Shown: piece after piece, positions 1 to 64,000 of the stretch
Position numbering within the stretch: position 1 is the first letter of the stretch
Layout of the letters: each line of letters starts with the position of its first letter
Assembly (NCBI RefSeq): GCF_004123145.1
Contig: NZ_SDKC01000001.1
Location: 1,631,501 to 1,695,500 of the forward strand
Direction of reading: 5' to 3'
From: Blautia faecicola
GTDB lineage: Bacteria > Bacillota > Clostridia > Lachnospirales > Lachnospiraceae
DNA length: 64,000 nucleotides
Notes under the pieces: generated by a model
What the model saw: only the letters and a program-made list of their open reading frames with translations
Databases searched by the model: none
Told to the model about the DNA's origin: nothing
Translations under genes and position numbers: made by a program

Positions 1-1152
1 AGAGAATCATATTACGTTGTGGAAGGGAAAATTGTAAATTATATTGTGGGAAAAGAAATTGGTGCTAAGAATTTTGATGAAAATGTAATTCTGAAGCTGA
101 AGTAAAAAGTGTTGCTTATATGGGATATTCTATGAGGTATTATGAGAGGCGGATTGGAAGAGGAAGAATATTGTGTATTAACACATTTAGTTCTCCGTAC
201 AGTAGTTTTATACACAAAGTAATAGGAGTTTTATTAGGAAGAGGAGTATTGTACTTTAAGCCATCTCCGAAAGCTGAAAAATGTAGTTATGAATTATATA
301 CTATTATTTCAAATATAATGTCGAAATACAATGACAAAATACTGAATTTTTTACCGGGAATAAATGATACAGAAATGATAAACGTATTATCTGCATTTGA
401 GTTTTCAGCAATTTTGTTTACTGGTAAAAGTGAAACCGCAAAAATAATTAAGAAATATATAGGTAGAATACCTGGGATTTTTGAAACTGGTTCATCTGCA
501 ATGGCTTATGTACATATTGATAAAGGATATGAAAAAGTAGCAAAGGAGTTGGCTCAAGCATCGTTTGCACAAAGTGGAATGAGATGTATTGGATTAAAGA
601 ATTTATTTGTTCATAAAAATACTATTGCAAATTTATTACCATTTTTATTGGAACAAGTGTATCAGTTAAGTGTTGGAGAACCATTAAATTATGAAACAGA
701 TATCGGTCCAATATATGATAATCAAGTTGTAGATAGAACGTTGGAACTGATTAACCAGTGTAGTAAGCAGAATTTTAAACTACTGTGTGGGGGGAAAATT
801 ATAGAAAACAATATTGATTGAAGATGGCATTGGTTCTATAATTACAACTATGGAGGTATATGCACCGGTATTGTTTGTTCATGTTGTAGATGAGTTTAGT
901 GTGATACCGATGGAGTATTTTAAAAGAAGTAGTTTAAATAATACAATATATTCTGATTATAAAAAAGAGACAGAACAATATATTGAATATAATAAATATT
1001 CAGGTAACATATCGATTGGACTTCCACCGGATCTTAGAATAGATGTATTACCTTTTGGTGGATTGTATGATGAAAATGAGCAAAAAGAAAGTGTTGAAAA
1101 TATTGTTGAGATTGTATCACATAAACAAACTATTCTTGAAAGAGAGGAATAA
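1..1152 (+). pseudogene. Aldehyde dehydrogenase family gene, partial at 5' end and broken by two frameshifts
   Basis: Three adjoining reading segments together read as the C-terminal ~380 residues of an NAD(P)-dependent aldehyde dehydrogenase. Frame 1 runs 1-105. Frame 3 is open from 81 to 821. Frame 1 resumes at about 805 and runs to 1152. The frame-3 part has the Rossmann-side stretch ending IPGIFETGSSA (the catalytic Glu region, normally LELGG) and FAQSGMRCIG (the catalytic Cys region, normally NAGQxC). The last segment has EVYAPVLFV (normally E.FGPV). The 81-105 overlap reads SEAEVKSVAYMG in frame 3, matching the usual helix before the NAD domain, so the first stop at 103-105 is probably a frameshift, not a gene end. 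GC is clearly lower than in the rest of the window. It ends 4 bases before the next gene, suggesting an operon. The family call is firm; the substrate is unknown. Confidence 0.7.
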
Positions 1153-1156
1153 AAAG

Positions 1157-2182
1157 ATGATGAGACAGTATAAGTATATGGGAATTAATTGGAAAGTAAA
1201 TGCGGAAAAAGATATTTTGGGGAAAATGGATTGTTTATTGGGAGATTATTATAAGGAATCATATGCTCCAAAGGTAGATTTCGAAGTAACGTTAGTAGAG
1301 AAAATAAGTAGTGATTTGACAGAAATATTGGAATATGGAGTACCCATTACAATTCATAATAGCAAAAAACCATCAGTGCATGAAGAAGGGTTAGTGTATT
1401 TGAATGGATATATTCGAATGATATATAATAAAGCAACTAAAAGTGTGTATCGGTTAAACTATCTTTCGAAAAAAATTAATATTTTTAATAAAGATAAAAG
1501 TTCGTTAGTAAAAGATGGGATTCGTGTGATTCGAGATATTGTAAAAGCTTTAGCAGAAGATAGTGGCGGCGTTATGGTTCACGCAGCGGCATTCAAGAAA
1601 AATGATAAAGGGGTTTTGCTGATTGGAGGAAAGGGGAGTGGAAAAACAACCTTATCTTTAAAGTTTCTTTATGAACATGGATGTTCGGAGGTATCCCGGG
1701 ACCGCGTTATTTTGAAGCCGGAAAAACAAAGCTTTTACATATATGGATGGCCTAATTATTATAATCTGACGTTGAGAACGATGCGGGATTTCAGTAAGAC
1801 AAGATCTATGTTGCCGGAGAAATATGAAAAGTTAAGCGATCAAGAGTTGGATGCTGTCAATGTCAAAATCCAATGTACTGCCGATGAAATTGGGATTGAA
1901 CAAAAGTGTAGCGAGGTAAAATTAACGCATACGATATTTTTAGTAAATGAAAGACAAAGATGGGTAGAAGATATGGAAGAATTGCTGGCGGTAAATTTTT
2001 ATTCGCCAGTGGATTTAAATTATCCGAATTGGCATCATTGGACTGGAAATAATGATGAACAACGCGAATATGGAGTTATGATGGCAAAAAAATTACTGGA
2101 AGAGGGAAATTGCCATGTTGTTAAGTGGAATACAATTAATGAGGCAGTGGATAAAATTGGACATTTAGCGGATATATTGTAG
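1157..2182 (+). CDS. HPr kinase-like P-loop protein
   Basis: This 341-residue protein has a clear P-loop at residues 157-165 (GGKGSGKTT), preceded by VMVHAAAF and KGVLLIGG, the layout of the HPr kinase/phosphorylase (HprK) C-terminal fold. HprK relatives outside the phosphotransferase system occur next to peptide-modification genes, where some phosphorylate peptides. The N-terminal ~140 residues resemble nothing I recognise. The start at 1157 is chosen because AGAGAGG lies about 9 bases upstream; the longer open frame begins inside the preceding gene without a ribosome site. It follows the broken aldehyde dehydrogenase by 4 bases and shares its low GC, so the pair probably arrived together. 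Kinase function is inferred from the fold only. A strong terminator follows. Confidence 0.6.
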   Translation: MMRQYKYMGINWKVNAEKDILGKMDCLLGDYYKESYAPKVDFEVTLVEKISSDLTEILEYGVPITIHNSKKPSVHEEGLVYLNGYIRMIYNKATKSVYRLNYLSKKINIFNKDKSSLVKDGIRVIRDIVKALAEDSGGVMVHAAAFKKNDKGVLLIGGKGSGKTTLSLKFLYEHGCSEVSRDRVILKPEKQSFYIYGWPNYYNLTLRTMRDFSKTRSMLPEKYEKLSDQELDAVNVKIQCTADEIGIEQKCSEVKLTHTIFLVNERQRWVEDMEELLAVNFYSPVDLNYPNWHHWTGNNDEQREYGVMMAKKLLEEGNCHVVKWNTINEAVDKIGHLADIL

Positions 2183-2230
2183 AAATCACAATTCGAATAT
2201 AAGTGTGAGAAGACGAATAGGCATATGTGG

Positions 2231-2286
2231 AAGCATTTCTGACGGCAAAAAAGCCGTGACAGAAATGCTTTTTTGCCGTCAGAAAT
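2231..2286 (+). terminator. Rho-independent terminator inside a larger palindrome
   Basis: Bases 2231-2241 pair perfectly with 2260-2270. An inner stem (2242-2246 with 2253-2257) closes a six-A loop, and the structure runs into six T at 2269-2274. A second, mutually exclusive perfect 20-bp inverted repeat joins 2235-2254 to 2267-2286. It terminates the HPr-kinase-like gene. Confidence 0.85.
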
Positions 2287-2301
2287 ATCGAAAAGAGCAT
2301 G

Positions 2302-2337
2302 CAACCTGCTTTTCAGACACGCTCTGGGGCGTGCCAA
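2302..2337. repeat. Possible one-ended relic of the foldback element found at 17142
   Basis: The stretch ending TTTTCAGACACGCTCT (about 2309-2324) matches the inner-to-outer end of the foldback element's terminal repeat (TTTTCAAACACGCTCT) with one mismatch. No partner end is seen nearby, so it would be a decayed half copy next to the aldo/keto reductase remnant. Confidence 0.35.
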
Positions 2338-2342
2338 AATCT

Positions 2343-2987
2343 TTACGGCAGAGGATGTCCTGCTGCCAGATACAGCTCATACCATTCTTTACGTGTCAGT
2401 GAAATATCACATGCTGCGATAATTTCTCTCAGACGGCTTTCACTTGTAGTTCCTGTGATAAGCTGCATATTCGCCGGATGGCGTAAGATCCATGCAGCTG
2501 CAATCGTAGTATCACTGACATGATATTTCTCGGCCAGCTCACGAAGTTTCTGATTCAGTTCCGGATACTCGTCACTTCCGAGGAAGCAGCCCTTCCATGC
2601 AGGCATCTGGAAGGGAGACCATGCCTGAAGGGTAATATCGTGGAGACGGCAGTAGTCAAGCAGACTTCCGTCGTGGTCGATGGAGCCAGGTGTTTCCATA
2701 TTGACTTCCATGCCATTTGCAACCAGGTTGGAAACCGGAATGCTGAACTGTACCTGATTGGCAACCAGTGGCTGGCGGACATACTTCTGCAGGAGTTCAA
2801 TCTGCATTGGTTTGTGGTTGGAAACACCAAAATGGCGAACCTTTCCGCTGTCAAACAGGACATCAAATGCAGCAGCCACCTCTTCCGGTTCAACGAGTGC
2901 ATCTGGACGGTGGAGCAGCAGAAGATCGAGGTAATCCGTCCGGAGACGCTTTAAAATACCTTCGACAGCCTCCAGCAGGTAAGAATA
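2343..2987 (-). pseudogene. Aldo/keto reductase, C-terminal two-thirds only
   Basis: The minus strand reads as the C-terminal ~215 residues of an aldo/keto reductase. It has RTDYLDLLLLHRPDA (strand 4 and the helix after it), SGKVRHFGVSN (the canonical GKVRxxGVSN signature), VANQVQFS, and a proper C-terminus at 2343-2345. Family similarity starts abruptly near 2987 in LLEAVEGILKRL. The N-terminal ~100 residues, including the catalytic Asp-Tyr-Lys region, are absent, and unrelated AT-rich sequence replaces them. The fragment has no start codon or ribosome site. I read it as a deletion remnant next to repeat debris (2302-2337). Whether the open frame is expressed as a stub cannot be told. Confidence 0.8.
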
Positions 2988-3200
2988 AAACAGTAATTTT
3001 TGGTAATAATAGCATAATCTGTTTACCGGTTGGCCAGGTTTTATGTTATAATGTTATAAATAAACGATAAATCTCAATAGGTGTTACTTTTTGGATAAAA
3101 ATGAAGAAGAATATATTAGGAGATGTCGTTTGTGACAGTTTTATAAAAGCTGTATATTTGACTTATGATTATCTGCAGGTGCAAGAGGAGGAACTATGAG
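2988..3200. other. Intergenic region without recognised gene
   Basis: About 210 AT-rich bases separate the aldo/keto reductase scar from the HD-domain gene. There is a TATAAT-like stretch near 3048-3053, but I see no convincing -35 partner at standard spacing and no structured RNA. A promoter for the HD-frlD-frlB group is expected here. Confidence 0.4.
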
Positions 3201-3686
3201 ATGATTAATCAATTACATTTGGCCATGATTGAATTATATAAGGGAGATGCAAAGCGGATTCAACATTTCTGTAAAGTACATAGCTATGCGAAGTTAATAG
3301 CAGAAACGGAGAATGTAGACGAGAATTGTCTGTTTATCATAGAAGCAGCAGCTTTGACACATGATATTGGGATTCATATCTGTGAAGAAAAATATGGAAG
3401 CTGCAATGGAAAATTACAAGAAAAAGAAGGTCCGGCAATTGCAGAAAAGCTGCTTGGAGAATTGGGCTTTGACCGCAATGTATCCGAACGGGTTCAGTAT
3501 TTGATTGCCCATCATCATACCTATGGCAATATTAACGAAATGGATTACCAGATATTGGTAGAGGCTGATTTTCTGGTTAATATTATGGAGGAAGGGTCAT
3601 CGAAGGAGGCAGCTATAAAAGCTTATCAGAATATTTTCAAAACGCCATGCGGGAAGAAGATTTGCAGTGAGATGTTTGGTATTTGA
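3201..3686 (+). CDS. HD-domain metal-dependent phosphohydrolase
   Basis: This 161-residue single-domain protein has the HD superfamily metal ligands: His in KVHSYAKLIAE, the HD doublet in ALTHDIGIH, His in LIAHHHTYG, and Asp in LVEADFLVN. HD proteins hydrolyse phosphate esters of nucleotides or sugars; the substrate here is unknown. The start at 3201 is supported by GAGGAG 10 bases upstream; an ATG at 3196 is followed at once by a stop. It precedes frlD by 78 bases on the same strand and may be transcribed with the fructoselysine genes, but a role in that pathway is only positional inference. Confidence 0.8.
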   Translation: MINQLHLAMIELYKGDAKRIQHFCKVHSYAKLIAETENVDENCLFIIEAAALTHDIGIHICEEKYGSCNGKLQEKEGPAIAEKLLGELGFDRNVSERVQYLIAHHHTYGNINEMDYQILVEADFLVNIMEEGSSKEAAIKAYQNIFKTPCGKKICSEMFGI

Positions 3687-3764
3687 CAGCACATGAAAAG
3701 AGACAGATTGAAAACGCTGTACCGGGGTGGAGGAAAGCGGTTTATCAATGGGAGGATAAAAGTA

Positions 3765-4559
3765 ATGAAATTAGCAGCAGTCGGAAGTAATTGTATTGAC
3801 TATTATAATAATCTGGAAGGGGGAAAAGCATTTCCCGGAGGTGGTCCGGTGAACATGGCTGTATATACAGTTCGCCTTGGGGGTGAAGCAGCGTATATCG
3901 GTCCGGTTGGCAACGATTCATACGGAGAGCTTATGATCGATGCCATGAAAAAGAAAGGTGTTGATACTTCTCATCTGCGAGTGGAAGAGGGGAAGACAGC
4001 TGTCTCACAGGTTGAGCTTGTGGATGGCGAAAGAATCTTTGGAGATTATGAGGAAGGAGTGTTGGAAACCTACGTACTCAGTGATGAAGATATGGATTTT
4101 ATCCGAAAGTTTGATGTAGTGATCTGCGACGTATGGGGAAAAGTGGAAGGACAGTTCAAGGAACTGAAAGAACGAGGTATTACTACTGCCTTTGACTGTG
4201 CTACATATCTGGAGAGTAATGCAAGCGAGAAGGCTATTCCATACACGGATTATTTATTCTACTCAACAGATGAAAATGATAATCTACAATTGAGAGAACA
4301 AATGAAGAAAATTCATGAAAAAGGGCCCAAATATGTGATCTGCATGATGGGTACTGCCGGAAGTATGTGTTATGACGGAAAAGATTTTCACAGATTTGGA
4401 ATTATTCCATGTGAAGAAGTTGTAGACAGCATGGGAGCCGGAGACAGCTATATCGCAGGTTTCTTAAAGGGAATGACAGAAGGAAAATCTGTCGAAGCAG
4501 CGATGGAAATAGGTGCAACGAATGCCACAGAAACATTAAAATACTTTGGTGCCTGGTGA
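3765..4559 (+). CDS. frlD: Fructoselysine 6-kinase (PfkB family)
   Basis: FrlD phosphorylates fructoselysine, the Amadori product of glucose and lysine, at C6 in the cytoplasm. The 264-residue protein has PfkB features: N-terminal FPGGGPVNMAVY and the C-terminal anion hole DSMGAGDSYIAGFL with its catalytic Asp. The ending KYFGAW closely matches the KTIQYHGAW ending of E. coli FrlD, and GERIFGDYEEGV matches DRVFGDYTEGV. The start at 3765 has GGAGG 9 bases upstream. The next gene encodes the deglycase that uses its product, which makes the assignment solid. No transporter or FrlR-type regulator lies next to the pair, so uptake must be encoded elsewhere. Confidence 0.88.
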   Translation: MKLAAVGSNCIDYYNNLEGGKAFPGGGPVNMAVYTVRLGGEAAYIGPVGNDSYGELMIDAMKKKGVDTSHLRVEEGKTAVSQVELVDGERIFGDYEEGVLETYVLSDEDMDFIRKFDVVICDVWGKVEGQFKELKERGITTAFDCATYLESNASEKAIPYTDYLFYSTDENDNLQLREQMKKIHEKGPKYVICMMGTAGSMCYDGKDFHRFGIIPCEEVVDSMGAGDSYIAGFLKGMTEGKSVEAAMEIGATNATETLKYFGAW

Positions 4560-4619
4560 TTTTCCCAAAACGGCACAGAAAACTATAACCTGAAAAATAT
4601 GGATAAGGAGATTTGAAAA

Positions 4620-5684
4620 ATGAAGTATACAGCAGGATCATGGAAAGAAACAGACGGAGCCTGTCTTCGTAATTTTAACGAACAGGCACAGATTGACAGC
4701 GTCAATGGAGCACTGGCTTTAAGACCTCAGATTGAAGCAATCATTGACCAGATCTGGGAAGAGGGATTTGATGGTATCTATTTTATTGGTATTGGAGGAA
4801 CCTATGCATCCGGTATGCAGGTGGAAGTCTACATGCGGGGGCGGTCAAAACTTCCGGTATATGTTGAAAATGCAGCAGAATTTCTCACGACCGGAAATAA
4901 AAGATTTACAGAAAAATCTGTAGTTATCTATTCTTCCGTTTCAGGGAATACCAAGGAAATGGTTCAGCTGGTTGACCGGGTTCACGAGATTGGCGCGAGA
5001 GTCTTCGCATTTATTGATACACCGAACAGTATTCTTACACAACCGGACAAACAGGATTATCTGATCCTCTATCCTATGAATGAACAGTTAAAATTTTATA
5101 TGACAGCAAACTATCTGATGTATAAAAATGGGGAGTTCGACGAATACGATCGCTACAATAAAGAAATGGAAACTTACCTTGCAGATGCATTGGTTCAGGT
5201 TGAAAAGGATTCGGATGAATGGGCTTATGAATATGCAAAGAATAAGGTGGCATTTCTGAAGGAGCATAAAGACCTTCCACATTACTTTATAGGTTCCGGC
5301 AACCAGTATGGTGCAACCTATTCTTATGCAATGTGCTATTGGGAAGAACAGATGTGGATCCGTACCAAATCCATCAGCTGCCAGGAATTTTTCCATGGAA
5401 TGCAGGAGATCATTGTGGATGATACACCAGTCACCTTATTTATGGGAGAAGATGAGCAGAGACCTCTTGCAGAACGTGTGGCAAGATTTCTGCCTCGCGT
5501 AAATGGAAATTATACAATCATTGATACAAAAGAATTCGAATTAAAGGGAATCAGCCCGGAATACAGAGGAACTATCTCTCATCTTGTGATGCACGGCGTA
5601 AACAATCGTGTGGATGCATACATGGAACTGTTTTTAAGACATCCGCTTTCTATTCGGAGATATTATCGACAGTTTGAATATTAA
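4620..5684 (+). CDS. frlB: Fructoselysine-6-phosphate deglycase (SIS domain)
   Basis: FrlB converts fructoselysine 6-phosphate to glucose 6-phosphate and lysine. The 354-residue protein has two sugar-isomerase (SIS) folds, as in the glucosamine-6-phosphate synthase isomerase half. The first has FIGIGGTYASG and the phosphate loop SSVSGNTKEMV (about residues 100-110); the second lies around YFIGSGNQYGATYSYAM. The C-terminal part carries EFFHGMQE, typical of this group. It starts 60 bases after frlD with AAGGAG about 10 bases upstream of the ATG. Neighbour frlD supports the substrate assignment; without it, a generic SIS deglycase or isomerase would be the safer call. Confidence 0.85.
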   Translation: MKYTAGSWKETDGACLRNFNEQAQIDSVNGALALRPQIEAIIDQIWEEGFDGIYFIGIGGTYASGMQVEVYMRGRSKLPVYVENAAEFLTTGNKRFTEKSVVIYSSVSGNTKEMVQLVDRVHEIGARVFAFIDTPNSILTQPDKQDYLILYPMNEQLKFYMTANYLMYKNGEFDEYDRYNKEMETYLADALVQVEKDSDEWAYEYAKNKVAFLKEHKDLPHYFIGSGNQYGATYSYAMCYWEEQMWIRTKSISCQEFFHGMQEIIVDDTPVTLFMGEDEQRPLAERVARFLPRVNGNYTIIDTKEFELKGISPEYRGTISHLVMHGVNNRVDAYMELFLRHPLSIRRYYRQFEY

Positions 5685-5691
5685 GAATGAT

Positions 5692-5834
5692 AGTAACTAT
5701 TCAGTAGCCATTATCCCGCGAGGTGTTTTGGCATAAATATGCCAAAATCCCGAGACATACAAGCAAAAATGCCATCACCGAAGGTGATTTTAAATGCATT
5801 TTTGCTCGTAACTGTGAAGTTACTGAACAGTTAC
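5692..5834 (+). repeat. Dispersed structured repeat A, copy 1
   Basis: This 143-bp element is bounded by GTAACTATTCAGTA and TACTGAACAGTTAC (inverted, 13 of 14 match). Inside are three hairpins: 5726-5747; a long one pairing 5762-5771 with 5797-5806 around ATCACC-GAA-GGTGAT (5774-5788); and 5808-5815 with 5827-5834. Copies lie at 8608-8840 and 19582-19723 in the opposite orientation. It begins 8 bases after the frlB stop. No coding capacity is apparent. Confidence 0.9.
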
Positions 5835-5920
5835 GAATGATAATTATTAAGAACGTAAGCAAGGAGTTGATTAGAATATCAGCAGACCACTTATCTATCG
5901 TATAATAAGGAAAATAGAAA

Positions 5921-6655
5921 ATGAACGAAATATTGGCAAAGCAGTTAGCAATTGATTTTTGCACGGATGTAAATTCAATCCTGAGCAAAGAGAATGTCTT
6001 CACGGAATATAAGCAACTAGAGGGTCGCAGAATCTTTAAAGAAGGAGAATGTTATTTTAAGGCCGCGTCTGTGAATGGTAAAATTGTTGCATCCGGGCGA
6101 AAAGATATTATTCAATGGGCAAGGGAAAAGTTCAAGACGGAAAATGGTGCATGGTTTATGGATATGGGATGTCTTCATGAATTGGAAGAAGGTCTCCTGA
6201 GATTTCAATGCCGAATCGGACAGGCGCATCCTTTTTATATTGCCACAAAGAAATCGGATGTTAATACAAAAGATTATGATATAAAAATATATGAGGGAGA
6301 CGAACTGGAGCAGTTTCGAGGCGATGAGCGTTTTGGAGAAGCCTTTATTTTTGACGGATTACCAAAAGATGAAATAGGCATTGGTGCGTATAAGGACGGA
6401 AGGCTTTTAGGAATGGCTGGGGCAACCAGCGACAGTGATAGGATGTGGCAGATCGGGATTAATGTCATGCCTGAGGCAGAAGGACTTGGAATAGGCACGA
6501 TGCTTGTTGCTGCCATTAAAAACGAGATTTTAGACAAAAATAGATTGCCTTTTTATGGTACAGCAATGTCTCACATTGCGTCACAAAGAGTTGCCCTGGG
6601 AGCAGGATTTGTTCCTGCATGGTCAGAATTGTATTGCGAAGCAATCGAACGTTAA
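5921..6655 (+). CDS. GNAT-family N-acetyltransferase
   Basis: This 244-residue protein has the acetyl-CoA-binding core of GNAT enzymes in its C-terminal half. MWQIGINVMPEAEGLGIGTMLVAAIKNEI (written here as parts: MWQIGINVMPEAE, then GLGIGTMLV) is motif A with the pyrophosphate loop, followed by the motif B-like SHIASQRVALGAGFVPAW. The N-terminal ~130 residues are a separate region common in two-domain GNATs. The acceptor substrate is unknown. It stands alone between repeat copy 1 and an inverted repeat, so context gives no clue to its job. The upstream ribosome site (AAGGAAAA) is modest. Confidence 0.8.
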   Translation: MNEILAKQLAIDFCTDVNSILSKENVFTEYKQLEGRRIFKEGECYFKAASVNGKIVASGRKDIIQWAREKFKTENGAWFMDMGCLHELEEGLLRFQCRIGQAHPFYIATKKSDVNTKDYDIKIYEGDELEQFRGDERFGEAFIFDGLPKDEIGIGAYKDGRLLGMAGATSDSDRMWQIGINVMPEAEGLGIGTMLVAAIKNEILDKNRLPFYGTAMSHIASQRVALGAGFVPAWSELYCEAIER

Positions 6656-6746
6656 ATGAGAGGTTCATCGTTGCAAATGATATGTCATTAAAATCATATC
6701 TGATCTTGCTATTGGTTATATGTTTCAGCAGAGGTAGATATCGTAA

Positions 6747-6797
6747 AAAATCCAGAATGAAATCAGAAGTTACTACTTCGAATTTCATTCTGGATTT
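6747..6797 (+). terminator. Inverted repeat, possible bidirectional terminator
   Basis: About 16 bases at 6748-6764 (AAATCCAGAATGAAAT core) pair with 6782-6797 across a short loop. It lies between the GNAT gene and the convergent carboxylesterase gene. The A/T-rich flanks suit a terminator, but there is no long uninterrupted T run. Confidence 0.5.
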
Positions 6798-6839
6798 ATA
6801 ATTGTTTGGTATCTTCATGCATACGACTTAAAACACTTA

Positions 6840-6868
6840 ATGGATAGTGGATACTGAACAGTTATGTG
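6840..6868. repeat. Solo remnant of repeat A end
   Basis: GGATACTGAACAGTTATG matches the terminal TACTGAACAGTTAC of repeat A except at the last base. No other part of the element is present. Confidence 0.45.
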
Positions 6869-6894
6869 GATTGTATTTTTATTACAGCTTCTTA

Positions 6895-8469
6895 TCAATG
6901 GATAAAGAAAGCGTCAGTTTCCTCATTTTCCACAACAGGAGTCATCGGGTTGAACTCCGTTTCCGAAAGTTTCTTTACCAGCTTGTGATCAAAGTTGTGA
7001 CGGACTTCGCAGGTCTTGTCGAAAATCATGGTTGCCTCGTCACCCGGGGTAGATGCCGGCCACTTCGGGAGAGATGGAGTTTCCGGACTGCCATATCGGG
7101 CAAAATTGATCCAGGCAGTGGTCATGCGTTCCTGGAGACGGTCGGTTTCACCTGGGACGTTGCAGACAGCCACTCGGTCGATGTTGTGGAATACGAATGG
7201 AATCTCAGCACAGTGCCATGCGGCTTTTCCCCCGTCAATCGGGAACTCATAAGTAAACTGGTAGGAATAGGTAGGTGCTTCAGAAAACTCTGATTTCTGG
7301 CGAATGAATTCGATGGTTGCCGGACGAAAGAAAGTGTCCACTGACCACAGGTCGGCAATTGATTTGTCCGGATATGCCTTCTCAAACAGAGAGATCAACT
7401 CCGGTGTTGCATCGGCATATTTTCTTGTCAGAAATGTGATAAGTTCCTCACGGTTCATATCATGCTTTCCGGGCACAACGGGACCAAAATCGAACTCACC
7501 GATATTAGATCCCACAATCACCGGAATCGTTTTGGCATGATCAGTAAATCCACATTTGATTGGATTCCCGAGGAACCAGTCGTTTTCCAGGGGGCCCTGT
7601 CCGATATAGCATCCCTTTGCAGCCACCTTCTTTTCTACGTTATTATAGGCGTTTGCCAGTTCATAATAAGGAATCGTCTCCAGCTTTTCTATCTCAGATG
7701 CATCCAGCTTCAACTCTTCTAAAAGGGCTTTCACGATCTCGGTGCCGTCCCCGTCCTCTTTCTGATAAATACATGCCTCATAAACACCGCTTTCAATGAT
7801 ACCCTTCTGAAACAGACCATCTGCTGCAGGAGTATTCATAAGGGTTGCCACCTTCATGCCGCCACCGGACTGACCGAAAATCGTGACATTTTCCGGGTCT
7901 CCGCCAAAGTTGGCAATATTGTCATGGATCCACTCCAATGCAGCCACCATGTCAGCGTTTCCGGCATTAGCAGAATTCTTATATTTTTCACTGAATGGAG
8001 AGAGATCCAGATAGCCGAGAATATTCAGACGATGATTCACGGAAACCACAACCACATCACCGAACTCACTTAAGTGATCGCCCTCATAGGCTACATGTTC
8101 AATGGATGACCCGGCACTGAAACCGCCTCCGTGAAGCCACACCATTACAGGCTTTTTCGCATCCGGATCAAGACTTTGGGTCCAGATGTTCAGATTTTGA
8201 CAATGTTCGTTCTGGGGCCAGTAACGGTGGGGCACCAGAACCTCCATGTTAGGCTCATCCTGCTTTAACAACGGACATACATAGCCATAAGACAATGCGT
8301 CTTTGATTCCTGTCCACGGTTTTATCGGTTGAGGCATCTGGAAACGGTCAGCCTCAGCGTAATGGATTCCGTGGAATGTATATGTGGTGTTTATGCGGAA
8401 ACCGCGGATCTTTCCAGCCTTTGTTTCCACTATTGGATCTGTTTTACTGCATACAAAATAATTTCCCAT
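6895..8469 (-). CDS. Type-B carboxylesterase/lipase family protein
   Basis: This 524-residue alpha/beta hydrolase of the carboxylesterase type B family hydrolyses esters of small or aromatic acids; the substrate is not predictable. It has the oxyanion-hole motif VWLHGGGFSAGSS, the nucleophile elbow FGQSGGGMKV (family norm GESAG), an acid residue in GSNIGEFDFG, and the catalytic His region AWHCAEIPFVF. The length is normal. There is no signal peptide, so it acts in the cytoplasm. The ATG at 8469 has GGAGG upstream on the minus strand. It is transcribed alone, towards the GNAT gene. Gln in place of Glu in the elbow (GQSGG) is a minor variation. Confidence 0.85.
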   Translation of the reverse strand: MGNYFVCSKTDPIVETKAGKIRGFRINTTYTFHGIHYAEADRFQMPQPIKPWTGIKDALSYGYVCPLLKQDEPNMEVLVPHRYWPQNEHCQNLNIWTQSLDPDAKKPVMVWLHGGGFSAGSSIEHVAYEGDHLSEFGDVVVVSVNHRLNILGYLDLSPFSEKYKNSANAGNADMVAALEWIHDNIANFGGDPENVTIFGQSGGGMKVATLMNTPAADGLFQKGIIESGVYEACIYQKEDGDGTEIVKALLEELKLDASEIEKLETIPYYELANAYNNVEKKVAAKGCYIGQGPLENDWFLGNPIKCGFTDHAKTIPVIVGSNIGEFDFGPVVPGKHDMNREELITFLTRKYADATPELISLFEKAYPDKSIADLWSVDTFFRPATIEFIRQKSEFSEAPTYSYQFTYEFPIDGGKAAWHCAEIPFVFHNIDRVAVCNVPGETDRLQERMTTAWINFARYGSPETPSLPKWPASTPGDEATMIFDKTCEVRHNFDHKLVKKLSETEFNPMTPVVENEETDAFFIH

Positions 8470-8607
8470 CTTGGAAGTAACCTCCTTCTGTTACAAGTAG
8501 TATTGCATTGGTGTTATTACGTGTTGCTTCATTTGTCACACACTTTCCCTTAATAAAATATTTTACCAGAAATAGTTCTACAATTCCATGCATTATTTAA
8601 AATTTTC

Positions 8608-8840
8608 GTAACTGTTCAGTATCTTCACAGTTACGAGCCAAAATGCATTTAAACGATAAAAACACGCTTTGCGAGTTTTTATCGTTATCGCGGCACTCCT
8701 CAAGGTTCCGTGCAAGCACGGACTTTGACTCGTTGCTCGCGTAAATCACCTTCGGTGATGGCATTTTGGCTTGTATGTTTCGGGATTTTGACATATTCAT
8801 GTCAAAACACCTCGCGGGACAGTGGCTACTGAATAGTTAC
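8608..8840 (-). repeat. Dispersed structured repeat A, copy 2, with nested repeat B
   Basis: This inverse-orientation copy has terminal GTAACTGTTCAGTA and TACTGAATAGTTAC. Its 233 bp are explained by an 88-bp insert at 8654-8741 in the apical part of the long hairpin; the insert is a copy of the sequence at 30430-30520. The hairpin at 8786-8807 reads TTTTGACAT/ATGTCAAAA where copies 1 and 3 read TTTTGGCAT/ATGCCAAAA, a compensated change. The long stem at 8636-8646/8761-8771 is likewise compensated (GCCAAAATG/CATTTTGGC versus GCAAAAATG/CATTTTTGC). Confidence 0.9.
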
Positions 8841-8893
8841 AAATTTTCACTATATTTCTTTCTGAATATAATGATATGTCAGGCCGGCACATC

Positions 8894-8943
8894 GTTTCGT
8901 AAATAACAGTATCCTGCGTGTATGGTATAGTTATTTATGAAAC
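8894..8943. promoter_or_regulatory. Inverted repeat upstream of the DUF2284 gene
   Basis: GTTTCGTAAATAAC (8894-8907) and GTTATTTATGAAAC (8930-8943) are inverted repeats matching at 13 of 14 positions with a 22-base spacer. They could be an operator or an RNA stem. The rest of the 8841-9065 gap shows no gene. Confidence 0.45.
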
Positions 8944-9065
8944 GCTGTACTAGGGGTACGAAATAGTGATATACTATCTTTGGTGATATATGACATTTAT
9001 AAACCGATTGATATTAAAAATGAAAGATCAAAGGATAACGTTTAGATTATGGAGGGATACAAAAC

Positions 9066-9539
9066 ATGAATCTTGTGAAAGAAGCAATAGATCTGGGATT
9101 TTCAAATGCTGCCGTTATGGATACAAAGCAACTGGTTTTTGTGCCGGAATATCGAATCTTTTGTGAAGAAAACAGGTGCGGCTGTTATAATATAAATCCT
9201 GCATGTCCACCGAGTTGTGGAACGGCAGAAGAAATGAAACAGCGTGCATTTCGTTATAAGAATACTTTGGTACTGCAGACCACGTTGGAAGATAGCCGGG
9301 ATCCGGCTCGATATAAGAAAGACAAGCTTCGACATAATATAATGACAGAAAAGCTTGCCGGAAAGATGGAAGAAGAGGGGATAAAAGATATTTTAATTAT
9401 GACTGCCGGACCATATAAACACAATTCATGTATGTCGGCATACTGTGTGGATGCGCAGAAAATGGCAGATGCCGCAGGGATGCTGTGCTGGGAGAATGAT
9501 GGAATGTTGAGGTATTTCTCGCAGATTCTTTATTCGTAA
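9066..9539 (+). CDS. DUF2284 family Cys-rich, predicted metal-binding protein
   Basis: This 157-residue protein is recognised from the cysteine pattern EENRCGCYNINPACPPSCGT (residues 34-53), which is characteristic of DUF2284, and from the C-terminal CWENDGMLRYFSQILY. The spaced cysteines suggest a metal or iron-sulfur site; the biochemical function is unknown. It is slightly shorter than usual for the family. The ATG has GGAGG about 10 bases upstream. Its stop codon (9537-9539) lies inside a remnant of repeat A, so the last codons may have been remodelled by the element. Confidence 0.75.
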   Translation: MNLVKEAIDLGFSNAAVMDTKQLVFVPEYRIFCEENRCGCYNINPACPPSCGTAEEMKQRAFRYKNTLVLQTTLEDSRDPARYKKDKLRHNIMTEKLAGKMEEEGIKDILIMTAGPYKHNSCMSAYCVDAQKMADAAGMLCWENDGMLRYFSQILYS

Positions 9540-9566
9540 CTGTGAAGGTACTGAGTAATTATGAAT
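9533..9566 (+). repeat. Remnant of repeat A end, supplying a stop codon
   Basis: TTCGTAACTGTGAAGGTACTGA at 9534-9555 (shown split: TTCGTAACTGTG then AAGGTACTGA) matches the 3' hairpin of repeat A. TAA within it is the stop of the DUF2284 gene. Confidence 0.6.
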
Positions 9567-9618
9567 TCTATTGTTTGGTGTCAATACAGAACTGCTGATC
9601 GAGCATGCCTGGTGATAT

Positions 9619-9648
9619 TTGACAGGAGTTTGAAAAAAAGAGTATAAT
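9619..9648 (+). promoter_or_regulatory. Sigma-A-type promoter for the DUF4203 gene
   Basis: TTGACA at 9619-9624 and TATAAT at 9643-9648, with an 18-base spacer; both hexamers are perfect consensus. Confidence 0.85.
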
Positions 9649-9680
9649 ACACGAAAATAAAAACAAAAGGGGAGAGAAGA

Positions 9681-10265
9681 ATGGATTATTTGTCCGGAAT
9701 TAATCAATTTACACAGGTGGCGGCACAGTTATCTGTATTACTCTTGATTGTCCGTGTTGCTTTTGGGGCTCTGAATTGTTTTATGGGGTATCGGATGTTG
9801 AAGTTCTGGATTTCAGTCTGTGGCTTTTTTCTGGGGACCGGAATAGGTATGACCGCTGTGTATGTTCTGCAGTTGTCCGGAAATGTAAAATGGATTCTGC
9901 CACTGGCAGCAGGGGGCATAACTGCGGTTCTGGGATATGAGGTGTACCTTGTAGGTGCATTTTTTCTGGGATGGGTTCTCACAACTTATGGAATATTAAT
10001 GGTGGTCCGTCAGCTGGATATAGAACCCAAAATGGAAATATTGCTTTTGGCAGCAGGAACACTTTTTGGTGTTCTTGTGGGGATCCTGGTAGTAAAATAT
10101 GCCCGCCCATGTATTATCTGGCTGATGGCTGTCAGTGGCGGTATGAGTATAGCAACCGGTGTCTGCGGGATCCTGCAGAAAGATTCAGGGATTCTGATGC
10201 TGCTTATTATGGCTGTCTGTGTCCCGGCGGGAGTACTTTTTCAGTTTAAGACCACACATAAGTAA
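9681..10265 (+). CDS. Multi-pass membrane protein, DUF4203/TMEM198-like
   Basis: This 194-residue, very hydrophobic protein has about six to seven membrane segments: near residues 15-38, 42-65, 70-85, 88-110, 120-140, 145-163 and 168-188. The glycine-rich repeats (GFFLGTGIGM, GVLVGILV) resemble the DUF4203/TMEM198 fold. Function is unknown. It has a consensus promoter and an AGGGGAGA ribosome site. It lies about 100 bases upstream of a two-component system on the same strand and might be sensed or regulated with it, but there is no direct evidence. Confidence 0.6.
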   Translation: MDYLSGINQFTQVAAQLSVLLLIVRVAFGALNCFMGYRMLKFWISVCGFFLGTGIGMTAVYVLQLSGNVKWILPLAAGGITAVLGYEVYLVGAFFLGWVLTTYGILMVVRQLDIEPKMEILLLAAGTLFGVLVGILVVKYARPCIIWLMAVSGGMSIATGVCGILQKDSGILMLLIMAVCVPAGVLFQFKTTHK

Positions 10266-10361
10266 AAGAGAGATTAAAAAACACAAAAGCTACATATTTT
10301 TTGTATATACTGAGCACATAAAACGTGATAGCAGATCACATGGTTATGAGGAGGAACAGGA

Positions 10362-11042
10362 ATGGGAAAACTGAAGATTCTGGTTGTGGATGACGAGAGC
10401 AGAATGCGGAAACTGGTAAAAGATTTCCTGATGAAAAAAGATTTTGATGTGCTGGAAGCCGGTGACGGAGAACAGGCGGTAGATATATTTTTTGAAGAGA
10501 AAGACATTGCTTTGATTATTCTGGATGTCATGATGCCAAAGATGGACGGATGGCAGGTATGTCGTGAGATTCGCGCACACTCCAGGGTTCCGATCATTAT
10601 GCTGACAGCAAAAAGTGATGAACGGGATGAGCTGATGGGCTTCGACCTGGGAGTGGATGAGTATATTTCCAAACCCTTCAGTCCAAAGATTCTGGTTGCC
10701 AGAGTAGAGGCAATCCTTCGAAGATCCGGTCACGGAGAACAGGAAGATGTGCTGGCATGCGGCGGTATTGAACTGAACAAAACAGCACATATGGTCAGCG
10801 TGGACGGGAAAAATATCGAACTGAGTTTCAAGGAGTTTGAACTGCTGACCTACTTTATGGAAAATCAGGGAATTGCATTATCCAGAGAAAAAATCCTGAA
10901 TCATGTATGGAATTATGATTATTTCGGAGATGCCCGAACGATTGATACCCATGTAAAAAAACTGCGAAGCAAAATGGGAGATAAAGGAGATTATATCAAA
11001 ACAATCTGGGGCATGGGATATAAGTTCGAGGTAGACCAATGA
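10362..11042 (+). CDS. Response regulator, OmpR/PhoB type
   Basis: This 226-residue regulator has an N-terminal receiver domain (acidic pair in VVDDES at residues 10-11, phosphoacceptor Asp55 in ILDVMMPK, Thr82, Lys104 in EYISKPFSP) and a C-terminal winged-helix DNA-binding domain (about residues 130-226, with SREKILNHVWNYDYFGDARTI and the ending KTIWGMGYKFE). It should bind DNA after phosphorylation by the kinase encoded next; the coding sequences overlap by 4 bases (ATGA), which implies translational coupling. AGGAGG precedes the ATG. The regulon is unknown; the neighbouring membrane protein and NifX/FKBP genes are candidates. Confidence 0.92.
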   Translation: MGKLKILVVDDESRMRKLVKDFLMKKDFDVLEAGDGEQAVDIFFEEKDIALIILDVMMPKMDGWQVCREIRAHSRVPIIMLTAKSDERDELMGFDLGVDEYISKPFSPKILVARVEAILRRSGHGEQEDVLACGGIELNKTAHMVSVDGKNIELSFKEFELLTYFMENQGIALSREKILNHVWNYDYFGDARTIDTHVKKLRSKMGDKGDYIKTIWGMGYKFEVDQ

Positions 11043-12523
11043 AAAAATCAAAATCCATACGCTGGCAGATAACAGGAGCATTTCTTGGCTTTCTGGTACT
11101 CGCTCTGGGATTGATCATTTTTTTGAATATGACATTCATGGAGCAGTATTATCTGGAGAATAAAAAAGAAATATTGAAAACCAGTTATGAAACGATAGCC
11201 AAAGAATACGACGCGGTGGATAAGACAGACACATTAAAGTTTGCATCTACCAATAACCTGTCGTTTGTTATCATTGACTGGAATGGATCTGAACCGGAAG
11301 GTTACAGCAATCTGCGGGACAGTGAATCAAAAAAACTTGCAGCAAAATTATTCGGATATATTTATAATTTTGAGCCCAAGGGCGATAAGATCATTGAGAA
11401 AACAAATAATTATACGATTCAGTTTAACAGGGATGCCAGTCTGAACATGGAATTTCTGGAAATCTGGGGTACGCTGGATGACGGTGTGAATTTTATTGTA
11501 CGATCACCGATAGAAAGCATTCAGAAAAGTATTGCATTATCCAATCGATTTTATCTGATGGTGGCGTTAGGTGTGTGTGTGATCGGTGCTGCATTTATCG
11601 CTTTTCTGGCAAAACGTCTGACAAAACCGCTGACGGAACTTACAGAGATCTCCAGACGAATGGCGAATCTGGACTTTGATGTAAAATATACCAGTGGCGG
11701 AGAAGATGAGATCGGTGTGCTGGGACACAATTTTAATCAGATGTCAGAAACCCTGGAACAGACGATTTCGGAACTGAAGACGGCAAATAATGAACTGCAG
11801 AAAGACATTGAAAAAAAAGAAGAAATTGATGAGATGCGAAAAGAATTTCTGTCGAATGTTTCCCATGAGCTGAAAACGCCGATCGCATTGATTCAGGGGT
11901 ATGCAGAAGGTCTGCAGGATAATATTAACGATGATGAAGAAAGCCGTCAGTTCTATTGTGATGTGATTATAGATGAAGCGGGAAAGATGAACCAGATGGT
12001 GAAGAAACTGCTGACACTGAATCAGCTGGAATTTGGTAATGATCAGGTGAATATGGAACGTTTTGATCTGACATCTCTGATACAGGGAGTGATCCAGTCT
12101 TCCCAGATTCTGGCACAGCAGGCTGAAGTTGAGATTATGTTCCACCAGACAGAACCTCTGCATGTGTGGGGAGATGAATTCAAGGTGGAAGAGGTCATCA
12201 CAAACTATGTCACCAATGCGATTCATTATGCTAAAAATGAAAGGAAAATAGATATCCGATGTACCCAGGAGAATGGTGTGATCCGCACCTCGGTTTTCAA
12301 TACCGGAGATGCGATTCCGGAAGAAGAACTGGATAAGATCTGGATCAAATTTTATAAAGTAGACAAAGCAAGGACGAGAGAGTACGGCGGAAGTGGTATC
12401 GGTCTGTCTATCGTAAAAGCGATCATGGAGTCTATGAATCAGCAGTGTGGTGTGAAAAATTATGATAATGGAGTGGAATTCTGGTTTACACTGGATACTA
12501 CATTGTCAGGAAATCAGGAATAA
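11039..12523 (+). CDS. Membrane sensor histidine kinase
   Basis: This 494-residue partner of the preceding regulator has a membrane segment at about 12-34, an extracytoplasmic sensor region of ~140 residues, a second membrane segment at about 176-197, HAMP (about 197-250), the H-box with His276 in NVSHELKTPIALIQG, and an ATPase domain with the N-box (VITNYVTNAIHYA), NTGDAIP and the G2 box (YGGSGIGLSIVKAIM). The architecture is that of a standard Firmicute envelope sensor. The signal is unknown. The start overlaps the regulator stop. Confidence 0.92.
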   Translation: MKKSKSIRWQITGAFLGFLVLALGLIIFLNMTFMEQYYLENKKEILKTSYETIAKEYDAVDKTDTLKFASTNNLSFVIIDWNGSEPEGYSNLRDSESKKLAAKLFGYIYNFEPKGDKIIEKTNNYTIQFNRDASLNMEFLEIWGTLDDGVNFIVRSPIESIQKSIALSNRFYLMVALGVCVIGAAFIAFLAKRLTKPLTELTEISRRMANLDFDVKYTSGGEDEIGVLGHNFNQMSETLEQTISELKTANNELQKDIEKKEEIDEMRKEFLSNVSHELKTPIALIQGYAEGLQDNINDDEESRQFYCDVIIDEAGKMNQMVKKLLTLNQLEFGNDQVNMERFDLTSLIQGVIQSSQILAQQAEVEIMFHQTEPLHVWGDEFKVEEVITNYVTNAIHYAKNERKIDIRCTQENGVIRTSVFNTGDAIPEEELDKIWIKFYKVDKARTREYGGSGIGLSIVKAIMESMNQQCGVKNYDNGVEFWFTLDTTLSGNQE

Positions 12524-12577
12524 AAACTCGAAAACGTGTTTTTAAGACAGGCGTAGTAACAAAAGTTATTTATTTCT

Positions 12578-12607
12578 TTGTCATTTCAGTGGCAAATGTG
12601 TTATACT
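12578..12607 (+). promoter_or_regulatory. Promoter for the NifX/FKBP fusion gene
   Basis: TTGTCA at 12578-12583 and TATACT at 12602-12607, spacer 18. Confidence 0.7.
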
Positions 12608-12652
12608 TAACAAAGCGCTGTAAAAGAAAAATACGTAGGAGGATTTTTACAA

Positions 12653-13507
12653 ATGAAAATAGCGGTAACATATGAAAATGGAAAGGTATTTCAGCACTTT
12701 GGAAAGACAGAAACATTTAAAGTATATGAAGTGGAAGAGGGAAAAGTAATTTCCAGTGAAGTGATCGGTTCCAACGGAGAAGGTCACGGAGCTCTTGCCG
12801 GAGTGTTAGAAGGTCAGGGAGTTGATGTACTGATCTGCGGAGGTCTTGGTGGTGGCGCACAGGCAGCACTGGCAGAGGCGGGAATCGAAGTATGTTCCGG
12901 AGCAGAAGGTGATGCTGATCAGGCAGTGGAAGCATACCTGAAAGGAGAACTGATATCTACCGGCGTAAATTGTGATCATCATCATGAAGAAGAGGAAGGA
13001 CATTCCTGCGGATCGAACTGTGGCGACGGCGGATGCAGCGGCTGCGGTGGTGGCTGCGGAAGTCATCAGCCGTCATTTGAAGGACCAAATGTAGGAAAAA
13101 TCTGCCGGACACATTACAGAGGAACATTTAACGATGGTTCTCAGTTCGACAGCTCCTATGACCGTGGCGAACCACTGGAATTTACCTGCGGTGCCGGACA
13201 GATGATCCTTGGTTTTGATAAAGCAGTAGCCACAATGAAAGTCGGTGAGAAGGTTACCGTTCATCTGATGCCGGAAGAAGCTTATGGCATGTCGGATCCA
13301 AATGCGATTTTTACTGTGGAGATCGCCCAGCTTCCAGGTTCCGAAGACCTTACCGTGGGACAGCAGGTGTATCTCTCCAACCAGTACGGTCAGCCATTCC
13401 CGGTGAAGGTAAATGCGAAAGATGAAAAGACGATTACATTTGACGCAAACCATGAGATGGCTGGAAAAGAACTGAACTTTGAGATTGAACTGGTGGAAGT
13501 GAAATAA
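12653..13507 (+). CDS. NifX-like cluster-binding domain fused to an FKBP/SlyD-type prolyl isomerase
   Basis: This 284-residue protein has three parts. Residues 1-105 match the dinitrogenase Fe-Mo cofactor-binding (NifX/NifB C-terminal) fold: MKIAVTYENGKVFQHFGKTE, then DVLICGGLGGGAQAAL. Residues ~110-143 are a His/Cys/acidic linker (CDHHHEEEEGHSC and repeated CG pairs), a likely metal chelator. Residues ~150-284 are an FKBP domain of the SlyD type (YRGTFNDGSQFDSSYDRGEP, GFDKAVATMKVGEK, then an insert-in-flap domain and return strands). It has its own promoter and a terminator. No nif genes are nearby, so a role in metal handling or metalloprotein folding is more likely than nitrogen fixation. 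The specific function is unknown. Confidence 0.8.
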   Translation: MKIAVTYENGKVFQHFGKTETFKVYEVEEGKVISSEVIGSNGEGHGALAGVLEGQGVDVLICGGLGGGAQAALAEAGIEVCSGAEGDADQAVEAYLKGELISTGVNCDHHHEEEEGHSCGSNCGDGGCSGCGGGCGSHQPSFEGPNVGKICRTHYRGTFNDGSQFDSSYDRGEPLEFTCGAGQMILGFDKAVATMKVGEKVTVHLMPEEAYGMSDPNAIFTVEIAQLPGSEDLTVGQQVYLSNQYGQPFPVKVNAKDEKTITFDANHEMAGKELNFEIELVEVK

Positions 13508-13528
13508 TCATTTAAGAGAAATCAGTAA

Positions 13529-13580
13529 AAAGCAATCATTGGATAGAAAATACAAGTGATATCTGATGGTTGCTTTTTTT
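13529..13580 (+). terminator. Rho-independent terminator
   Basis: AAAGCAATCAT at 13529-13539 pairs, with one G-T pair, with ATGGTTGCTTT at 13565-13575, followed by a run of T. It closes the NifX/FKBP gene. Confidence 0.75.
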
Positions 13581-13655
13581 GTACGGAAAAGCATGATCTG
13601 TAAAAAGAAAAATATCAGTAGCAGATGATAAATTTCGGAAAGATATCAAAAATAA

Positions 13656-13684
13656 TTGATAACATGTTATCTTTGGAATATAAT
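13656..13684 (+). promoter_or_regulatory. Promoter with perfect palindromic operator in its spacer
   Basis: TTGATA at 13656-13661 and TATAAT at 13679-13684 with 17 bases between. GATAACATGTTATC at 13658-13671 is a perfect 14-bp palindrome overlapping the -35 and spacer, well placed for a repressor. It drives the HTH-AAA-nuclease operon. Confidence 0.7.
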
Positions 13685-13724
13685 AAAGAAAACACACGAT
13701 GCAAAAGAACGGAGGTGAATAAAT

Positions 13725-15584
13725 ATGAAGAACTGTAAAGAAATGGCTGCACGCTGGAACGTTACAGAACGTACCATAAGCGCGTTCTGTAAGGCGGGTA
13801 AGATTCCCGGTGCTGTAAAAATTGGGAAAAGCTGGCAGATTCCGGATGACGCACAAAAACCGGCAGATGGAAGAGTACAGTCCGGTAAATATATAAAACG
13901 GACATCGAATGAATATAAACCACTTCCAATCGGGATTTCTGATTATATCCGGGCGCAGGCAGAGTATTATTATGTAGATAAAACAATGATGATCAAAGAA
14001 TTTCTGGATCAGAAACCCCTGGTATCTTTATTTACCAGACCGAGACGATTTGGAAAAACACTGAATATGGATATGCTCAGAGTATTTTTTGAAATATCCG
14101 ATGAGGATACCTGCAGATTTTTTACAGATAAAAAGATCTGGAAATGCGGAGAAAGCTATCGGTCTCATCAGGGGAAATATCCGGTTATCTTCCTTACCTT
14201 TAAAGATGTAAAATTTACTTCCTGGGAAGCAACAAGAGACAAGATTCGAAGCCTGTTACAGGAAGAATATGGAAGGCATGAAAATATTCTTTCCGGAGAC
14301 AGACTCGCGGAATATGAAAAAGAGTATTTTATAAGAATTCTGGATGGAACAGCGTCAGAAGTTGATCTGAGCAGTGCTCTGGAAAAACTGTCAAAGATGC
14401 TGACGGAATATTACGGAACCGCACCGATTATTATTATCGACGAATACGATACGCCGATTCAGGAAGGGTATTCGCAGAACTTCTATCAGGAAATCATTGG
14501 ATTTATGAGAAACTTTTTTTCCGGAGCATTCAAAGATAACCGCTATCTTTCCTATGGATTCCTTACCGGGATTCTGCGGATTGCCCAGGAGAGCATTTTC
14601 AGTGGGTTGAATAATCTGACGGTGAATTCGGTACTGGATGAAGAATATGATGAATATTTCGGATTTACGGATGCAGAAGTACGTGAGATGCTGCAATATT
14701 ATGGTGCTTTGGGAAAATACCAGGAACTGAAAGAGTGGTATGATGGGTATCTTTTTGGAAAAGAAGAGATATACAACCCATGGTCCGTAATTAATTATAT
14801 TGCAAAAGGATATATCCCACAGGCATACTGGGTAAATACCGGAAAAAATGAAATCCTCGAAGATGTTCTGAAGAATGCAACGGATGATATTACCGAACGC
14901 TTGTATGCGCTTTTACAGGGGGAGCGGGTGGTTGCGAAGATTGATCAGAATGTTGTATATCGTTCTCTTTCCGAGGATCCTGCAAATATTTACAGCCTGT
15001 TACTGGTAGCCGGTTATCTGAAAGCACCGGGAAAAGAATTGCAGGCAGATGGATCCTGGCTGTGTGAAGTATCCATTCCGAATCGGGAAATTGCAGCTGT
15101 TTATAAAAGTGAAATATTATCGCATCTGCTGCAGGTCGGAGCCATCACAAGAACGACGGCGAATAAAATTGCAGAGAGCCTCTACAGCAACGATTCTGAC
15201 AGAATGCAAAAGGCAATTGCGGAATATCTGGATCGCTCGATCAGTTTTTATGATACCGGAGCAGAAGGATTTTATCATGGACTGGTTCTCGGACTCATCG
15301 CATTGATGGATAATCAGTACAGAATAAAATCCAACAGAGAGTCGGGAGACGGAAGATACGATATCAGTTTGATCCCCAGAACAGAAAAACATCCGGGAAT
15401 TCTGATGGAACTGAAGTGGAAAAACGGTCTGGATGAGAAGATGCTGGAACGTCTTGCCGAAGAAGCACTGCATCAGATGAAAAATAAAAGATATGATACG
15501 GAAATGCGGGAAGAAGGCATTGGAAAAATTCTAAAATTCGGAATTGCATTTTCCGGTAAGAAAGTGAAAATTATGACAGAGTAG
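13725..15584 (+). CDS. HTH + AAA-ATPase-like + PD-(D/E)XK nuclease-like protein
   Basis: This 619-residue protein has three parts. Residues 1-45 form an excisionase/MerR-like helix-turn-helix (CKEMAARWNVTERTISAFCKAGKIPGA..GKSWQIP). From ~60 follows the AAA-ATPase-like domain (PF09820 type) with LFTRPRRFGKTLNMDML as its P-loop-like motif, IIIIDEYDTPI as Walker B, and the usual YDGYLFG and IYNPWSVINY blocks. The C-terminus is the DUF1703/PDDEXK_9 type, with RYDISL...GILMELKWK supplying the D...ExK residues. Proteins of the last two domains are very common in gut anaerobes and their role is unproven; defence or selfish maintenance has been suggested by fold. The N-terminal HTH is less usual. GGAGGTG precedes the ATG. 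It leads an operon of four genes. Confidence 0.85.
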   Translation: MKNCKEMAARWNVTERTISAFCKAGKIPGAVKIGKSWQIPDDAQKPADGRVQSGKYIKRTSNEYKPLPIGISDYIRAQAEYYYVDKTMMIKEFLDQKPLVSLFTRPRRFGKTLNMDMLRVFFEISDEDTCRFFTDKKIWKCGESYRSHQGKYPVIFLTFKDVKFTSWEATRDKIRSLLQEEYGRHENILSGDRLAEYEKEYFIRILDGTASEVDLSSALEKLSKMLTEYYGTAPIIIIDEYDTPIQEGYSQNFYQEIIGFMRNFFSGAFKDNRYLSYGFLTGILRIAQESIFSGLNNLTVNSVLDEEYDEYFGFTDAEVREMLQYYGALGKYQELKEWYDGYLFGKEEIYNPWSVINYIAKGYIPQAYWVNTGKNEILEDVLKNATDDITERLYALLQGERVVAKIDQNVVYRSLSEDPANIYSLLLVAGYLKAPGKELQADGSWLCEVSIPNREIAAVYKSEILSHLLQVGAITRTTANKIAESLYSNDSDRMQKAIAEYLDRSISFYDTGAEGFYHGLVLGLIALMDNQYRIKSNRESGDGRYDISLIPRTEKHPGILMELKWKNGLDEKMLERLAEEALHQMKNKRYDTEMREEGIGKILKFGIAFSGKKVKIMTE

Positions 15585-15600
15585 CAGAGAGGAAACAAGT

Positions 15601-16038
15601 ATGAAATATAGATTTTGGGGATGGGAACACGCAGATGCAAAAGCGATTACAGCCGAATATAAAGGGATCGAGACACCTGTTGATTTATACGATGCATTAT
15701 CACATGTCTGGTGTGCGGATACCTGTGCGCCGCGGATGAGGCAGAACTGGACAAAAGAAAATATGACACTGGGACAGTGTTCGATCACCGCTTTTCTGGC
15801 TCAGGATATCTTCGGCGGTAAAGTGTACGGAATCCTCAGACCGGGTGGAAATTATCACTGCTATAATGTGATCAGAGACTGTAAGTTTGATCTTACCAGT
15901 GAGCAGTTCGGCGATGAAGTACTGGACTATGAGGAGAATCCTGAACAGTTTCGGGAAGTGCATTTTGCGAAGGAAGAGAAGCGGATGCGGTACGAGAAGT
16001 TGAAAGAAGAATTGAAGAAGTATTGCGAAAGAAACTAG
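15601..16038 (+). CDS. YunG-like protein of unknown function
   Basis: This 145-residue protein has MTLGQCSITAFLAQDIFGGKVYGI followed by HCYNVIRDCKFDLTSEQF (cut here: LGQCSITAFLAQDIFGG; HCYNVI), the GQC...H...D layout of the YunG family. A Cys-His-Asp arrangement like this can suggest a papain-like hydrolase, but no activity is established. The C-terminus is a charged helix. It follows the ATPase gene by 16 bases and precedes the histidine phosphatase by 12, so the genes are almost certainly cotranscribed. Confidence 0.55.
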   Translation: MKYRFWGWEHADAKAITAEYKGIETPVDLYDALSHVWCADTCAPRMRQNWTKENMTLGQCSITAFLAQDIFGGKVYGILRPGGNYHCYNVIRDCKFDLTSEQFGDEVLDYEENPEQFREVHFAKEEKRMRYEKLKEELKKYCERN

Positions 16039-16050
16039 GAGGAATAATAA

Positions 16051-16590
16051 ATGGGACACTTTTACTTCGTCCGTCACGGACAGACCGTGTGGAATGTGGA
16101 GAATAAGATCTGCGGCTGTACCGACAGTCCGCTGACCGAATACGGACGCGAACAGGCAAGAAAAACCGGAAGAAAGATTCTTGCGGAAGGGATCCAGGCA
16201 GATGAAATTCTCTGTTCTCCGCTCAGTCGTGCAAAAGATACGGCACAGCTGATTTCCGAAATGACAGGAATCCCATGCCGGGTAGAACCGAGACTGATCG
16301 AACAAAACTTCGGCAAATGGGAATCTACGCCGCGGGATGGAGAGGACTTTAAGAAAGCGAAGGAATTCTTTGCATGCAGCCATGAGGGAGGAGAATCGAC
16401 GCTTCGTCTGGCGCAGAGAATCTATAATCTTCTCGATGATATTAAGAAAGAGTCAGAGGAAAAAACATATATTCTGGTTGCACATAACGGAATCGCCAGA
16501 GTAGTGCAGTCCTATTTTACGGATATGACGAATGAAGAATACGCTGCATGGGGTGTGAAAAACTGCGCAGTGGTTCGGTATGACTTTTAG
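16051..16590 (+). CDS. Histidine phosphatase family protein
   Basis: This 179-residue phosphatase of the phosphoglycerate mutase-like superfamily has the RHG motif FVRHGQTVWN (residues 6-15, His9), the second Arg in SPLSRAKDTA, Glu in RLIEQNFGKWE, and the C-terminal His in LVAHNGIARV. It removes phosphate from small molecules through a phosphohistidine intermediate. The length fits CobC/GpmB-like broad-specificity members; there are no cobalamin genes nearby, so no specific substrate is proposed. It is the third gene of the operon starting at 13725, with AGGAGG ahead of the ATG. Confidence 0.85.
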   Translation: MGHFYFVRHGQTVWNVENKICGCTDSPLTEYGREQARKTGRKILAEGIQADEILCSPLSRAKDTAQLISEMTGIPCRVEPRLIEQNFGKWESTPRDGEDFKKAKEFFACSHEGGESTLRLAQRIYNLLDDIKKESEEKTYILVAHNGIARVVQSYFTDMTNEEYAAWGVKNCAVVRYDF

Positions 16591-16615
16591 CCGATAACAT
16601 ACAAAGGAGAAAAAT

Positions 16616-16978
16616 ATGAGATTTTTAGGCAATATCCTGTGGTTTCTTTTCGGAGGTCTGCTGGGAGGACTATCGTGGATCTTTGCAGGCTGTATCTGGT
16701 GTATCACCATTGTCGGGATACCTGTTGGGATGCAGTGCTTTAAGTTTGCAACGCTGGCATTCTGGCCGTTTGGTAAAGATGTAGTATATGGAAAAGGTGT
16801 GTTTTCGTTTTTGATCAATCTGATCTGGATTGTTTTCTTCGGATGGGAAATGGCGCTCGGTAATTTGATTGTTGGATTGCTGTGGTGCATCACTATTGTT
16901 GGAATTCCGTTCGGAAGACAGTTCTTTAAACTGGCACGCCTGTCCCTGATGCCGTTTGGAGCCAGTGTGGTAGGGTAG
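16616..16978 (+). CDS. YccF-family inner-membrane protein
   Basis: This 120-residue protein has two homologous halves, each with a membrane segment and the motif WCITIVGIPxGxQxFKxAxLxxxPFG (seen at about residues 27-53 and 88-114). That duplicated pattern defines the YccF domain. There are about four membrane passes. Function is unknown. It is the last gene of the four-gene operon and is followed 6 bases later by a terminator. Confidence 0.88.
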   Translation: MRFLGNILWFLFGGLLGGLSWIFAGCIWCITIVGIPVGMQCFKFATLAFWPFGKDVVYGKGVFSFLINLIWIVFFGWEMALGNLIVGLLWCITIVGIPFGRQFFKLARLSLMPFGASVVG

Positions 16979-16984
16979 AAAGAA

Positions 16985-17034
16985 AAACATCGATTACGCT
17001 TATTATAAATAAGATGCAATCGATGTTTTTTGTA
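16985..17034 (+). terminator. Rho-independent terminator
   Basis: AACATCGATT at 16986-16995 pairs with AATCGATGTT at about 17019-17028, with an inner CTTATT/AATAAG stem and a run of T after it. It ends the 13725-16978 operon. Confidence 0.85.
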
Positions 17035-17141
17035 TACCGTCTTAAACTTTCCATGTTCAATTGTACCATTTTTGCAAAAATGATATAATTGAGTTGATAA
17101 ATGATAACGATAAAGAATATAATGCGATGTTTCCGTTCCCG

Positions 17142-17307
17142 CTAGAGCGTGTTTGAAAAAGGCTTTCTGCAAGATGTGCGTCACAGTTTGTGGGAGATTT
17201 TTCCTGAATGAGGGCGGCGTAGCGGGCTACGTCAACCGAATGAAGGTAAAATCTCCCGCAAAGTGGGGCGTGCAGATTGCAGGAATGATTTTTCAAACAC
17301 GCTCTAG
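17142..17307. mobile_element. MITE-like foldback element with 19-bp terminal inverted repeats
   Basis: The perfect terminal repeats CTAGAGCGTGTTTGAAAAA lie at 17142-17160 and, inverted, at 17289-17307. The interior is also largely self-complementary: the GGGAGATTTTT region pairs with AAAATCTCCCG, and CGGCGTAGC with GCTACGTC at the tip. The whole 166 bp can fold into one long imperfect hairpin. CTAG at both outer ends may be part of the repeat or a 4-bp target duplication. No transposase lies nearby. Short open frames across it are artefacts of its symmetry. Confidence 0.8.
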
Positions 17308-17319
17308 AATAAGAAGAAT

Positions 17320-17412
17320 CTACGCATCCCCATGCATCAGATAATCCAGCAGCCCATCACACCCCCGCTCGACATCCGCATACGTCTCGTCAAACCGTCC
17401 CGTATACCACGG
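17320..17412 (-). pseudogene. 31-codon C-terminal gene fragment of unknown family
   Basis: On the minus strand, NPWYTGRFDETYADVERG then CDGLLDYLMHGDA and a stop at 17320-17322 read like the end of a real protein. The frame ends upstream exactly where the PAS-kinase remnant begins on the other strand (about 17412). I do not recognise the family securely; histidine phosphatase-like tails can look similar. Confidence 0.4.
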
Positions 17413-18290
17413 ATTGCGGAGTACTGGTATATACGGTTCCGGGAAGAAATATTTTACAGATCAATAAAGCGGCAATGCGCATCTGTGGATGGAAAAACAA
17501 AGAAGATGCAGCCACATATCTGACGAAATACTGGGGAGAGATACGGCTGGAAAACCATGAGGATAAAGAAAAGCTGTTGCTGTTGAGGAAAACAGAAGAT
17601 TCTGTAAAGTATTATTTTACGATTGGTCCGGGTACGGAGAACGAAAAGAAGGTGCTTGCAGAAAGCAAATCTCTGTTGGGAAGACATGGCGGTATGGTGC
17701 TCATCTCTACTTTTGTGGATGTTACGCAGATCATCAATCTACAGACGGACAAGGCAACGCTTACAGATGAAAATACAGAATTGCAGCAGGCGAGAGATGC
17801 GGTACAGATGATTCTGAATTCCGGTTCTTATATCTGTACCTATGATCTGGATGGAAAATTGCTGAACATAAAGTTTTCCGATGCCCTGCGAAAATTATAT
17901 GGTTATACCGATCAGAAAGATGCCCCGGATACCTGGGAGATGTGGCTGCAGGGAGCGCATCCGGATGATCGTGAGTATGTGGCAAAAGCTTTTACAGAAG
18001 CACTGGCACAGGAAAAACTGGCAAATGAAGCCAAGACAGCCTTTCTGGCACGGATGTTCCATGATATCCGAACGTCGATGAACGGAATCCAGGGATTGAT
18101 TGAGATCAATGAAAAACAAGCCGATGATACGGAACTTACAAAGAAAAATCGCAGGAAGGCGAAAATAGCAGCAGATCATCTGCTTTCCCTGATTAATGAT
18201 GCATTGCAATTAAGTAAACTGGAAGATCCGAATATCGAGCTGTCTTATGAACCGTTTAAAATTCTTGCAATGACCAATGATGTTGTTACG
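17412..18290 (+). pseudogene. PAS-domain hybrid-type histidine kinase, truncated at both ends
   Basis: The frame is open from about 17412 with CGVLVYTVPGRNILQINKAA, a mid-PAS start with no initiation codon. It continues through a second PAS (ICTYDLDGKLLNIKFSDALRKLYGY) to a phosphoacceptor helix AKTAFLARMFHDIRTSMNGIQG, where family members read MSHDIRTPMNAI, and on to LLSLINDALQLSKLEDPNIEL. It stops before any ATPase domain. Substitutions in the H-box (FHDIRTSM) and loss of both ends mark it as a relic. The internal ATG at 17475 is not a true start. The 3' end runs into a perfect palindrome. Confidence 0.75.
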
Positions 18291-18308
18291 ATCATTGGTC
18301 ATTGCAAG
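18264..18308. repeat. Perfect 18-bp inverted repeat at the kinase relic 3' edge
   Basis: 18264-18281 and 18291-18308 are exact reverse complements separated by 9 bases. There is no T run, so a terminator is unlikely. The kinase similarity ends at this point, suggesting an inverted duplication or rearrangement scar. Confidence 0.7.
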
Positions 18309-18358
18309 CCGTGCATCTGTCGGTTCGCTTTTAAAATGATGTATCCTGGAAGATAGCA

Positions 18359-18805
18359 TTAATTAGCAGAAGAGTTTCCGGTCTGGAGATCCTCCAGATC
18401 CAGCAGTTGATTGATTTTTTCCACATACTCACTGTAATCTCCGGTCTGTGAAGCGTATTGTTCCATCTGCTGCACCTGACGGGAGAGCGGAAGGGTATCG
18501 TTATTCAGGAGATATGCCTTATAGAGTGTAGCAGCCTGATAATAATGTGCGACTGCCTGGCAGGCTTTGATATCAGCACTTCGTTTCTTACCGAGAATAC
18601 AGTCTCTGCAGGTCATATCATACAGTTCCATATAATCCTCCTGTTGCAGCGTGGAGATATAATCTTCTTCTTCCAGATAATAAGAAGAAACGGTCGCGGA
18701 ATCACGGATCTCAGAGATTCCGGCAGCTACCATCATGAGGCAGGTGAGTGTCAGAATCACAGTAATGATCCCACAGATCAGTTTTAATGGGGAAAAACGT
18801 TTCAT
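18359..18805 (-). CDS. Hypothetical single-pass membrane protein
   Basis: This 148-residue protein has a short basic N-terminus, one membrane segment (about residues 9-31, ICGIITVILTLTCLMMVAAG), and an acidic, probably helical outer domain containing one pair of cysteines (MTCRDCILG). No family is recognised. Its ATG overlaps the stop of the upstream zinc-ribbon gene (ATGA), so the two are translationally coupled and likely act together at the membrane. Confidence 0.65.
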   Translation of the reverse strand: MKRFSPLKLICGIITVILTLTCLMMVAAGISEIRDSATVSSYYLEEEDYISTLQQEDYMELYDMTCRDCILGKKRSADIKACQAVAHYYQAATLYKAYLLNNDTLPLSRQVQQMEQYASQTGDYSEYVEKINQLLDLEDLQTGNSSAN

Positions 18806-19554
18806 CGATTCTCAAGCCCCCTTTCCAGATATTCTTTCAGCTTCGTTGTGGAGAGATCCGGGAGCGCATCTGCCTCCTCAGAGGTCAGTCCGGCATAAGC
18901 AACCAGAACCGCTTTTGTCTGCGTACGAAGGTCAACCAGAGCAGCATTTGTCTCGTCGGTAAAATATTCTTCTTTGTTATAAGAGTAATTCTCCTCAAGA
19001 TTAAAGATATCGTGAATGTCCCTTGCCAGTGTTGTGATGGTATGAGAAATCTCATCGTCATCGAAATAGTAATTGGGATAATAGCTGCTGGTATCCACAA
19101 GAATCCGGTAAATATCACGATAGGAATCGGATGCACGGATCAGGGCATTGTATTTGTCAAATTCATCCTCGTAGTACAGGGAATTCTGGCTGTAATAAGA
19201 AGAAAGTCCGCAGAATTCACCGTTCTGGATATAAGTATCAATATTTTCCTGATGCTCGGTCAGATGGCTGTGGATCTCCTGTTTCTGAAGGGAAGAACCG
19301 ATCTCCCAGCTTTTGGATACGAAAATATAAGCACCGATATTTAATATGATCAGAACGAAAACAACAGTCAGAGGCACCGTCAACCCGGTAAACCGTCTGG
19401 TTTTCTGATAGACATCCGACTGCGTCTGCTGAAATTCCTGCTGATACCGGTCCATATCTTCCTGATGTTTCTGGGCAAATTCATTTGGCAGACCGCAGAA
19501 AGGACAGTATTTATCTTCCAGACCGACCTGCGCGCCGCAATGTGGGCATTTCAT
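18802..19554 (-). CDS. Zinc-ribbon membrane protein
   Basis: This 250-residue protein begins with a zinc ribbon (MKCPHCGAQVGLEDKYCPFCG, written in parts: CPHCG and CPFCG, residues 3-7 and 18-22), followed by a helical linker, one membrane segment (about 57-79) and an extracytoplasmic acidic, Tyr-rich domain. The layout resembles zinc-ribbon-anchored stress or division-associated proteins of Firmicutes, but no function is assigned. AAGGAGG lies upstream of the ATG. It shares architecture with the gene at 19709-20488, suggesting duplication and divergence of one ancestral gene with repeat A copy 3 between them. Confidence 0.75.
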   Translation of the reverse strand: MKCPHCGAQVGLEDKYCPFCGLPNEFAQKHQEDMDRYQQEFQQTQSDVYQKTRRFTGLTVPLTVVFVLIILNIGAYIFVSKSWEIGSSLQKQEIHSHLTEHQENIDTYIQNGEFCGLSSYYSQNSLYYEDEFDKYNALIRASDSYRDIYRILVDTSSYYPNYYFDDDEISHTITTLARDIHDIFNLEENYSYNKEEYFTDETNAALVDLRTQTKAVLVAYAGLTSEEADALPDLSTTKLKEYLERGLENR

Positions 19555-19581
19555 TTTTTGTTCCTCCTTTTATGAAAATTG

Positions 19582-19723
19582 GTAACTGTTCAGTACCTTC
19601 ACAGTTACAAGCAAAAATGCATTTAAAATCACCTTCGGTGATGGCATTTTTGCTCGTATCTCTCGGGATTTTGGCATATTCATGCCAAAACACCTCGCGG
19701 AATATTACCTACGGAATAGTTGT
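19582..19723 (-). repeat. Dispersed structured repeat A, copy 3
   Basis: It is about 95% identical by eye to copy 1 in inverse orientation, with the same three hairpins. The outer end at 19710-19723 is degenerate (TACGGAATAGTTGT). It overlaps the 3' end of the neighbouring zinc-ribbon gene. Confidence 0.88.
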
Positions 19724-20488
19724 GAAAATGTGCTTAGATGTATAATCCTCACATTTTTGATAACTCAGATAACCGTCTTCAAGGCAGTTCTGATACACCT
19801 GATCTGCCTCCTCGGAAGACAGATGAAAATGTTCCAGCAACAGAGTTTCTGATTCCTGAATAAAGGTATCCAGTTTGGCAAGTTCTGTCTCGGTCAGGTT
19901 ATCTTTGCGATACAGAGAAAAATCTTCCCGGGTAAGAACCATTGCGGAATAAAATCCGCCGCTGATATCATATTCATTGTAGCTTCCGTCGGCAATGGCG
20001 TCGTTTAAAAGTTTTACGTCCATATATAAAGTATAGTAATTGTAATAATCCATATGTTTCCAGCGATACAAAGCAGTGCTGCCATCGAGATCATACAAAC
20101 TGTTGATATAGGTATAAACTTCTTCGTCATCCCCGGAAGCATACAGTTCATTTAATTTTGGAAAATATTCTTTTACAAAAGCATTTTCTTCCCGGAGTTC
20201 TTTCTTTTCTATATATCGGCTTCCATAAAGAACGGAAACACCGATTGCAAAAAGCAGAAAGAAAATACCGACAATTATGATAATGATCTTTGCGGTAAAG
20301 ATTCCCTGATGCTTCAGTTCCCTGGTATATTCTTTTGTGGGAAAGGCTTCAAGATTTTGCACATCCTGCTTCAGATGTTCGAGCTTGTGCATGTATTCGG
20401 ATTCGGCAGCAGAAGGCTGAACCGTACCGCAGTAAGGGCAGGTGACATCGCTGTCTTTCAGTTTGGCGCCGCAGTTGGGACAAAACAT
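19709..20488 (-). CDS. Zinc-ribbon membrane protein, paralogue
   Basis: This 259-residue protein has an N-terminal zinc ribbon (CPNCG and CPYCG within the first 22 residues), a coiled linker, a membrane segment (about 66-90, TAKIIIIIVGIFFLLFAIGV), and an acidic extracytoplasmic domain. The start at 20488 is chosen over 20527 because CTCCTT (AAGGAG on the coding strand) lies 10 bases before it. The last few codons read into the outer end of repeat A copy 3, so the C-terminal tail SKHIFTTIP may be element-derived. It is the first of three minus-strand genes here. Function is unknown. Confidence 0.72.
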   Translation of the reverse strand: MFCPNCGAKLKDSDVTCPYCGTVQPSAAESEYMHKLEHLKQDVQNLEAFPTKEYTRELKHQGIFTAKIIIIIVGIFFLLFAIGVSVLYGSRYIEKKELREENAFVKEYFPKLNELYASGDDEEVYTYINSLYDLDGSTALYRWKHMDYYNYYTLYMDVKLLNDAIADGSYNEYDISGGFYSAMVLTREDFSLYRKDNLTETELAKLDTFIQESETLLLEHFHLSSEEADQVYQNCLEDGYLSYQKCEDYTSKHIFTTIP

Positions 20489-20609
20489 AGTTGTGTGGCT
20501 CCTTTCGATATTGCTGCATATATTCATAAAAATGTGTATACTTGTTCTATTTCAATCATTATAGCACATAAAAATGCAAAACGGGGGTTGTTTTTTCGTC
20601 AATTATGCA

Positions 20610-20638
20610 TTGACAAAGAAGGGCATAGTTGGTAGAAT
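20610..20638 (+). promoter_or_regulatory. Promoter for ilvN-ilvC
   Basis: TTGACA at 20610-20615 and TAGAAT at 20633-20638, spacer 17. It lies 49 bases upstream of ilvN. Confidence 0.8.
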
Positions 20639-20686
20639 GAAAAACAAAGCTGTTTTACACATTACCAAGAGAAAGTGGGAAAGAAT

Positions 20687-21187
20687 ATGAAACAGAGAAT
20701 TTTATCTATTTTAGTAGATAACACAGCCGGTGTTTTAGGAAGAATCGCCGGTATGTTCAGCCGGAGAGGCTACAATATAGACAGCCTTACAGTAGGTGTA
20801 ACCGCAGACCCGAGATATTCCCGTATGACGGTTGTCTGCAGCGGAGATGATGATGTCCTCGAGCAGATTACAAAGCAGCTGAACAAACTGGTGGATGTTA
20901 GAGATATCAAGATTCTTGAACCGGATGCCAGTGTTATCAGAGAGTTGATTCTTGTAAAAGTGAGAGTATCTCAGGCAAACAGACAGAATGTCACATCTAT
21001 CGCAGAGATTTTCCGTGCGAAGGTTGTAGATGTGTCCGTCGATTCCATGGTATTGGAACTGACAGGTTCAAAATCAAAACTGGAGGCATTTCTCCAGCTT
21101 CTGGCAGATGGTAATGAGATTCTGGAATTGGCAAGAACCGGAGTATCCGGACTGTCACGTGGATCTGATTACGTATTAGTTTTATAA
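20687..21187 (+). CDS. ilvN: Acetolactate synthase small (regulatory) subunit
   Basis: This 166-residue protein has an N-terminal ACT domain (RILSILVDNTAGVLGRIAGMFSRRGYNID, cut here: LVDNTAGVLGRIAGMFSRRG) and the usual C-terminal half (VRELILVKV, then GSKSKLEAFLQLL). It binds valine, controls feedback inhibition and activates the catalytic subunit of acetolactate synthase, the first step of valine/isoleucine/leucine synthesis. The large subunit is not in this window. The start at 20687 is preferred over an in-frame GTG 12 bases upstream. The next gene, ilvC, uses the pathway product. Confidence 0.93.
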   Translation: MKQRILSILVDNTAGVLGRIAGMFSRRGYNIDSLTVGVTADPRYSRMTVVCSGDDDVLEQITKQLNKLVDVRDIKILEPDASVIRELILVKVRVSQANRQNVTSIAEIFRAKVVDVSVDSMVLELTGSKSKLEAFLQLLADGNEILELARTGVSGLSRGSDYVLVL

Positions 21188-22332
<1,145 letters not shown>

Positions 22333-22368
22333 TTCTCAATCCAGTAATTGTGTAAATACGAGATACCT

Positions 22369-22406
22369 AAAAGACTCCGGAAAAACTTTTTCCGGGGTCT
22401 TTTTCT
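22369..22406 (+). terminator. Rho-independent terminator after ilvC
   Basis: AAAGACTCCGGAAAAA pairs with TTTTTCCGGGGTCTTT around a very short loop, followed by T-rich sequence. Confidence 0.88.
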
Positions 22407-22504
22407 TTACTTGACTTAAACCCGACTTTAAGTGCTAAACTATGAGTTAGATAACAATAACATATTATGCCCAGACCAAGGAAGCACAGAAGGAGGAAGA
22501 AAGC

Positions 22505-23505
22505 ATGAAACATCAGCAGATTGTTCCAGGTGGTGACGGAGCACATTATGTATCGTATGAAAAGAGAACCGGTAACAATCCATCGTATATTTTACAAGAG
22601 ATCTGTCACCGGAGGGATTACAGAAAATATATAAACGGGTAAGTGGCAATATCAAAGGAAAAGTAGGTATCAAGCTGCATACCGGTGAGAAAAACGGTCC
22701 AAATATCATCCCGAGAGAGTGGGTAAAACATCTGGTGCAGGAAGAACTGCCGGATGTATCTATCATCGAGACAAACACTTATTACGAAGGCGACCGTTAT
22801 ACAACAGAAGCACACCGCGAGACACTGAAGGTGAATGGCTGGACATTCTGCCCGGTAGACATCATGGATGAAGAAGGAACCGCCATGCTTCCGGTAAAAG
22901 ACGGAAAATGGTTCACTGAGATGTCTGTAGGAAATCATATGCTGAATTATGATTCCATGGTAACGCTGACGCATTTCAAAGGTCATACGATGGGTGGATT
23001 CGGTGGATCCAATAAAAACATCGGTATCGGCTGCGCAGATGGTCGGATCGGTAAAGCTATGATCCATACCGCAGAAGGTTCTGATAATATGTGGAGTATT
23101 GCAGAAGAAGAACTGATGGAGAGAATTGCAGAGTCTACAAAGGCAACCATCGATTTCTTTGGCAAACAGGTGACCTATGTGAACGTTCTTCGCAATATGT
23201 CTGTATCCTGTGACTGTGAAGGATGTGCAGCAGCACCGGTTGTAACACCGAATATCGGTATCGTCGCTTCCGTAGATATTCTTGCAGCAGATCAGGCTTC
23301 TGTCGATCTTGTATATGCGCTGAAAGAGGAAGACCACAAGGATCTGGTAGAACGTATGGAGACCCGTCACGGTCTTCGCCAGTTAAGCTATATGAAAGAA
23401 TTGCAGATGGGAAATGACCGCTATATCCTGAGCGATATTGATAACGACGATACACGGATCTGCCCGAAAGAAGCAGTAAAAGATGTCAAACCGTTTGAAG
23501 GATAA
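22505..23505 (+). pseudogene. DUF362 family protein gene with an N-terminal frameshift
   Basis: From about 22579 the frame reads SIVYFTRDLSPEGLQKIY, GKVGIKLHTGE, IIETNTYYEGDRYTT, HFKGHTMGGFGGSNKNIGIG and GCAAAPVVTP, the full DUF362 domain to its C-terminus. That frame has a TAA at 22573-22575 and no usable start before the conserved region. The only good initiation site, GGAGG then ATG at 22505, is in another frame and reads ~25 plausible N-terminal codons (MKHQQIVPGG) before diverging. A one-base change near 22576-22580 would join them. The Cys-rich DNCxGC-like region (SCDCEGCAAAP) suggests a metal site. If translation starts at GTG 22735, the first ~75 residues are lost. Confidence 0.75.
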
Positions 23506-23657
23506 AAAGTTGTAAGCAGTCAGAATTGCCTGCTGAATGGAAAATTAATATGTAATGAAAAAGCAGTTGCTGTCCGGAAAATCATTCCAACATGGAAACA
23601 GATTTTACGGATAACAACTACTTTTTTGTCTATGCAAATAATGAGCCAAAGTATATG

Positions 23658-24326
23658 CTAATGTCGTTTGTGTCCCACCAGCCAGCAGGCATGTAATACA
23701 TAAATTACCGTCGGAACCAGAACAACCAGCTGGATATCCGAATAAGCTGCATTGGTGATCGCCGGGAGCAGAACGGTATGGAGTGACAGGTACAGATAGA
23801 TACCGCCTGCTGCCAGATTACAAAGAACGAATCGCCATCCAAGAAACCCAAAGACAGAAGCCGCTACCAGAAGCGCACCGATCAGAAAATCACCGGGCAG
23901 TTGGATGGGAAACATATTTTTATTTTGCATAAGAAATAACAGCAGGATTCCATATAAGAAAAATACAATATTCATCAGGCTCATCAATTTAAAAAGCAGA
24001 CTGTAATACCGTGTGGTAGGACAGTGATCCCAAAGTTCCACTCCCAGCTTTTCTGCCAGTTCCGTAGCTGCCCGTGTGAAGGTGAGATTGGTCATCACCA
24101 TCGCCCGGTCGCAGTCGTAAAAATTTGCACCTGCGTAGGCTTCCTGCACGGCTTTATTTCCGACGGGATAGGAATAATATTTGCATTGAATCCCGTATTT
24201 TTTTCGATGTTTATGGGCGATGATATCCACGCCCTGATCTCCGGAACTCTGTGTAACCTGAACTCTGGAGAATCCATTTCTTTTTAATATTTCCGCACAC
24301 TGATATTCAAACTGATATCCATCCAT
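23658..24326 (-). CDS. Mrr-type nuclease domain fused to four membrane segments
   Basis: Residues 1-105 form a restriction-endonuclease-like (Mrr_cat) domain: GYQFEYQCAEILKRNGF, the PD-(D/E)XK core GDQGVDIIAHK with the metal Asp, and the QxK half YGIQCKYYS, followed by the NKAVQEAYAGANFYDCDRA block. Residues ~110-222 hold about four hydrophobic helices (near 112-131, 140-165, 167-190 and 195-215). It is a nuclease domain tethered to the membrane. Such proteins may restrict incoming DNA at the envelope or use the fold for another purpose; no partner methylase is adjacent. GGAG precedes the ATG. It stands alone. Confidence 0.8.
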   Translation of the reverse strand: MDGYQFEYQCAEILKRNGFSRVQVTQSSGDQGVDIIAHKHRKKYGIQCKYYSYPVGNKAVQEAYAGANFYDCDRAMVMTNLTFTRAATELAEKLGVELWDHCPTTRYYSLLFKLMSLMNIVFFLYGILLLFLMQNKNMFPIQLPGDFLIGALLVAASVFGFLGWRFVLCNLAAGGIYLYLSLHTVLLPAITNAAYSDIQLVVLVPTVIYVLHACWLVGHKRH

Positions 24327-24489
24327 GTGTTACTGTCTCCTGTAATCTATATAAAAAATTAATTTGTAACTGTCCGATTTTAATAAAAACGTACTTGAGT
24401 TACTTATATATTTTTCAGCATATCACAGATCAGAAAAAAGAACAAGTGTTCTTGAGAAGAAAAACAGTAAAAATAACAGAATACAGCGT

Positions 24490-25293
24490 TTAATTGATTT
24501 TCCGAAACTCAGAAGGTGTCATGCCGGTCATTTTTCGAAACATCAGAACAAAATGGCTGGCATCCGTGTACCCCACATCCTGAGCAATATCCTGAATTTT
24601 TCGCCCCCGATGACTGACCAGAAGTTCCTTTGCCTTGCTGAGCCGGAATTTGGTCAGATACTCATAGACCGAACATCCCAGATATCTCGAAAAGAGCCGG
24701 GAGAGGTACTGGGGTGTGACAAAGACTTCCCGGCTGAGTGCATCAGCGGTGAGGTCTTCCATGTACCGGGTGTGGATGCTGGCTAGAACCGGCCGGATGT
24801 ATTTTTCCCAGGCAGGCTGTTTGGAAGGATTGACCTGAAGACCACCGGTGAACTGCAAAAGCACCTGATAACATTCCTGTGATAACAGCTGGGAATCTAC
24901 CGGCGTTTCCTGATGATGAAGGACAGCCTGGTCGATCAGTTTTCGGATGGTGGCGGCTTTCTCATTTTCAAAAAACAGAAGATGCGAGGAGCCGAACAGA
25001 GCAGAAAAATAAGGACTCAGGGATCCACTGAAAGTGGCAAATAAAGTGATCCATTTTCCGGAGACGGAACGGTAAGCATGAGGTATTCCGGGAGCGAGCA
25101 GAACGCCCTGATTTTCACCGATCGTGTAGTGCTGCCCGTCGATGGTAAGAATACCGGAACCTTCCTGTGTCTGCAGATAATGATAGACCGGGAAACCATC
25201 CGGACGCATGGTAGGTTCCTGATCCCAGTTATTCCCGATGGAATCAAACTGAAAAGGGAAATCCACCGGAGCAGAATTAAAATAGATAGGCAT
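24490..25293 (-). CDS. AraC-family transcriptional regulator (beta-galactoside locus)
   Basis: This 267-residue regulator has an N-terminal cupin-like sensor domain (VYHYLQTQEGSGILTIDG, GVLLAPGIPHAYR) and a C-terminal double helix-turn-helix (about 170-267: LTADALSREVFVTPQYLSRLFSRYLG and IQDIAQDVGYTDASHFVLMFRKMTGMTPSEFR, both abbreviated). The start at 25293 is chosen over 25308 because GGAGGA lies 7-8 bases before it; the upstream ATG has no ribosome site. It is divergent from the GH42 gene, the usual layout for a sugar-responsive activator and its target. Confidence 0.88.
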   Translation of the reverse strand: MPIYFNSAPVDFPFQFDSIGNNWDQEPTMRPDGFPVYHYLQTQEGSGILTIDGQHYTIGENQGVLLAPGIPHAYRSVSGKWITLFATFSGSLSPYFSALFGSSHLLFFENEKAATIRKLIDQAVLHHQETPVDSQLLSQECYQVLLQFTGGLQVNPSKQPAWEKYIRPVLASIHTRYMEDLTADALSREVFVTPQYLSRLFSRYLGCSVYEYLTKFRLSKAKELLVSHRGRKIQDIAQDVGYTDASHFVLMFRKMTGMTPSEFRKIN

Positions 25294-25523
25294 AGGGTGA
25301 TCCTCCATAAAAAATCATACACAGTCTGAAGTATTTTCAACTTCATGGTAGCATACAGAAAAAACATCTGTCAAGGAGTTTCAAAATGTTATAGAAAGAA
25401 GTGTATCCTGTTATACAAATTTGAAAAAAGAAGCAGTATAATGCAGATAACAAGAGGTTATCGGAAATTGACAGAAAAGATTCGGATAATTATAGAAACA
25501 AAGAGATCGAAAGGAGAAATTTT

Positions 25524-27533
25524 ATGCAGTCAAAATTCAAAAGAATCCTTTACGGAGGAGATTACAACCCCAACCAGTGGCCGGAAGAAGTATGAAAAGA
25601 GGATATGAGAATCTTTAAAGATGCGCGGATCAACAGCGCTACGATCAACGTATTTTCCTGGGCAAAGATTCAGCCGTCAGAGCATGAATATAACTTTGCG
25701 GAACTGGACAAGATCGTGGAGATGCTCTCCGAAGAAAATTACGATATTGTATTTGCTACTTCTACCGCAGCTCTTCCGGGCTGGATGGTAAGAAAATACC
25801 CGGAAGTGATGAGCACCGATTACGAAGGCAGACAGCACCGGTTTGGTCAGCGTCATAATGCCTGCCCGAATTCCCTGGTATATCGCAAATATGCTTCCGC
25901 AATGGCAGATAAACTGGCAGAGCGCTATGCGTCCAATCCCCATGTCACCTGCTGGCATATCAACAACGAATACGGAGTTACCTGCTTCTGTGACAACTGT
26001 CAGAATGCATTCCGTGTATGGTTAAAAGACAAATATAAAACTATCGAGGAACTGAACAAAGCATGGAACATGGAGTTCTGGGGACACACCGTATATGATT
26101 GGGATGACGTGGTAGTTCCGAATGCATTAAGTGAAGGAATCGGAACCGAGAAAACCGCATTTGCAGGTATTTCCATCGATTATCGCAGATTTAATTCAGA
26201 CAGTGTTCTGGAATGTTACAAGATGGAGAGAGATGCGATCCGCAAATACAACAAAGACGTTGTGATCACGACAAATCTGATGGGAACCTTCAAGGATCTG
26301 GATTACTTCAAATGGGCGAAAGAGATGGATATTGTGTCCTGGGATAACTATCCTGCTTACGATACCCCATGGAGTAAGATCGCGATGACACATGATCTGA
26401 TGCGTGGACTGAAAAAAGCACCGTTCATGCTGATGGAACAGACACCAAGCCAGCAGAACTGGCAGAAATACAACTCCCTGAAACGACCGGGACAGATGCG
26501 TGCACAGAGTTATCAGACGGTAGCACACGGAGCAGACACCATTCAGTTCTTCCAGCTGAGAAGAAGTGTGGGAGCATGTGAAAAATTCCACGGCGCAGTG
26601 ATCGCCCATGTGGGAACGGAAAATACCAGAGTGTTCCGTGAAGTGGCACAGCTGGGAAGAGAACTGGAAAGCTTCGGAACAAAGACCCTGGGCAGCGAAA
26701 ATATTTCAGAGGTAGGTATGATCTTTGACTGGGAAAACTACTGGGCACTGGAATATACCAGCGGACCTTCCGAAGATCTCAAATATGTAGATCAGATCCA
26801 TAAATATTATACTTACTTCTATGAGAGAAATATCAGTGTAGATATGATTCCGACAGATGCAGATTTTTCACAGTATAAAGTGATTGTCGCACCGGTTTTG
26901 TATATGGTCAAAGAGGGTATGAAGGAAGCGCTGGAAGCGTTTGTGAAAAATGGCGGTATTCTGATCATTACTTATATGAGCGGAATTGTAAACGAGTCCG
27001 ATAACGTACATCTGGGCGGCTATCCGGGACCACTGCGTGAGATGGCTGGTGTATGGGTGGAAGAGATCGATGCTCTGGCTCCGGAACAGACAAACGAAGT
27101 GAAATTCACCGACGGAACCACAGCCTCCTGTAACCTGTTATGCGATCTGATGCATCTGGAAGGTGCCGAAGCACTGGCAACTTATGAGAAAGATTTCTAT
27201 GCAGGCATGCCGGCAGCCACCAGAAATACATACGGCGAAGGTGCTGCTTATTATGTAGGAACGCAGATGGATGCTGCGGGACTTGCAAAGATTCTGGATC
27301 GGGCAGTCAGCGAAGTGGGTGTGAAAGCTGTGATTCCGGAGACAACCGGACTGGAAGTAACCTGCAGAACATCCGACGATACCAGATATTATTATGTGAT
27401 GAACTTCAAAGACGAAGATCAGATTCTTCCGGAAAGTCTTGCAGGAAAGATCGATCTGATCAGTAGAGAAGTTATCCCGGCAGGAACAGTACTGAAAAAA
27501 TGGGATGTACTGATCCTGCAGGAAGTAAAATAG
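25524..27533 (+). pseudogene. GH42 beta-galactosidase with an in-frame TGA at codon 24
   Basis: The natural start is ATG 25524 with AAAGGAG 8 bases upstream. It reads MQSKFKRILYGGDYNPNQWP then EEV and TGA (25593-25595), and continues without frame change as KEDMRIFKDARINSATINVFSWA. Family members have Trp at the TGA position (PEEVWxxD). The rest is intact for ~645 residues: acid/base Glu in WHINNEYG (about residue 149), nucleophile in LMEQTPSQQNW, a zinc-type Cys cluster (CFCDNC), the trimerisation domain and the C-terminal beta domain. Translation from ATG 25605 would lack the first strand of the barrel. It is divergent from an AraC regulator. Confidence 0.85.
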
Positions 27534-27549
27534 AATAGCGTTTTGAATT

Positions 27550-28443
27550 TTACAGGAGAGGACTTTCCTGTAGATGAAGAAAATGTTCGATGACGGGATT
27601 CGCCTGTTCGTTTTTACGGCAGGCGAATCCTATTTGCCTTGGGGGAAACGTAAGTCCAAGCGGCAGAACGATCAGGTCTCCGCCGTCGAGTTCTTCCTGT
27701 ACAAATTCCTGAATCACACAGGCGGCTCCCATACTGATCTTTGCGAATTCAATCAAAAGATCCATCGTTGAGACTTCCAGAACATTGGACAGTTCCACAC
27801 CGTGTTCCAGAAATACACGGTTGATATACTGCCGGGTGATATTTTCTTCATCCAGCATCATAAATGTAGCCGTCTGAAAAAGATCGCTGCCTCCGGAGCG
27901 CAGTTCCAGATGCTCCAGATAGGAAGAGGTCGTCACAAAAATATCCTGAATTTTCTGCAATGGCTGAAAATAAAATCCTTTCTGGATCGTTGGCTCCCCG
28001 ACCAGTCCGATGTCGATCTTATTTTCCTCCAGCAGCGTCAGCGTCTGGTACGTGGACTGACAGCTGATCGAGATTTTTACATGCGGATATGCTTTGATAA
28101 AACGCTGCAGATGCGGCAGCAAAATGTATTTGCAGAGTGTTGTGCTGACACCGATACGAAGCTGATCCACACCGAGCGCATGATGTCGCGCCAGGATTTC
28201 CTCACCTTCCATCAGGGCGTCGAACGCCGCACTCGTATGCTGAAAAAGGATCTCGCCATCGGCGGTAAGTGTCACACCCCGTGAACTTCGCTTGAACAGG
28301 GTGGTGTTCAGATTAACCTCGAGCTTCTGAATCGATTTGCTGATGGCGGGCTGGCTGATGTATAACTCCTTGGCGGCATGAGAGATGCTGCCTTTCTTTG
28401 CAACGGTGTGAAATACATAATAAAGAGAAAGATTCTGTTCCAT
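27550..28443 (-). CDS. LysR-family regulator, divergent from leuCD
   Basis: This 297-residue regulator has an N-terminal winged helix (NLSLYYVFHTVAKKGSISHAAKELYISQPAISKSIQKLE, in parts: SISHAAKELYISQPAISKSI at about 19-38) and a C-terminal co-inducer domain (QLRIGVSTTLCKYILLPHL, then ENKIDIGLVGEP). GGAGG lies ahead of the ATG. It shares a 160-base spacer with leuC, transcribed the other way, so control of leuCD is the most likely role; the inducer might be a leucine-pathway intermediate, which is inference from position. Its 3' end lies within a small hairpin (TACAGGA...TCCTGTA) shared with the convergent GH42 gene. Confidence 0.88.
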   Translation of the reverse strand: MEQNLSLYYVFHTVAKKGSISHAAKELYISQPAISKSIQKLEVNLNTTLFKRSSRGVTLTADGEILFQHTSAAFDALMEGEEILARHHALGVDQLRIGVSTTLCKYILLPHLQRFIKAYPHVKISISCQSTYQTLTLLEENKIDIGLVGEPTIQKGFYFQPLQKIQDIFVTTSSYLEHLELRSGGSDLFQTATFMMLDEENITRQYINRVFLEHGVELSNVLEVSTMDLLIEFAKISMGAACVIQEFVQEELDGGDLIVLPLGLTFPPRQIGFACRKNEQANPVIEHFLHLQESPLL

Positions 28444-28517
28444 AGATTCCTCCGTAAATAAGAGCGTATAAGAAAAATGCTATAATCTGTAGTTATGAAA
28501 AATATATTTTATATGTA

Positions 28518-28547
28518 TTGTTATTATACCGCAAGATGTGTTACAAT
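28518..28547 (+). promoter_or_regulatory. Probable promoter of leuCD
   Basis: TTGTTA at 28518-28523 and TACAAT at 28542-28547, spacer 18, 57 bases upstream of leuC in the spacer shared with the LysR gene. Confidence 0.6.
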
Positions 28548-28603
28548 AGCAAACAGTAAATGAAAAATAATTTCAACATCATATACGTAGGAGGAACAGA
28601 GAC

Positions 28604-29872
28604 ATGGGAATGACGATGACACAGAAGATTCTGGCAGCGGCAGCAGGTCTTGATAAAGTAGAGGCCGGACAGCTGATCGAGGCAGAACTGGATCTGGTAC
28701 TGGGTAATGATATTACATCACCGGTAGCGATTCATGAGATGGATAAAATGACGGTAGATACCGTATTTAATAAAGATAAAGTAGCTCTGGTCATGGATCA
28801 CTTTATCCCGAACAAAGATATCAAATCCGCACAGCACTGCAAGTGCGTAAGAGAATTCGCCTGTAAACACGACATCACCAATTACTTTGACGTAGGAGAG
28901 ATGGGTATTGAACATGCACTTCTTCCGGAAAAAGGTCTGACAGTAGCAGGTGATGTCATTATCGGAGCAGACTCTCATACCTGTACATACGGCGCACTGG
29001 GTGCTTTTTCCACCGGTGTGGGAAGTACGGATATGGCAGCCGGTATGGCAACCGGAAAAGCATGGTTTAAAGTACCGTCCGCGATCAAATTCAATATCGT
29101 TGGAAAACCTGCAAAATGGGTAAGCGGTAAAGATGTGATCCTGCACATCATCGGTATGATCGGTGTGGATGGTGCCCTGTACAAATCCATGGAATTCACA
29201 GGTGAAGGTATCAAGAACCTGTCTATGGATGATCGTTTTACAATCGCAAATATGGCAATCGAGGCCGGTGGAAAGAACGGTATCTTCCCGGTTGATGATG
29301 TTGCTATGGCATATATGAAAGAACACTCCAAACGGGAATGGAAAGTATTTGAGGCAGACGAGGATGCTGTATACGATGAAGAATACACCATCGATTTGAG
29401 CACTCTGCGCCCGACCATTGCTTTCCCGCATCTGCCGGAAAATACAAAAACCATCGACGAGATCACAGAAGATGTGAAGATCGATCAGGTAGTTATCGGT
29501 TCCTGTACCAACGGACGTATCGATGACCTGCGTATCGCAGCTGAGATCCTGGCAGATCACAAAGTGAAAAAAGGTATCCGTTGTATCGTGATCCCTGCAA
29601 CACAGAAGATTTATCTGCGGGCAATGGAAGAAGGTCTGTTAAAGATCTTTATCGAAGCAGGCGCTGTTGTAAGTACTCCGACCTGTGGACCGTGTCTGGG
29701 TGGTTATATGGGTATCCTGGCAGAAAATGAACACTGCGTATCCACAACCAACCGTAACTTCGTAGGACGTATGGGACATGTGGATTCTGAGATCTATCTG
29801 GCAAGCCCGGCTGTTGCAGCAGCAAGTGCGGTTACCGGTAAGATTTCTTCACCGGAAGAATTAGGTTTATAG
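28604..29872 (+). CDS. leuC: 3-isopropylmalate dehydratase large subunit
   Basis: This 422-residue aconitase-family subunit carries the [4Fe-4S] cluster that isomerises 2- to 3-isopropylmalate in leucine synthesis. The cluster cysteines are in GSCTNGR and [25 protein letters not shown] is the substrate-binding block. The length fits the short (HACN/archaeal-like) type with a separate small subunit, encoded 12 bases downstream. GGAGG precedes ATG 28604; a second in-frame ATG at 28610 is possible. leuB is not adjacent. Confidence 0.95.
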
Positions 29873-29884
29873 GAGGAAAAGAAG

Positions 29885-30379
29885 ATGAAGGCAGAAGGAA
29901 GAGTATTTAAATATGGTGACAACGTAGATACAGACGTAATCATTCCTGCACGTTATCTGAATTCCTCGGATCCGGCGGAACTGGCTACTCACTGTATGGA
30001 AGATATTGACAAAGAATTTGTCAACAAAGTACAGAAAGGTGACATCATCGTTGCCAACAAGAATTTCGGATGTGGTTCTTCCAGAGAGCATGCTCCGATC
30101 GCGATCAAAGCAGCAGGTGTAAGTTGTGTGATCGCAGAGACATTTGCACGTATCTTCTACAGAAACTCCATCAACATCGGACTCCCGATCATCGAATGCC
30201 CGGAAGCAGTAAAAGGAATCGATGCAGGGGATGAAGTAGAGATCGACTTCGACAGCGGTATGATCTATAACAAGACAAAAGGAACCGAGTTCAAAGGTCA
30301 GGCATTCCCGGAATTCATGCAGAGACTGATCAATGCCGGCGGATTGGTAAATTACATCAACGCAAATACAGAAAAATAA
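29885..30379 (+). CDS. leuD: 3-isopropylmalate dehydratase small subunit
   Basis: This 164-residue swivelling domain pairs with LeuC. It has [13 protein letters not shown] (residues ~16-28), the substrate-binding loop [21 protein letters not shown] (about 59-79, shortened here to [12 protein letters not shown]), and [13 protein letters not shown]. The spacing of 12 bases and the AGGAGG inside it show cotranscription with leuC. A hairpin terminator follows 13 bases after the stop. This subunit family also serves homoaconitase-type enzymes, but the neighbouring leuA settles the pathway. Confidence 0.95.
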
Positions 30380-30392
30380 ATCAAGCTATCAG

Positions 30393-30429
30393 ATACAGAC
30401 GATACGGGAAATCCGGTCGTCTGTATTTA
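30393..30429 (+). terminator. Terminator after leuCD
   Basis: ATACAGACGA (30393-30402) pairs perfectly with TCGTCTGTAT (30417-30426), with an inner CGG/CCG; only a short T run follows. Confidence 0.65.
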
Positions 30430-30520
30430 CGCGAGCAACGAGTCAAAGTCCGTGCTTGCACGAGACCTTGACGACTGCCGCGATAATGAGTAAAATTCGC
30501 GAAGCGTATTTTATCTCGTT
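30430..30520 (+). repeat. Repeat B, stand-alone copy
   Basis: This ~90-bp sequence is about 85% identical, in inverse orientation, to the insert at 8654-8741 inside repeat A copy 2. Shared blocks are CGAGCAACGAGTCAAAGTCC and CCGTGCTTGCACG, plus a terminal hairpin whose loop side reads TTCGCGAAGCG. No coding potential. Confidence 0.85.
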
Positions 30521-30576
30521 TCAGAAGTTAGGCATTGACAAAAACAGGAAAATTCCATATAATATATGTTACTTGC

Positions 30577-30650
30577 CGGGGTATGGCGTAGCTTGGTAGC
30601 GCGCACGGCTGGGGGCCGTGAGGTCGCAGGTTCAAATCCTGTTGCCCCGA
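30577..30650 (+). tRNA. tRNA-Pro(GGG)
   Basis: This 74-nt cloverleaf has acceptor CGGGGTA/TGCCCCG with discriminator A, D arm with AGCTTGGTAGCGC, anticodon stem CACGG/CCGTG around loop CTGGGGG (anticodon GGG), and T arm with GGTTCAAATCC. CCA is not encoded. It lies 26 bases upstream of the leuA promoter -35. Confidence 0.93.
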
Positions 30651-30675
30651 TTGCAAAACTTACCGTAGAAAGCAG

Positions 30676-30705
30676 TTGACAATCGGCATATTTCTATGAT
30701 AAGAT
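30676..30705 (+). promoter_or_regulatory. Promoter of the leuA leader
   Basis: TTGACA at 30676-30681 and TAAGAT at 30700-30705, spacer 18. Confidence 0.75.
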
Positions 30706-30715
30706 TTGTTTTGTA

Positions 30716-30993
30716 AAAAGCGTGGAAGAGGAAGAGTACAGAGGATTCGGCTTTCAGAGAACTGCTGGCTGGTGTGAAGCAGTGGATGAAGAGTTTGGAA
30801 CTGCCCTCGGAGCTGCTGCCTGAACGAAATATATTTCCAGTAGGAGTAGTCGGAACACCCCACCGTTATCACGGGGGAGGATATAAGGTGTAGACCCGTA
30901 TCTGGCAGAGTGCATGAAGAGATTCATGAAAAAGAGTGGTACCGCGTAGGAGATAATCCTTCGTCTCTTGAAAAGAGAGACGGAGTTTTTTTT
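30716..30993 (+). promoter_or_regulatory. T-box leader controlling leuA
   Basis: The T-box sequence AGAGTGGTACCGCG is at 30933-30946. It is preceded by a Stem I region with the usual AAGAGGAAGAGTA start and CTCGGAGCTG block, and followed by an intrinsic terminator (30959-30968 with 30976-30985, then eight T). Uncharged tRNA should stabilise the antiterminator and allow leuA transcription. A CTC leucine codon at 30806-30808 is the candidate specifier, which fits the gene, but I have not drawn Stem I fully. Confidence 0.9.
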
Positions 30994-31068
30994 GCGCATT
31001 TTTACATATCCATAAAGAAGATAGATGCCAGAGCTGTGCAGGGAATCAAATTTAGGAGGACAAGGAAC

Positions 31069-32721
31069 ATGATGAATTACAAAAAGTATGTAAGACAGTA
31101 TTTTATGCCACCGGTAAAATGCATGAAATGGGCAGAGAAAGAGTATGTAGAGAAAGCTCCGATCTGGTGCAGCGTGGATCTGCGTGACGGTAACCAGGCA
31201 CTGGTAATCCCGATGAGTCTGGAGCAGAAAATCGAGTTCTTCAAACTTCTGGTAAAGATCGGATTTAAGGAAATTGAAGTAGGTTTCCCGGCAGCATCCG
31301 AGACCGAGTATGAATTCTTAAGAGCACTGATCGAACAGAACCTGATTCCGGAAGATGTAACGATTCAGGTACTGACACAGGCAAGAGAACATATTATCCG
31401 TAAAACTTTTGAAGCGGTAAAAGGTGCACCGAGAGCCATCATTCATGTATACAATTCCACCTCTCTGAGCCAGAGAGAGCAGGTATTCCGCAAATCAAAA
31501 GAAGAGATCAAAAAGATCGCTGTAGACGGAGCCGCACTGTTAAAGAAACTGGCTGATGAGACAGACGGAAACTTCCTGTTCGAGTACAGCCCGGAAAGTT
31601 TCACCGGAACAGAACCGGAATATGCACTGGAAGTATGTAACGCCGTTCTGGATGTATGGAAACCAACCGCAGAGCAGAAAGCAATCATCAACCTGCCGGT
31701 AACCGTAGAACATTCCATGCCGCACGTATATGCAAGCCAGATCGAGTACATGTGCGACAATCTGAATTACAGAGAAAATGTTATCGTATCTCTGCATCCG
31801 CACAACGACCGTGGATGTGGTGTGGCAGACTCTGAACTTGGACTTCTTGCCGGTGCAGACCGTATCGAAGGAACACTGTTCGGAAACGGTGAGCGTACCG
31901 GTAACGTAGATATCATCACACTGGCTATGAATATGTATGCACAGGGTGTAGATCCGGAACTGGACTTCTCCGATATGCCTGATATCTGCGAAAAATATGA
32001 AAAATTCACCGGTATGAACGTAGACCCGAGAAGCCCGTACAGCGGTTCTCTGGTATTTGCCGCATTCTCCGGTTCCCATCAGGATGCAATCGCAAAAGGA
32101 ATGCACTGGATCGAAGAAAAAGACCCGGATCACTGGACTGTTCCGTATCTGCCGATCGATCCGAGAGATGTCGGAAGAAGCTACGATGCAAATGTTATCC
32201 GTATCAACAGCCAGTCCGGTAAAGGTGGCGTAGGCTATATTCTGGAAACAAAATACGGTCTGAACCTGCCGCCGAAGATGCGTGAAGCAATGGGATACGC
32301 AGCAAAAGCAGTATCTGATCATACTCATAAAGAACTTCATCCGGATGAGATCTTCGAACTGTTCAAAGAGACTTTCGAAAATGTCAAGAAACCGCTGGAT
32401 ATCCAGAAAGTACATTTCCAGCAGAATGGACACATTACCACACAGGTTACTTCTTCCTTCGAGGGTCGTGTGATCACAACCGAAGCAAATGGTAACGGAC
32501 GTCTGGATGCGGTAAGCAACGCACTGAAAAAAGCATACGACATGCAGTACACACTGGTTTCCTATACCGAGCATGCACTGGAGATGAGCACAAGCTCCAA
32601 AGCAATCGCATACGTAGGTATCCAGAAACCGGACGGATCCCTTTCCTGGGGCGCTGGCGTCGACAGCGACATCATCCGCGCTTCCATCGATGCCTTAGTT
32701 ACCGCTATTAATAACCGATAA
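31069..32721 (+). CDS. leuA: 2-isopropylmalate synthase, long (type 2) form
   Basis: LeuA condenses acetyl-CoA with 2-ketoisovalerate, the committed step to leucine. At 550 residues it is the type-2 form found in yeast, actinomycetes and many Firmicutes. The HMGL-like barrel starts with WCSVDLRDGNQALVIPM (metal Asp in DLRDGNQ), has EVGFPAAS and the His pair in SLHPHNDRGCG, and ends with the leucine-sensing domain (about 430-550). ATG 31069 (then a second ATG) follows AGGAGG at 31054-31059; open codons upstream lie in the T-box. It is separate from leuCD and controlled by the T-box. Confidence 0.95.
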   Translation: MMNYKKYVRQYFMPPVKCMKWAEKEYVEKAPIWCSVDLRDGNQALVIPMSLEQKIEFFKLLVKIGFKEIEVGFPAASETEYEFLRALIEQNLIPEDVTIQVLTQAREHIIRKTFEAVKGAPRAIIHVYNSTSLSQREQVFRKSKEEIKKIAVDGAALLKKLADETDGNFLFEYSPESFTGTEPEYALEVCNAVLDVWKPTAEQKAIINLPVTVEHSMPHVYASQIEYMCDNLNYRENVIVSLHPHNDRGCGVADSELGLLAGADRIEGTLFGNGERTGNVDIITLAMNMYAQGVDPELDFSDMPDICEKYEKFTGMNVDPRSPYSGSLVFAAFSGSHQDAIAKGMHWIEEKDPDHWTVPYLPIDPRDVGRSYDANVIRINSQSGKGGVGYILETKYGLNLPPKMREAMGYAAKAVSDHTHKELHPDEIFELFKETFENVKKPLDIQKVHFQQNGHITTQVTSSFEGRVITTEANGNGRLDAVSNALKKAYDMQYTLVSYTEHALEMSTSSKAIAYVGIQKPDGSLSWGAGVDSDIIRASIDALVTAINNR

Positions 32722-32772
32722 ATCCGTAGGGAAAACTGTGTACAGGAAAAGGTAAAGTGTGTACAGGAAAAA

Positions 32773-32808
32773 AACAAAGCTATCTATGAACAGATAGCTT
32801 TGTTTTTG
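32773..32808 (+). terminator. Rho-independent terminator after leuA
   Basis: AACAAAGCTATCT pairs perfectly with AGATAGCTTTGTT, followed by a T run. A tandem GTGTACAGGAAAA (two copies, about 32739-32770) precedes it. Confidence 0.9.
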
Positions 32809-32851
32809 TATATGGAGAATGAAAGTGGAACAACAGGAAAAGAGGAAGAAA

Positions 32852-33187
32852 ATGGCAGGAAGACCGAAAAAGAAACCGGATTACGATGAAAAACAACAAC
32901 TGGATGCGTTTCTGGAAGAACTGACGGCAGCATATCAGGAAGCGGATTCTCTTCGGACGATGGCAGCAGAACTGGATATTACACCATTAAAACTTCGTAA
33001 GCCGCTGATTACGGCGGGAGCATTTTCATCAGAAACCAGCACAGAGGTTTGCAGACTGCGCGAGGAAGGAAAATCGGTTCCGGAGATTATGGATATCACA
33101 GGACTTTCGAGAGCGTCGGTGCACTCGTATCTTCCATATATAAGCAGAAAAAAGCAGCTGAAGAGATTAAGACAGCAGCAAAACTGA
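32852..33187 (+). CDS. HTH regulator truncated by fusion to unrelated sequence
   Basis: The 111 codons start MAGRPKKKP. They have a helical middle and a helix-turn-helix (EVCRLREEGKSVPEIMDITG, then LSRASVHSYLPY). Related Lachnospiraceae proteins continue past HSYLPY with a conserved tail; here that tail is replaced by the basic, low-complexity KKQLKRLRQQQN, read out of frame through the next gene's sequence. The break is near 33138. ATG 32852 has GAGGAAG just upstream; an earlier in-frame ATG at 32819 is possible. The DNA-binding part is intact, so a truncated regulator may still be made. Confidence 0.6.
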   Translation: MAGRPKKKPDYDEKQQLDAFLEELTAAYQEADSLRTMAAELDITPLKLRKPLITAGAFSSETSTEVCRLREEGKSVPEIMDITGLSRASVHSYLPYISRKKQLKRLRQQQN

Positions 33188-33615
33188 AAGAAGTTCTGGG
33201 CGACAAATATGAAGAAGGAATGACAGTTATCGATGTGAAATACCTGTATCCATACGGAGCATTCAGTGGAAAATTCCCTCTGACGATGACATTTAATGTA
33301 ACTGGAGTTACATCTTCTTCCAAAGTTCAGGTACTTGCATATAACGATGAAACAGGTCAGTGGGAAGTCGTAGAGTGCACAGTAGGTAACGGAACAGTTA
33401 CAGCAGTGCTTAATTCCCTTTCTCTGGTTGCTTTTGTAGTAGATGGTAAGACAGCTGGAACAATCAATACAGCAACTTCTACAGGAAGCGGAAGTAACAC
33501 TTCCACCGTTTCTCCGAAAACAGGTGAAGGCAATACCATGATGATAGTTGCAATGTTTGCAGCAATTGGACTTGCTGGAATGACAGTTGTAGTTGCAGGA
33601 AGAAAAAGAGCATAA
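33138..33615 (+). pseudogene. C-terminal remnant of a wall-anchored surface protein
   Basis: In frame 1, AAEEIKTAAKLKEVLGDKY leads into a beta-rich module (FPLTMTFNVTGVTSSSKVQV...), a Ser/Thr/Gly linker and an LPXTG-like sorting signal: SPKTGE, a membrane segment (about 20 residues) and the basic tail AGRKRA. There is no signal peptide or true N-terminus; the reading frame is simply open upstream inside the HTH gene. The original protein was probably much larger. If translated from ATG 33220 it could not be exported. Confidence 0.7.
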
Positions 33616-33631
33616 ATAAGGCGCATACGGG

Positions 33632-33663
33632 GAGCAGGGCAGTTGATGTCCTGCTCTTTTTGT
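33632..33663 (+). terminator. Rho-independent terminator
   Basis: GAGCAGG (33632-33638) pairs with CCTGCTC (33650-33656), followed by TTTTTG. It belonged to the wall-anchored protein gene. Confidence 0.82.
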
Positions 33664-33757
33664 GGTTATATGAGGTTGTAATTTGATGGATTCTTTCGTA
33701 TAATAAGCGAAGTAGTACAGTGAGATTGTGAAAAAGAGAAAGGATTACTGGCAGCGA

Positions 33758-34483
33758 ATGAAAGAAATATACGATATCCATACACATATTATTCCGGGAG
33801 TGGATGATGGTGCGGATACATTGAAAACAGCGAAAAAGATGATACGGAGAGAATATGCGGATGGCGTGCGTACGATTGTTCTGACACCGCATTTTCGTAA
33901 AGGAATGTTTGAATCGCCGATGACGAAAGTGCAGGCTGGTTATCAGAAAGTGCAGGAACTTGCAGCGGAACTTGCGCCGGATCTGCAGGTGCTTCTCGGA
34001 TGCGAATTTCATGTAAATACCGAGATGGTTCAGATGTTGAAGCATGGGGAACGTCCGACTCTGAACGGAACTTCCTGCGTGCTGACAGAATTTTCTCAGC
34101 TGCATACCTTTCAGTTTATAGAGAATTCCTGTCATGAACTTCTCACGAACGGTTACACTCCGGTGATTGCTCATGCGGAACGATATCCGACCTTACAGAA
34201 AAATATGGATTATCTGGAGCGGCTGCATGATATGGGAGCCTATATTCAGATGAATGCAGACAGTATCAGCGGGGCAGATGGACTGCGTATGAAATGGTTT
34301 TGCAAAAAGGTGATGAAACGTGATCTGCTGCATTTTGTAGGAAGCGATGCACATAATATGAAAAACCGGATGCCACAGATGGGAAGATGTGCAGAGTATA
34401 TGGAAAAACATATGGGACGTGATTATACAAAACAAATATTGATCCGTAATCCGAAAAAAATGTTACGGAAAACAGTTCGGTAG
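33758..34483 (+). CDS. CpsB/YwqE-type PHP tyrosine phosphatase
   Basis: This 241-residue metal-dependent phosphatase of the PHP superfamily has ligand motifs IYDIHTHIIPGVDDG (residues ~4-18), LTPHFRKGMF, GCEFHVN, PVIAHAERY and VGSDAHN. Family members dephosphorylate the tyrosine kinase that controls capsule or exopolysaccharide synthesis. No kinase or polysaccharide genes lie beside it, so it is an orphan here. ATG 33758 is preferred to a GTG at 33728 because a purine-rich AGAAAGGA lies before it and the family N-terminus begins right at the DIHTHI motif. Confidence 0.88.
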   Translation: MKEIYDIHTHIIPGVDDGADTLKTAKKMIRREYADGVRTIVLTPHFRKGMFESPMTKVQAGYQKVQELAAELAPDLQVLLGCEFHVNTEMVQMLKHGERPTLNGTSCVLTEFSQLHTFQFIENSCHELLTNGYTPVIAHAERYPTLQKNMDYLERLHDMGAYIQMNADSISGADGLRMKWFCKKVMKRDLLHFVGSDAHNMKNRMPQMGRCAEYMEKHMGRDYTKQILIRNPKKMLRKTVR

Positions 34484-34522
34484 CGGGTATTCGAAGAAAT
34501 ACAATCTTTTTCCATTTTCTTC

Positions 34523-34859
34523 TTGCCATTTGAAAAATAAATGTTATAGTAGAAAGGAACGTTATTCCTGTGTGAAAACGCATCATTCTATTATAACATT
34601 TTCAGTATTTAAAATAATATGGAAAGAGGATAGTGCTGACCGTTTTGGCGGCAACTATACGGAAAGTCCATAAAATCTTATCTGTAACTGTATAGTTTTG
34701 GTACAGTTATCTGTTAGTATGTCTGCTTTTCTACAGGTATGTTATGTTCAAAATGATTCCCAATATTCTATAATTTAATGAGCCGAGAGACAGGGAACGT
34801 ATTTCCATATTTTCTGGCAGTGCGCCGTTTCATCGGACAGAAGAGGAGAAAAAGAAACT
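34523..34859 (+). promoter_or_regulatory. Promoter and long structured leader ahead of an ECF S component
   Basis: TTGCCA (34523-34528) and TATAGT (34545-34550) form a likely promoter with spacer 16, leaving about 300 bases of leader. A bulged hairpin lies at about 34631-34660 (ATAGT-GCTGACC / GGCGGCA-ACTAT). A second pairs TAACTGTA with TACAGTTA (about 34684-34708). The ribosome site GAGGAG lies at the 3' end. I match no known riboswitch consensus (RFN, THI, THF, preQ1, cobalamin). No gene is seen in this gap. Confidence 0.5.
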
Positions 34860-35465
34860 ATGAACAACACACATGCATCACGGACACGGTATCTGGTGGA
34901 ACTGGCACTGATGGTGACCATTATTTTCGTTATGGCATTTACCCCGCTGGGATATTTCCGGACACTTGGATTATCCATTACGTTTCTGACGGTACCGGTA
35001 GCGGTTGGCGCGATGATTCTTGGACCGACAGGCGGTGCGATCTGTGGTCTGGCATTCGGTATCACCAGTTTTATGCAGTGCTTCGGTATGGGCGCTTTCG
35101 GAACCATGTTATTCAGCATCAACCCACTGGGAACAGCAGTAGTATGTATCATTCCACGACTCCTGGAAGGCTGGATCACAGGACTGATTTTTAAAGCAAT
35201 TCGCGGAAAAATGAAAAACGGTGCTTACCTGGTAGCAAGTCTTGCGTGCCCGTTGCTGAACACGCTGTTTTTTATGAGTACGCTGGTGCTGATTTTTTAC
35301 AATACAGATTATATCCAGGGATTTGTAACGTCTCTGGGAGTAAGTAACCCGTTTACGTTTGTTGTGGCATTTGTCGGTGTGCAGGGACTGATCGAGGCGA
35401 TTGTCTGCTTTATCCTGGCAGGAGCAATCTCAAGAGCACTGAGTGCGGCACTGCACAGAATCTGA
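34860..35465 (+). CDS. ECF transporter substrate-binding (S) component
   Basis: This 201-residue protein with about six membrane segments starts VELALMVTIIFVMAFTPLGYF, followed by the signature region TVPVAVGAMILGPTGGAICGLAFGITSF (shortened: VGAMILGPTGGAICGLAFG) of ECF S components related to PF12822, a group that includes pantothenate (PanT)-like members. S components capture a vitamin and dock onto a shared EcfT/EcfA module; one such module is encoded at 37284-39828, so this could use it. The specificity is not certain; the pantothenate-like call is tentative. Confidence 0.75.
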   Translation: MNNTHASRTRYLVELALMVTIIFVMAFTPLGYFRTLGLSITFLTVPVAVGAMILGPTGGAICGLAFGITSFMQCFGMGAFGTMLFSINPLGTAVVCIIPRLLEGWITGLIFKAIRGKMKNGAYLVASLACPLLNTLFFMSTLVLIFYNTDYIQGFVTSLGVSNPFTFVVAFVGVQGLIEAIVCFILAGAISRALSAALHRI

Positions 35466-35493
35466 GAAAAAACTGGATTTGAGATAATATACG

Positions 35494-35533
35494 GAGCATG
35501 CCGGAACTTTCCAGCGGGGAGTCTGGCATGCTC
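35494..35533 (+). terminator. Hairpin between the S component and peptidase genes
   Basis: GAGCATGCC (35494-35502) pairs with GGCATGCTC (35525-35533). It is weak as a terminator because only TTTT follows after 7 bases. Near-duplicate GATTTGAGATAA segments flank it on both sides (about 35477 and 35556). Confidence 0.6.
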
Positions 35534-35567
35534 TCAACATTTTAGGGGAAAGGGAGATTTGAGATAA

Positions 35568-36500
35568 ATGAGTGGAATACGTGAAATAGCAATGACAGAA
35601 ATGCCGGAGGTTTCGATCGGCAATGTGCAGAATGAAGAGGCAAAAACCGGTGTGACAGTTCTTTTGTTTGATAAGAAAACAGGTGCTGTTGTCGGTGTGG
35701 ATATCAGTGGTGGAGGTCCGGCATCCCGTGAGACTCCGCTGACTTCCCCGGTTACAGCAGATAACCCGATCAATGCGATTGTTTTATCCGGTGGATCGGC
35801 TTACGGTCTGGCAGCATCGGACGGTGTGATGCGTTGCCTGGAAGATCATGGGATCGGCTTTGAGACCGGATATGCGAAGGTTCCGCTGGTGTGCCAGTCC
35901 TGCATCTATGACCTCGGGTACGGAAGTGCTACCGTGCGCCCGGACAGTGAGATGGGATATGCAGCCTGTGAGAAAGCGCTTGCAGGAGGCAATCCGTCCA
36001 GTGGCAGTGTGGGAGCGGGAACGGGTGCTACGGTAGGAAAAATCTGTGGTATGGAACGGGCGATGAAATCAGGGCTTGGTATGTATGCGGTACAGTTGGG
36101 AGAACTGCGGATGGCAGCTGTTGTGGCAGTCAATGCCCTGGGAGATATTTTTGATTCTTCTACCGGAAGAAAGATCGCCGGACTCCGGACGGAGGACGGT
36201 ACTGCGTTCAGTGACAGCTGTGAGGAACTGTGGAAAATGGGGCAGAGAGAAAACTTGTTTACCGGCAATACGACGATCGGAGCCGTGATCACAAACGGAA
36301 AATTTAACAAAGCACAGATGAACAAGATCGCATCCATGACCAGAAATGCCTATGCCCGCTGCATTAACCCGGTGGGAACTATGGCGGATGGTGACAGCAT
36401 TTACGCGGCATCTGCGGGTGAGGTGGAAGCAGATCTGAACGTTGCAGGAACGCTTGCGGCTTATGTAATGGAGCGTGCGATCGTGGCAGCGATTCGGTAA
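35568..36500 (+). CDS. P1 family peptidase (S58, DmpA-like)
   Basis: This 310-residue member of the N-terminal-nucleophile family self-cleaves to expose a catalytic residue. The processing region TGNTTIGAV (about residues 236-244) and upstream blocks IVLSGGSAYGLAASDGV and GSVGAGTGATVGK fit DmpA/BapA-type aminopeptidases, which act on N-terminal D- or beta-amino acids. There is no signal peptide. It lies ~100 bases after an ECF S component; if that takes up pantothenate-like compounds, a beta-aminopeptidase could release beta-alanine, but this is speculation from position. AGGGAG precedes the ATG. Confidence 0.85.
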   Translation: MSGIREIAMTEMPEVSIGNVQNEEAKTGVTVLLFDKKTGAVVGVDISGGGPASRETPLTSPVTADNPINAIVLSGGSAYGLAASDGVMRCLEDHGIGFETGYAKVPLVCQSCIYDLGYGSATVRPDSEMGYAACEKALAGGNPSSGSVGAGTGATVGKICGMERAMKSGLGMYAVQLGELRMAAVVAVNALGDIFDSSTGRKIAGLRTEDGTAFSDSCEELWKMGQRENLFTGNTTIGAVITNGKFNKAQMNKIASMTRNAYARCINPVGTMADGDSIYAASAGEVEADLNVAGTLAAYVMERAIVAAIR

Positions 36501-36505
36501 AAATA

Positions 36506-36535
36506 TTGACAACTCCCCGTAAAACAGCGTATACT
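36506..36535 (+). promoter_or_regulatory. Promoter of the UPF0397-ECF operon
   Basis: TTGACA at 36506-36511 and TATACT at 36530-36535, spacer 18. Confidence 0.82.
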
Positions 36536-36545
36536 ATACAGGAAT

Positions 36546-36612
36546 ATGGCGTTGTTGTATTTGGCAAAAATTTTGAGCGATCCGCATAAGAATCGGAGTT
36601 TACAACAGCGAA
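36546..36612 (+). ncRNA. Structured 5' leader of the UPF0397 transporter gene, possible riboswitch
   Basis: GCGTTGTTGTA (about 36548-36558) pairs with TACAACAGCG (about 36601-36610), enclosing a compact ~42-base domain with an inner CGAT...ATCG helix. The ribosome site starts 11 bases later. This layout could control translation of the vitamin transporter. It fits no riboswitch class I can recall. Confidence 0.4.
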
Positions 36613-36633
36613 AACACGAGGGAGGAAATGAAT

Positions 36634-37185
36634 ATGAAAAAGAATAACAGTATCAAAACTGTGGTAGCCATCGGTATCGGCGCGGCTCTGTTCTTTGTGC
36701 TGGGACGTTTTGTGGCGATCCCGAGCCCGGTTCCGAACACCAACATCAGTCTTCAGTATGCAGTACTGGCTCTGCTGGCTGCTATGTACGGTCCGGTAGC
36801 CGGTGGTCTGATCGGTTTCATCGGTCATACACTGGTGGATCTGTCCTGGGGTGGAATCCCGTGGTGGAGCTGGGTGATCACATCTGCATTTGTCGGTGTG
36901 GTTGTAGGAGCATTCGCCAGAAAGCTGAACGTTCAGGAAGGTGATTTTGGTAAAGCAAAAGCAGCAGTATTTGCAATCGCAAACGTAGTTGCTCATGTCA
37001 TCGGATGGGTTGTAGTGGCTCCGGTACTGGATATTCTGATTTATGCTGAACCGGCAAAAAAAGTATTTGCACAGGGTGCATTTGCCGCAGTATCCAATAC
37101 GATCACCGGTGTGGTAGTAGGTGGACTTCTGATCCTGGCTTACACAAAGACCATTGCCAAAAAAGGATCCCTGGATCAGGAATAA
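36634..37185 (+). CDS. UPF0397 family ECF transporter S component
   Basis: This 183-residue protein with about six membrane segments has SIKTVVAIGIGAALFFVLGRF, VPNTNISLQYAVLALLAAMYG and the WGGIPWWSWVITSAFVG block that define UPF0397, often annotated as an ECF-type riboflavin S component although the substrate is not firmly known. The start at 36634 is taken because GGAGG is 9 bases before it; ATG 36628 is only 3 bases from the ribosome site. It is the first gene of a full ECF operon (S, double ATPase, T). Confidence 0.88.
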   Translation: MKKNNSIKTVVAIGIGAALFFVLGRFVAIPSPVPNTNISLQYAVLALLAAMYGPVAGGLIGFIGHTLVDLSWGGIPWWSWVITSAFVGVVVGAFARKLNVQEGDFGKAKAAVFAIANVVAHVIGWVVVAPVLDILIYAEPAKKVFAQGAFAAVSNTITGVVVGGLLILAYTKTIAKKGSLDQE

Positions 37186-37202
37186 AATCAGTTGCTGATT
37201 AC

Positions 37203-37255
37203 GAAAAAGCTTTCTCATAAAGTCTCAGAGACTTGTGAAAAAGCTTTTTCTTTTG
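37203..37255 (+). terminator. Strong hairpin between the S component and EcfA genes
   Basis: GAAAAAGCTTT...AAAAAGCTTTTTC flank an inner AAGTCT/AGACTT stem, then TTTTG. It probably lowers transcription into ecfA-ecfT, setting more S component than energising module. Confidence 0.75.
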
Positions 37256-37283
37256 TAAATAGTAAGACGAGGTAGAGAAAAAC

Positions 37284-39008
37284 GTGACAAACAAACAATC
37301 CCCTGTTATTTCATTCAAAAATTATTCCTTTCAGTATCGTGCCCAGAAACGACCGACGTTAACAAATATCAATCTGGATATCTATCCGGGTGAGAGAGTT
37401 CTGATCGCAGGTCCCTCCGGTTGTGGGAAAAGTACTCTGGCGGGCTGTATTAACGGACTGAATCCTTGTTCCAATCCGGGCAAAGCCACCGGCGAACTGA
37501 TCATCGATGGGGTGGATGCCACAAAAAGCAGTATTTTTGAGCTTTCCGCTCATGTGGGAACGGTTCTGCAGGATCCGGACGGACAGTTTATCGGACTGAC
37601 TGTAGGAGAGGATATCGCGTTTTCCCTGGAGAACAGCTGTATGCCCCAGGATGAGATGCATCAGATCACGCGAAAAGTAGCAGAACTGGTAAAAATCAAT
37701 AACCATCTGGACTATGCACCCCATGAACTTTCCGGCGGACAAAAACAACGGGTCAGTCTTGCCGGTGTTATGGTGGATCAGGTGAAGATCCTGTTATTTG
37801 ATGAACCACTTGCCAATCTGGATCCGGCAACCGGAAAACAGACGATCGAGCTGATCGATGAGATCCAGAAAGAGACCGACACTACGGTAGTGATCATCGA
37901 ACATCGTCTGGAAGATGTATTATGGAGAGATGTGGATCGGATCATCCTGATCAGTGAAGGAAGGATCCTGGCAGATCTGCATCCGGATGAGCTTCTGGCA
38001 ACGGATCTTCTTGTTGAAAATGGGATCCGGGAGCCACTGTATCTGACTGCGATGCGCTATGCCGGAATCACGCTGACACCGGAGAAAAAACCGTCCCATG
38101 CAGACACGGTTACACTGCCGGAAAATGATGTAAAACAATTACAACAGTGGTTCCAGTCACGCGGGGCAGGAAAACAGGAGACAGAAAGAGAACCTCTTCT
38201 GGAAGTGAAAAATCTGAGTTTTGGATATACAAAAGGAGAGCGAACGCTTCAAGATGTAAGCCTGACGATCCGAAAAGGAGAGATGGTCAGCATCGTAGGC
38301 AAGAACGGAGCCGGAAAATCGACATTTTCCAAACTGGTCTGTGGTTTCGAGGATCCGGATCAGGGAGAGATTCGCTTTGCGGGGAAGGATCTGCTGACAG
38401 AAAATATCCGTCACAGAGCAAAACATATCGGCTACGTGATGCAGAATCCAAACCAGATGATTTCTAAGACCATGATTTTTGACGAGGTGGCACTGAGTCT
38501 TCGCAATACAGGAATGGACGAGGCTGCGATCCGGGAGCAGGTGGAAGAGACGCTGAAGATCTGTGGCCTGTATCCGTTCCGAAACTGGCCGATCTCAGCT
38601 CTGAGTTTCGGACAGAAAAAACGTGTGACCATCGCCAGCGTTCTGGTACAGAATCCGGAATTGATCATTCTGGATGAGCCGACGGCGGGGCAGGATTTTT
38701 ATCATTATACAGAAATTATGGAATTTTTGCGAAAATTAAATGAAGAGGGTGTCACCGTTGTGATGATCACCCATGACATGCATCTGATGCTGGAATATAC
38801 ATCGCGGGCACTTGTTTTTGCGGACGGACGGCTGATTGCTGATGACTGTGCAGCTGCAGTTTTATGTAATCAGAAGCTGGTTGAACGGGCAGCGCTGAAA
38901 GAAACCAGTTTATTTACGCTGGCAAACCGGGCAGGTATCGCACCGGCGGAAGCCTTTGTGGAATGTTTTATCGAAGAAGATCGGGAGGTACGCAGCCATG
39001 GCCGCTAA
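37284..39008 (+). CDS. ECF transporter ATPase, two ABC domains in one chain
   Basis: This 574-residue cytoplasmic ATPase energises the ECF transporter; it is a fusion equivalent to EcfA1 plus EcfA2. Domain 1 has Walker A GPSGCGKSTL, signature ELSGGQKQRVSLA and Walker B LLFDEPLANLD. Domain 2 (from ~300) has GKNGAGKSTF, LSFGQKKRVTIA and LIILDEPTAGQD. A short linker (residues ~270-300) joins them. It starts with GTG 37284 after GAGGTAGAG. It overlaps the EcfT gene by 11 bases. The preceding UPF0397 gene gives its dedicated S component, and the S component at 34860 may share it. Confidence 0.92.
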   Translation: MTNKQSPVISFKNYSFQYRAQKRPTLTNINLDIYPGERVLIAGPSGCGKSTLAGCINGLNPCSNPGKATGELIIDGVDATKSSIFELSAHVGTVLQDPDGQFIGLTVGEDIAFSLENSCMPQDEMHQITRKVAELVKINNHLDYAPHELSGGQKQRVSLAGVMVDQVKILLFDEPLANLDPATGKQTIELIDEIQKETDTTVVIIEHRLEDVLWRDVDRIILISEGRILADLHPDELLATDLLVENGIREPLYLTAMRYAGITLTPEKKPSHADTVTLPENDVKQLQQWFQSRGAGKQETEREPLLEVKNLSFGYTKGERTLQDVSLTIRKGEMVSIVGKNGAGKSTFSKLVCGFEDPDQGEIRFAGKDLLTENIRHRAKHIGYVMQNPNQMISKTMIFDEVALSLRNTGMDEAAIREQVEETLKICGLYPFRNWPISALSFGQKKRVTIASVLVQNPELIILDEPTAGQDFYHYTEIMEFLRKLNEEGVTVVMITHDMHLMLEYTSRALVFADGRLIADDCAAAVLCNQKLVERAALKETSLFTLANRAGIAPAEAFVECFIEEDREVRSHGR

Positions 39009-39828
39009 TACGGTATTAAATTATCTGCCAAGGGAAAGTGTAGTTCACAGACTCACCGGAACTACCAAGCTGGCATTTTTCCTGTTATTTACCTTCGCCA
39101 GCATGATCACCTACAACACCTGGGTGCTTCTGGGACTTTTGGCGGTGAGTATCTCAGCGTTCAAACTCAGCAAGATCCGCTTCAAAGAAGTCCGTTTTAT
39201 GATGATTTTCATGCTTGTTTTTCTATTGTTGAATAATTTGTTCATCTTTTTGTTCGACCCGGATCAGGGAACAACACTGTATGGCACCCGGCATGTACTC
39301 TGCCATCTGTTCTGGAGGTATGATCTGACAGCGGAGCAGCTGTTTTATATGGTAAATATTTCCATCAAATACTTCGTGGCACTGCCGGTAGCGATCCTGT
39401 TTATCTCAGCGACGAACCCCAGTGAATTCGCTGCCAGCCTGAACAGCATCGGTATCTCCTACAAAGTAGGCTATTCCGTGGCTATCGCCCTGCGTTACAT
39501 CCCGGACATCCAGCGAGACTACCACAGCATCAGCCAGGCACAGCAGGCGAGAGGTGTGGAACTTGGAAAAAAAGAACACTTTTTCACAAGACTGAAAAAC
39601 TCTGTCAACATCCTGCTGCCACTGATCCTTACAAGCCTGAACCGCATCGATACGATCTCGAATGCGATGGAACTGAGGGGATTCGGAAAACATAAAAAAA
39701 GAACCTGGTATACGAAACGGTCATTCGCAAGAAATGATTTTATCGTGCTGGGACTCGGAGTTGTGCTGCTGGGGGTGAGCCTGACGGTGACGATTCTGTT
39801 TGGGAGATTTTATAATCCGTTTGTGTAG
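38998..39828 (+). CDS. ECF transporter transmembrane (T) component
   Basis: This 276-residue EcfT/CbiQ-family protein has about five to six membrane segments and the two coupling-helix motifs that contact the ATPases: QQARGVELG and AMELRGFGKHKK. The ATG at 38998 lies within the end of the ATPase gene and has GGGAGG 10 bases upstream; the longer open frame upstream is out of context. It completes the transporter. A terminator-like hairpin is seen after about 60 bases. Confidence 0.92.
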   Translation: MAANTVLNYLPRESVVHRLTGTTKLAFFLLFTFASMITYNTWVLLGLLAVSISAFKLSKIRFKEVRFMMIFMLVFLLLNNLFIFLFDPDQGTTLYGTRHVLCHLFWRYDLTAEQLFYMVNISIKYFVALPVAILFISATNPSEFAASLNSIGISYKVGYSVAIALRYIPDIQRDYHSISQAQQARGVELGKKEHFFTRLKNSVNILLPLILTSLNRIDTISNAMELRGFGKHKKRTWYTKRSFARNDFIVLGLGVVLLGVSLTVTILFGRFYNPFV

Positions 39829-39888
39829 AGAATAGAAGAAGCGTTGTAGTTGTTAGCTGTTCAATAGAGTAATAAAGTGAAAGAAGTA

Positions 39889-39941
39889 TATCCTGATTTC
39901 GAATGAATTTTAATTTCTGAAATTGGGATATATTTTTATTA
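39889..39941 (+). terminator. Terminator after the ECF operon
   Basis: TATATCCTGATTTCGAA (from 39890) pairs with TTCTGAAATTGGGATATA, with small mismatches, followed by TTTTTATT. Confidence 0.7.
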
Positions 39942-40026
39942 TATGTATAAAATATGATATAATAATCGGAAAGTACAAAAAGTATTCGTATAAAACAATT
40001 CAAAACATTTTGAGGAGGAATTGGCG

Positions 40027-40743
40027 ATGGCAAATTATGTGATTGCGGATATCCATGGGGAATATGATGCGTTTGAGGAACTTCTGGCGAAAATATCATT
40101 TGGAGACGAGGATACGCTGTATATTCTGGGGGATGTTTTGGACAGAGGACCAAATCCCATTAAAGTGATGCGGAAGCTGATGACAATGCCAAATGCGATC
40201 TGTATTGCAGGAAACCATGAAGTAATGGCACTGGAGTGTCTGGAGTTTCTGCTGCAGGAAATCTCAGATAAAGCGATCGAAAATCTGGATCAGGTGACGT
40301 TGGATAAGCTGGTTACCTGGCAATATAATGGTGCATCTACTACGATTAATGAATTCAGAAAATTAAGCGTATCGGAACGCGAGGATGTGATTGCATTTAT
40401 CCAGGATTTTTCTGCTTATGAAGAAATGTCAGTCGGAGAGAAAGAGTATCTCCTGGTACATGCCGGACTGGGTAATTTTTCACCGGAGAAAGATCTGAGT
40501 GAGTATACGATTCACGATCTTGTATGGGACAGAGGCGTTCTGGGAGAAAAATATTTTGATGATGTCATTACCATCACAGGACATACGCCGACCATGGGGA
40601 TACCAGGAAATCCACATCCTGGATACATATTCAAATTAAATAATCGGATTTATATTGACTGCGGAGCCTGTTTTCCGGGTGGACGGCTTGCTGCGTTCTG
40701 TCTGGATACCGGGGAAGAATTTTATTCGTCAACTCACAGGTAA
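40027..40743 (+). CDS. PPP-family metallophosphoesterase (Ser/Thr phosphatase-like)
   Basis: This 238-residue enzyme has a di-metal site: ADIHGEYDAF (DxH, residues ~7-16), ILGDVLDRGPNP (GDxxDRG), IAGNHEVM (GNHE), LLVHAGL and ITGHTPT. These are the five PPP blocks. Bacterial members act as protein phosphatases or diadenosine tetraphosphate (ApaH-like) hydrolases; I cannot choose between them. GAGGAGGAA precedes ATG 40027; an in-frame TTG two codons earlier is less likely. It is monocistronic or followed only by a doubtful small ORF. Confidence 0.85.
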   Translation: MANYVIADIHGEYDAFEELLAKISFGDEDTLYILGDVLDRGPNPIKVMRKLMTMPNAICIAGNHEVMALECLEFLLQEISDKAIENLDQVTLDKLVTWQYNGASTTINEFRKLSVSEREDVIAFIQDFSAYEEMSVGEKEYLLVHAGLGNFSPEKDLSEYTIHDLVWDRGVLGEKYFDDVITITGHTPTMGIPGNPHPGYIFKLNNRIYIDCGACFPGGRLAAFCLDTGEEFYSSTHR

Positions 40744-40869
40744 ATGCCAGAAGAAAAAGAAGCCATTGAAATTCCTACTCGTATCAAGTATAATAAAGCA
40801 TTGTCGGTAACTGCGCATGGTTTGCTCAGTTACATTGCTTATGAAAACAACGATGTGACTGCACCCTAA
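40744..40869 (+). CDS. Doubtful 41-codon small ORF
   Basis: It starts immediately after the phosphatase stop (TAA-ATG) and reads MPEEKEAIEIPTRIKYNKAL then SVTAHGLLSYIAYENNDVTAP. The composition is protein-like, but there is no ribosome site and no recognised family. It might be translated by reinitiation or be a remnant of a longer gene. Confidence 0.25.
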   Translation: MPEEKEAIEIPTRIKYNKALSVTAHGLLSYIAYENNDVTAP

Positions 40870-40911
40870 GAAACAGGAGAAAACCGCAGTTATGAAAGGA
40901 TGAAAATAAAG

Positions 40912-42342
40912 ATGGAAAATAAGAAAGAAACCCTCACTGCTGTCGAAGAACAGAAACGTCAGCAGCAGTTTATTGAAAAAGCCCGCATCTATGTCAGAGA
41001 AAAATCAGAAGAACTGGGACGTCCGTTATATGCCTGTACGACTACCTTCGGGTGCCAGATGAACGCCCGCGACTCCGAAAAACTGGATGGTATTCTGGAG
41101 GCGGTCGGTTATATCAAGACAGATAAAGAAGACGAAGCAGACTTTGTTATTTACAATACCTGTACAGTCCGTGAGAATGCCAACCAGCGTGTCTATGGCC
41201 GCCTGGGATATCTTGGCAGCATGAAAAAGAAGAAACCGCATATGATGATCGCGCTCTGCGGCTGTATGATGCAGGAAGCCCATGTGGTAGAAAAACTGAA
41301 GAAGAGTTACCGGTTCGTGGATCTGATCTTCGGAACCCATAATATTTTCAAATTCCCGGAACTTCTGTGTTATGCGATGGAATCTGACCGCATGATCATC
41401 GATGTCTGGAAAGATACGGATCAGATCGTGGAAGACCTGCCGGTAGACCGAAAGTATAAGTTCAAATCCGGTGTCAACATCATGTTTGGATGCAATAATT
41501 TCTGCAGTTACTGTATCGTACCGTATGTCCGTGGTCGTGAGAGAAGCCGGAATCCGAAAGATATTGTCAGAGAGATCGAACATCTGGTAGCGGACGGCGT
41601 GGTAGAAGTCATGCTGTTGGGCCAGAATGTCAATTCCTATGGAAAGAATCTGGAAGAGCCGATGACGTTTGCTCAGCTGTTAAAAGAGATCGAAAAGATC
41701 GAAGGGCTGAAAAGGATCCGGTTCATGACCTCTCATCCAAAGGATCTGTCCGATGAACTGATCGAGGTGATGGCCGAGAGTAAAAAGATCTGTCCGCATC
41801 TGCATCTGCCTCTGCAGTCAGGAAGCAGCCGGGTGTTAAAAGAGATGAACCGTCGGTATACAAAAGAGTCTTATCTGGCTCTGGTTGACCGTATCCGTGA
41901 GAAACTTCCGGATATTTCTCTGACGACGGATATTATTGTGGGATTTCCGGGAGAGACAGAAGAAGATTTTCTGGAGACCATGGATGTAGTCGGAAAAGTG
42001 GGATATGACAGCGCATTTACCTTTATTTATTCCAAAAGAAGCGGAACACCTGCAGCGGCCAAAGAGGATCAGGTGCCGGAAGAGGTTGTAAAAGATCGTT
42101 TCGACCGTCTTTTAGCGCAGGTGCAGGAAATTGCACGAGAACGTTCTTCCCGTTTTGAGGGAACGGTACAGGAAGTTCTGGTAGAGAGTGTCAACGATCA
42201 GGATGCATCTCTGGTAACCGGACGAATGGGCAATAATCTTCTGGTACATTTTCCGGGGGATGCTTCTATGATTGGCACATTCAAACAGATCCATCTGGAC
42301 GTATGCAAGGGATTCTACTATATGGGAACGCCTGCAGAATAG
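40912..42342 (+). CDS. miaB: tRNA-2-methylthio-N6-dimethylallyladenosine synthase
   Basis: MiaB adds the methylthio group to i6A37 of tRNAs reading UNN codons, using radical SAM chemistry. The 476-residue protein has the N-terminal UPF0004 domain (cluster cysteines in TFGCQMN, YNTCTVRE, CGCMMQ), the radical SAM motif CNNFCSYCIVPYVRGRE, and a C-terminal TRAM domain (EVLVESVN...GFYYMG). The start at 40912 has AAAGGA 11 bases upstream; an earlier in-frame ATG at 40900 overlaps that ribosome site. The gene for the preceding enzyme, miaA, is also in this window (56242). Confidence 0.95.
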   Translation: MENKKETLTAVEEQKRQQQFIEKARIYVREKSEELGRPLYACTTTFGCQMNARDSEKLDGILEAVGYIKTDKEDEADFVIYNTCTVRENANQRVYGRLGYLGSMKKKKPHMMIALCGCMMQEAHVVEKLKKSYRFVDLIFGTHNIFKFPELLCYAMESDRMIIDVWKDTDQIVEDLPVDRKYKFKSGVNIMFGCNNFCSYCIVPYVRGRERSRNPKDIVREIEHLVADGVVEVMLLGQNVNSYGKNLEEPMTFAQLLKEIEKIEGLKRIRFMTSHPKDLSDELIEVMAESKKICPHLHLPLQSGSSRVLKEMNRRYTKESYLALVDRIREKLPDISLTTDIIVGFPGETEEDFLETMDVVGKVGYDSAFTFIYSKRSGTPAAAKEDQVPEEVVKDRFDRLLAQVQEIARERSSRFEGTVQEVLVESVNDQDASLVTGRMGNNLLVHFPGDASMIGTFKQIHLDVCKGFYYMGTPAE

Positions 42343-42384
42343 AAAATGTTACTGTTCACTCTGACTTTTACCTCAACATCATAG

Positions 42385-42392
42385 AATAGTAT
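42385..42392 (+). promoter_or_regulatory. AATAGTAT box upstream of the MATE gene
   Basis: AATAGTAT within TAGAATAGTAT (42382-42392), with a near copy AATAGTAA at 42401-42408. The same 11-mer occurs at 44741-44751 and 44994-45004. Confidence 0.4.
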
Positions 42393-42499
42393 CAAAACAG
42401 AATAGTAATGTCATGGAAAAAGGATCATTTCAGTAGTAAAATACTGGCTAAAAGCAGACAGTATTTGAGAATACCGTTTAGACATCAGGAGGTAGCATA

Positions 42500-43837
42500 A
42501 TGGGTAAGAATACGACAAATGATATGACGCAGGGAAACTGTATGCGTTTGCTGGTACAGTTTTTCCTGCCGATCCTGGCAGGAAATCTGTTTCAGCAGTT
42601 ATACAGTTTTGCAGATTCCATGGTGGTGGGAAAAGGAATTGGCGATACGGCACTTGCAGCGGTTGGGAACACCGGTTCCGTACATTTTCTGATCATCGGT
42701 TTCGCAATCGGGCTGACAGGAGGATTGGGAATCTGTATTTCTCAGTCTTTTGGAAGTGGCAATTATAAAAAACTTCGTAAAGAGCTGGCAATGTCTGTCT
42801 GGATCTGTCTGGCCGTTGGGATTGTGATTACAGTGGTAAGTCTGGCCTTCATGCGGCAATTATTTACATTTCTCCATACACCGGAAGATCTGATGACGGA
42901 AACACTGCAATATTTCGGAACAATTCTTGCGGGAACCACCATTACAATTTTTAATAATTTTGCCATGACACTTCTGCGTTCCGTCGGAAACAGCCGGGTG
43001 CCTCTGGTTGCAATGATAATTTCTGCCATTGCTAATGTCCTGATGGATCTGTTATTCGTTTTTCCGTTGCATATGGGTGTTTTTGGTGCAGCGTTAGCCA
43101 CTGTTCTGGCACAGGTTCTGTCTGCGCTTTACTGCTGTTACTACATAGGAAGAGAAAAAAATCTGATCCCGAGAAAAACGGACTGGAAACCACAGGGCGT
43201 GATCATCAAAAAACTGACATTGAAAGGTCTGCCGGTTGCCGTTATGAATTCTGTCACTGCAGTGGGCGGAATGGTGTTACAGACGTTTGTCAACAATATG
43301 GGAACAAGCTATGTGGCTGCCTATGCGGCATGCACCAAGATCCTCGGTCTTTTTGAACAGCCGGCAAATACAGTGGGCCTGGCACTTCTTACTTTTGTGG
43401 GACAGAATTATGGTGCCGGAAAAAAGGAGCGGATACGTACCGGTATCCGGGAAGGAGTTATCCTGACGATCCTGATAAATATTCCACTGGCTCTGATGTT
43501 GCTGTGTATTCCTGAGTTTCTGACTTCTTTCATGTTGAATGATGCGTCGATTATTTCTTACACAAGAGATTTTCTGGCGGTTACAGGCATCTGTCTGTTT
43601 CCTCTGGGATGGCTGTTTGTGTTCCGCAACGGGTGTCAGGGCATGGGGCATACGTTTGTTCCGATGCTTTCAGGAGTCCTGGAAGTGTCTCTTCGAGTGG
43701 TCATGGTAAAGCTGCTGACTCCATATCTGGCTTTTCGTGGTGTTGCTCTGGCAGAAGTATCTGCCTGGATCGGCGCCTGGATCATGTTGATGATCACTTA
43801 CCGGATCTATCAGGAAAGAACGGATTCTTTTCGGTAA
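42500..43837 (+). CDS. MATE family efflux transporter
   Basis: This 445-residue membrane protein has 12 hydrophobic helices in two related halves, with family motifs QFFLPILAGNLFQQLYSFADSMVVGK (cut: GNLFQQLYSFADSMVVG) near the N-terminus and LLTFVGQNYGAG in the second half. MATE proteins exchange cations for drugs or metabolites. Upstream (42382-42392) lies TAGAATAGTAT, also found in the spacer before the GH13 cassette, so co-regulation is possible. Its last 28 bases overlap the convergent AraC gene. Confidence 0.9.
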   Translation: MGKNTTNDMTQGNCMRLLVQFFLPILAGNLFQQLYSFADSMVVGKGIGDTALAAVGNTGSVHFLIIGFAIGLTGGLGICISQSFGSGNYKKLRKELAMSVWICLAVGIVITVVSLAFMRQLFTFLHTPEDLMTETLQYFGTILAGTTITIFNNFAMTLLRSVGNSRVPLVAMIISAIANVLMDLLFVFPLHMGVFGAALATVLAQVLSALYCCYYIGREKNLIPRKTDWKPQGVIIKKLTLKGLPVAVMNSVTAVGGMVLQTFVNNMGTSYVAAYAACTKILGLFEQPANTVGLALLTFVGQNYGAGKKERIRTGIREGVILTILINIPLALMLLCIPEFLTSFMLNDASIISYTRDFLAVTGICLFPLGWLFVFRNGCQGMGHTFVPMLSGVLEVSLRVVMVKLLTPYLAFRGVALAEVSAWIGAWIMLMITYRIYQERTDSFR

Positions 43838-44691
43838 GTCTGAGGAGAACATCCTACCTTGGTGCGAAACTGTCGATTGAAATTTGAAAGGTTATGAAAT
43901 CCGGTATCGAAAGCAATGTCGGAGATATTGCGATCCGTATTGCGCAGAAGGTCGCATGCTGATCGGATACGTACCTGATTCAGATATTCAATGGCTCCGA
44001 GACCGAAATTCTGTTTGAAACAGCTCATAAAGTAACTGCTGCTCATATGAGCGATCTTTGCCAGCTGCTCTATGGTAACAGATTCGGAATGATGTTTCTG
44101 TATATAAGTGAGAACAGGCCGAAGTGTTTCGGTCAGCCGGGATTCTGTCGAAGCCGTGTGTTCGGTGCAGAGTCCCGGTGTCGATGCCAGCAGATAAAAT
44201 AAGCGAAGCAGTTCGCTTTTCAGCAACAGATCCGACGTTGCAAGATTTTTGTGCGCACACTGCATAATAGTCCGGACCGAATCATGGAGTTCATGATACC
44301 CCTGGTTTTCCTGAGATACAGGGACCAGAACTCTTCGCCTGGAAGAAAAGATCGGCAGCAGAATATCTGTATAACAACGGTCATCGTAACTTCCCACCAG
44401 CATATTCTGATGAAAAACAATGGTATCATAAAAAAAAGAGCTGTGCTCATCCGACATGATAGCATGAAGGACGTTGGGCTGGATCAGAAAGATGTCTCCC
44501 GGTTTGGCAGAGATGGTCTGATCCTCGTATTTGAAAAAACCATTTCCAGATTTTATGTAATTTAATTCCATTTCACTGTGCCAGTGTAGCGGTACACTCG
44601 TAAAATAATCCGGTATACCGCAGTCATAGTAACTGTATGGAACCTGAATGGATCCGTGTTGGCATTTCTCTTTTATCGCATAAAGATTCAT
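43810..44691 (-). CDS. AraC-family regulator of the GH13/oxidoreductase cassette
   Basis: This 293-residue regulator has an N-terminal cupin sensor (PLHWHSEMELNYIKSGNG, FLIQPNVLHAI) and a C-terminal AraC DNA-binding domain (VTIEQLAKIAHMSSSYFMSCFKQNFG; ISDIAFDTGFHNLSNFNRQFR, both shortened). The start at 44691 has GGAG 9-10 bases upstream; the longer open frame has no ribosome site and an implausible hydrophobic leader. It is divergent from the GH13 gene across 427 bases that contain several AATAGTAT boxes, the expected layout for a sugar-responsive activator. Confidence 0.9.
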   Translation of the reverse strand: MNLYAIKEKCQHGSIQVPYSYYDCGIPDYFTSVPLHWHSEMELNYIKSGNGFFKYEDQTISAKPGDIFLIQPNVLHAIMSDEHSSFFYDTIVFHQNMLVGSYDDRCYTDILLPIFSSRRRVLVPVSQENQGYHELHDSVRTIMQCAHKNLATSDLLLKSELLRLFYLLASTPGLCTEHTASTESRLTETLRPVLTYIQKHHSESVTIEQLAKIAHMSSSYFMSCFKQNFGLGAIEYLNQVRIRSACDLLRNTDRNISDIAFDTGFHNLSNFNRQFRTKVGCSPQTYRKESVLS

Positions 44692-45118
44692 AACATACGC
44701 CTCCGTAAAATAAATATCTCCGGCAGAATAATTAAAATCATAGAATAGTATTGCCAAGAATACTGTTTCCGGGAAATATAAAAGAATCAGTTGTAATATA
44801 TCATATAATGATACGTGTTGCAACGGAAAACAGGGAAGGGTATGATGTTGCAGAATGAAAATCTGTGGCATCAGGAACCCTTTTTTGCTGTGAAAAATAA
44901 TATAAATTATTTTTTGAGAATAAAATATGGGATAAAAATAGCCAAAAAAAATATATGAATAAGAAGAAATACAAGAATATTATACAAAAACAATAGAATA
45001 GTATCAGAAATAAATAGTATATTGCTGGAAATGTAGGAAAATAAATAGTATTCTGGTAAGCGAAGGTAGTTGTTATAGAGAAACGAGACAACATCAGAAA
45101 GAAAGAGGGTTTTACAAA
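44692..45118. promoter_or_regulatory. AraC-GH13 spacer with four AATAGTAT boxes
   Basis: The 427-base AT-rich divergent region contains no gene. Exact AATAGTAT boxes lie at 44744-44751, 44997-45004, 45013-45020 and 45044-45051. The first is near the AraC start; the other three cluster 70-125 bases before the GH13 start, with centre spacings of 16 and 31 bases. They are candidate operators for the adjacent regulator. The GH13 ribosome site is weak (GAAAGAGGG). Confidence 0.5.
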
Positions 45119-46669
45119 ATGTCAAAATGGTTAGATAATGCAATTTTTTATGAAATCTATCCGCAGTCATTTAAAGATACTAACGGGGACGGAATCGGAG
45201 ATTTTCAGGGTATTATCGAAAAGTTAGATTACATCAGAGAACTTGGATGTAACGCTTTATGGATCAATCCTTGTTTTCTCTCTCCGTTCGGAGATGCAGG
45301 ATACGATGTTGCAGATTACTGTCGTGTAGCTCCACGTTACGGAACCAACGAAGATCTGAAACAGTTATTTGAAGAAGCACATAAAAAGGGAATTCATGTA
45401 CTGCTGGATCTGGTGCCGGGACATACTTCTATAGAGCACCCATGGTTCATCGAATCCATGAAAGCAGATAAGAACCCATATACCGACCGCTATATCTGGA
45501 CCGATAAAGTATGGGAATCACCGGAGGTCAGCTTCGGCGGCTCTCTGAGAGGTATCTCTGAGCGTGACGGTGCGGTGGCTGTCAACTTCTTCTCTAATCA
45601 GCCGGCATTAAACTATGGTTTCTATCAGCCGGATCCGGAGAAACCGTGGCAGCAGTCAATCGACGATGAAGGACCACAGGCAACTATCGCAGCTATGGAA
45701 GACGTTATGAGATTCTGGCTGGGTATGGGATGTGACGGTTTCCGTGTTGATATGGCCGAGTCTCTGGTGAAAAATGACCCGGAGAAAAAAGGAACCATCC
45801 GTGTATGGAAACAGATCAGAGAATTCCTTGATAAAGAATTTCCGGATGCAGCAATGGTATCTGAATGGGGTGATCCACAGAGATCTCTGGAGGGAGGATT
45901 CCACATGGACTTTCTGCTGGAGTTTGGTACTTCACATTCCAACGATCTGTTCCGCTGCAAAGAGCCGTATTTTTCATCCCGTGCAAAAGGAAATATCTAT
46001 GATTTCGTAGAATCCTATAAAGAAAACTGCGAAAAGACAGCCGGCAAAGGTCTGATGTGTATGTTTTCAGGAAACCATGATGTAGATCGCCTGGCACGCC
46101 ATCTTCACGGTGATGAATTGAAAGTGGCTTTTGCATTTATCCTGTCTATGCCAGGTGCGCCATTTATCTATTATGGCGATGAAATCGGTATGCGTTATGT
46201 AGAAGGACTGAAATCTGTAGAAGGCGGTTACAACCGTACCGGTTCCCGTTCTCCGATGCAGTGGGATGACAGCACCAACGCAGGCTTTTCCAGTGCACCG
46301 GCAAGTGATCTGTATATTGCCATGGATCCGGATAAAGATCGGCCAACAGCAAAGAAAGAGATGGCAGCTCCGGATTCTCTGTATCATGAAGTGAAAAAAC
46401 TGATCCGGATCCGTCAGAGCCACAAAGCTCTGCAGAGCCGAGGAAAGATCACTTTTGTTTATGCGGAAAAGAATGCATATCCGCTGGCATACATCCGTGA
46501 AGCCGGTGATGAGAAGATCCTTGTGATTATCAACGCAGCCGCAGAGGTAAAAACATTTGCATGCGATGCAGAGCCAAAAGAAGCAATCTATAATTTTGGC
46601 GTAGCCGCAGAGGTTAAAAATGGAAAAATAACTGTTCCGGCACAGTCAGCAGGATTTTACCGGATCTGA
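45119..46669 (+). CDS. GH13 alpha-glucosidase-type glycoside hydrolase
   Basis: This 516-residue cytoplasmic enzyme of the alpha-amylase family starts NAIFYEIYPQSFKDTNGDG (Ca-binding-type loop DTNGDGIGDF). It has GCDGFRVDMA with nucleophile Asp211, MVSEWGD with acid/base Glu249, and SGNHDVD with Asp321. The absence of a signal peptide and the oligo-1,6-glucosidase-like loops suggest action on imported short alpha-glucosides. It leads the cassette with two Gfo/Idh/MocA proteins and two TIM barrels and is divergent from an AraC gene. The substrate linkage cannot be read from sequence alone. Confidence 0.88.
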   Translation: MSKWLDNAIFYEIYPQSFKDTNGDGIGDFQGIIEKLDYIRELGCNALWINPCFLSPFGDAGYDVADYCRVAPRYGTNEDLKQLFEEAHKKGIHVLLDLVPGHTSIEHPWFIESMKADKNPYTDRYIWTDKVWESPEVSFGGSLRGISERDGAVAVNFFSNQPALNYGFYQPDPEKPWQQSIDDEGPQATIAAMEDVMRFWLGMGCDGFRVDMAESLVKNDPEKKGTIRVWKQIREFLDKEFPDAAMVSEWGDPQRSLEGGFHMDFLLEFGTSHSNDLFRCKEPYFSSRAKGNIYDFVESYKENCEKTAGKGLMCMFSGNHDVDRLARHLHGDELKVAFAFILSMPGAPFIYYGDEIGMRYVEGLKSVEGGYNRTGSRSPMQWDDSTNAGFSSAPASDLYIAMDPDKDRPTAKKEMAAPDSLYHEVKKLIRIRQSHKALQSRGKITFVYAEKNAYPLAYIREAGDEKILVIINAAAEVKTFACDAEPKEAIYNFGVAAEVKNGKITVPAQSAGFYRI

Positions 46670-46682
46670 GAAAACATAAGAT

Positions 46683-46776
46683 AGTTGACAGCTGTTCGCG
46701 AAGATTTATGCGATTCGTATAAATTCTGTACATCGCGTAGCGTGTTACTGGGTACAGAGTGAACAGTAATGTTATG
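46683..46776. repeat. Possible diverged repeat A/B relative between GH13 and the first oxidoreductase gene
   Basis: The ends GACAGCTGTTC and GAACAGTAAT resemble repeat A termini. Inside, GCGAAGATTTATGCGA pairs with TCGTATAAATTC, and CATCGCGTAGCGTG recalls repeat B. Similarity is weak. Confidence 0.35.
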
Positions 46777-46804
46777 ATAATTAAATTATATATGGAGGTG
46801 TAAA

Positions 46805-47869
46805 ATGAGGGAAAACAAAGTAGTTTACGGACTGATCGGATATGGCGGAATGGGCAGATGGCATACGGAGATCCTTTCCAATGTTCCGGAAGCCGTAATC
46901 GGTGGCATCTATGACATCAAGGAAGAAAAGAGAGAAGAAGCGAAGGAGAAGGGCTTTTTTGTATATGAAACAGAAGAAGCTATGCTGGCAGATCCGGATA
47001 TCGATGTGGTTCTGATCGCTACTCCGAATGACTGCCACAAACCTATCGCCATCCGTGCCATGCATGCAGGGAAGAATGTAATATCGGAAAAACCGGTGAC
47101 ATTATCTTCCGCTGATCTGCTGGAGATGGAAAATGCAGCCAAAGAGACAGGAAAATTACTTACTGTACACCAGAACAGACGGTGGGATGATGATTTCCTG
47201 ATCATCAAAAAGCTGGTAGAGGAGCAGAAACTGGGACATGTCTTCCGGATCGAGAGCCGTGTCCATGGTTCAAGAGGTATCCCGGGCGACTGGAGAAAAG
47301 AAAAGGTCCATGGTGGCGGAATGGTCCTGGACTGGGGCGTACATCTGCTGGATCAGATCTTATATATGTACGGTGACAGAAAGATCGAGACCGTATACGC
47401 CTCACTTACCAATGTCACCAACCAGGAAGTGGACGATGGCTTCACTGCTATCCTGACCTTTGAAGGTGGAACGGAAGTCCTGGTGGAAGTCGGCACCAAC
47501 AATTATATTTCTCTGCCGAGATGGTATGTACTGGGAGAAGACGGTACCGCAGTGATCCGGGACTGGCAGTTAAACGGTGAGATCATCCGTAAGACCGGTA
47601 TGACGGAAGAGACGGTAGTACCGGTTAAGACAGCAGCCGGTCTGACAAAGACCATGGCACCGAGACGGGAAGATACCATTGTGAAAGAAGACTTACCAAA
47701 AGTATCCGGAGATATTGCAGACTTCCACAGAAATGTAGTTGCAGTGATCCGGGACGGAGCAGAACCTGAGATCAAACTGTTCCAGGTGATGCGCGTGATG
47801 AAACTGATGGAAGCAATTTTCCAGTCAGCGGAGACAAACCAGGTGATCGAATTTCAGGATCAGGTGTAA
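46805..47869 (+). CDS. Gfo/Idh/MocA family NAD(P)-dependent oxidoreductase (first)
   Basis: This 354-residue protein has an N-terminal Rossmann fold (GYGGMG at residues 12-17), SEKPV with the catalytic-type Lys96, and DWGVH (Asp176, His180) in the alpha/beta substrate domain. This Lys-Asp-His set is used by sugar dehydrogenases that oxidise a ring hydroxyl, such as C3 of levoglucosan or glucosides. Gly-rich GGAGGTG precedes the ATG. It follows GH13 by 135 bases with no clear terminator. With the three following genes it makes a possible oxidise-eliminate-hydrate-reduce pathway. Its stop codon lies in a repeat-A-like end (GTAACAGGGAA). Confidence 0.88.
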   Translation: MRENKVVYGLIGYGGMGRWHTEILSNVPEAVIGGIYDIKEEKREEAKEKGFFVYETEEAMLADPDIDVVLIATPNDCHKPIAIRAMHAGKNVISEKPVTLSSADLLEMENAAKETGKLLTVHQNRRWDDDFLIIKKLVEEQKLGHVFRIESRVHGSRGIPGDWRKEKVHGGGMVLDWGVHLLDQILYMYGDRKIETVYASLTNVTNQEVDDGFTAILTFEGGTEVLVEVGTNNYISLPRWYVLGEDGTAVIRDWQLNGEIIRKTGMTEETVVPVKTAAGLTKTMAPRREDTIVKEDLPKVSGDIADFHRNVVAVIRDGAEPEIKLFQVMRVMKLMEAIFQSAETNQVIEFQDQV

Positions 47870-47895
47870 CAGGGAAGAACGTGAACAGTTATAAG
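47862..47895 (+). repeat. Remnant repeat A end at the stop of the first oxidoreductase
   Basis: GTAACAGGGAAGAACGTGAA (47865 onward) then CAGTTATAAG resembles the 3' hairpin of repeat A (GTAACTGTGAAG..ACTGAACAGTTAC). TAA of the gene is inside it. Confidence 0.5.
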
Positions 47896-47950
47896 TAGAA
47901 ACCATAAATAAAAATTAAAAATAAATGGGAGAAAACAGGAGGAAATAAGT

Positions 47951-48829
47951 ATGAAACAGATTAGAATCGGAACCTGCGTGCCGGGTACAAAGGCGGAAGA
48001 ATGGTTAAAGGGATTTGCGGGAAAAGGCTTTGAAACATTTTCCATCAATTTCCATATGTCACTGGAAGGAACAGACCTTGACAAACTGGCACTGAACACA
48101 GAAAAGATTCTTGCCGGTACAGATTCCAAGATCACTACCGTTGGATACTACTGTAACCCGATCCAGTACGCAGAGCACAGAAAAACACTGGAAAAGGTGA
48201 TCTGCACTGCTGAAAAATTCGGAGCTACCCACGTAAGCACCTTTGCAGGAGCCTGGGAAGGAAAACCGGTAGAATCCGCATACGAAGAGTTCGGAAAAGT
48301 GTTCCGTGAACTGGCAGACCTTGCAGAAGAGAAAGGTGTGAAACTGGGTATCGAAAACTGCCTGATGGATGGAACCTGGGAACATGCCACCTGCAACATC
48401 GGTTTCAACCCGAAAGCCTGGGAAGTGATGTTTGAGGAAGTAAAGAATGACAACTTCGGTCTGGAATGGGAGCCGACCCACCAGATGGTACAGCTGATCG
48501 ACCCTGTGACAGAGCTGAGAAAATGGTGCAAAAAGATCGTCCATGTACATGGAAAAGATGCGACCATCGACTGGGATGCAGTAAGACACGGCGGTATCTC
48601 CGGAGCAGTTCCGTTCGTATGGCACCGTATGCCTGGATTTGGTGACACAAACTGGAGAGATATCATTTCTATCCTGAGAAGCAACGGATATGAGGACGAT
48701 ATCTGTATCGAGGGATATCATGATCCGGTATACCGGGGAGAACTGGAGATGACCGGACAGCTCCACGCACTGAACTATCTGAAATGGTGCCGTGGTGGTG
48801 AATTCACACCAACCCCATGGGAAAAATAA
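47951..48829 (+). CDS. Xylose-isomerase-like TIM barrel protein (sugar phosphate isomerase/epimerase family), first
   Basis: This 292-residue protein has a candidate metal site formed by Glu135 (GIENC), Glu174 (WEPTHQ), His200 (HVHGKD) and Glu254 (IEGYHD), the barrel positions used by this superfamily; the second ligand is Glu where Asp is commoner. Family members act as epimerases, isomerases and, in 3-keto-sugar pathways, as beta-eliminases or hydratases. GGAGG precedes the ATG. It lies between an oxidoreductase and a second TIM barrel of the same family, so a lyase or hydratase role on an oxidised glycoside is plausible. Confidence 0.85.
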   Translation: MKQIRIGTCVPGTKAEEWLKGFAGKGFETFSINFHMSLEGTDLDKLALNTEKILAGTDSKITTVGYYCNPIQYAEHRKTLEKVICTAEKFGATHVSTFAGAWEGKPVESAYEEFGKVFRELADLAEEKGVKLGIENCLMDGTWEHATCNIGFNPKAWEVMFEEVKNDNFGLEWEPTHQMVQLIDPVTELRKWCKKIVHVHGKDATIDWDAVRHGGISGAVPFVWHRMPGFGDTNWRDIISILRSNGYEDDICIEGYHDPVYRGELEMTGQLHALNYLKWCRGGEFTPTPWEK

Positions 48830-48837
48830 CACAGATA

Positions 48838-48878
48838 ATAGCTGTTCGGTACCTTCACAATGGTGCTGAACAGCATAC
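48838..48878 (-). repeat. Remnant repeat A end
   Basis: AGCTGTTCGGTACCTTCACA matches the GTAACTGTTCAGTACCTTCACA end of repeat A copy 3; TGCTGAACAGC closes the hairpin. Confidence 0.6.
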
Positions 48879-48910
48879 AGAAAAATTAAAAGATACAGGA
48901 GGGCATTCCT

Positions 48911-49831
48911 ATGAAACTTGGGTTTGTTACAGCGATCCTTGACAGCTGGAACTATGAAGAGATGATGGATTTTGCATCTGAGCAGGGATTCGAGTGTGTG
49001 GAAGTGGCATGCTGGCCACAGGAAAAAGCAGAAAGAAGATATGCCGGTGTAAGCCATATCGATGCAGAACGGGTCAACCAGGATGATGCATATGCGGAGC
49101 ATATCGTGGAATATGCAAAAAAATCAGGAGTGGAGATCTCGTCACTGGCCTATTATCCAAACGTAATGGCGGCAGATAAAGCGAAAAGCGCAGCCGCTGT
49201 GGAACACCTGAAACAGGTGATCCTTGCAAGTAGGAAATTAGGTGTGGGCATGGTTACCACATTTATCGGAAGGGACCAGACCAAAAATGTACAGGAGAAC
49301 CTGGAACTGGTAAAAGAGATCTGGCCGCCGATCATAAAACTGGCTGAGGAATGTGACGTGAAGGTCGCCATCGAAAACTGCCCGATGCTTTTCGGCGAGG
49401 ACCAGTGGCCGGGAGGACAGAACCTGATGACAACACCGCCGATCTGGAGAGAGGTATTCCGGATTCTGGACAGCGACCATCTGGGCATCAACTACGATCC
49501 ATCCCACTTTATCTGGCAGATGATCGACTATATCCGCCCACTTTATGAGTTCAAAGACAAGATCTTCCATGTCCACTATAAGGATATCAAGATCTACAAA
49601 GACAAGCTGGAATCCTGCGGTATCATGGCATATCCGCTGGAATACATGTCACCGAAGCTCCCGGGACTCGGAGATGTAGACTGGGGAAAATATGTATCAG
49701 CACTTACGGATATCGGATATGACGGATATACATGCATTGAGGTCGAGGACAAGGCCTTTGAAGATTCCAAGGAAAAGGTTGAGAATTCTTTGATCCTCAG
49801 TAAGAGATATCTGGAACAGTTCGTGATTTAA
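48911..49831 (+). CDS. Xylose-isomerase-like TIM barrel protein, second
   Basis: This 306-residue protein belongs to the same family as the preceding gene but is well diverged. Its metal ligands are the classical set: Glu155 (AIENCP), Asp196 (NYDPSH), His222 (HVHYKD) and Glu277 (CIEVED). LGLGDVDW-type PGLGDVDWG near 251-259 is the usual substrate-loop block. AGGAGG lies 9 bases before the ATG. Having two different TIM barrels of this family side by side fits a two-step elimination and rehydration scheme better than a simple epimerase role. Confidence 0.87.
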   Translation: MKLGFVTAILDSWNYEEMMDFASEQGFECVEVACWPQEKAERRYAGVSHIDAERVNQDDAYAEHIVEYAKKSGVEISSLAYYPNVMAADKAKSAAAVEHLKQVILASRKLGVGMVTTFIGRDQTKNVQENLELVKEIWPPIIKLAEECDVKVAIENCPMLFGEDQWPGGQNLMTTPPIWREVFRILDSDHLGINYDPSHFIWQMIDYIRPLYEFKDKIFHVHYKDIKIYKDKLESCGIMAYPLEYMSPKLPGLGDVDWGKYVSALTDIGYDGYTCIEVEDKAFEDSKEKVENSLILSKRYLEQFVI

Positions 49832-49860
49832 TATAGAATAAAGAAAAAGGAGATAATATC

Positions 49861-50937
49861 ATGAGAAAATTAAAAGCAGGAATCGTAGGATGCGGAGGAA
49901 TCGCCAACGGAAAACATCTTCCGGCTATGAAGAAAAGTGATCTCTATGAGATCGTAGCTTTCTGTGACATCATCAGAGACCGTGCAGAGAAAGCAAAAAA
50001 AGAATATGGTACAGAAGATGCAAAAGTATTTGAAGACTATCAGGAGCTTATCAAAGAGGACCTGGATGTTGTATATGTAACCACACCGAACCGCTCCCAT
50101 GCAGAGATCTCTATCGCAGCCATGGAAGCAGGAAAAGATGTTATGTGTGAAAAACCGATGGCAAAGAATTATGCAGAAGCACAGAAGATGGTGGAGACTT
50201 CAGAGAAAACAGGCAGAATTCTGAACATCGGATACCAGAACCGTTACCGTCCAGACTCCCTGTTTCTGAAGGAGATGTGCAAGGCTGACGAACTGGGAGA
50301 GATCTACTTTGCAAAAGCCCATGCACTCAGAAGAAGAGCAGTTCCTACCTGGGGTGTATTCTTAAATGAAGAAGAACAGGGCGGCGGTCCGTTGATCGAT
50401 ATCGGAACCCATGCACTGGACCTGACTTTATGGATGATGGACAACTATGAAGTAGAGTCTGTAACAGGACAGACTTTCCGCAAACTGGCTGACCAGACCA
50501 ATCAGGGAAATGATTTTGGAGACTGGGATCCGAAGGAATTCAGTGTAGAAGATTCCGCTTTCGGATTCATCCGTATGAAAAACGGTGCAGTGATCGAGCT
50601 GGAAGCAGCCTGGGCACTGAACACACTGGAAGTTGATGAGGCCAAGACAAGTCTGTGCGGAACAAAAGCCGGAGCAGATATGAAAGACGGCCTGCGGATC
50701 AACTACATCCACCACAATAAACAGGTAGTAGAGAAACCGGCATTATTCGGCGAAGGAGTAGCATTCTTCTCAGGAGAAGAGAAAGAAGCACCGGACTATG
50801 AGCAGGAACTGTTCTACCACATCGTTGCAGACGGAGCAGAACAGATTGTAAAACCTGCGCAGGCTGCAGTTGTCACCCGTGTACTGGAAGCAATCTATGA
50901 GTCAGCAAAGAGCGGTAAGACAATTTATTTTGATTAA
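49861..50937 (+). CDS. Gfo/Idh/MocA family oxidoreductase (second)
   Basis: This 358-residue protein has Rossmann motif GCGGIA (residues 10-15), CEKPM with Lys98, and IDIGTHALDL with Asp180 and His184. It is clearly a different subfamily from the first oxidoreductase and carries the longer insertion DQTNQGNDFGDWDPKEFSVED. In a redox-neutral scheme it would reduce the 3-keto sugar released by the TIM barrels and regenerate the cofactor used by the first enzyme. It starts 29 bases after the previous gene (AAGGAG site) and is followed by a strong terminator. Confidence 0.88.
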   Translation: MRKLKAGIVGCGGIANGKHLPAMKKSDLYEIVAFCDIIRDRAEKAKKEYGTEDAKVFEDYQELIKEDLDVVYVTTPNRSHAEISIAAMEAGKDVMCEKPMAKNYAEAQKMVETSEKTGRILNIGYQNRYRPDSLFLKEMCKADELGEIYFAKAHALRRRAVPTWGVFLNEEEQGGGPLIDIGTHALDLTLWMMDNYEVESVTGQTFRKLADQTNQGNDFGDWDPKEFSVEDSAFGFIRMKNGAVIELEAAWALNTLEVDEAKTSLCGTKAGADMKDGLRINYIHHNKQVVEKPALFGEGVAFFSGEEKEAPDYEQELFYHIVADGAEQIVKPAQAAVVTRVLEAIYESAKSGKTIYFD

Positions 50938-50970
50938 AAGAGTTTTTCAGAAGCTATATTCAATAAGCAG

Positions 50971-51000
50971 AGGGTCAGTCGTGATAGACTGACCCTTTTC
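50971..51000 (+). terminator. Rho-independent terminator ending the carbohydrate cassette
   Basis: GGGTCAGTC (50972-50980) pairs with GACTGACCC across a short loop, followed by TTTTC. Confidence 0.9.
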
Positions 51001-51057
51001 AAATGCCCGTTTCCGGGATGAATCGCAAAAATTTCGAAAATGGTCGGTGAAGCAATC

Positions 51058-51086
51058 TTGAAAGTTAATTATCAAAATGCTAATAT
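51058..51086 (+). promoter_or_regulatory. Promoter of the mutS operon
   Basis: TTGAAA at 51058-51063 and TAATAT at 51081-51086, spacer 17. Confidence 0.7.
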
Positions 51087-51203
51087 AGTACGGAGTGTCA
51101 TGTCTTATCCCTGTAAATGACAGTAAAATCATGGAAAATGATTTACAGGAAGATGAACGTGGAAGAGAATGATACAATGGATTAGAAAGAGGTATTTTAT
51201 AAT

Positions 51204-53933
51204 TTGAACTCAAAAATATCAACAAATGTATTTGAAGAGGCCGGAATAACACCGGAGACTCTTATAAAACTGGGACTTCCGCAAGACAGCAGGTCATTAT
51301 CGCCGATGATGGTCCATTACTGTCAGACGAAGTGTGCGTATAAAGATTCGATTCTTTTTTATCGCCTCGGAGACTTTTATGAAATGTTTTTTGAGGATGC
51401 GAAAACGGTCTCCCGTGAGCTCGAACTTACACTTACCGGCAAAGACTGTGGGCTTTCTGAACGGGCTCCGATGTGCGGGATTCCGTATCACGCAGCAGAA
51501 ACATATATCAATCGTCTGATCGATAAAGGGTATAAGGTAGCCATCTGCGAACAGGTAGAGGATCCGAAAACGGCAAAGGGAATCGTAAAAAGAGAAGTGA
51601 CCCGTGTTGTGACACCGGGAACGAATCTTAATATGCAGGAACTGGATGAAGGAAAGAATAATTATCTGATGGCCATCGTATGTGTGGGAGATCATTTTGG
51701 GGTATCCACTGCAGATATCACAACCGGTGACTGCTATGTGACAGAGATTGATGAGGAGCGGAAACTCTGGGATGAGATCAATAAGTTCCTTCCGGCAGAA
51801 ATCATCTGTAATGATGCCTTTCTGGTCTCCGGCGTGGATGTGGACGACCTGAGGAACCGTCTGCATATCTCTGTATTTGCACTGGAATCCTGGTATTTTG
51901 GAGATGATCTGTGTAAGCAGACATTACTGGAACATTTTAAGATTTCCTCTCTTGAGGGGCTTGGACTGGCTGATTATGATAGCGGTGTGATCGCAGCCGG
52001 TTCCCTGTTCCGGTATCTTCTGGATACCCAGAAAAACACCATGGAGCATATGAATAAAATTATCCCGTATACTACAGACCGCTATATGGTCATCGACAGT
52101 TCTTCGAGAAGAAACCTGGAACTGGTGGAGACGTTGCGGGAAAAACAGAAACGTGGTTCCCTTCTGTGGGTGTTGGATAAGACGAAAACAGCTATGGGTG
52201 CCCGTATGCTGCGAAACTTTGTGGAACAGCCGTTGATTGATGCGGATGCGATCAACGAACGGCTGGATGCGGTGACGGAACTGAATATGCAGGCGATGCT
52301 TCGCGAGGAGATCCGTGAATACCTGAATCCGGTATACGATCTGGAACGTCTGGTCAGCCGGATCAGTTATCGATCTGCGAATCCGAGAGACTTGCTGGCA
52401 TTTAAAAGTTCTCTGGAGATGATCCCGCATATTAAAAATCTGCTGGCGAATTTTACCAGTCCGCTGCTGGTTCGCATCAACGAACAGATGGACGGTCTGG
52501 AAGATCTGTATTCCCTGCTGGAAGCATCGATCACCGAAGATCCGCCGCTGGCAGTCAAAGAGGGCGGAATTATCCGGGAAGGTTATAACGAGCAGGTAGA
52601 TACCTACCGGAACTCCAAAACGCAGGGAAAATCCTGGCTGGCACAGCTGGAAGCTGAAGAAAAAGAAAAAACCGGTATCCGGAATCTGAAGATCAAATAC
52701 AACAAGGTATTTGGCTATTACTTGGAAGTGACCAACAGCTTTAAAGATCTGGTGCCGGAATACTATACAAGAAAACAGACACTAACGAACGCCGAGCGGT
52801 ATATCACGCCGAAGTTAAAAGAACTCGAAGATATGATTCTTGGTGCAGAAGATAAATTATTTGCTCTGGAATACGATCTGTTCTGTCAGGTGCGAGAAGA
52901 ACTTGCTGCGCAGATTCCACGGATCCAGGAGACCGCGAAGGCGATCGCACAGCTGGATGTCTATGCATCATTATCCGTGGTTGCTCAGCGCAATAACTAT
53001 GTACGCCCGACCGTCAATACAAAAGGCGTGATCGACATCAAAAATGGTCGTCATCCGGTTGTCGAAAAGATGATCAACAACGACATGTTTATCGCGAATG
53101 ACACCTATCTGGACAACGGAAGCAAGCGTGTCTCCGTCATCACCGGACCGAACATGGCAGGAAAATCCACGTATATGCGGCAGACTGCCCTGATCGTTCT
53201 GATGGCACAGATCGGTTCTTTCGTTCCGGCAGAGAAAGCAAAGATCGGTGTGGTAGACCGTATTTTCACCCGTGTCGGAGCTTCGGACGACCTGGCCAGC
53301 GGACAGAGTACGTTCATGGTGGAGATGACCGAGGTGGCTAATATTCTTCGTAATGCGACTGCAAAGAGTCTGCTGATCTTGGATGAGATCGGTCGCGGAA
53401 CCAGTACCTTTGACGGACTTTCGATTGCATGGGCAGTTATCGAACACATCAGTAATACGAAACTTTTGGGAGCGAAAACGCTGTTTGCTACGCACTATCA
53501 CGAACTGACGGAACTGGAAGGAAAGATTCCGGGTGTCAATAATTACTGCATTGCGGTCAAAGAACGGGGCGATGATATCGTATTTTTACGAAAGATCGTA
53601 AAGGGCGGCGCAGATAAGAGTTATGGTATTCAGGTGGCAAAACTTGCCGGTGTTCCGGACAGTGTTCTGAATCGTGCCAAAGAGCTGGTGGATGAACTGG
53701 TACATACGGATATCACCAGCACCTTTAAAGATCTGGCGGAAAGTTCCAGAAAGACAAAACCGAAAGCCGTACATTATGACGAGGTGGATCTCGAACAGAT
53801 TTCCCTGTTTGATACGGTACAGGATCAGGATATTATAGAAGAACTGAAAAAACTGGATATCACGACGCTGACGCCGATGGATGCGATGAATACCTTATAT
53901 CGGTTACAGAATAAATTAAAGAATCGCTGGTAA
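51204..53933 (+). CDS. mutS: DNA mismatch repair protein MutS
   Basis: MutS recognises mismatches and recruits MutL. This 909-residue protein has all domains: mismatch-binding FYRLGDFYEMFFEDA (Phe-Tyr-Glu mismatch contacts in the usual F-x-E region), connector, lever/clamp, and the ATPase with GPNMAGKSTYMRQ (P-loop), LLILDEIGRGTSTFDG (Walker B) and ATHYHEL. The start is TTG 51204: an in-frame TAG lies at 51183, AGAGG is ~12 bases before the TTG, and the internal ATG at 51306 would remove the conserved LSP preceding MM. That leaves an unusual ~32-residue N-terminal extension. mutL follows after 37 bases. Confidence 0.93.
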   Translation: MNSKISTNVFEEAGITPETLIKLGLPQDSRSLSPMMVHYCQTKCAYKDSILFYRLGDFYEMFFEDAKTVSRELELTLTGKDCGLSERAPMCGIPYHAAETYINRLIDKGYKVAICEQVEDPKTAKGIVKREVTRVVTPGTNLNMQELDEGKNNYLMAIVCVGDHFGVSTADITTGDCYVTEIDEERKLWDEINKFLPAEIICNDAFLVSGVDVDDLRNRLHISVFALESWYFGDDLCKQTLLEHFKISSLEGLGLADYDSGVIAAGSLFRYLLDTQKNTMEHMNKIIPYTTDRYMVIDSSSRRNLELVETLREKQKRGSLLWVLDKTKTAMGARMLRNFVEQPLIDADAINERLDAVTELNMQAMLREEIREYLNPVYDLERLVSRISYRSANPRDLLAFKSSLEMIPHIKNLLANFTSPLLVRINEQMDGLEDLYSLLEASITEDPPLAVKEGGIIREGYNEQVDTYRNSKTQGKSWLAQLEAEEKEKTGIRNLKIKYNKVFGYYLEVTNSFKDLVPEYYTRKQTLTNAERYITPKLKELEDMILGAEDKLFALEYDLFCQVREELAAQIPRIQETAKAIAQLDVYASLSVVAQRNNYVRPTVNTKGVIDIKNGRHPVVEKMINNDMFIANDTYLDNGSKRVSVITGPNMAGKSTYMRQTALIVLMAQIGSFVPAEKAKIGVVDRIFTRVGASDDLASGQSTFMVEMTEVANILRNATAKSLLILDEIGRGTSTFDGLSIAWAVIEHISNTKLLGAKTLFATHYHELTELEGKIPGVNNYCIAVKERGDDIVFLRKIVKGGADKSYGIQVAKLAGVPDSVLNRAKELVDELVHTDITSTFKDLAESSRKTKPKAVHYDEVDLEQISLFDTVQDQDIIEELKKLDITTLTPMDAMNTLYRLQNKLKNRW

Positions 53934-53970
53934 ATGACAGTATTTTACAGATTAGGAAGGAAATGGATCG

Positions 53971-56232
53971 ATGAAACGACAGATTTCAGTCTTGGATCAG
54001 AGTACAATTGATAAAATAGCAGCGGGAGAAGTGGTCGAGCGCCCTTCTTCGGTTGTCAAAGAACTGGTGGAAAATGCCATTGATGCAGGGGCAAGTGCGA
54101 TTACCGTCGAGATCAAGGAAGGCGGTACGACATTTATCCGCATCACCGATAACGGTGCAGGAATCGACAAAGAACAGGTTCCGCTGGCATTTCTTCGCCA
54201 TGCGACCAGCAAGATCCGCAAAGTGGAAGATCTTTCACTGATCTCTTCTCTGGGTTTCCGTGGTGAGGCTCTTTCGAGTATCGCTGCAGTGTCCCGCGTG
54301 GAACTGATCACGAAGCCGCATGAACAGCTGATCGGCGTCCGCTATCAGATAGAGGGCGGTATGGAAAAAGGCATGGAAGAGATCGGGGCGCCGGATGGAA
54401 CGACCTTTCTGATCCGTGATCTGTTTTATAATACACCGGCGAGGGCAAAATTCTTAAAGACACCGACCACGGAAGCCGGATATATCAGCAGTTTTATCGA
54501 GCAGCTGGCGCTGTCGCATCCCCATATTTCTTTCAAATACATGCAGAACGGACAGACAAAGCTGCACACTTCCGGGAATAACAATCTGAAAGAAGCGATT
54601 TATCAGATTTACGGAAGGGATATTACCCGGGAACTGATCGAGATCCACACGAAAGACCGGGATGAGACGATCCGGATCGATGGATTTATCGGAAAACCGG
54701 TGATCTCGAGAGGAAACCGTAATTTTGAAAATTATTACGTCAATGGACGGTATGTGAAAAGTAAAATTGTGACAAAAGCGGTGGAAGATGCCTATCATAC
54801 GTTTATGATGCAGCACAAGTATCCGTTTACCTGTCTGCATATCCAGATCAAAGGTTCGGATGTGGATGTCAATGTGCATCCGACCAAGATGGAAGTACGT
54901 TTTTCCAATCAGGAGCTGGTCTACCGGCAGATCTATCAGGCAATTTTACAGGGATTGCAGCACAAGGAACTGATCCCGCAGGTGACGATCGGAAAAGAGC
55001 GTCCTGCCGGTCGTCCCAGTCAGGGGGCTGCGCCGGAGCCTTTTGAGGTGCAGCGCCGACAGATCGAACAACCGAGAGGATACCAGATGCAGCGGAAGGT
55101 GCAGCCTGGAGAGTTGAAAAGTCGTGTGGTTGAAACTAACACAGGTTCTGCATCGGCGATTGTTGCGCCTGCATCCTCTTTCACAAAAGCACCATCGGCG
55201 GCAGCCGGTAATGGTTCGATGGTAAGGGAGCAGGGAACCGGATTTTACGGAGAAAAACGGGAGACTGGAAGCGGTAATGAGAATCTGGTGCGCCCGAATC
55301 TGAACTTACAGGTGGAACAACCTGTCTCAAAGGAAAAAGACAAGAAAACAGACTCCCCGGTTGCCATCAAGCAGACTGAGAATAAAGTGTTTCTTCATTC
55401 AACAGATACAGGAAAAGAAAATTGTTCGGTCACAGAGGAAGAGACAGACGGGAACAGAACGGCAAAACAGCCAGGTGTGTCCGGGCAGATGCCAGAACAA
55501 AAGATTTCCGCGGAATCAGATAATAGTAATCGTGCACAGAACTTACAGAATGTTTCCGTACAGCCGAAAACCCAGGAAACTTCCCCGGCTCCGGTTGTCC
55601 AGAAAGCCGAACAGATGGATCTTTTCGACGGAAAACTGCTAAGCCCGGAAGCAAAAAAACATCATAAGATCATCGGGCAGGTCTTTGACACTTACTGGCT
55701 GGTACAAATGGAAGATAAACTGTATATCATCGACCAGCATGCAGCGCACGAAAAAGTGCTGTATGAGCGGATCGTAAAAGAAATGAAAGCGCGAAACGTG
55801 ACGTCCCAGATCGTCAGCCCGCCGATCATCATTTCTCTGAATCTCGAAGAACAGGAGAAAATGAAAAAGTATCAGAAGATTTTTGAAACGCTTGGATTCG
55901 AGATTGAATCCTTTGGCGGACGGGATTACAGTATTCGGGCGGTTCCACAGAATTTGTTTGGCATGACGGAACAGGGATTTTTCATCGAGGTGCTGGATCA
56001 TCTGGAGGAAGATCCGTCTTCGAAAACACTGGAGGTACTCTCAGACCGTATGGCGACCATGGCGTGTAAGGCAGCAGTAAAAGGAAACCAGAGATTATCT
56101 TTCCGGGAGACAGAAGCGCTGATCGATGAACTGCTGCAGCTGGAGAACCCGTATAACTGTCCGCATGGACGCCCGACGATCATTTCCATGACAAAATACG
56201 AACTGGAAAAGAAATTTAAGCGAATTGTGTAG
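53971..56232 (+). CDS. mutL: DNA mismatch repair protein MutL (endonuclease type)
   Basis: This 753-residue protein has the GHKL ATPase domain (KELVENAIDAGA, DNGAGI, LGFRGEAL, then GTT.LIRDLFYNTPAR) and a C-terminal domain carrying the nicking motif DQHAAHEKVLYE and the zinc-site block CPHGRP. So it is the endonuclease type used by bacteria without MutH. Between them, residues ~350-545 are a long Gln/Pro/Ser/Lys-rich linker, larger than in many homologues. KAEQMDLFDGK just before the C-terminal domain resembles a beta-clamp-binding motif (QxxLF type). miaA begins 9 bases after its stop. Confidence 0.94.
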   Translation: MKRQISVLDQSTIDKIAAGEVVERPSSVVKELVENAIDAGASAITVEIKEGGTTFIRITDNGAGIDKEQVPLAFLRHATSKIRKVEDLSLISSLGFRGEALSSIAAVSRVELITKPHEQLIGVRYQIEGGMEKGMEEIGAPDGTTFLIRDLFYNTPARAKFLKTPTTEAGYISSFIEQLALSHPHISFKYMQNGQTKLHTSGNNNLKEAIYQIYGRDITRELIEIHTKDRDETIRIDGFIGKPVISRGNRNFENYYVNGRYVKSKIVTKAVEDAYHTFMMQHKYPFTCLHIQIKGSDVDVNVHPTKMEVRFSNQELVYRQIYQAILQGLQHKELIPQVTIGKERPAGRPSQGAAPEPFEVQRRQIEQPRGYQMQRKVQPGELKSRVVETNTGSASAIVAPASSFTKAPSAAAGNGSMVREQGTGFYGEKRETGSGNENLVRPNLNLQVEQPVSKEKDKKTDSPVAIKQTENKVFLHSTDTGKENCSVTEEETDGNRTAKQPGVSGQMPEQKISAESDNSNRAQNLQNVSVQPKTQETSPAPVVQKAEQMDLFDGKLLSPEAKKHHKIIGQVFDTYWLVQMEDKLYIIDQHAAHEKVLYERIVKEMKARNVTSQIVSPPIIISLNLEEQEKMKKYQKIFETLGFEIESFGGRDYSIRAVPQNLFGMTEQGFFIEVLDHLEEDPSSKTLEVLSDRMATMACKAAVKGNQRLSFRETEALIDELLQLENPYNCPHGRPTIISMTKYELEKKFKRIV

Positions 56233-56241
56233 GTGAACAGA

Positions 56242-57189
56242 GTGAAAAAACCTTTGATTATATTAACAGGTCCTACTGCAGTAGGAAAAACAAGTCTCTC
56301 GATCGCGCTTGCCAAAGCAGTAAACGGGGAGATCATTTCCGCGGACTCCATGCAGGTCTATCGCCATATGGACATCGGTTCTGCGAAAATCCGCCCGGAG
56401 GAGATGCATGGAGTTCCCCATCATCTGGTGGACTGTCTGGAGCCGGATGAGGAGTTTAATGTGGTACGGTTTCAGCAGATGGCAAAAGAAGCCATGGAAG
56501 GGATCTATGCGCGTGGGCGGATTCCCGTGCTGGTGGGCGGTACCGGATTCTATATCCAGGCAGTGACCGGGGATATCGATTTTACCGTACACGGAGAGGA
56601 TACGACTTATCGGCGGATGCTGGAAGAAAAGGCAAAGGCCGAGGGTGCGCAGATGCTTCATGAGATGCTTGCCGCTGTGGATCCCGCATCCGCGGAAGCG
56701 ATTCATGCGAACAATGTCAAACGGGTGATCCGCGCTCTGGAATATTATCAGCAGACCGGGAAGCCGATCTCTCAGCATAACGAAGAACAGCGGCAGAAAG
56801 AATCACCATATAATCTGGCATATTTTGTGTTGAATGATGATCGAAGCCGTCTGTATGAGCGCATCGACGCCCGCATCGACCAGATGCTTGATGAGGGACT
56901 GATCGATGAGGTGAAAGCGCTGAAAGAGATGGGGTATCATAAAGGAATGGTGTCCATGCAGGGGCTTGGCTATAAAGAGATTCTTTCCTATCTGGATGGT
57001 ACCTGGTCACTGGAAGAGGCGGTCTATGTATTGAAACGTGATACAAGACATTTCGCCAAACGGCAGATCACCTGGTTTAAGAGAGAACGGCAGGTGGAGT
57101 GGTTTGACAAACAGGAATTTGGCTATGATTCACAGGCGATTCTGGATGCCATGCTTGCGTCGTTAAGAGAGAAAAAAATAATCGAGTGA
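56242..57189 (+). CDS. miaA: tRNA dimethylallyltransferase
   Basis: MiaA transfers the dimethylallyl group to A37 of tRNAs, the step before MiaB. This 315-residue protein has LTGPTAVGKTSLSIALA (P-loop, residues ~7-23), SADSMQVYRHMDIGSAK, VGGTGFYIQAV and the C-terminal FKRERQVEWF. I place the start at GTG 56242, with AGGTG 6-7 bases upstream; another GTG at 56233 overlaps the mutL stop and has no ribosome site. The order mutS-mutL-miaA is widespread in Clostridia. Confidence 0.93.
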   Translation: MKKPLIILTGPTAVGKTSLSIALAKAVNGEIISADSMQVYRHMDIGSAKIRPEEMHGVPHHLVDCLEPDEEFNVVRFQQMAKEAMEGIYARGRIPVLVGGTGFYIQAVTGDIDFTVHGEDTTYRRMLEEKAKAEGAQMLHEMLAAVDPASAEAIHANNVKRVIRALEYYQQTGKPISQHNEEQRQKESPYNLAYFVLNDDRSRLYERIDARIDQMLDEGLIDEVKALKEMGYHKGMVSMQGLGYKEILSYLDGTWSLEEAVYVLKRDTRHFAKRQITWFKRERQVEWFDKQEFGYDSQAILDAMLASLREKKIIE

Positions 57190-57265
57190 ACGTGAAAAGC
57201 CGATAGGTATGAAGTATATATGTAAAATAAATCATAAAATTTACGAAAGGACAGAACAGAAAATT

Positions 57266-58558
57266 ATGGATACAGCAATAACAAAAGAAATGTACAAAGA
57301 AATGGGAATCGACGAGAAAGTTTTTTCTTTCGGACAGGAGATCGCGGAGAGCCTGAAAGAGCGTTTTGAAGAGATTGACCGTGTAGCGGAGTACAATCAG
57401 CTGAAAGTGGTTCATGCCATGCAGCAGTGCCGTGCCAGCGAAGCATGTCTGTATGCTTCCAGCGGTTACGGCTATAACGATGTGGGAAGAGATACCCTCG
57501 AAGAGATCTACGCAGCTACCTTCCATACGGAATCTGCGCTGGTACGTCCACAGATTGCCTGCGGAACCCATGCACTTGCTGTTGCACTTGCCGGAAATCT
57601 GCGCCCGGGAGACGAACTGCTCTCTCCGGTAGGAAAACCGTATGATACGCTGGAAGAAGTGATCGGGATCCGTCCGTCGAACGGTTCTCTGGCAGAATAT
57701 GGTGTTTCTTATCGTCAGGTAGATCTGTTAGAAGACGGAGCCTTTGACTTTGAGAATATCAAAAAAGCCATCAATGAGAAAACAAAACTGGTAACCATCC
57801 AGCGTTCCAAAGGATATCAGACCAGACCGACGCTTTCCGTAGCAAGAATCGGACAGCTGATCAGCTTTATCAAAGAGATTAAACCGGATGTGATCTGCAT
57901 GGTAGATAACTGTTACGGCGAGTTTGTAGAAACGATCGAACCTACCGATGTGGGTGCAGATCTGATCGTTGGCTCTCTGATCAAGAATCCGGGCGGCGGA
58001 CTGGCTCCGATCGGTGGTTATATTGCAGGTAAGAAAGAATATGTAGATAATGCTGCGTATCGTCTGACTTCCCCGGGACTGGGAAAAGAAGTCGGTGCAA
58101 CGCTTGGTGTCAACCAGTCTTTCTATCAGGGATTTTTCCTTGCACCGACGGTCACTGCTTCCGCACTGAAAGGTGCGATCTTTGCGGCAAATGTCTATGA
58201 GCGTCTTGGATTTGCCGTGGTTCCGAACAGTACGGAGAGCCGCCACGATATCATTCAGGCGGTAACGTTCGGAGCACCGGAAAAAGTGATTGCGTTCTGT
58301 AAGGGTATTCAGGCAGCGGCACCGATCGACAGTTATGTAGATCCGGAACCGTGGGCAATGCCGGGATACGACAGCGATGTCATCATGGCAGCAGGGGCCT
58401 TTGTGCAGGGATCTTCGATTGAACTGAGTGCCGACGGACCGATCAAACCGCCATATGCGGTATATTTCCAGGGTGGACTGACCTGGCAGCATGCGAAACT
58501 TGGTATTATGATGAGTTTACAGAAATTATATGAAAAAGGACTGGTAGAACTTTCATGA
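57266..58558 (+). CDS. Methionine gamma-lyase family PLP protein (YnbB-like)
   Basis: This 430-residue fold-type I PLP enzyme belongs to the PF06838 family, sometimes labelled aluminium resistance protein. It shows ASSGYGYNDVGRDTLEEIYA, FHTESALVRPQIACGTHAL, DNCYGEFVE (Asp contacting the PLP ring), and GSLIKNPGGGLAPIGGY (the Lys that would bind PLP). The reaction and substrate are not firmly established. ATG 57266 has GAAAGGA ahead of it. It commonly follows miaA in this phylum, as here (76 bases after it). It overlaps the next gene by 4 bases. Confidence 0.9.
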   Translation: MDTAITKEMYKEMGIDEKVFSFGQEIAESLKERFEEIDRVAEYNQLKVVHAMQQCRASEACLYASSGYGYNDVGRDTLEEIYAATFHTESALVRPQIACGTHALAVALAGNLRPGDELLSPVGKPYDTLEEVIGIRPSNGSLAEYGVSYRQVDLLEDGAFDFENIKKAINEKTKLVTIQRSKGYQTRPTLSVARIGQLISFIKEIKPDVICMVDNCYGEFVETIEPTDVGADLIVGSLIKNPGGGLAPIGGYIAGKKEYVDNAAYRLTSPGLGKEVGATLGVNQSFYQGFFLAPTVTASALKGAIFAANVYERLGFAVVPNSTESRHDIIQAVTFGAPEKVIAFCKGIQAAAPIDSYVDPEPWAMPGYDSDVIMAAGAFVQGSSIELSADGPIKPPYAVYFQGGLTWQHAKLGIMMSLQKLYEKGLVELS

Positions 58559-59745
58559 AAAAAGTTGTGATCATAGGCGGCGGGGCTTCCGGAATGATGG
58601 CAGCGATCCAGGCCGCCCGGACGGGAGCAGCGGTTACGCTTTTAGAGCACAATGAAAAACCGGGGAAAAAGATTCTTGCGACAGGAAACGGACGGTGTAA
58701 TCTGACCAATCTCGTACAGGAACCTTCTCGTTATCGAAGCAGTCAGCCGGATTTTCCATGGAAAATTATCACACAGTACCCATTAGAAGATACACTGGCA
58801 TTTTTCTCAGAACTTGGGATCTATACGAAGAACCGGAATGGCTGGGTCTACCCGTACAGTGATCAGGCGGCAGGTGTCGCTCAGGTTCTGGAGCTGGAAG
58901 CCCGGCATCAGAAAGTAAAGATCAAAACAACGGAAGAAGTGACCGATATTCTCCGGGAAGACGGACAGTATCTGGTCAAGACGGCAACCTGGCAGTATCC
59001 GTGCGACAGCGTGATCATCTCCTGCGGAAGCTCGGCATCAAACGTGGAAGGAAGCAGCACAACAGGGTACGAACTGGCAGAAAAACTGGGACATACGGTG
59101 GTAAAACCGCTTCCGTCTCTGTGCGGCATCCGTGGAAAAGACAATTATTATGCCAAATGGGCAGGAAGCCGGATGGACGGACGCATCACGTTAGAGATAG
59201 ATGGAGAAACGGTCGGAGAAGAACAGGGTGAAATTTTATTTACAGAATATGGAATCTCCGGAATCGGTGTCTTTCAGCTGAGCCGTTATGCGGTGCGCGG
59301 AACAGACGAGGGAAAAATAGCCACTTATCATCTGGATCTGATGCCGCAGCTGACAAAAGAAGAACTGGTAAAGCTTTTGCTGGACAGACAGCAGGCGGGA
59401 TCTTATAAAAATCCGCAGGAATTGCTGATCGGACTGCTTCCGCGGAAAATGATAGATGTCCTGGTGAAAAAAACGTATGAACCGGAGAAAATTGCCGAAC
59501 GATTAAAGGACTGGCAGGTTCCGGTGAAAGGCGCTTATGCGCTTCAGCAGGCACAGATCTGTTCCGGCGGTGTGGATCCGCGGGAACTGACAGAGCAGCT
59601 GGAATCGCGGCTGCATCCGAGCATTTATTTTACGGGAGAAGTGATCGACGTGGATGGTCCGTGCGGAGGATATAATCTGCAATGGGCATGGTCGAGCGGA
59701 GCGGTTGCCGGAAGAGCGGCAGCAGAAGAAGGGAGAGCGTTATGA
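58555..59745 (+). CDS. NAD(P)/FAD-dependent oxidoreductase, HI0933/BaiN-like
   Basis: This 396-residue flavoprotein has the N-terminal dinucleotide motif VVIIGGGASGMMAAIQAA (GGGASG at residues 7-12), GKKILATGNGRCNLTN (family hallmark), and the C-terminal FAD block TGEVIDVDGPCGGYNLQWAWSSG (cut: GEVIDVDGPCGGYNLQ). Relatives include BaiN of bile-acid dehydroxylation and aminoacetone oxidase-like proteins, but most members have no known substrate. It overlaps the genes on both sides by 4 bases, so translation is coupled. Confidence 0.9.
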   Translation: MKKVVIIGGGASGMMAAIQAARTGAAVTLLEHNEKPGKKILATGNGRCNLTNLVQEPSRYRSSQPDFPWKIITQYPLEDTLAFFSELGIYTKNRNGWVYPYSDQAAGVAQVLELEARHQKVKIKTTEEVTDILREDGQYLVKTATWQYPCDSVIISCGSSASNVEGSSTTGYELAEKLGHTVVKPLPSLCGIRGKDNYYAKWAGSRMDGRITLEIDGETVGEEQGEILFTEYGISGIGVFQLSRYAVRGTDEGKIATYHLDLMPQLTKEELVKLLLDRQQAGSYKNPQELLIGLLPRKMIDVLVKKTYEPEKIAERLKDWQVPVKGAYALQQAQICSGGVDPRELTEQLESRLHPSIYFTGEVIDVDGPCGGYNLQWAWSSGAVAGRAAAEEGRAL

Positions 59746-61394
59746 TTTGTATTTCACAGTTAAAACTGCCGGTGGGACATACCACAGAGGCACTGGAAAA
59801 AAAGATCTGTCAGCAGTTAAAGATCAAAAAAGAAGAACTCTCTTCCTGGCAGATCGTGCGCCGGTCTCTGGATGCCCGGAAGAAACCGGATCTGAAATTT
59901 GTCTATGTAATCGATGTGGATACACCGAAAGAGCGAAAAATTCTCCACCGTGTGCAAAAGGTTAACGATAAATATATTATGTTAACAAAAAGGACGGAGT
60001 ATCAGTTCCCGACGGGAGGAAGCGAGAAATTACAGCAGCCGCCGGTTGTGATCGGAAGCGGTCCGGCAGGACTGTTCTGTGCATGGATGCTTGCAAAAGC
60101 AGGACTTCGCCCGGTGGTCTATGAGCGTGGAGAAAAGGCGGCGGAACGAAAGAAAACCGTCGATCAGTACTGGAAAGATGGCATCCTTGATCCGAACAGT
60201 AATGTACAGTTCGGAGAAGGCGGTGCGGGTACATTTTCCGACGGAAAGTTAAACACGCTGGTAAAAGATCCGGTGGGACGCCACAGAAAAGTTCTGGAGA
60301 TTTTTGTACAGGGCGGTGCGCCGGAACATATTTTATATGAACAGAAACCGCATCTCGGTACAGATCAGCTGATCGGGATCGTGACATCTCTGCGGGAACA
60401 GATCGAACAGATGGGTGGAAGCTTCTGTTTTACAAAAAAAGTGACGGATCTGGACATCCGCGATGGAAAGATATGCCGGATCCAGCTCAATGACAGTGAG
60501 TGGGTGGAAACACAGGTTTGTATCGCCGCGATCGGTCACAGTGCCAGAGATACTTTCCGGATGCTGAAAAAACATGGAATCGCGATGGAAGCAAAATCAT
60601 TTGCCGTAGGTGTGCGTATCGAACATCCGCAGGAGATGATCAATCGGAGTCAGTATGGACGACCGGAAGTAAAAGAACTTGGCGCGGCAAATTATAAACT
60701 GACACATCAGCTGGAAAATGGCAGAGGAATCTATTCGTTCTGCATGTGTCCGGGCGGTTATGTGGTAGATGCCTCTTCGGAAAAAGGGTATCTGGCAGTC
60801 AACGGTATGAGCTACCAGGCGAGGGACAGCCGGAATGCGAACAGTGCCATGATCGTAACGGTTTCACCGCAGGATTATGTGACCTACGGTATGGATTATC
60901 TGCAGCGGATGGGCGAAGACGCTCTTGCAGCCACATTGGATCAGAATCCACTGGCAGGAATGTATTTTCAGCGGTATCTGGAACAGAAAGCATATCAGAT
61001 GCATGAAGGAAAGATTCCGGTGCAGACATACGGGGATTTTCATGATAAAAAAGAAACCAAAGCGTTCGGCGATGTAGAACCGTGTATCCGGGGACGGTAT
61101 GCGATGAGCAATCTGCGGGAGATTTTCCCGGATTTTCTGGCGGAATCGCTGGATCTTGGAATTGCTGCCTGTGGAAGAAAGATTCACGGATTTGACCGCC
61201 CGGACGCAGTGCTTTCCGGTGTGGAGAGCAGAACATCCTCTCCGGTACGGATCCCGCGAAATGAGCAGATGGAAGGCAATATCGAAGGCTTTTATCCATG
61301 TGGCGAGGGCGCCGGTTATGCGGGTGGAATCACATCGGCTGCCATGGACGGGCTGCGGGTTGCGGAGGCAGTCTGCAAAAAGTATTGTATATAG
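59742..61394 (+). CDS. FAD-dependent oxidoreductase, COG2509-like
   Basis: This 550-residue protein has an N-terminal ~95-residue module (ISQLKLPVGHTTEALEKKIC...), then the FAD-binding motif VVIGSGPAGLFCAWMLA (GSGPAG), NVQFGEGGAGTFSDGKLNT (signature of this family), and the C-terminal PCGEGAGYAGGITSAAMDG. It is a predicted dehydrogenase with unknown substrate. ATG 59742 overlaps the previous stop (ATGA); the longer frame upstream is antisense-like coding of the neighbour and has no ribosome site. It ends the mutS-led gene run. Confidence 0.9.
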   Translation: MICISQLKLPVGHTTEALEKKICQQLKIKKEELSSWQIVRRSLDARKKPDLKFVYVIDVDTPKERKILHRVQKVNDKYIMLTKRTEYQFPTGGSEKLQQPPVVIGSGPAGLFCAWMLAKAGLRPVVYERGEKAAERKKTVDQYWKDGILDPNSNVQFGEGGAGTFSDGKLNTLVKDPVGRHRKVLEIFVQGGAPEHILYEQKPHLGTDQLIGIVTSLREQIEQMGGSFCFTKKVTDLDIRDGKICRIQLNDSEWVETQVCIAAIGHSARDTFRMLKKHGIAMEAKSFAVGVRIEHPQEMINRSQYGRPEVKELGAANYKLTHQLENGRGIYSFCMCPGGYVVDASSEKGYLAVNGMSYQARDSRNANSAMIVTVSPQDYVTYGMDYLQRMGEDALAATLDQNPLAGMYFQRYLEQKAYQMHEGKIPVQTYGDFHDKKETKAFGDVEPCIRGRYAMSNLREIFPDFLAESLDLGIAACGRKIHGFDRPDAVLSGVESRTSSPVRIPRNEQMEGNIEGFYPCGEGAGYAGGITSAAMDGLRVAEAVCKKYCI

Positions 61395-61411
61395 CAGCGC
61401 TTATAGCGCTC

Positions 61412-61440
61412 TTGAATTCACAGAAAATCTATGATAAGAT
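61412..61440 (+). promoter_or_regulatory. Promoter of radC-mreBC
   Basis: TTGAAT at 61412-61417 and TAAGAT at 61435-61440, spacer 17. An AGCGC..GCGCT inverted repeat (about 61395-61410) lies just upstream. Confidence 0.7.
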
Positions 61441-61506
61441 AAATCAAAGTCTGGCAAACAGACTTTCGCTCTCCGCCTGAAGAGATCCTGGCAAGGAGAG
61501 ATATAT

Positions 61507-62205
61507 ATGAAGTATTCACAACGTATTCAGGAACTGCCACCGGACGAACGGCCATATGAAAAGTGTCTTAGCACCGGACCGGAGAATCTGACAGACAGCG
61601 AACTGCTGGCGGTGATTCTGCGGTCCGGGACCCGTGGGCGTTCCTCTGTGCAGCTGGCTGACCAGATCCTGCATCTGGGGAGAAAGGAACAGGGTCTTCT
61701 TGGAATCTATCATCTTTCCATGGAAGAGCTGATGCAGATTCATGGTATCGGTCAGGTAAAAGCCGTACAGATCAAATGTATCGGGGAACTTTCCAAAAGG
61801 ATTGCCACCCGGGAAGCCAGAAAACTTCTGGATTTTCACAGCCCTGACACAATTGCGGCGTATTATATGGAACGGATGCGTCACGAAGAGCAGGAACAGA
61901 TGATCTGTGCGATGTTAAATACAAAAAATCAGTTTTTAGGGGACGAAGTGATCTCGAGAGGAACCGTGAATGCTTCTCTGGTATCGCCAAGAGACCTGAT
62001 CCTTGCAGCATTTCGACACCGGGCGGTCTATATGATCCTGGTGCACAATCATCCGAGCGGTAATCCGGAACCGAGCAAAGACGATCTTCTTTTTACAAAG
62101 AGGGTATGGGAAGCCGGAGCACTGGTGGATATTCCGCTGCTGGATCATATTGTGATAGGGGATCAGCAGTATTTCAGTTTTCGACAGGAAGGGTTACTCT
62201 CGTAA
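61507..62205 (+). CDS. radC: RadC/JAB-domain protein
   Basis: This 232-residue protein has N-terminal helix-hairpin-helix-type repeats (LMQIHGIGQVKAVQIKCIGEL) and a C-terminal JAMM metallopeptidase-like domain with HNHPSGNPEPSKDD (the HxH...D zinc motif). Despite the name, a DNA repair role is disputed; its place before mreB is conserved across Firmicutes. AAGGAGAG precedes the ATG. The stop codon TAA is part of CTCGTAACAGGGAGGGTACTGAA (described in parts), which resembles the end of repeat A. Confidence 0.9.
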   Translation: MKYSQRIQELPPDERPYEKCLSTGPENLTDSELLAVILRSGTRGRSSVQLADQILHLGRKEQGLLGIYHLSMEELMQIHGIGQVKAVQIKCIGELSKRIATREARKLLDFHSPDTIAAYYMERMRHEEQEQMICAMLNTKNQFLGDEVISRGTVNASLVSPRDLILAAFRHRAVYMILVHNHPSGNPEPSKDDLLFTKRVWEAGALVDIPLLDHIVIGDQQYFSFRQEGLLS

Positions 62206-62228
62206 CAGGGAGGGTACTGAACAGCTAC
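62198..62228 (+). repeat. Remnant repeat A end at the radC stop
   Basis: CGTAACAGGGAGGGTACTGA then ACAGCTAC resembles the 3' hairpin of repeat A (CGTAACTGTGAAGxTACTGAACAGTTAC); the radC TAA lies inside it. Confidence 0.55.
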
Positions 62229-62266
62229 TGCTGGGATGATATGCAAAACAGAAGGGATATGCATTT

Positions 62267-63280
62267 ATGTTTAACAACCATGTATATGGAATTGACCTGG
62301 GAAGTAATATGATCAAAATTTACTCTCAGAACAGTAATGAAATCTTAAAAGAGAAAAATATGATTGCCATTCGCAACAAAGATACCGTACTTGCCGTTGG
62401 AGATGAAGCATATGAAATATACGAAAAGAATCCGACAAATGTAAAGGTATCTTCTCCGATGCTGAATGGTATGATCGCAAACATCAGTCACCTGGAGATC
62501 ATGCTTCAACTGCTGCTGGATAAGACCGAGCGCAGCGTGGGGCGGCACCCGGTGATTTATTTTGCTGTTCCGGTGGATATGACGGAGATTGAGAAGCGTG
62601 CGTATTACAGTATCGCACAGACCGGGCGGCTGCGGAAAAGCAAAGTCCTTCTGGTGGAACGACCGATTGCAGATGCACTGGCTCTTGGTATCCCGATCAT
62701 GCGGACCAAAGGATCGATGATCGTAAACATTGGTGCAGCTACGACGGAGATTTCTGTCATCGCAGATTCCCGTGTGATCATCAGTAAGGTGATCCCGGTA
62801 GGCGGTGACCGTCTGACACAGGATATCCAGAACACGATCCGCAGAAAACTTAATTTTTCTATCAGTGAACGGACGGCGGGCAGATTAAAACTTTCCCTCG
62901 CAAATCTGGAAAAAGATACGAAAGATGCCAGAAAAATTATCGGCATTGACTGTGTGAGCGGTCTTCCGCGCGAGCGGGTGATCACATCCGCAGCGGTGAA
63001 CGAAGCGATTGTTCCGGCTGTCCGTGAGATCATCACAGAGATTCGGGCTTTTCTGGAACGTATTCCACCCCAGATACATAGAGTGATTCTTTCGGAAGGT
63101 ATCTATCTTACCGGAGGCAGTACACATCTGCCGTACATAGACCGGATAGTATCCAGACAAATCGGCTGTCCGATCCTGCTGTCACATTATTACGAACTCT
63201 GCACAGTCTACGGACTGAAAGAGATCATCACCCACGATGCGCTTCATCACTGGGCGTTCACTCCAAAAAAACAGAAGTAA
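62267..63280 (+). CDS. mreB: MreB-family actin homologue
   Basis: This 337-residue actin-like ATPase organises the cell-wall elongation machinery at the inner membrane. It has phosphate-1 YGIDLGSNMIKIY (residues 6-18), VNIGAATTEISVIA (phosphate 2), and YLTGGSTHLPYIDR (adenosine region). It departs from typical MreB in some motifs (LGSNMIKIY for LGTANT), as in Mbl/MreBH-type paralogues or degenerate Clostridial forms, so it may not be the main MreB. It is followed 9 bases later by mreC. Confidence 0.87.
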   Translation: MFNNHVYGIDLGSNMIKIYSQNSNEILKEKNMIAIRNKDTVLAVGDEAYEIYEKNPTNVKVSSPMLNGMIANISHLEIMLQLLLDKTERSVGRHPVIYFAVPVDMTEIEKRAYYSIAQTGRLRKSKVLLVERPIADALALGIPIMRTKGSMIVNIGAATTEISVIADSRVIISKVIPVGGDRLTQDIQNTIRRKLNFSISERTAGRLKLSLANLEKDTKDARKIIGIDCVSGLPRERVITSAAVNEAIVPAVREIITEIRAFLERIPPQIHRVILSEGIYLTGGSTHLPYIDRIVSRQIGCPILLSHYYELCTVYGLKEIITHDALHHWAFTPKKQK

Positions 63281-63289
63281 GGAGCTGTC

Positions 63290-64000
63290 ATGAAAAAAAA
63301 GAAACAATACAAAATGAAAACAAAACATCTGATCACTATGATGACAATCCTGTGTCTCGGACTGATCGTCCTTTCTCTGTCCACCAGTTTTTCTTTTGCA
63401 CCGGTGCGAAATGTTCTGGGCTATGTGATCGTTCCTTTCCAGAATGGTATTAATGAAGTCGGAACCTGGATGACAGATCAGAAAAAAGGATTCCAGAGCA
63501 TGAAAAAACTGGCTGCGGAAAATGAAGAACTGCAAAAACAGGTGGATGAACTTCAGGCGAAAAATACGACACTGTCTCAGGATCAGGAAGAACTGGACCG
63601 CCTGAGAGCATTGTACAGTCTGGATACCGATTATTCCGAGTATGACAAGGTTGCCGCTCAGGTTATCGGAAAAGATACCGGTAACTGGTACAGTACCTTT
63701 CTGATCAATCGGGGAAGTTCTGATGGCATTGAGGTGGATATGAATGTGATCGCGGATGGCGGTCTTGTTGGAATCGTTACCGAGACCGGTGCACACTGGG
63801 CTACGGTTCGTTCCATCATTGATGACAGCAGTAATGTAAGTGCTACGGTTACATCAATTTCCCAGAACTGTATGGTGACAGGAGACCTGCAGATGATGGA
63901 TGACGGGAAGATCCGTTTTATCCAGCTGACTGATAAAGAGGATCAGGTACATGAAGGAGATAAGATAGTAACTTCTTCTGTAAGTAACAAGTTTTTAAAG
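63290..64000 (+). CDS. mreC: Rod shape-determining protein MreC, 3' end beyond window
   Basis: The first 237 codons are present. There is a short basic N-terminus, one membrane anchor (about residues 15-35, LITMMTILCLGLIVLSLSTS), a coiled coil (about 70-108, MKKLAAENEELQKQVDELQA), and the start of the MreC beta domain (VIGKDTGNWYSTFLINRGSSDGI, DGGLVGIVTETGAHWATVRSI, both cut). MreC spans the membrane and links MreB to the wall synthases. GGAG lies 6-9 bases before the ATG. Confidence 0.93.
   Translation, partial: MKKKKQYKMKTKHLITMMTILCLGLIVLSLSTSFSFAPVRNVLGYVIVPFQNGINEVGTWMTDQKKGFQSMKKLAAENEELQKQVDELQAKNTTLSQDQEELDRLRALYSLDTDYSEYDKVAAQVIGKDTGNWYSTFLINRGSSDGIEVDMNVIADGGLVGIVTETGAHWATVRSIIDDSSNVSATVTSISQNCMVTGDLQMMDDGKIRFIQLTDKEDQVHEGDKIVTSSVSNKFLK

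Follow-up and report, generated by a model that had tools for sequence, protein, structure and literature searches.

Gut bacteria reportedly break down glycans with broad specificity by oxidation, elimination, hydration and reduction, in work ascribed to Nasseri et al. in Nature in 2024. In Bacteroides, BT2156-BT2160 is a gene cluster of this type of glycan breakdown. PMC11300592 describes its member BT2158 as a glycoside 3-dehydrogenase required for trehalose, palatinose and leucrose. The O-glucoside pathway of Agrobacterium comprises the eliminase AtOGE, the hydratase AtHYD (8ro4) and a Gfo reductase (PMC10628242).

Within the window, a stretch of 64,000 nucleotides from Blautia faecicola, we analyzed five genes on the + strand. 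These encode a GH13 alpha-glucosidase-like protein (45119..46669, 516 aa, 283.8 bits to PF00128), oxidoreductase A (46805..47869, 354 aa), two AP_endonuc_2 barrels, TB1 (47951..48829, 292 aa) and TB2 (48911..49831, 306 aa), and oxidoreductase B (49861..50937, 358 aa). A and B belong to the Gfo/Idh/MocA family, B being of the DgpA type. An AraC-family regulator with HTH_18 and AraC-type ligand-binding domains (43810..44871, - strand, 353 aa) is divergent. All six proteins far exceed the cut-off of their main Pfam family, and the run reported in a preliminary description, with its divergent AraC, is thus real by both open reading frames and Pfam scores. The order AraC<-GH13-A-TB1-TB2-B-mutS recurs in one genome of the same genus and in Oliverpabstia intestinalis (L036 and L101, possibly one genome).

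The same description called the run operon-like and closed it with a strong terminator, and both claims stand only in part. The five open reading frames do share a strand, but the spacer between GH13 and A (46670..46804, + strand) measures 135 bp, vs 81 bp for A-TB1, 81 bp for TB1-TB2 and 29 bp for TB2-B, and a transcript shared with GH13 is only a possibility. Past B lies a hairpin of 10 pairs, six of them G-C (50971..50996), a possible terminator; however, its T run on the + strand is short, the scanner listed it on the - strand only, and terminator-like sites in the region (7) show no excess over the shuffle mean of 6.2 (sd 2.4). Promoter-like sites (17 vs a shuffle mean of 14.0, sd 4.9) are likewise not in excess.

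The same genome carries a second A-TB1-TB2-B copy, with 96-98% DNA identity per gene, whose homology to the locus begins at 46792, in the GH13-A spacer. Upstream of this copy stand a two-component system and genes for an ABC transporter, and downstream a GH3 gene. A-TB1-TB2-B is therefore a module, found once behind AraC-GH13 and once between these other neighbors. The absence of a transporter noted earlier holds for sugar transporters at the GH13 copy, where the adjoining gene encodes a MatE protein, but not at the second copy with its ABC transporter.

GH13 itself retains the D/E/D motifs, and among the best 25 of the 36 NCBIfam models that it matched, none exceeded its cut-off. Relatives at E<=1e-90 occur in 25 of 200 family genomes, its own included, and 23 of these genomes lie outside the genus. 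We sampled 10 loci from 10 of these 23 Lachnospiraceae genomes: a cassette gene adjoins the GH13 relative at none of them (0/10), and three (L181, L187, L190) have the divergent AraC with GH13 and no cassette. Since no cassette accompanies the GH13 relatives at these ten loci, GH13 seems to have been acquired as a neighbor, and we ruled it out as the natural partner of the cassette. The earlier idea that GH13 trims or feeds the substrate finds no support in these ten loci, nor in the second copy, where a GH3 takes its place.

Both oxidoreductases retain the EKP and D..H motifs. B shares 56.8% identity with DgpA (7xr9) across 352 positions; with DgpA1 (9m3d) the identity is 57.8% across 353. 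A is 50.3% identical to PDB 3e18 over 340 positions, matches DgpA2 (9m37) with 211 bits, and shares 45% identity with its A-like counterpart in L039, a locus with DgpBC. Because B is the closer relative of DgpA, its sequence makes it the likelier oxidizer, rather than A as first supposed.

The four metal ligands are kept in each barrel, as stated before, with roles assigned by homology: E135/E174/H200/E254 in TB1 and E155/D196/H222/E277 in TB2. At the position of the AtOGE-type H-x-H motif both read E-N-C, and TB1 is without the catalytic His found in eliminases of the CGD and OGE classes. The predicted model of TB2 is closest to SCO6571, which is uncharacterized, and to AtHYD; the latter, a 2-hydroxy-3-keto-glucal hydratase, is the nearest solved fold of known function. 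By sequence, one search of solved proteins placed Art22 first (2.9e-12), then 8ro4 (8.9e-12) level with IolE 3cny (9.3e-12), and another placed IolE (5.9e-6) ahead of 8ro4 (1.2e-4). We found no characterized close relative of TB1 and no described function for its family. A fixed tie of TB1 to the cassette was rejected: of 25 relatives, 14 have no Gfo hit at their locus, and the tree labels need 5 and 6 changes. L122, with a weak A hit (49 bits), was counted separately and is labeled 'noGfo' on the tree. The genome has no close OGE-like barrel, the single match reaching 28% over residues 2-200.

For the neighborhood of TB2 we compiled 30 loci: 32 close places outside its own genome (E<=6.4e-96), minus four near contig ends (G170:C354, G051:C313, G110:C69, G081:C95), plus two distant loci (L064, L065). 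Six of the 30 unite B, A and TB2 with both C-glycoside eliminase subunits, whose slot TB1 occupies at the studied locus. Two others (L040, L047) lack any Gfo hit in a range of 6.5 kb, and L124 carries a weak DgpC-like open reading frame. The cassette holds no CGDB (PF19906) gene, and DgpC is the best match of neither TB1 nor TB2. A PF19906 search of the genome itself gave 0/1, its positive control likewise being without a match.

We consider it somewhat probable, judging by homology, predicted structure and gene neighborhood, that A-TB1-TB2-B cleaves O-glycosides without a hydrolase, by oxidation, elimination, hydration and reduction. This pathway class, proposed in the preliminary description, is the best-supported reading because B is DgpA-like, the fold of TB2 is near AtHYD, and A, B and TB2 are common to C-glycoside eliminase operons. 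B, the putative glycoside 3-dehydrogenase, would oxidize C3 of the non-reducing sugar using bound NAD+. TB1, the proposed 3-keto-O-glycoside eliminase, would use a divalent metal to take the acidified C2 proton, and beta-elimination would expel the aglycone or second sugar to leave 2-hydroxy-3-keto-glucal. TB2, as the candidate hydratase, would add water to give 3-keto-glucose, which A would reduce to glucose as a 3-keto-glucose reductase, or B in a ping-pong cycle; A could also be the oxidizer. This final reduction would regenerate NAD+, and the net redox cost would therefore be zero. We infer each catalytic step, the choice of the oxidizing enzyme and TB1 as the eliminase; the last role is the least certain and the weak point, as elimination falls to TB1 by vacancy. 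Tentatively, and with the odds against it, TB1 may represent an undescribed class, the third, among metal-dependent eliminases of 3-keto-glycosides, lacking the His, carrying Glu where Asp is the usual ligand, and accepting both alpha- and beta-linked leaving groups. If so, this latitude would allow a single genome to duplicate the cassette and place one copy after an alpha-acting GH13 and the other next to a GH3.

The division of labor between the barrels could differ within the same pathway: TB2 might both eliminate and hydrate, or elimination might be spontaneous, leaving TB1 an accessory role such as 2-keto/3-keto isomerization or another substrate. LgdB2 can partly stand in for LgdB1 (PMC7676230), 3-oxo-O-glycosides can decay non-enzymatically (PMC11239390), and, apart from the 14 loci that lack a Gfo hit, TB1 adjoins an OGE-like barrel at others. 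Separate cassettes nevertheless retain TB1 together with A, B and either TB2 or TB3 even where identity falls to 55%, and we judge such an altered division of labor unlikely. Rather improbable is a route like that of E. coli YcjQRS, in which a barrel would epimerize the 3-keto-glycoside, which would be reduced to a glucoside and then hydrolyzed by GH13 or GH3. It would account for a downstream-acting glycosidase adjoining both cassette copies; YcjR (6wn6), a 3-keto-D-glucoside 4-epimerase, ranks 15th among the Foldseek matches of TB1; and the ycj cluster combines ABC genes with two sugar dehydrogenases and two phosphorylases (PMC11543891). Against it, the cassette encodes a pair of Gfo proteins but lacks a zinc dehydrogenase, the annotation that YcjQ carries (Listeria table), and TB2 is near a hydratase in fold and common to eliminase operons. 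YcjR is also missing from the best 50 VIA rows of either barrel, a weak point, as such absence excludes nothing.

Ordinary catabolism of free polyols or sugars by Gfo dehydrogenases and epimerases, such as inositol breakdown or ketose epimerization, draws on the same protein families (IolG, IolE, tagatose/psicose 3-epimerases); such folds occupy much of the structure lists, and IolE 3cny matches both barrels by sequence. We consider it highly improbable: B is some 57% identical to DgpA, and the models stay far below their cut-offs, with 128 and 97.6 bits against 355 for IolG (TIGR04380), 37.9 and 38.2 against 290 for IolE (TIGR04379), and 22.7 against 300 for psicose epimerase. Inositol catabolism, the placement that was to count against the original proposal, is thus rejected.

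If the oxidation-elimination-hydration-reduction reading is true, a gut Lachnospiraceae genus can open glycosidic bonds redox-neutrally, including bonds that hydrolases handle poorly, and parts of the route have been exchanged between C-glycoside and O-glycoside operons. Two families that the libraries searched list only as xylose-isomerase-like barrels would thereby gain a proposed function, and a directly testable question arises, namely which barrel eliminates and which hydrates.

The chemistry is already known; the cassette would carry it out with a different enzyme set, including TB1. The levoglucosan genes LgdA-B1-B2-C (PMC7676230, PMC10066097) also cluster two Gfo/Idh/MocA with two AP_endonuc_2 proteins, and the B. 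smithii cluster has ABC genes, as beside our second copy. Neither A (85.1 bits) nor B (98.3) approaches the LgdA cut-off of 650 (NF052479), however, so that membership in this pathway was rejected, and the levoglucosan or anhydrosugar substrate first suggested finds no support. YcjQRS (PMC11543891) shares 3-keto-glycoside chemistry, dehydrogenases with an epimerase/isomerase barrel, and adjacent ABC genes, but has a single barrel and, by a reference title there, turns gulosides and glucosides into one another without cleaving them. The Bacteroides route follows the logic proposed here, yet the BT2158 and BT2159 models (NF058561, NF058563) give at most 65.5 bits against 750 and 54.6 against 650; BT2158 is periplasmic, whereas the cassette proteins, in which no signal peptide was seen by eye, are probably intracellular. 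The AtOGE H-x-H motif is missing in TB1 and present in a barrel of related cassettes. Dgp/Dfg C-glycoside deglycosidation (PMC8563793, PMC11170127) shares the DgpA-type B, a second Gfo protein and, in the six loci above, TB2; in place of the CGDB beta subunit and DgpC, the cassette has TB1, another AP_endonuc_2 barrel.

The genes for the GH13 protein, A, TB1, TB2 and B lie on a single strand, flanked by MatE and divergent AraC genes and, at the other end, by mutS; the widest gap in the run (135 bp) separates GH13 from A. The host genome is 3.74 Mb in five contigs (window at C1:1631501-1695500). Among the loci found, the nearest named relative is that of Oliverpabstia intestinalis (Lachnospiraceae), with a TB1 that is 98% identical and the same gene order. 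The preliminary description placed a strong terminator at the end of the run: a hairpin does follow B, with an uncertain role as terminator.

Over 352 aligned positions, B shares 56.8% identity with DgpA (7xr9); with DgpA1 (9m3d) the figure is 57.8% over 353. A is 50.3% identical over 340 positions to 3e18, titled just "oxidoreductase", and matches DgpA2 (9m37, deposited as an isoorientin complex) at 211 bits. In the family model search, both scored below the cut-offs of the models for levoglucosan dehydrogenase, IolG, BT2158 and BT2159. Oxidation had been assigned to A; kinship favours B for that step. DgpA-type enzymes are described in PMC11239390 as oxidising C3 of glucose in C- and O-glucosides and re-oxidising NADH with 3-oxo-glucose. 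In the most likely mechanism, B would oxidise C3, TB1 would eliminate the leaving group, TB2 would hydrate the 2-hydroxy-3-keto-glucal, and either A or B could reduce 3-keto-glucose to glucose.

The main argument for TB1 as the eliminase is one of vacancy. TB2 orthologs (E≤6.4e-96) occur in 28 of 200 family genomes, its own included. Among 30 TB2 loci, 28 have a Gfo match (at least 50 bits) within 6.5 kb, nine a DgpA-type B (at least 390 bits) and seven a CGDB subunit of C-glycoside eliminase. Six of these seven (L037, L038, L039, L048, L051, L063) have both CGDB and a DgpC-like barrel together with TB2, a DgpA-type B and an A-like protein; Pfam detected CGDB in both loci run (L037, L039), and the L037 CGDB/DgpC-like pair matches solved CGD subunits. 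In the window, by contrast, TB1 occupies the place of DgpBC. TB2-like barrels (L126-L180) also occur in other groups, among them Planctomycetota, Poribacteria, Chloroflexi and Verrucomicrobia; identity to TB2 is 44-54% in 35 of the 36 that were aligned. The family is widespread, with no function assigned in the libraries searched.

TB1 itself had no characterised close relative in sequence and structure searches, and few genomes have an ortholog of it (5 of the 200 in the family at ≥55% identity, its own included; one partial). The best 80 loci of a named-genome scan include at least 25 TB1 relatives (L101-L125), 24 of them 41-98% identical over full length and one interrupted by a contig end. 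A strong Gfo match accompanies ten of these 25 and a weak one L122; 14 have none, three of which (L107, L110, L113) are on contigs under 6.3 kb. Roseburia faecis M72 (L102, also with GH3 by Pfam) and a MAG (L103) carry a two-component system, ABC genes, A, TB1, TB2 and B. L097, L106 and L115 share another set, TB3, A, an OGE-like barrel, TB1 and B, portions of which stand at contig ends in L105 and L125. Anaerocolumna sp. AGMB13025 has it split among three places, where B is paired with an OGE-like barrel (131 bits), TB3 accompanies A and GH38, and TB1 stands with ABC genes. The L097 OGE-like barrel (253 aa from Met) contains HNHD and has ligands at 129, 162, 188 and 228, compared with 132, 163, 189 and 233 in AtOGE, and H-N-H is present in all eight OGE-like barrels found (L097, L105, L106, two in L115, L125, L191, L193).

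A second copy of the cassette is found at C1:249.2-253.5 kb (L005 13193-17543), with 96-98% DNA identity per gene to that of the window; the corresponding cassette of O. intestinalis is about equally distant from the window's. Upstream (L005 6597-13136) are genes for a histidine kinase, a response regulator and an ABC system of two permeases and a binding protein. The gene of the latter (L005 11431-13136) is in two overlapping frames, an apparent frameshift or assembly error; downstream are GH3, a GH28-family protein and an esterase. Of the two forms, the searched assemblies contain the GH13-linked copy alone in O. intestinalis and the ABC-linked copy alone in R. faecis, which makes the GH13-linked place probably the younger. 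Consistent with this, the cassette is absent from all ten GH13 loci examined outside the genus, three of which (L181, L187, L190) have the divergent AraC gene.

A palindrome-rich intergenic element of about 138 bp, MITE- or REP-like, lies at 5693-5828 (minus strand) and 19588-19721 (plus strand), in an interrupted copy at 8614-8840, and between A and TB1 of the second cassette (L005 14258-14395). The genome has at least 44 matches to it, some of them partial, at 81-100% identity (40 of the 88 candidates were scored), and in O. intestinalis it stands between TB2 and B. Rfam at the gathering threshold gave no match to it in the window. Elsewhere in the window, a tRNA gene (30577-30650) is directly followed by a T-box leader (30714-30971) ahead of the alpha-isopropylmalate synthase gene (30910-32721).

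The glycosidases adjoining such sets vary (GH13, GH3, GH38, and GH1 in L039), which suggests that the sets are not bound to a single linkage. By analogy with BT2158, as described in PMC11300592, trehalose, palatinose and leucrose are candidate substrates. In several Clostridia (L112, L113, L120, L192), the neighbours of TB1, or of TB3 and A, include GH38 alpha-mannosidases, which adjoin TB1 in L112 and L113 and are close to TB1 and B in L120, so a link of TB1/TB3-type barrels to mannosides is possible.

Nasseri et al. reportedly presented such chemistry in 2024 as a broad gut-bacterial pathway. Oxidation-elimination-hydration-reduction is described for levoglucosan in PMC7676230, and the same chemistry for flavonoid O- and C-glucosides in PMC10628242 and PMC8563793. 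What is new is TB1, the way in which the genes are combined, and the duplication of the module with a change of glycosidase and regulator.
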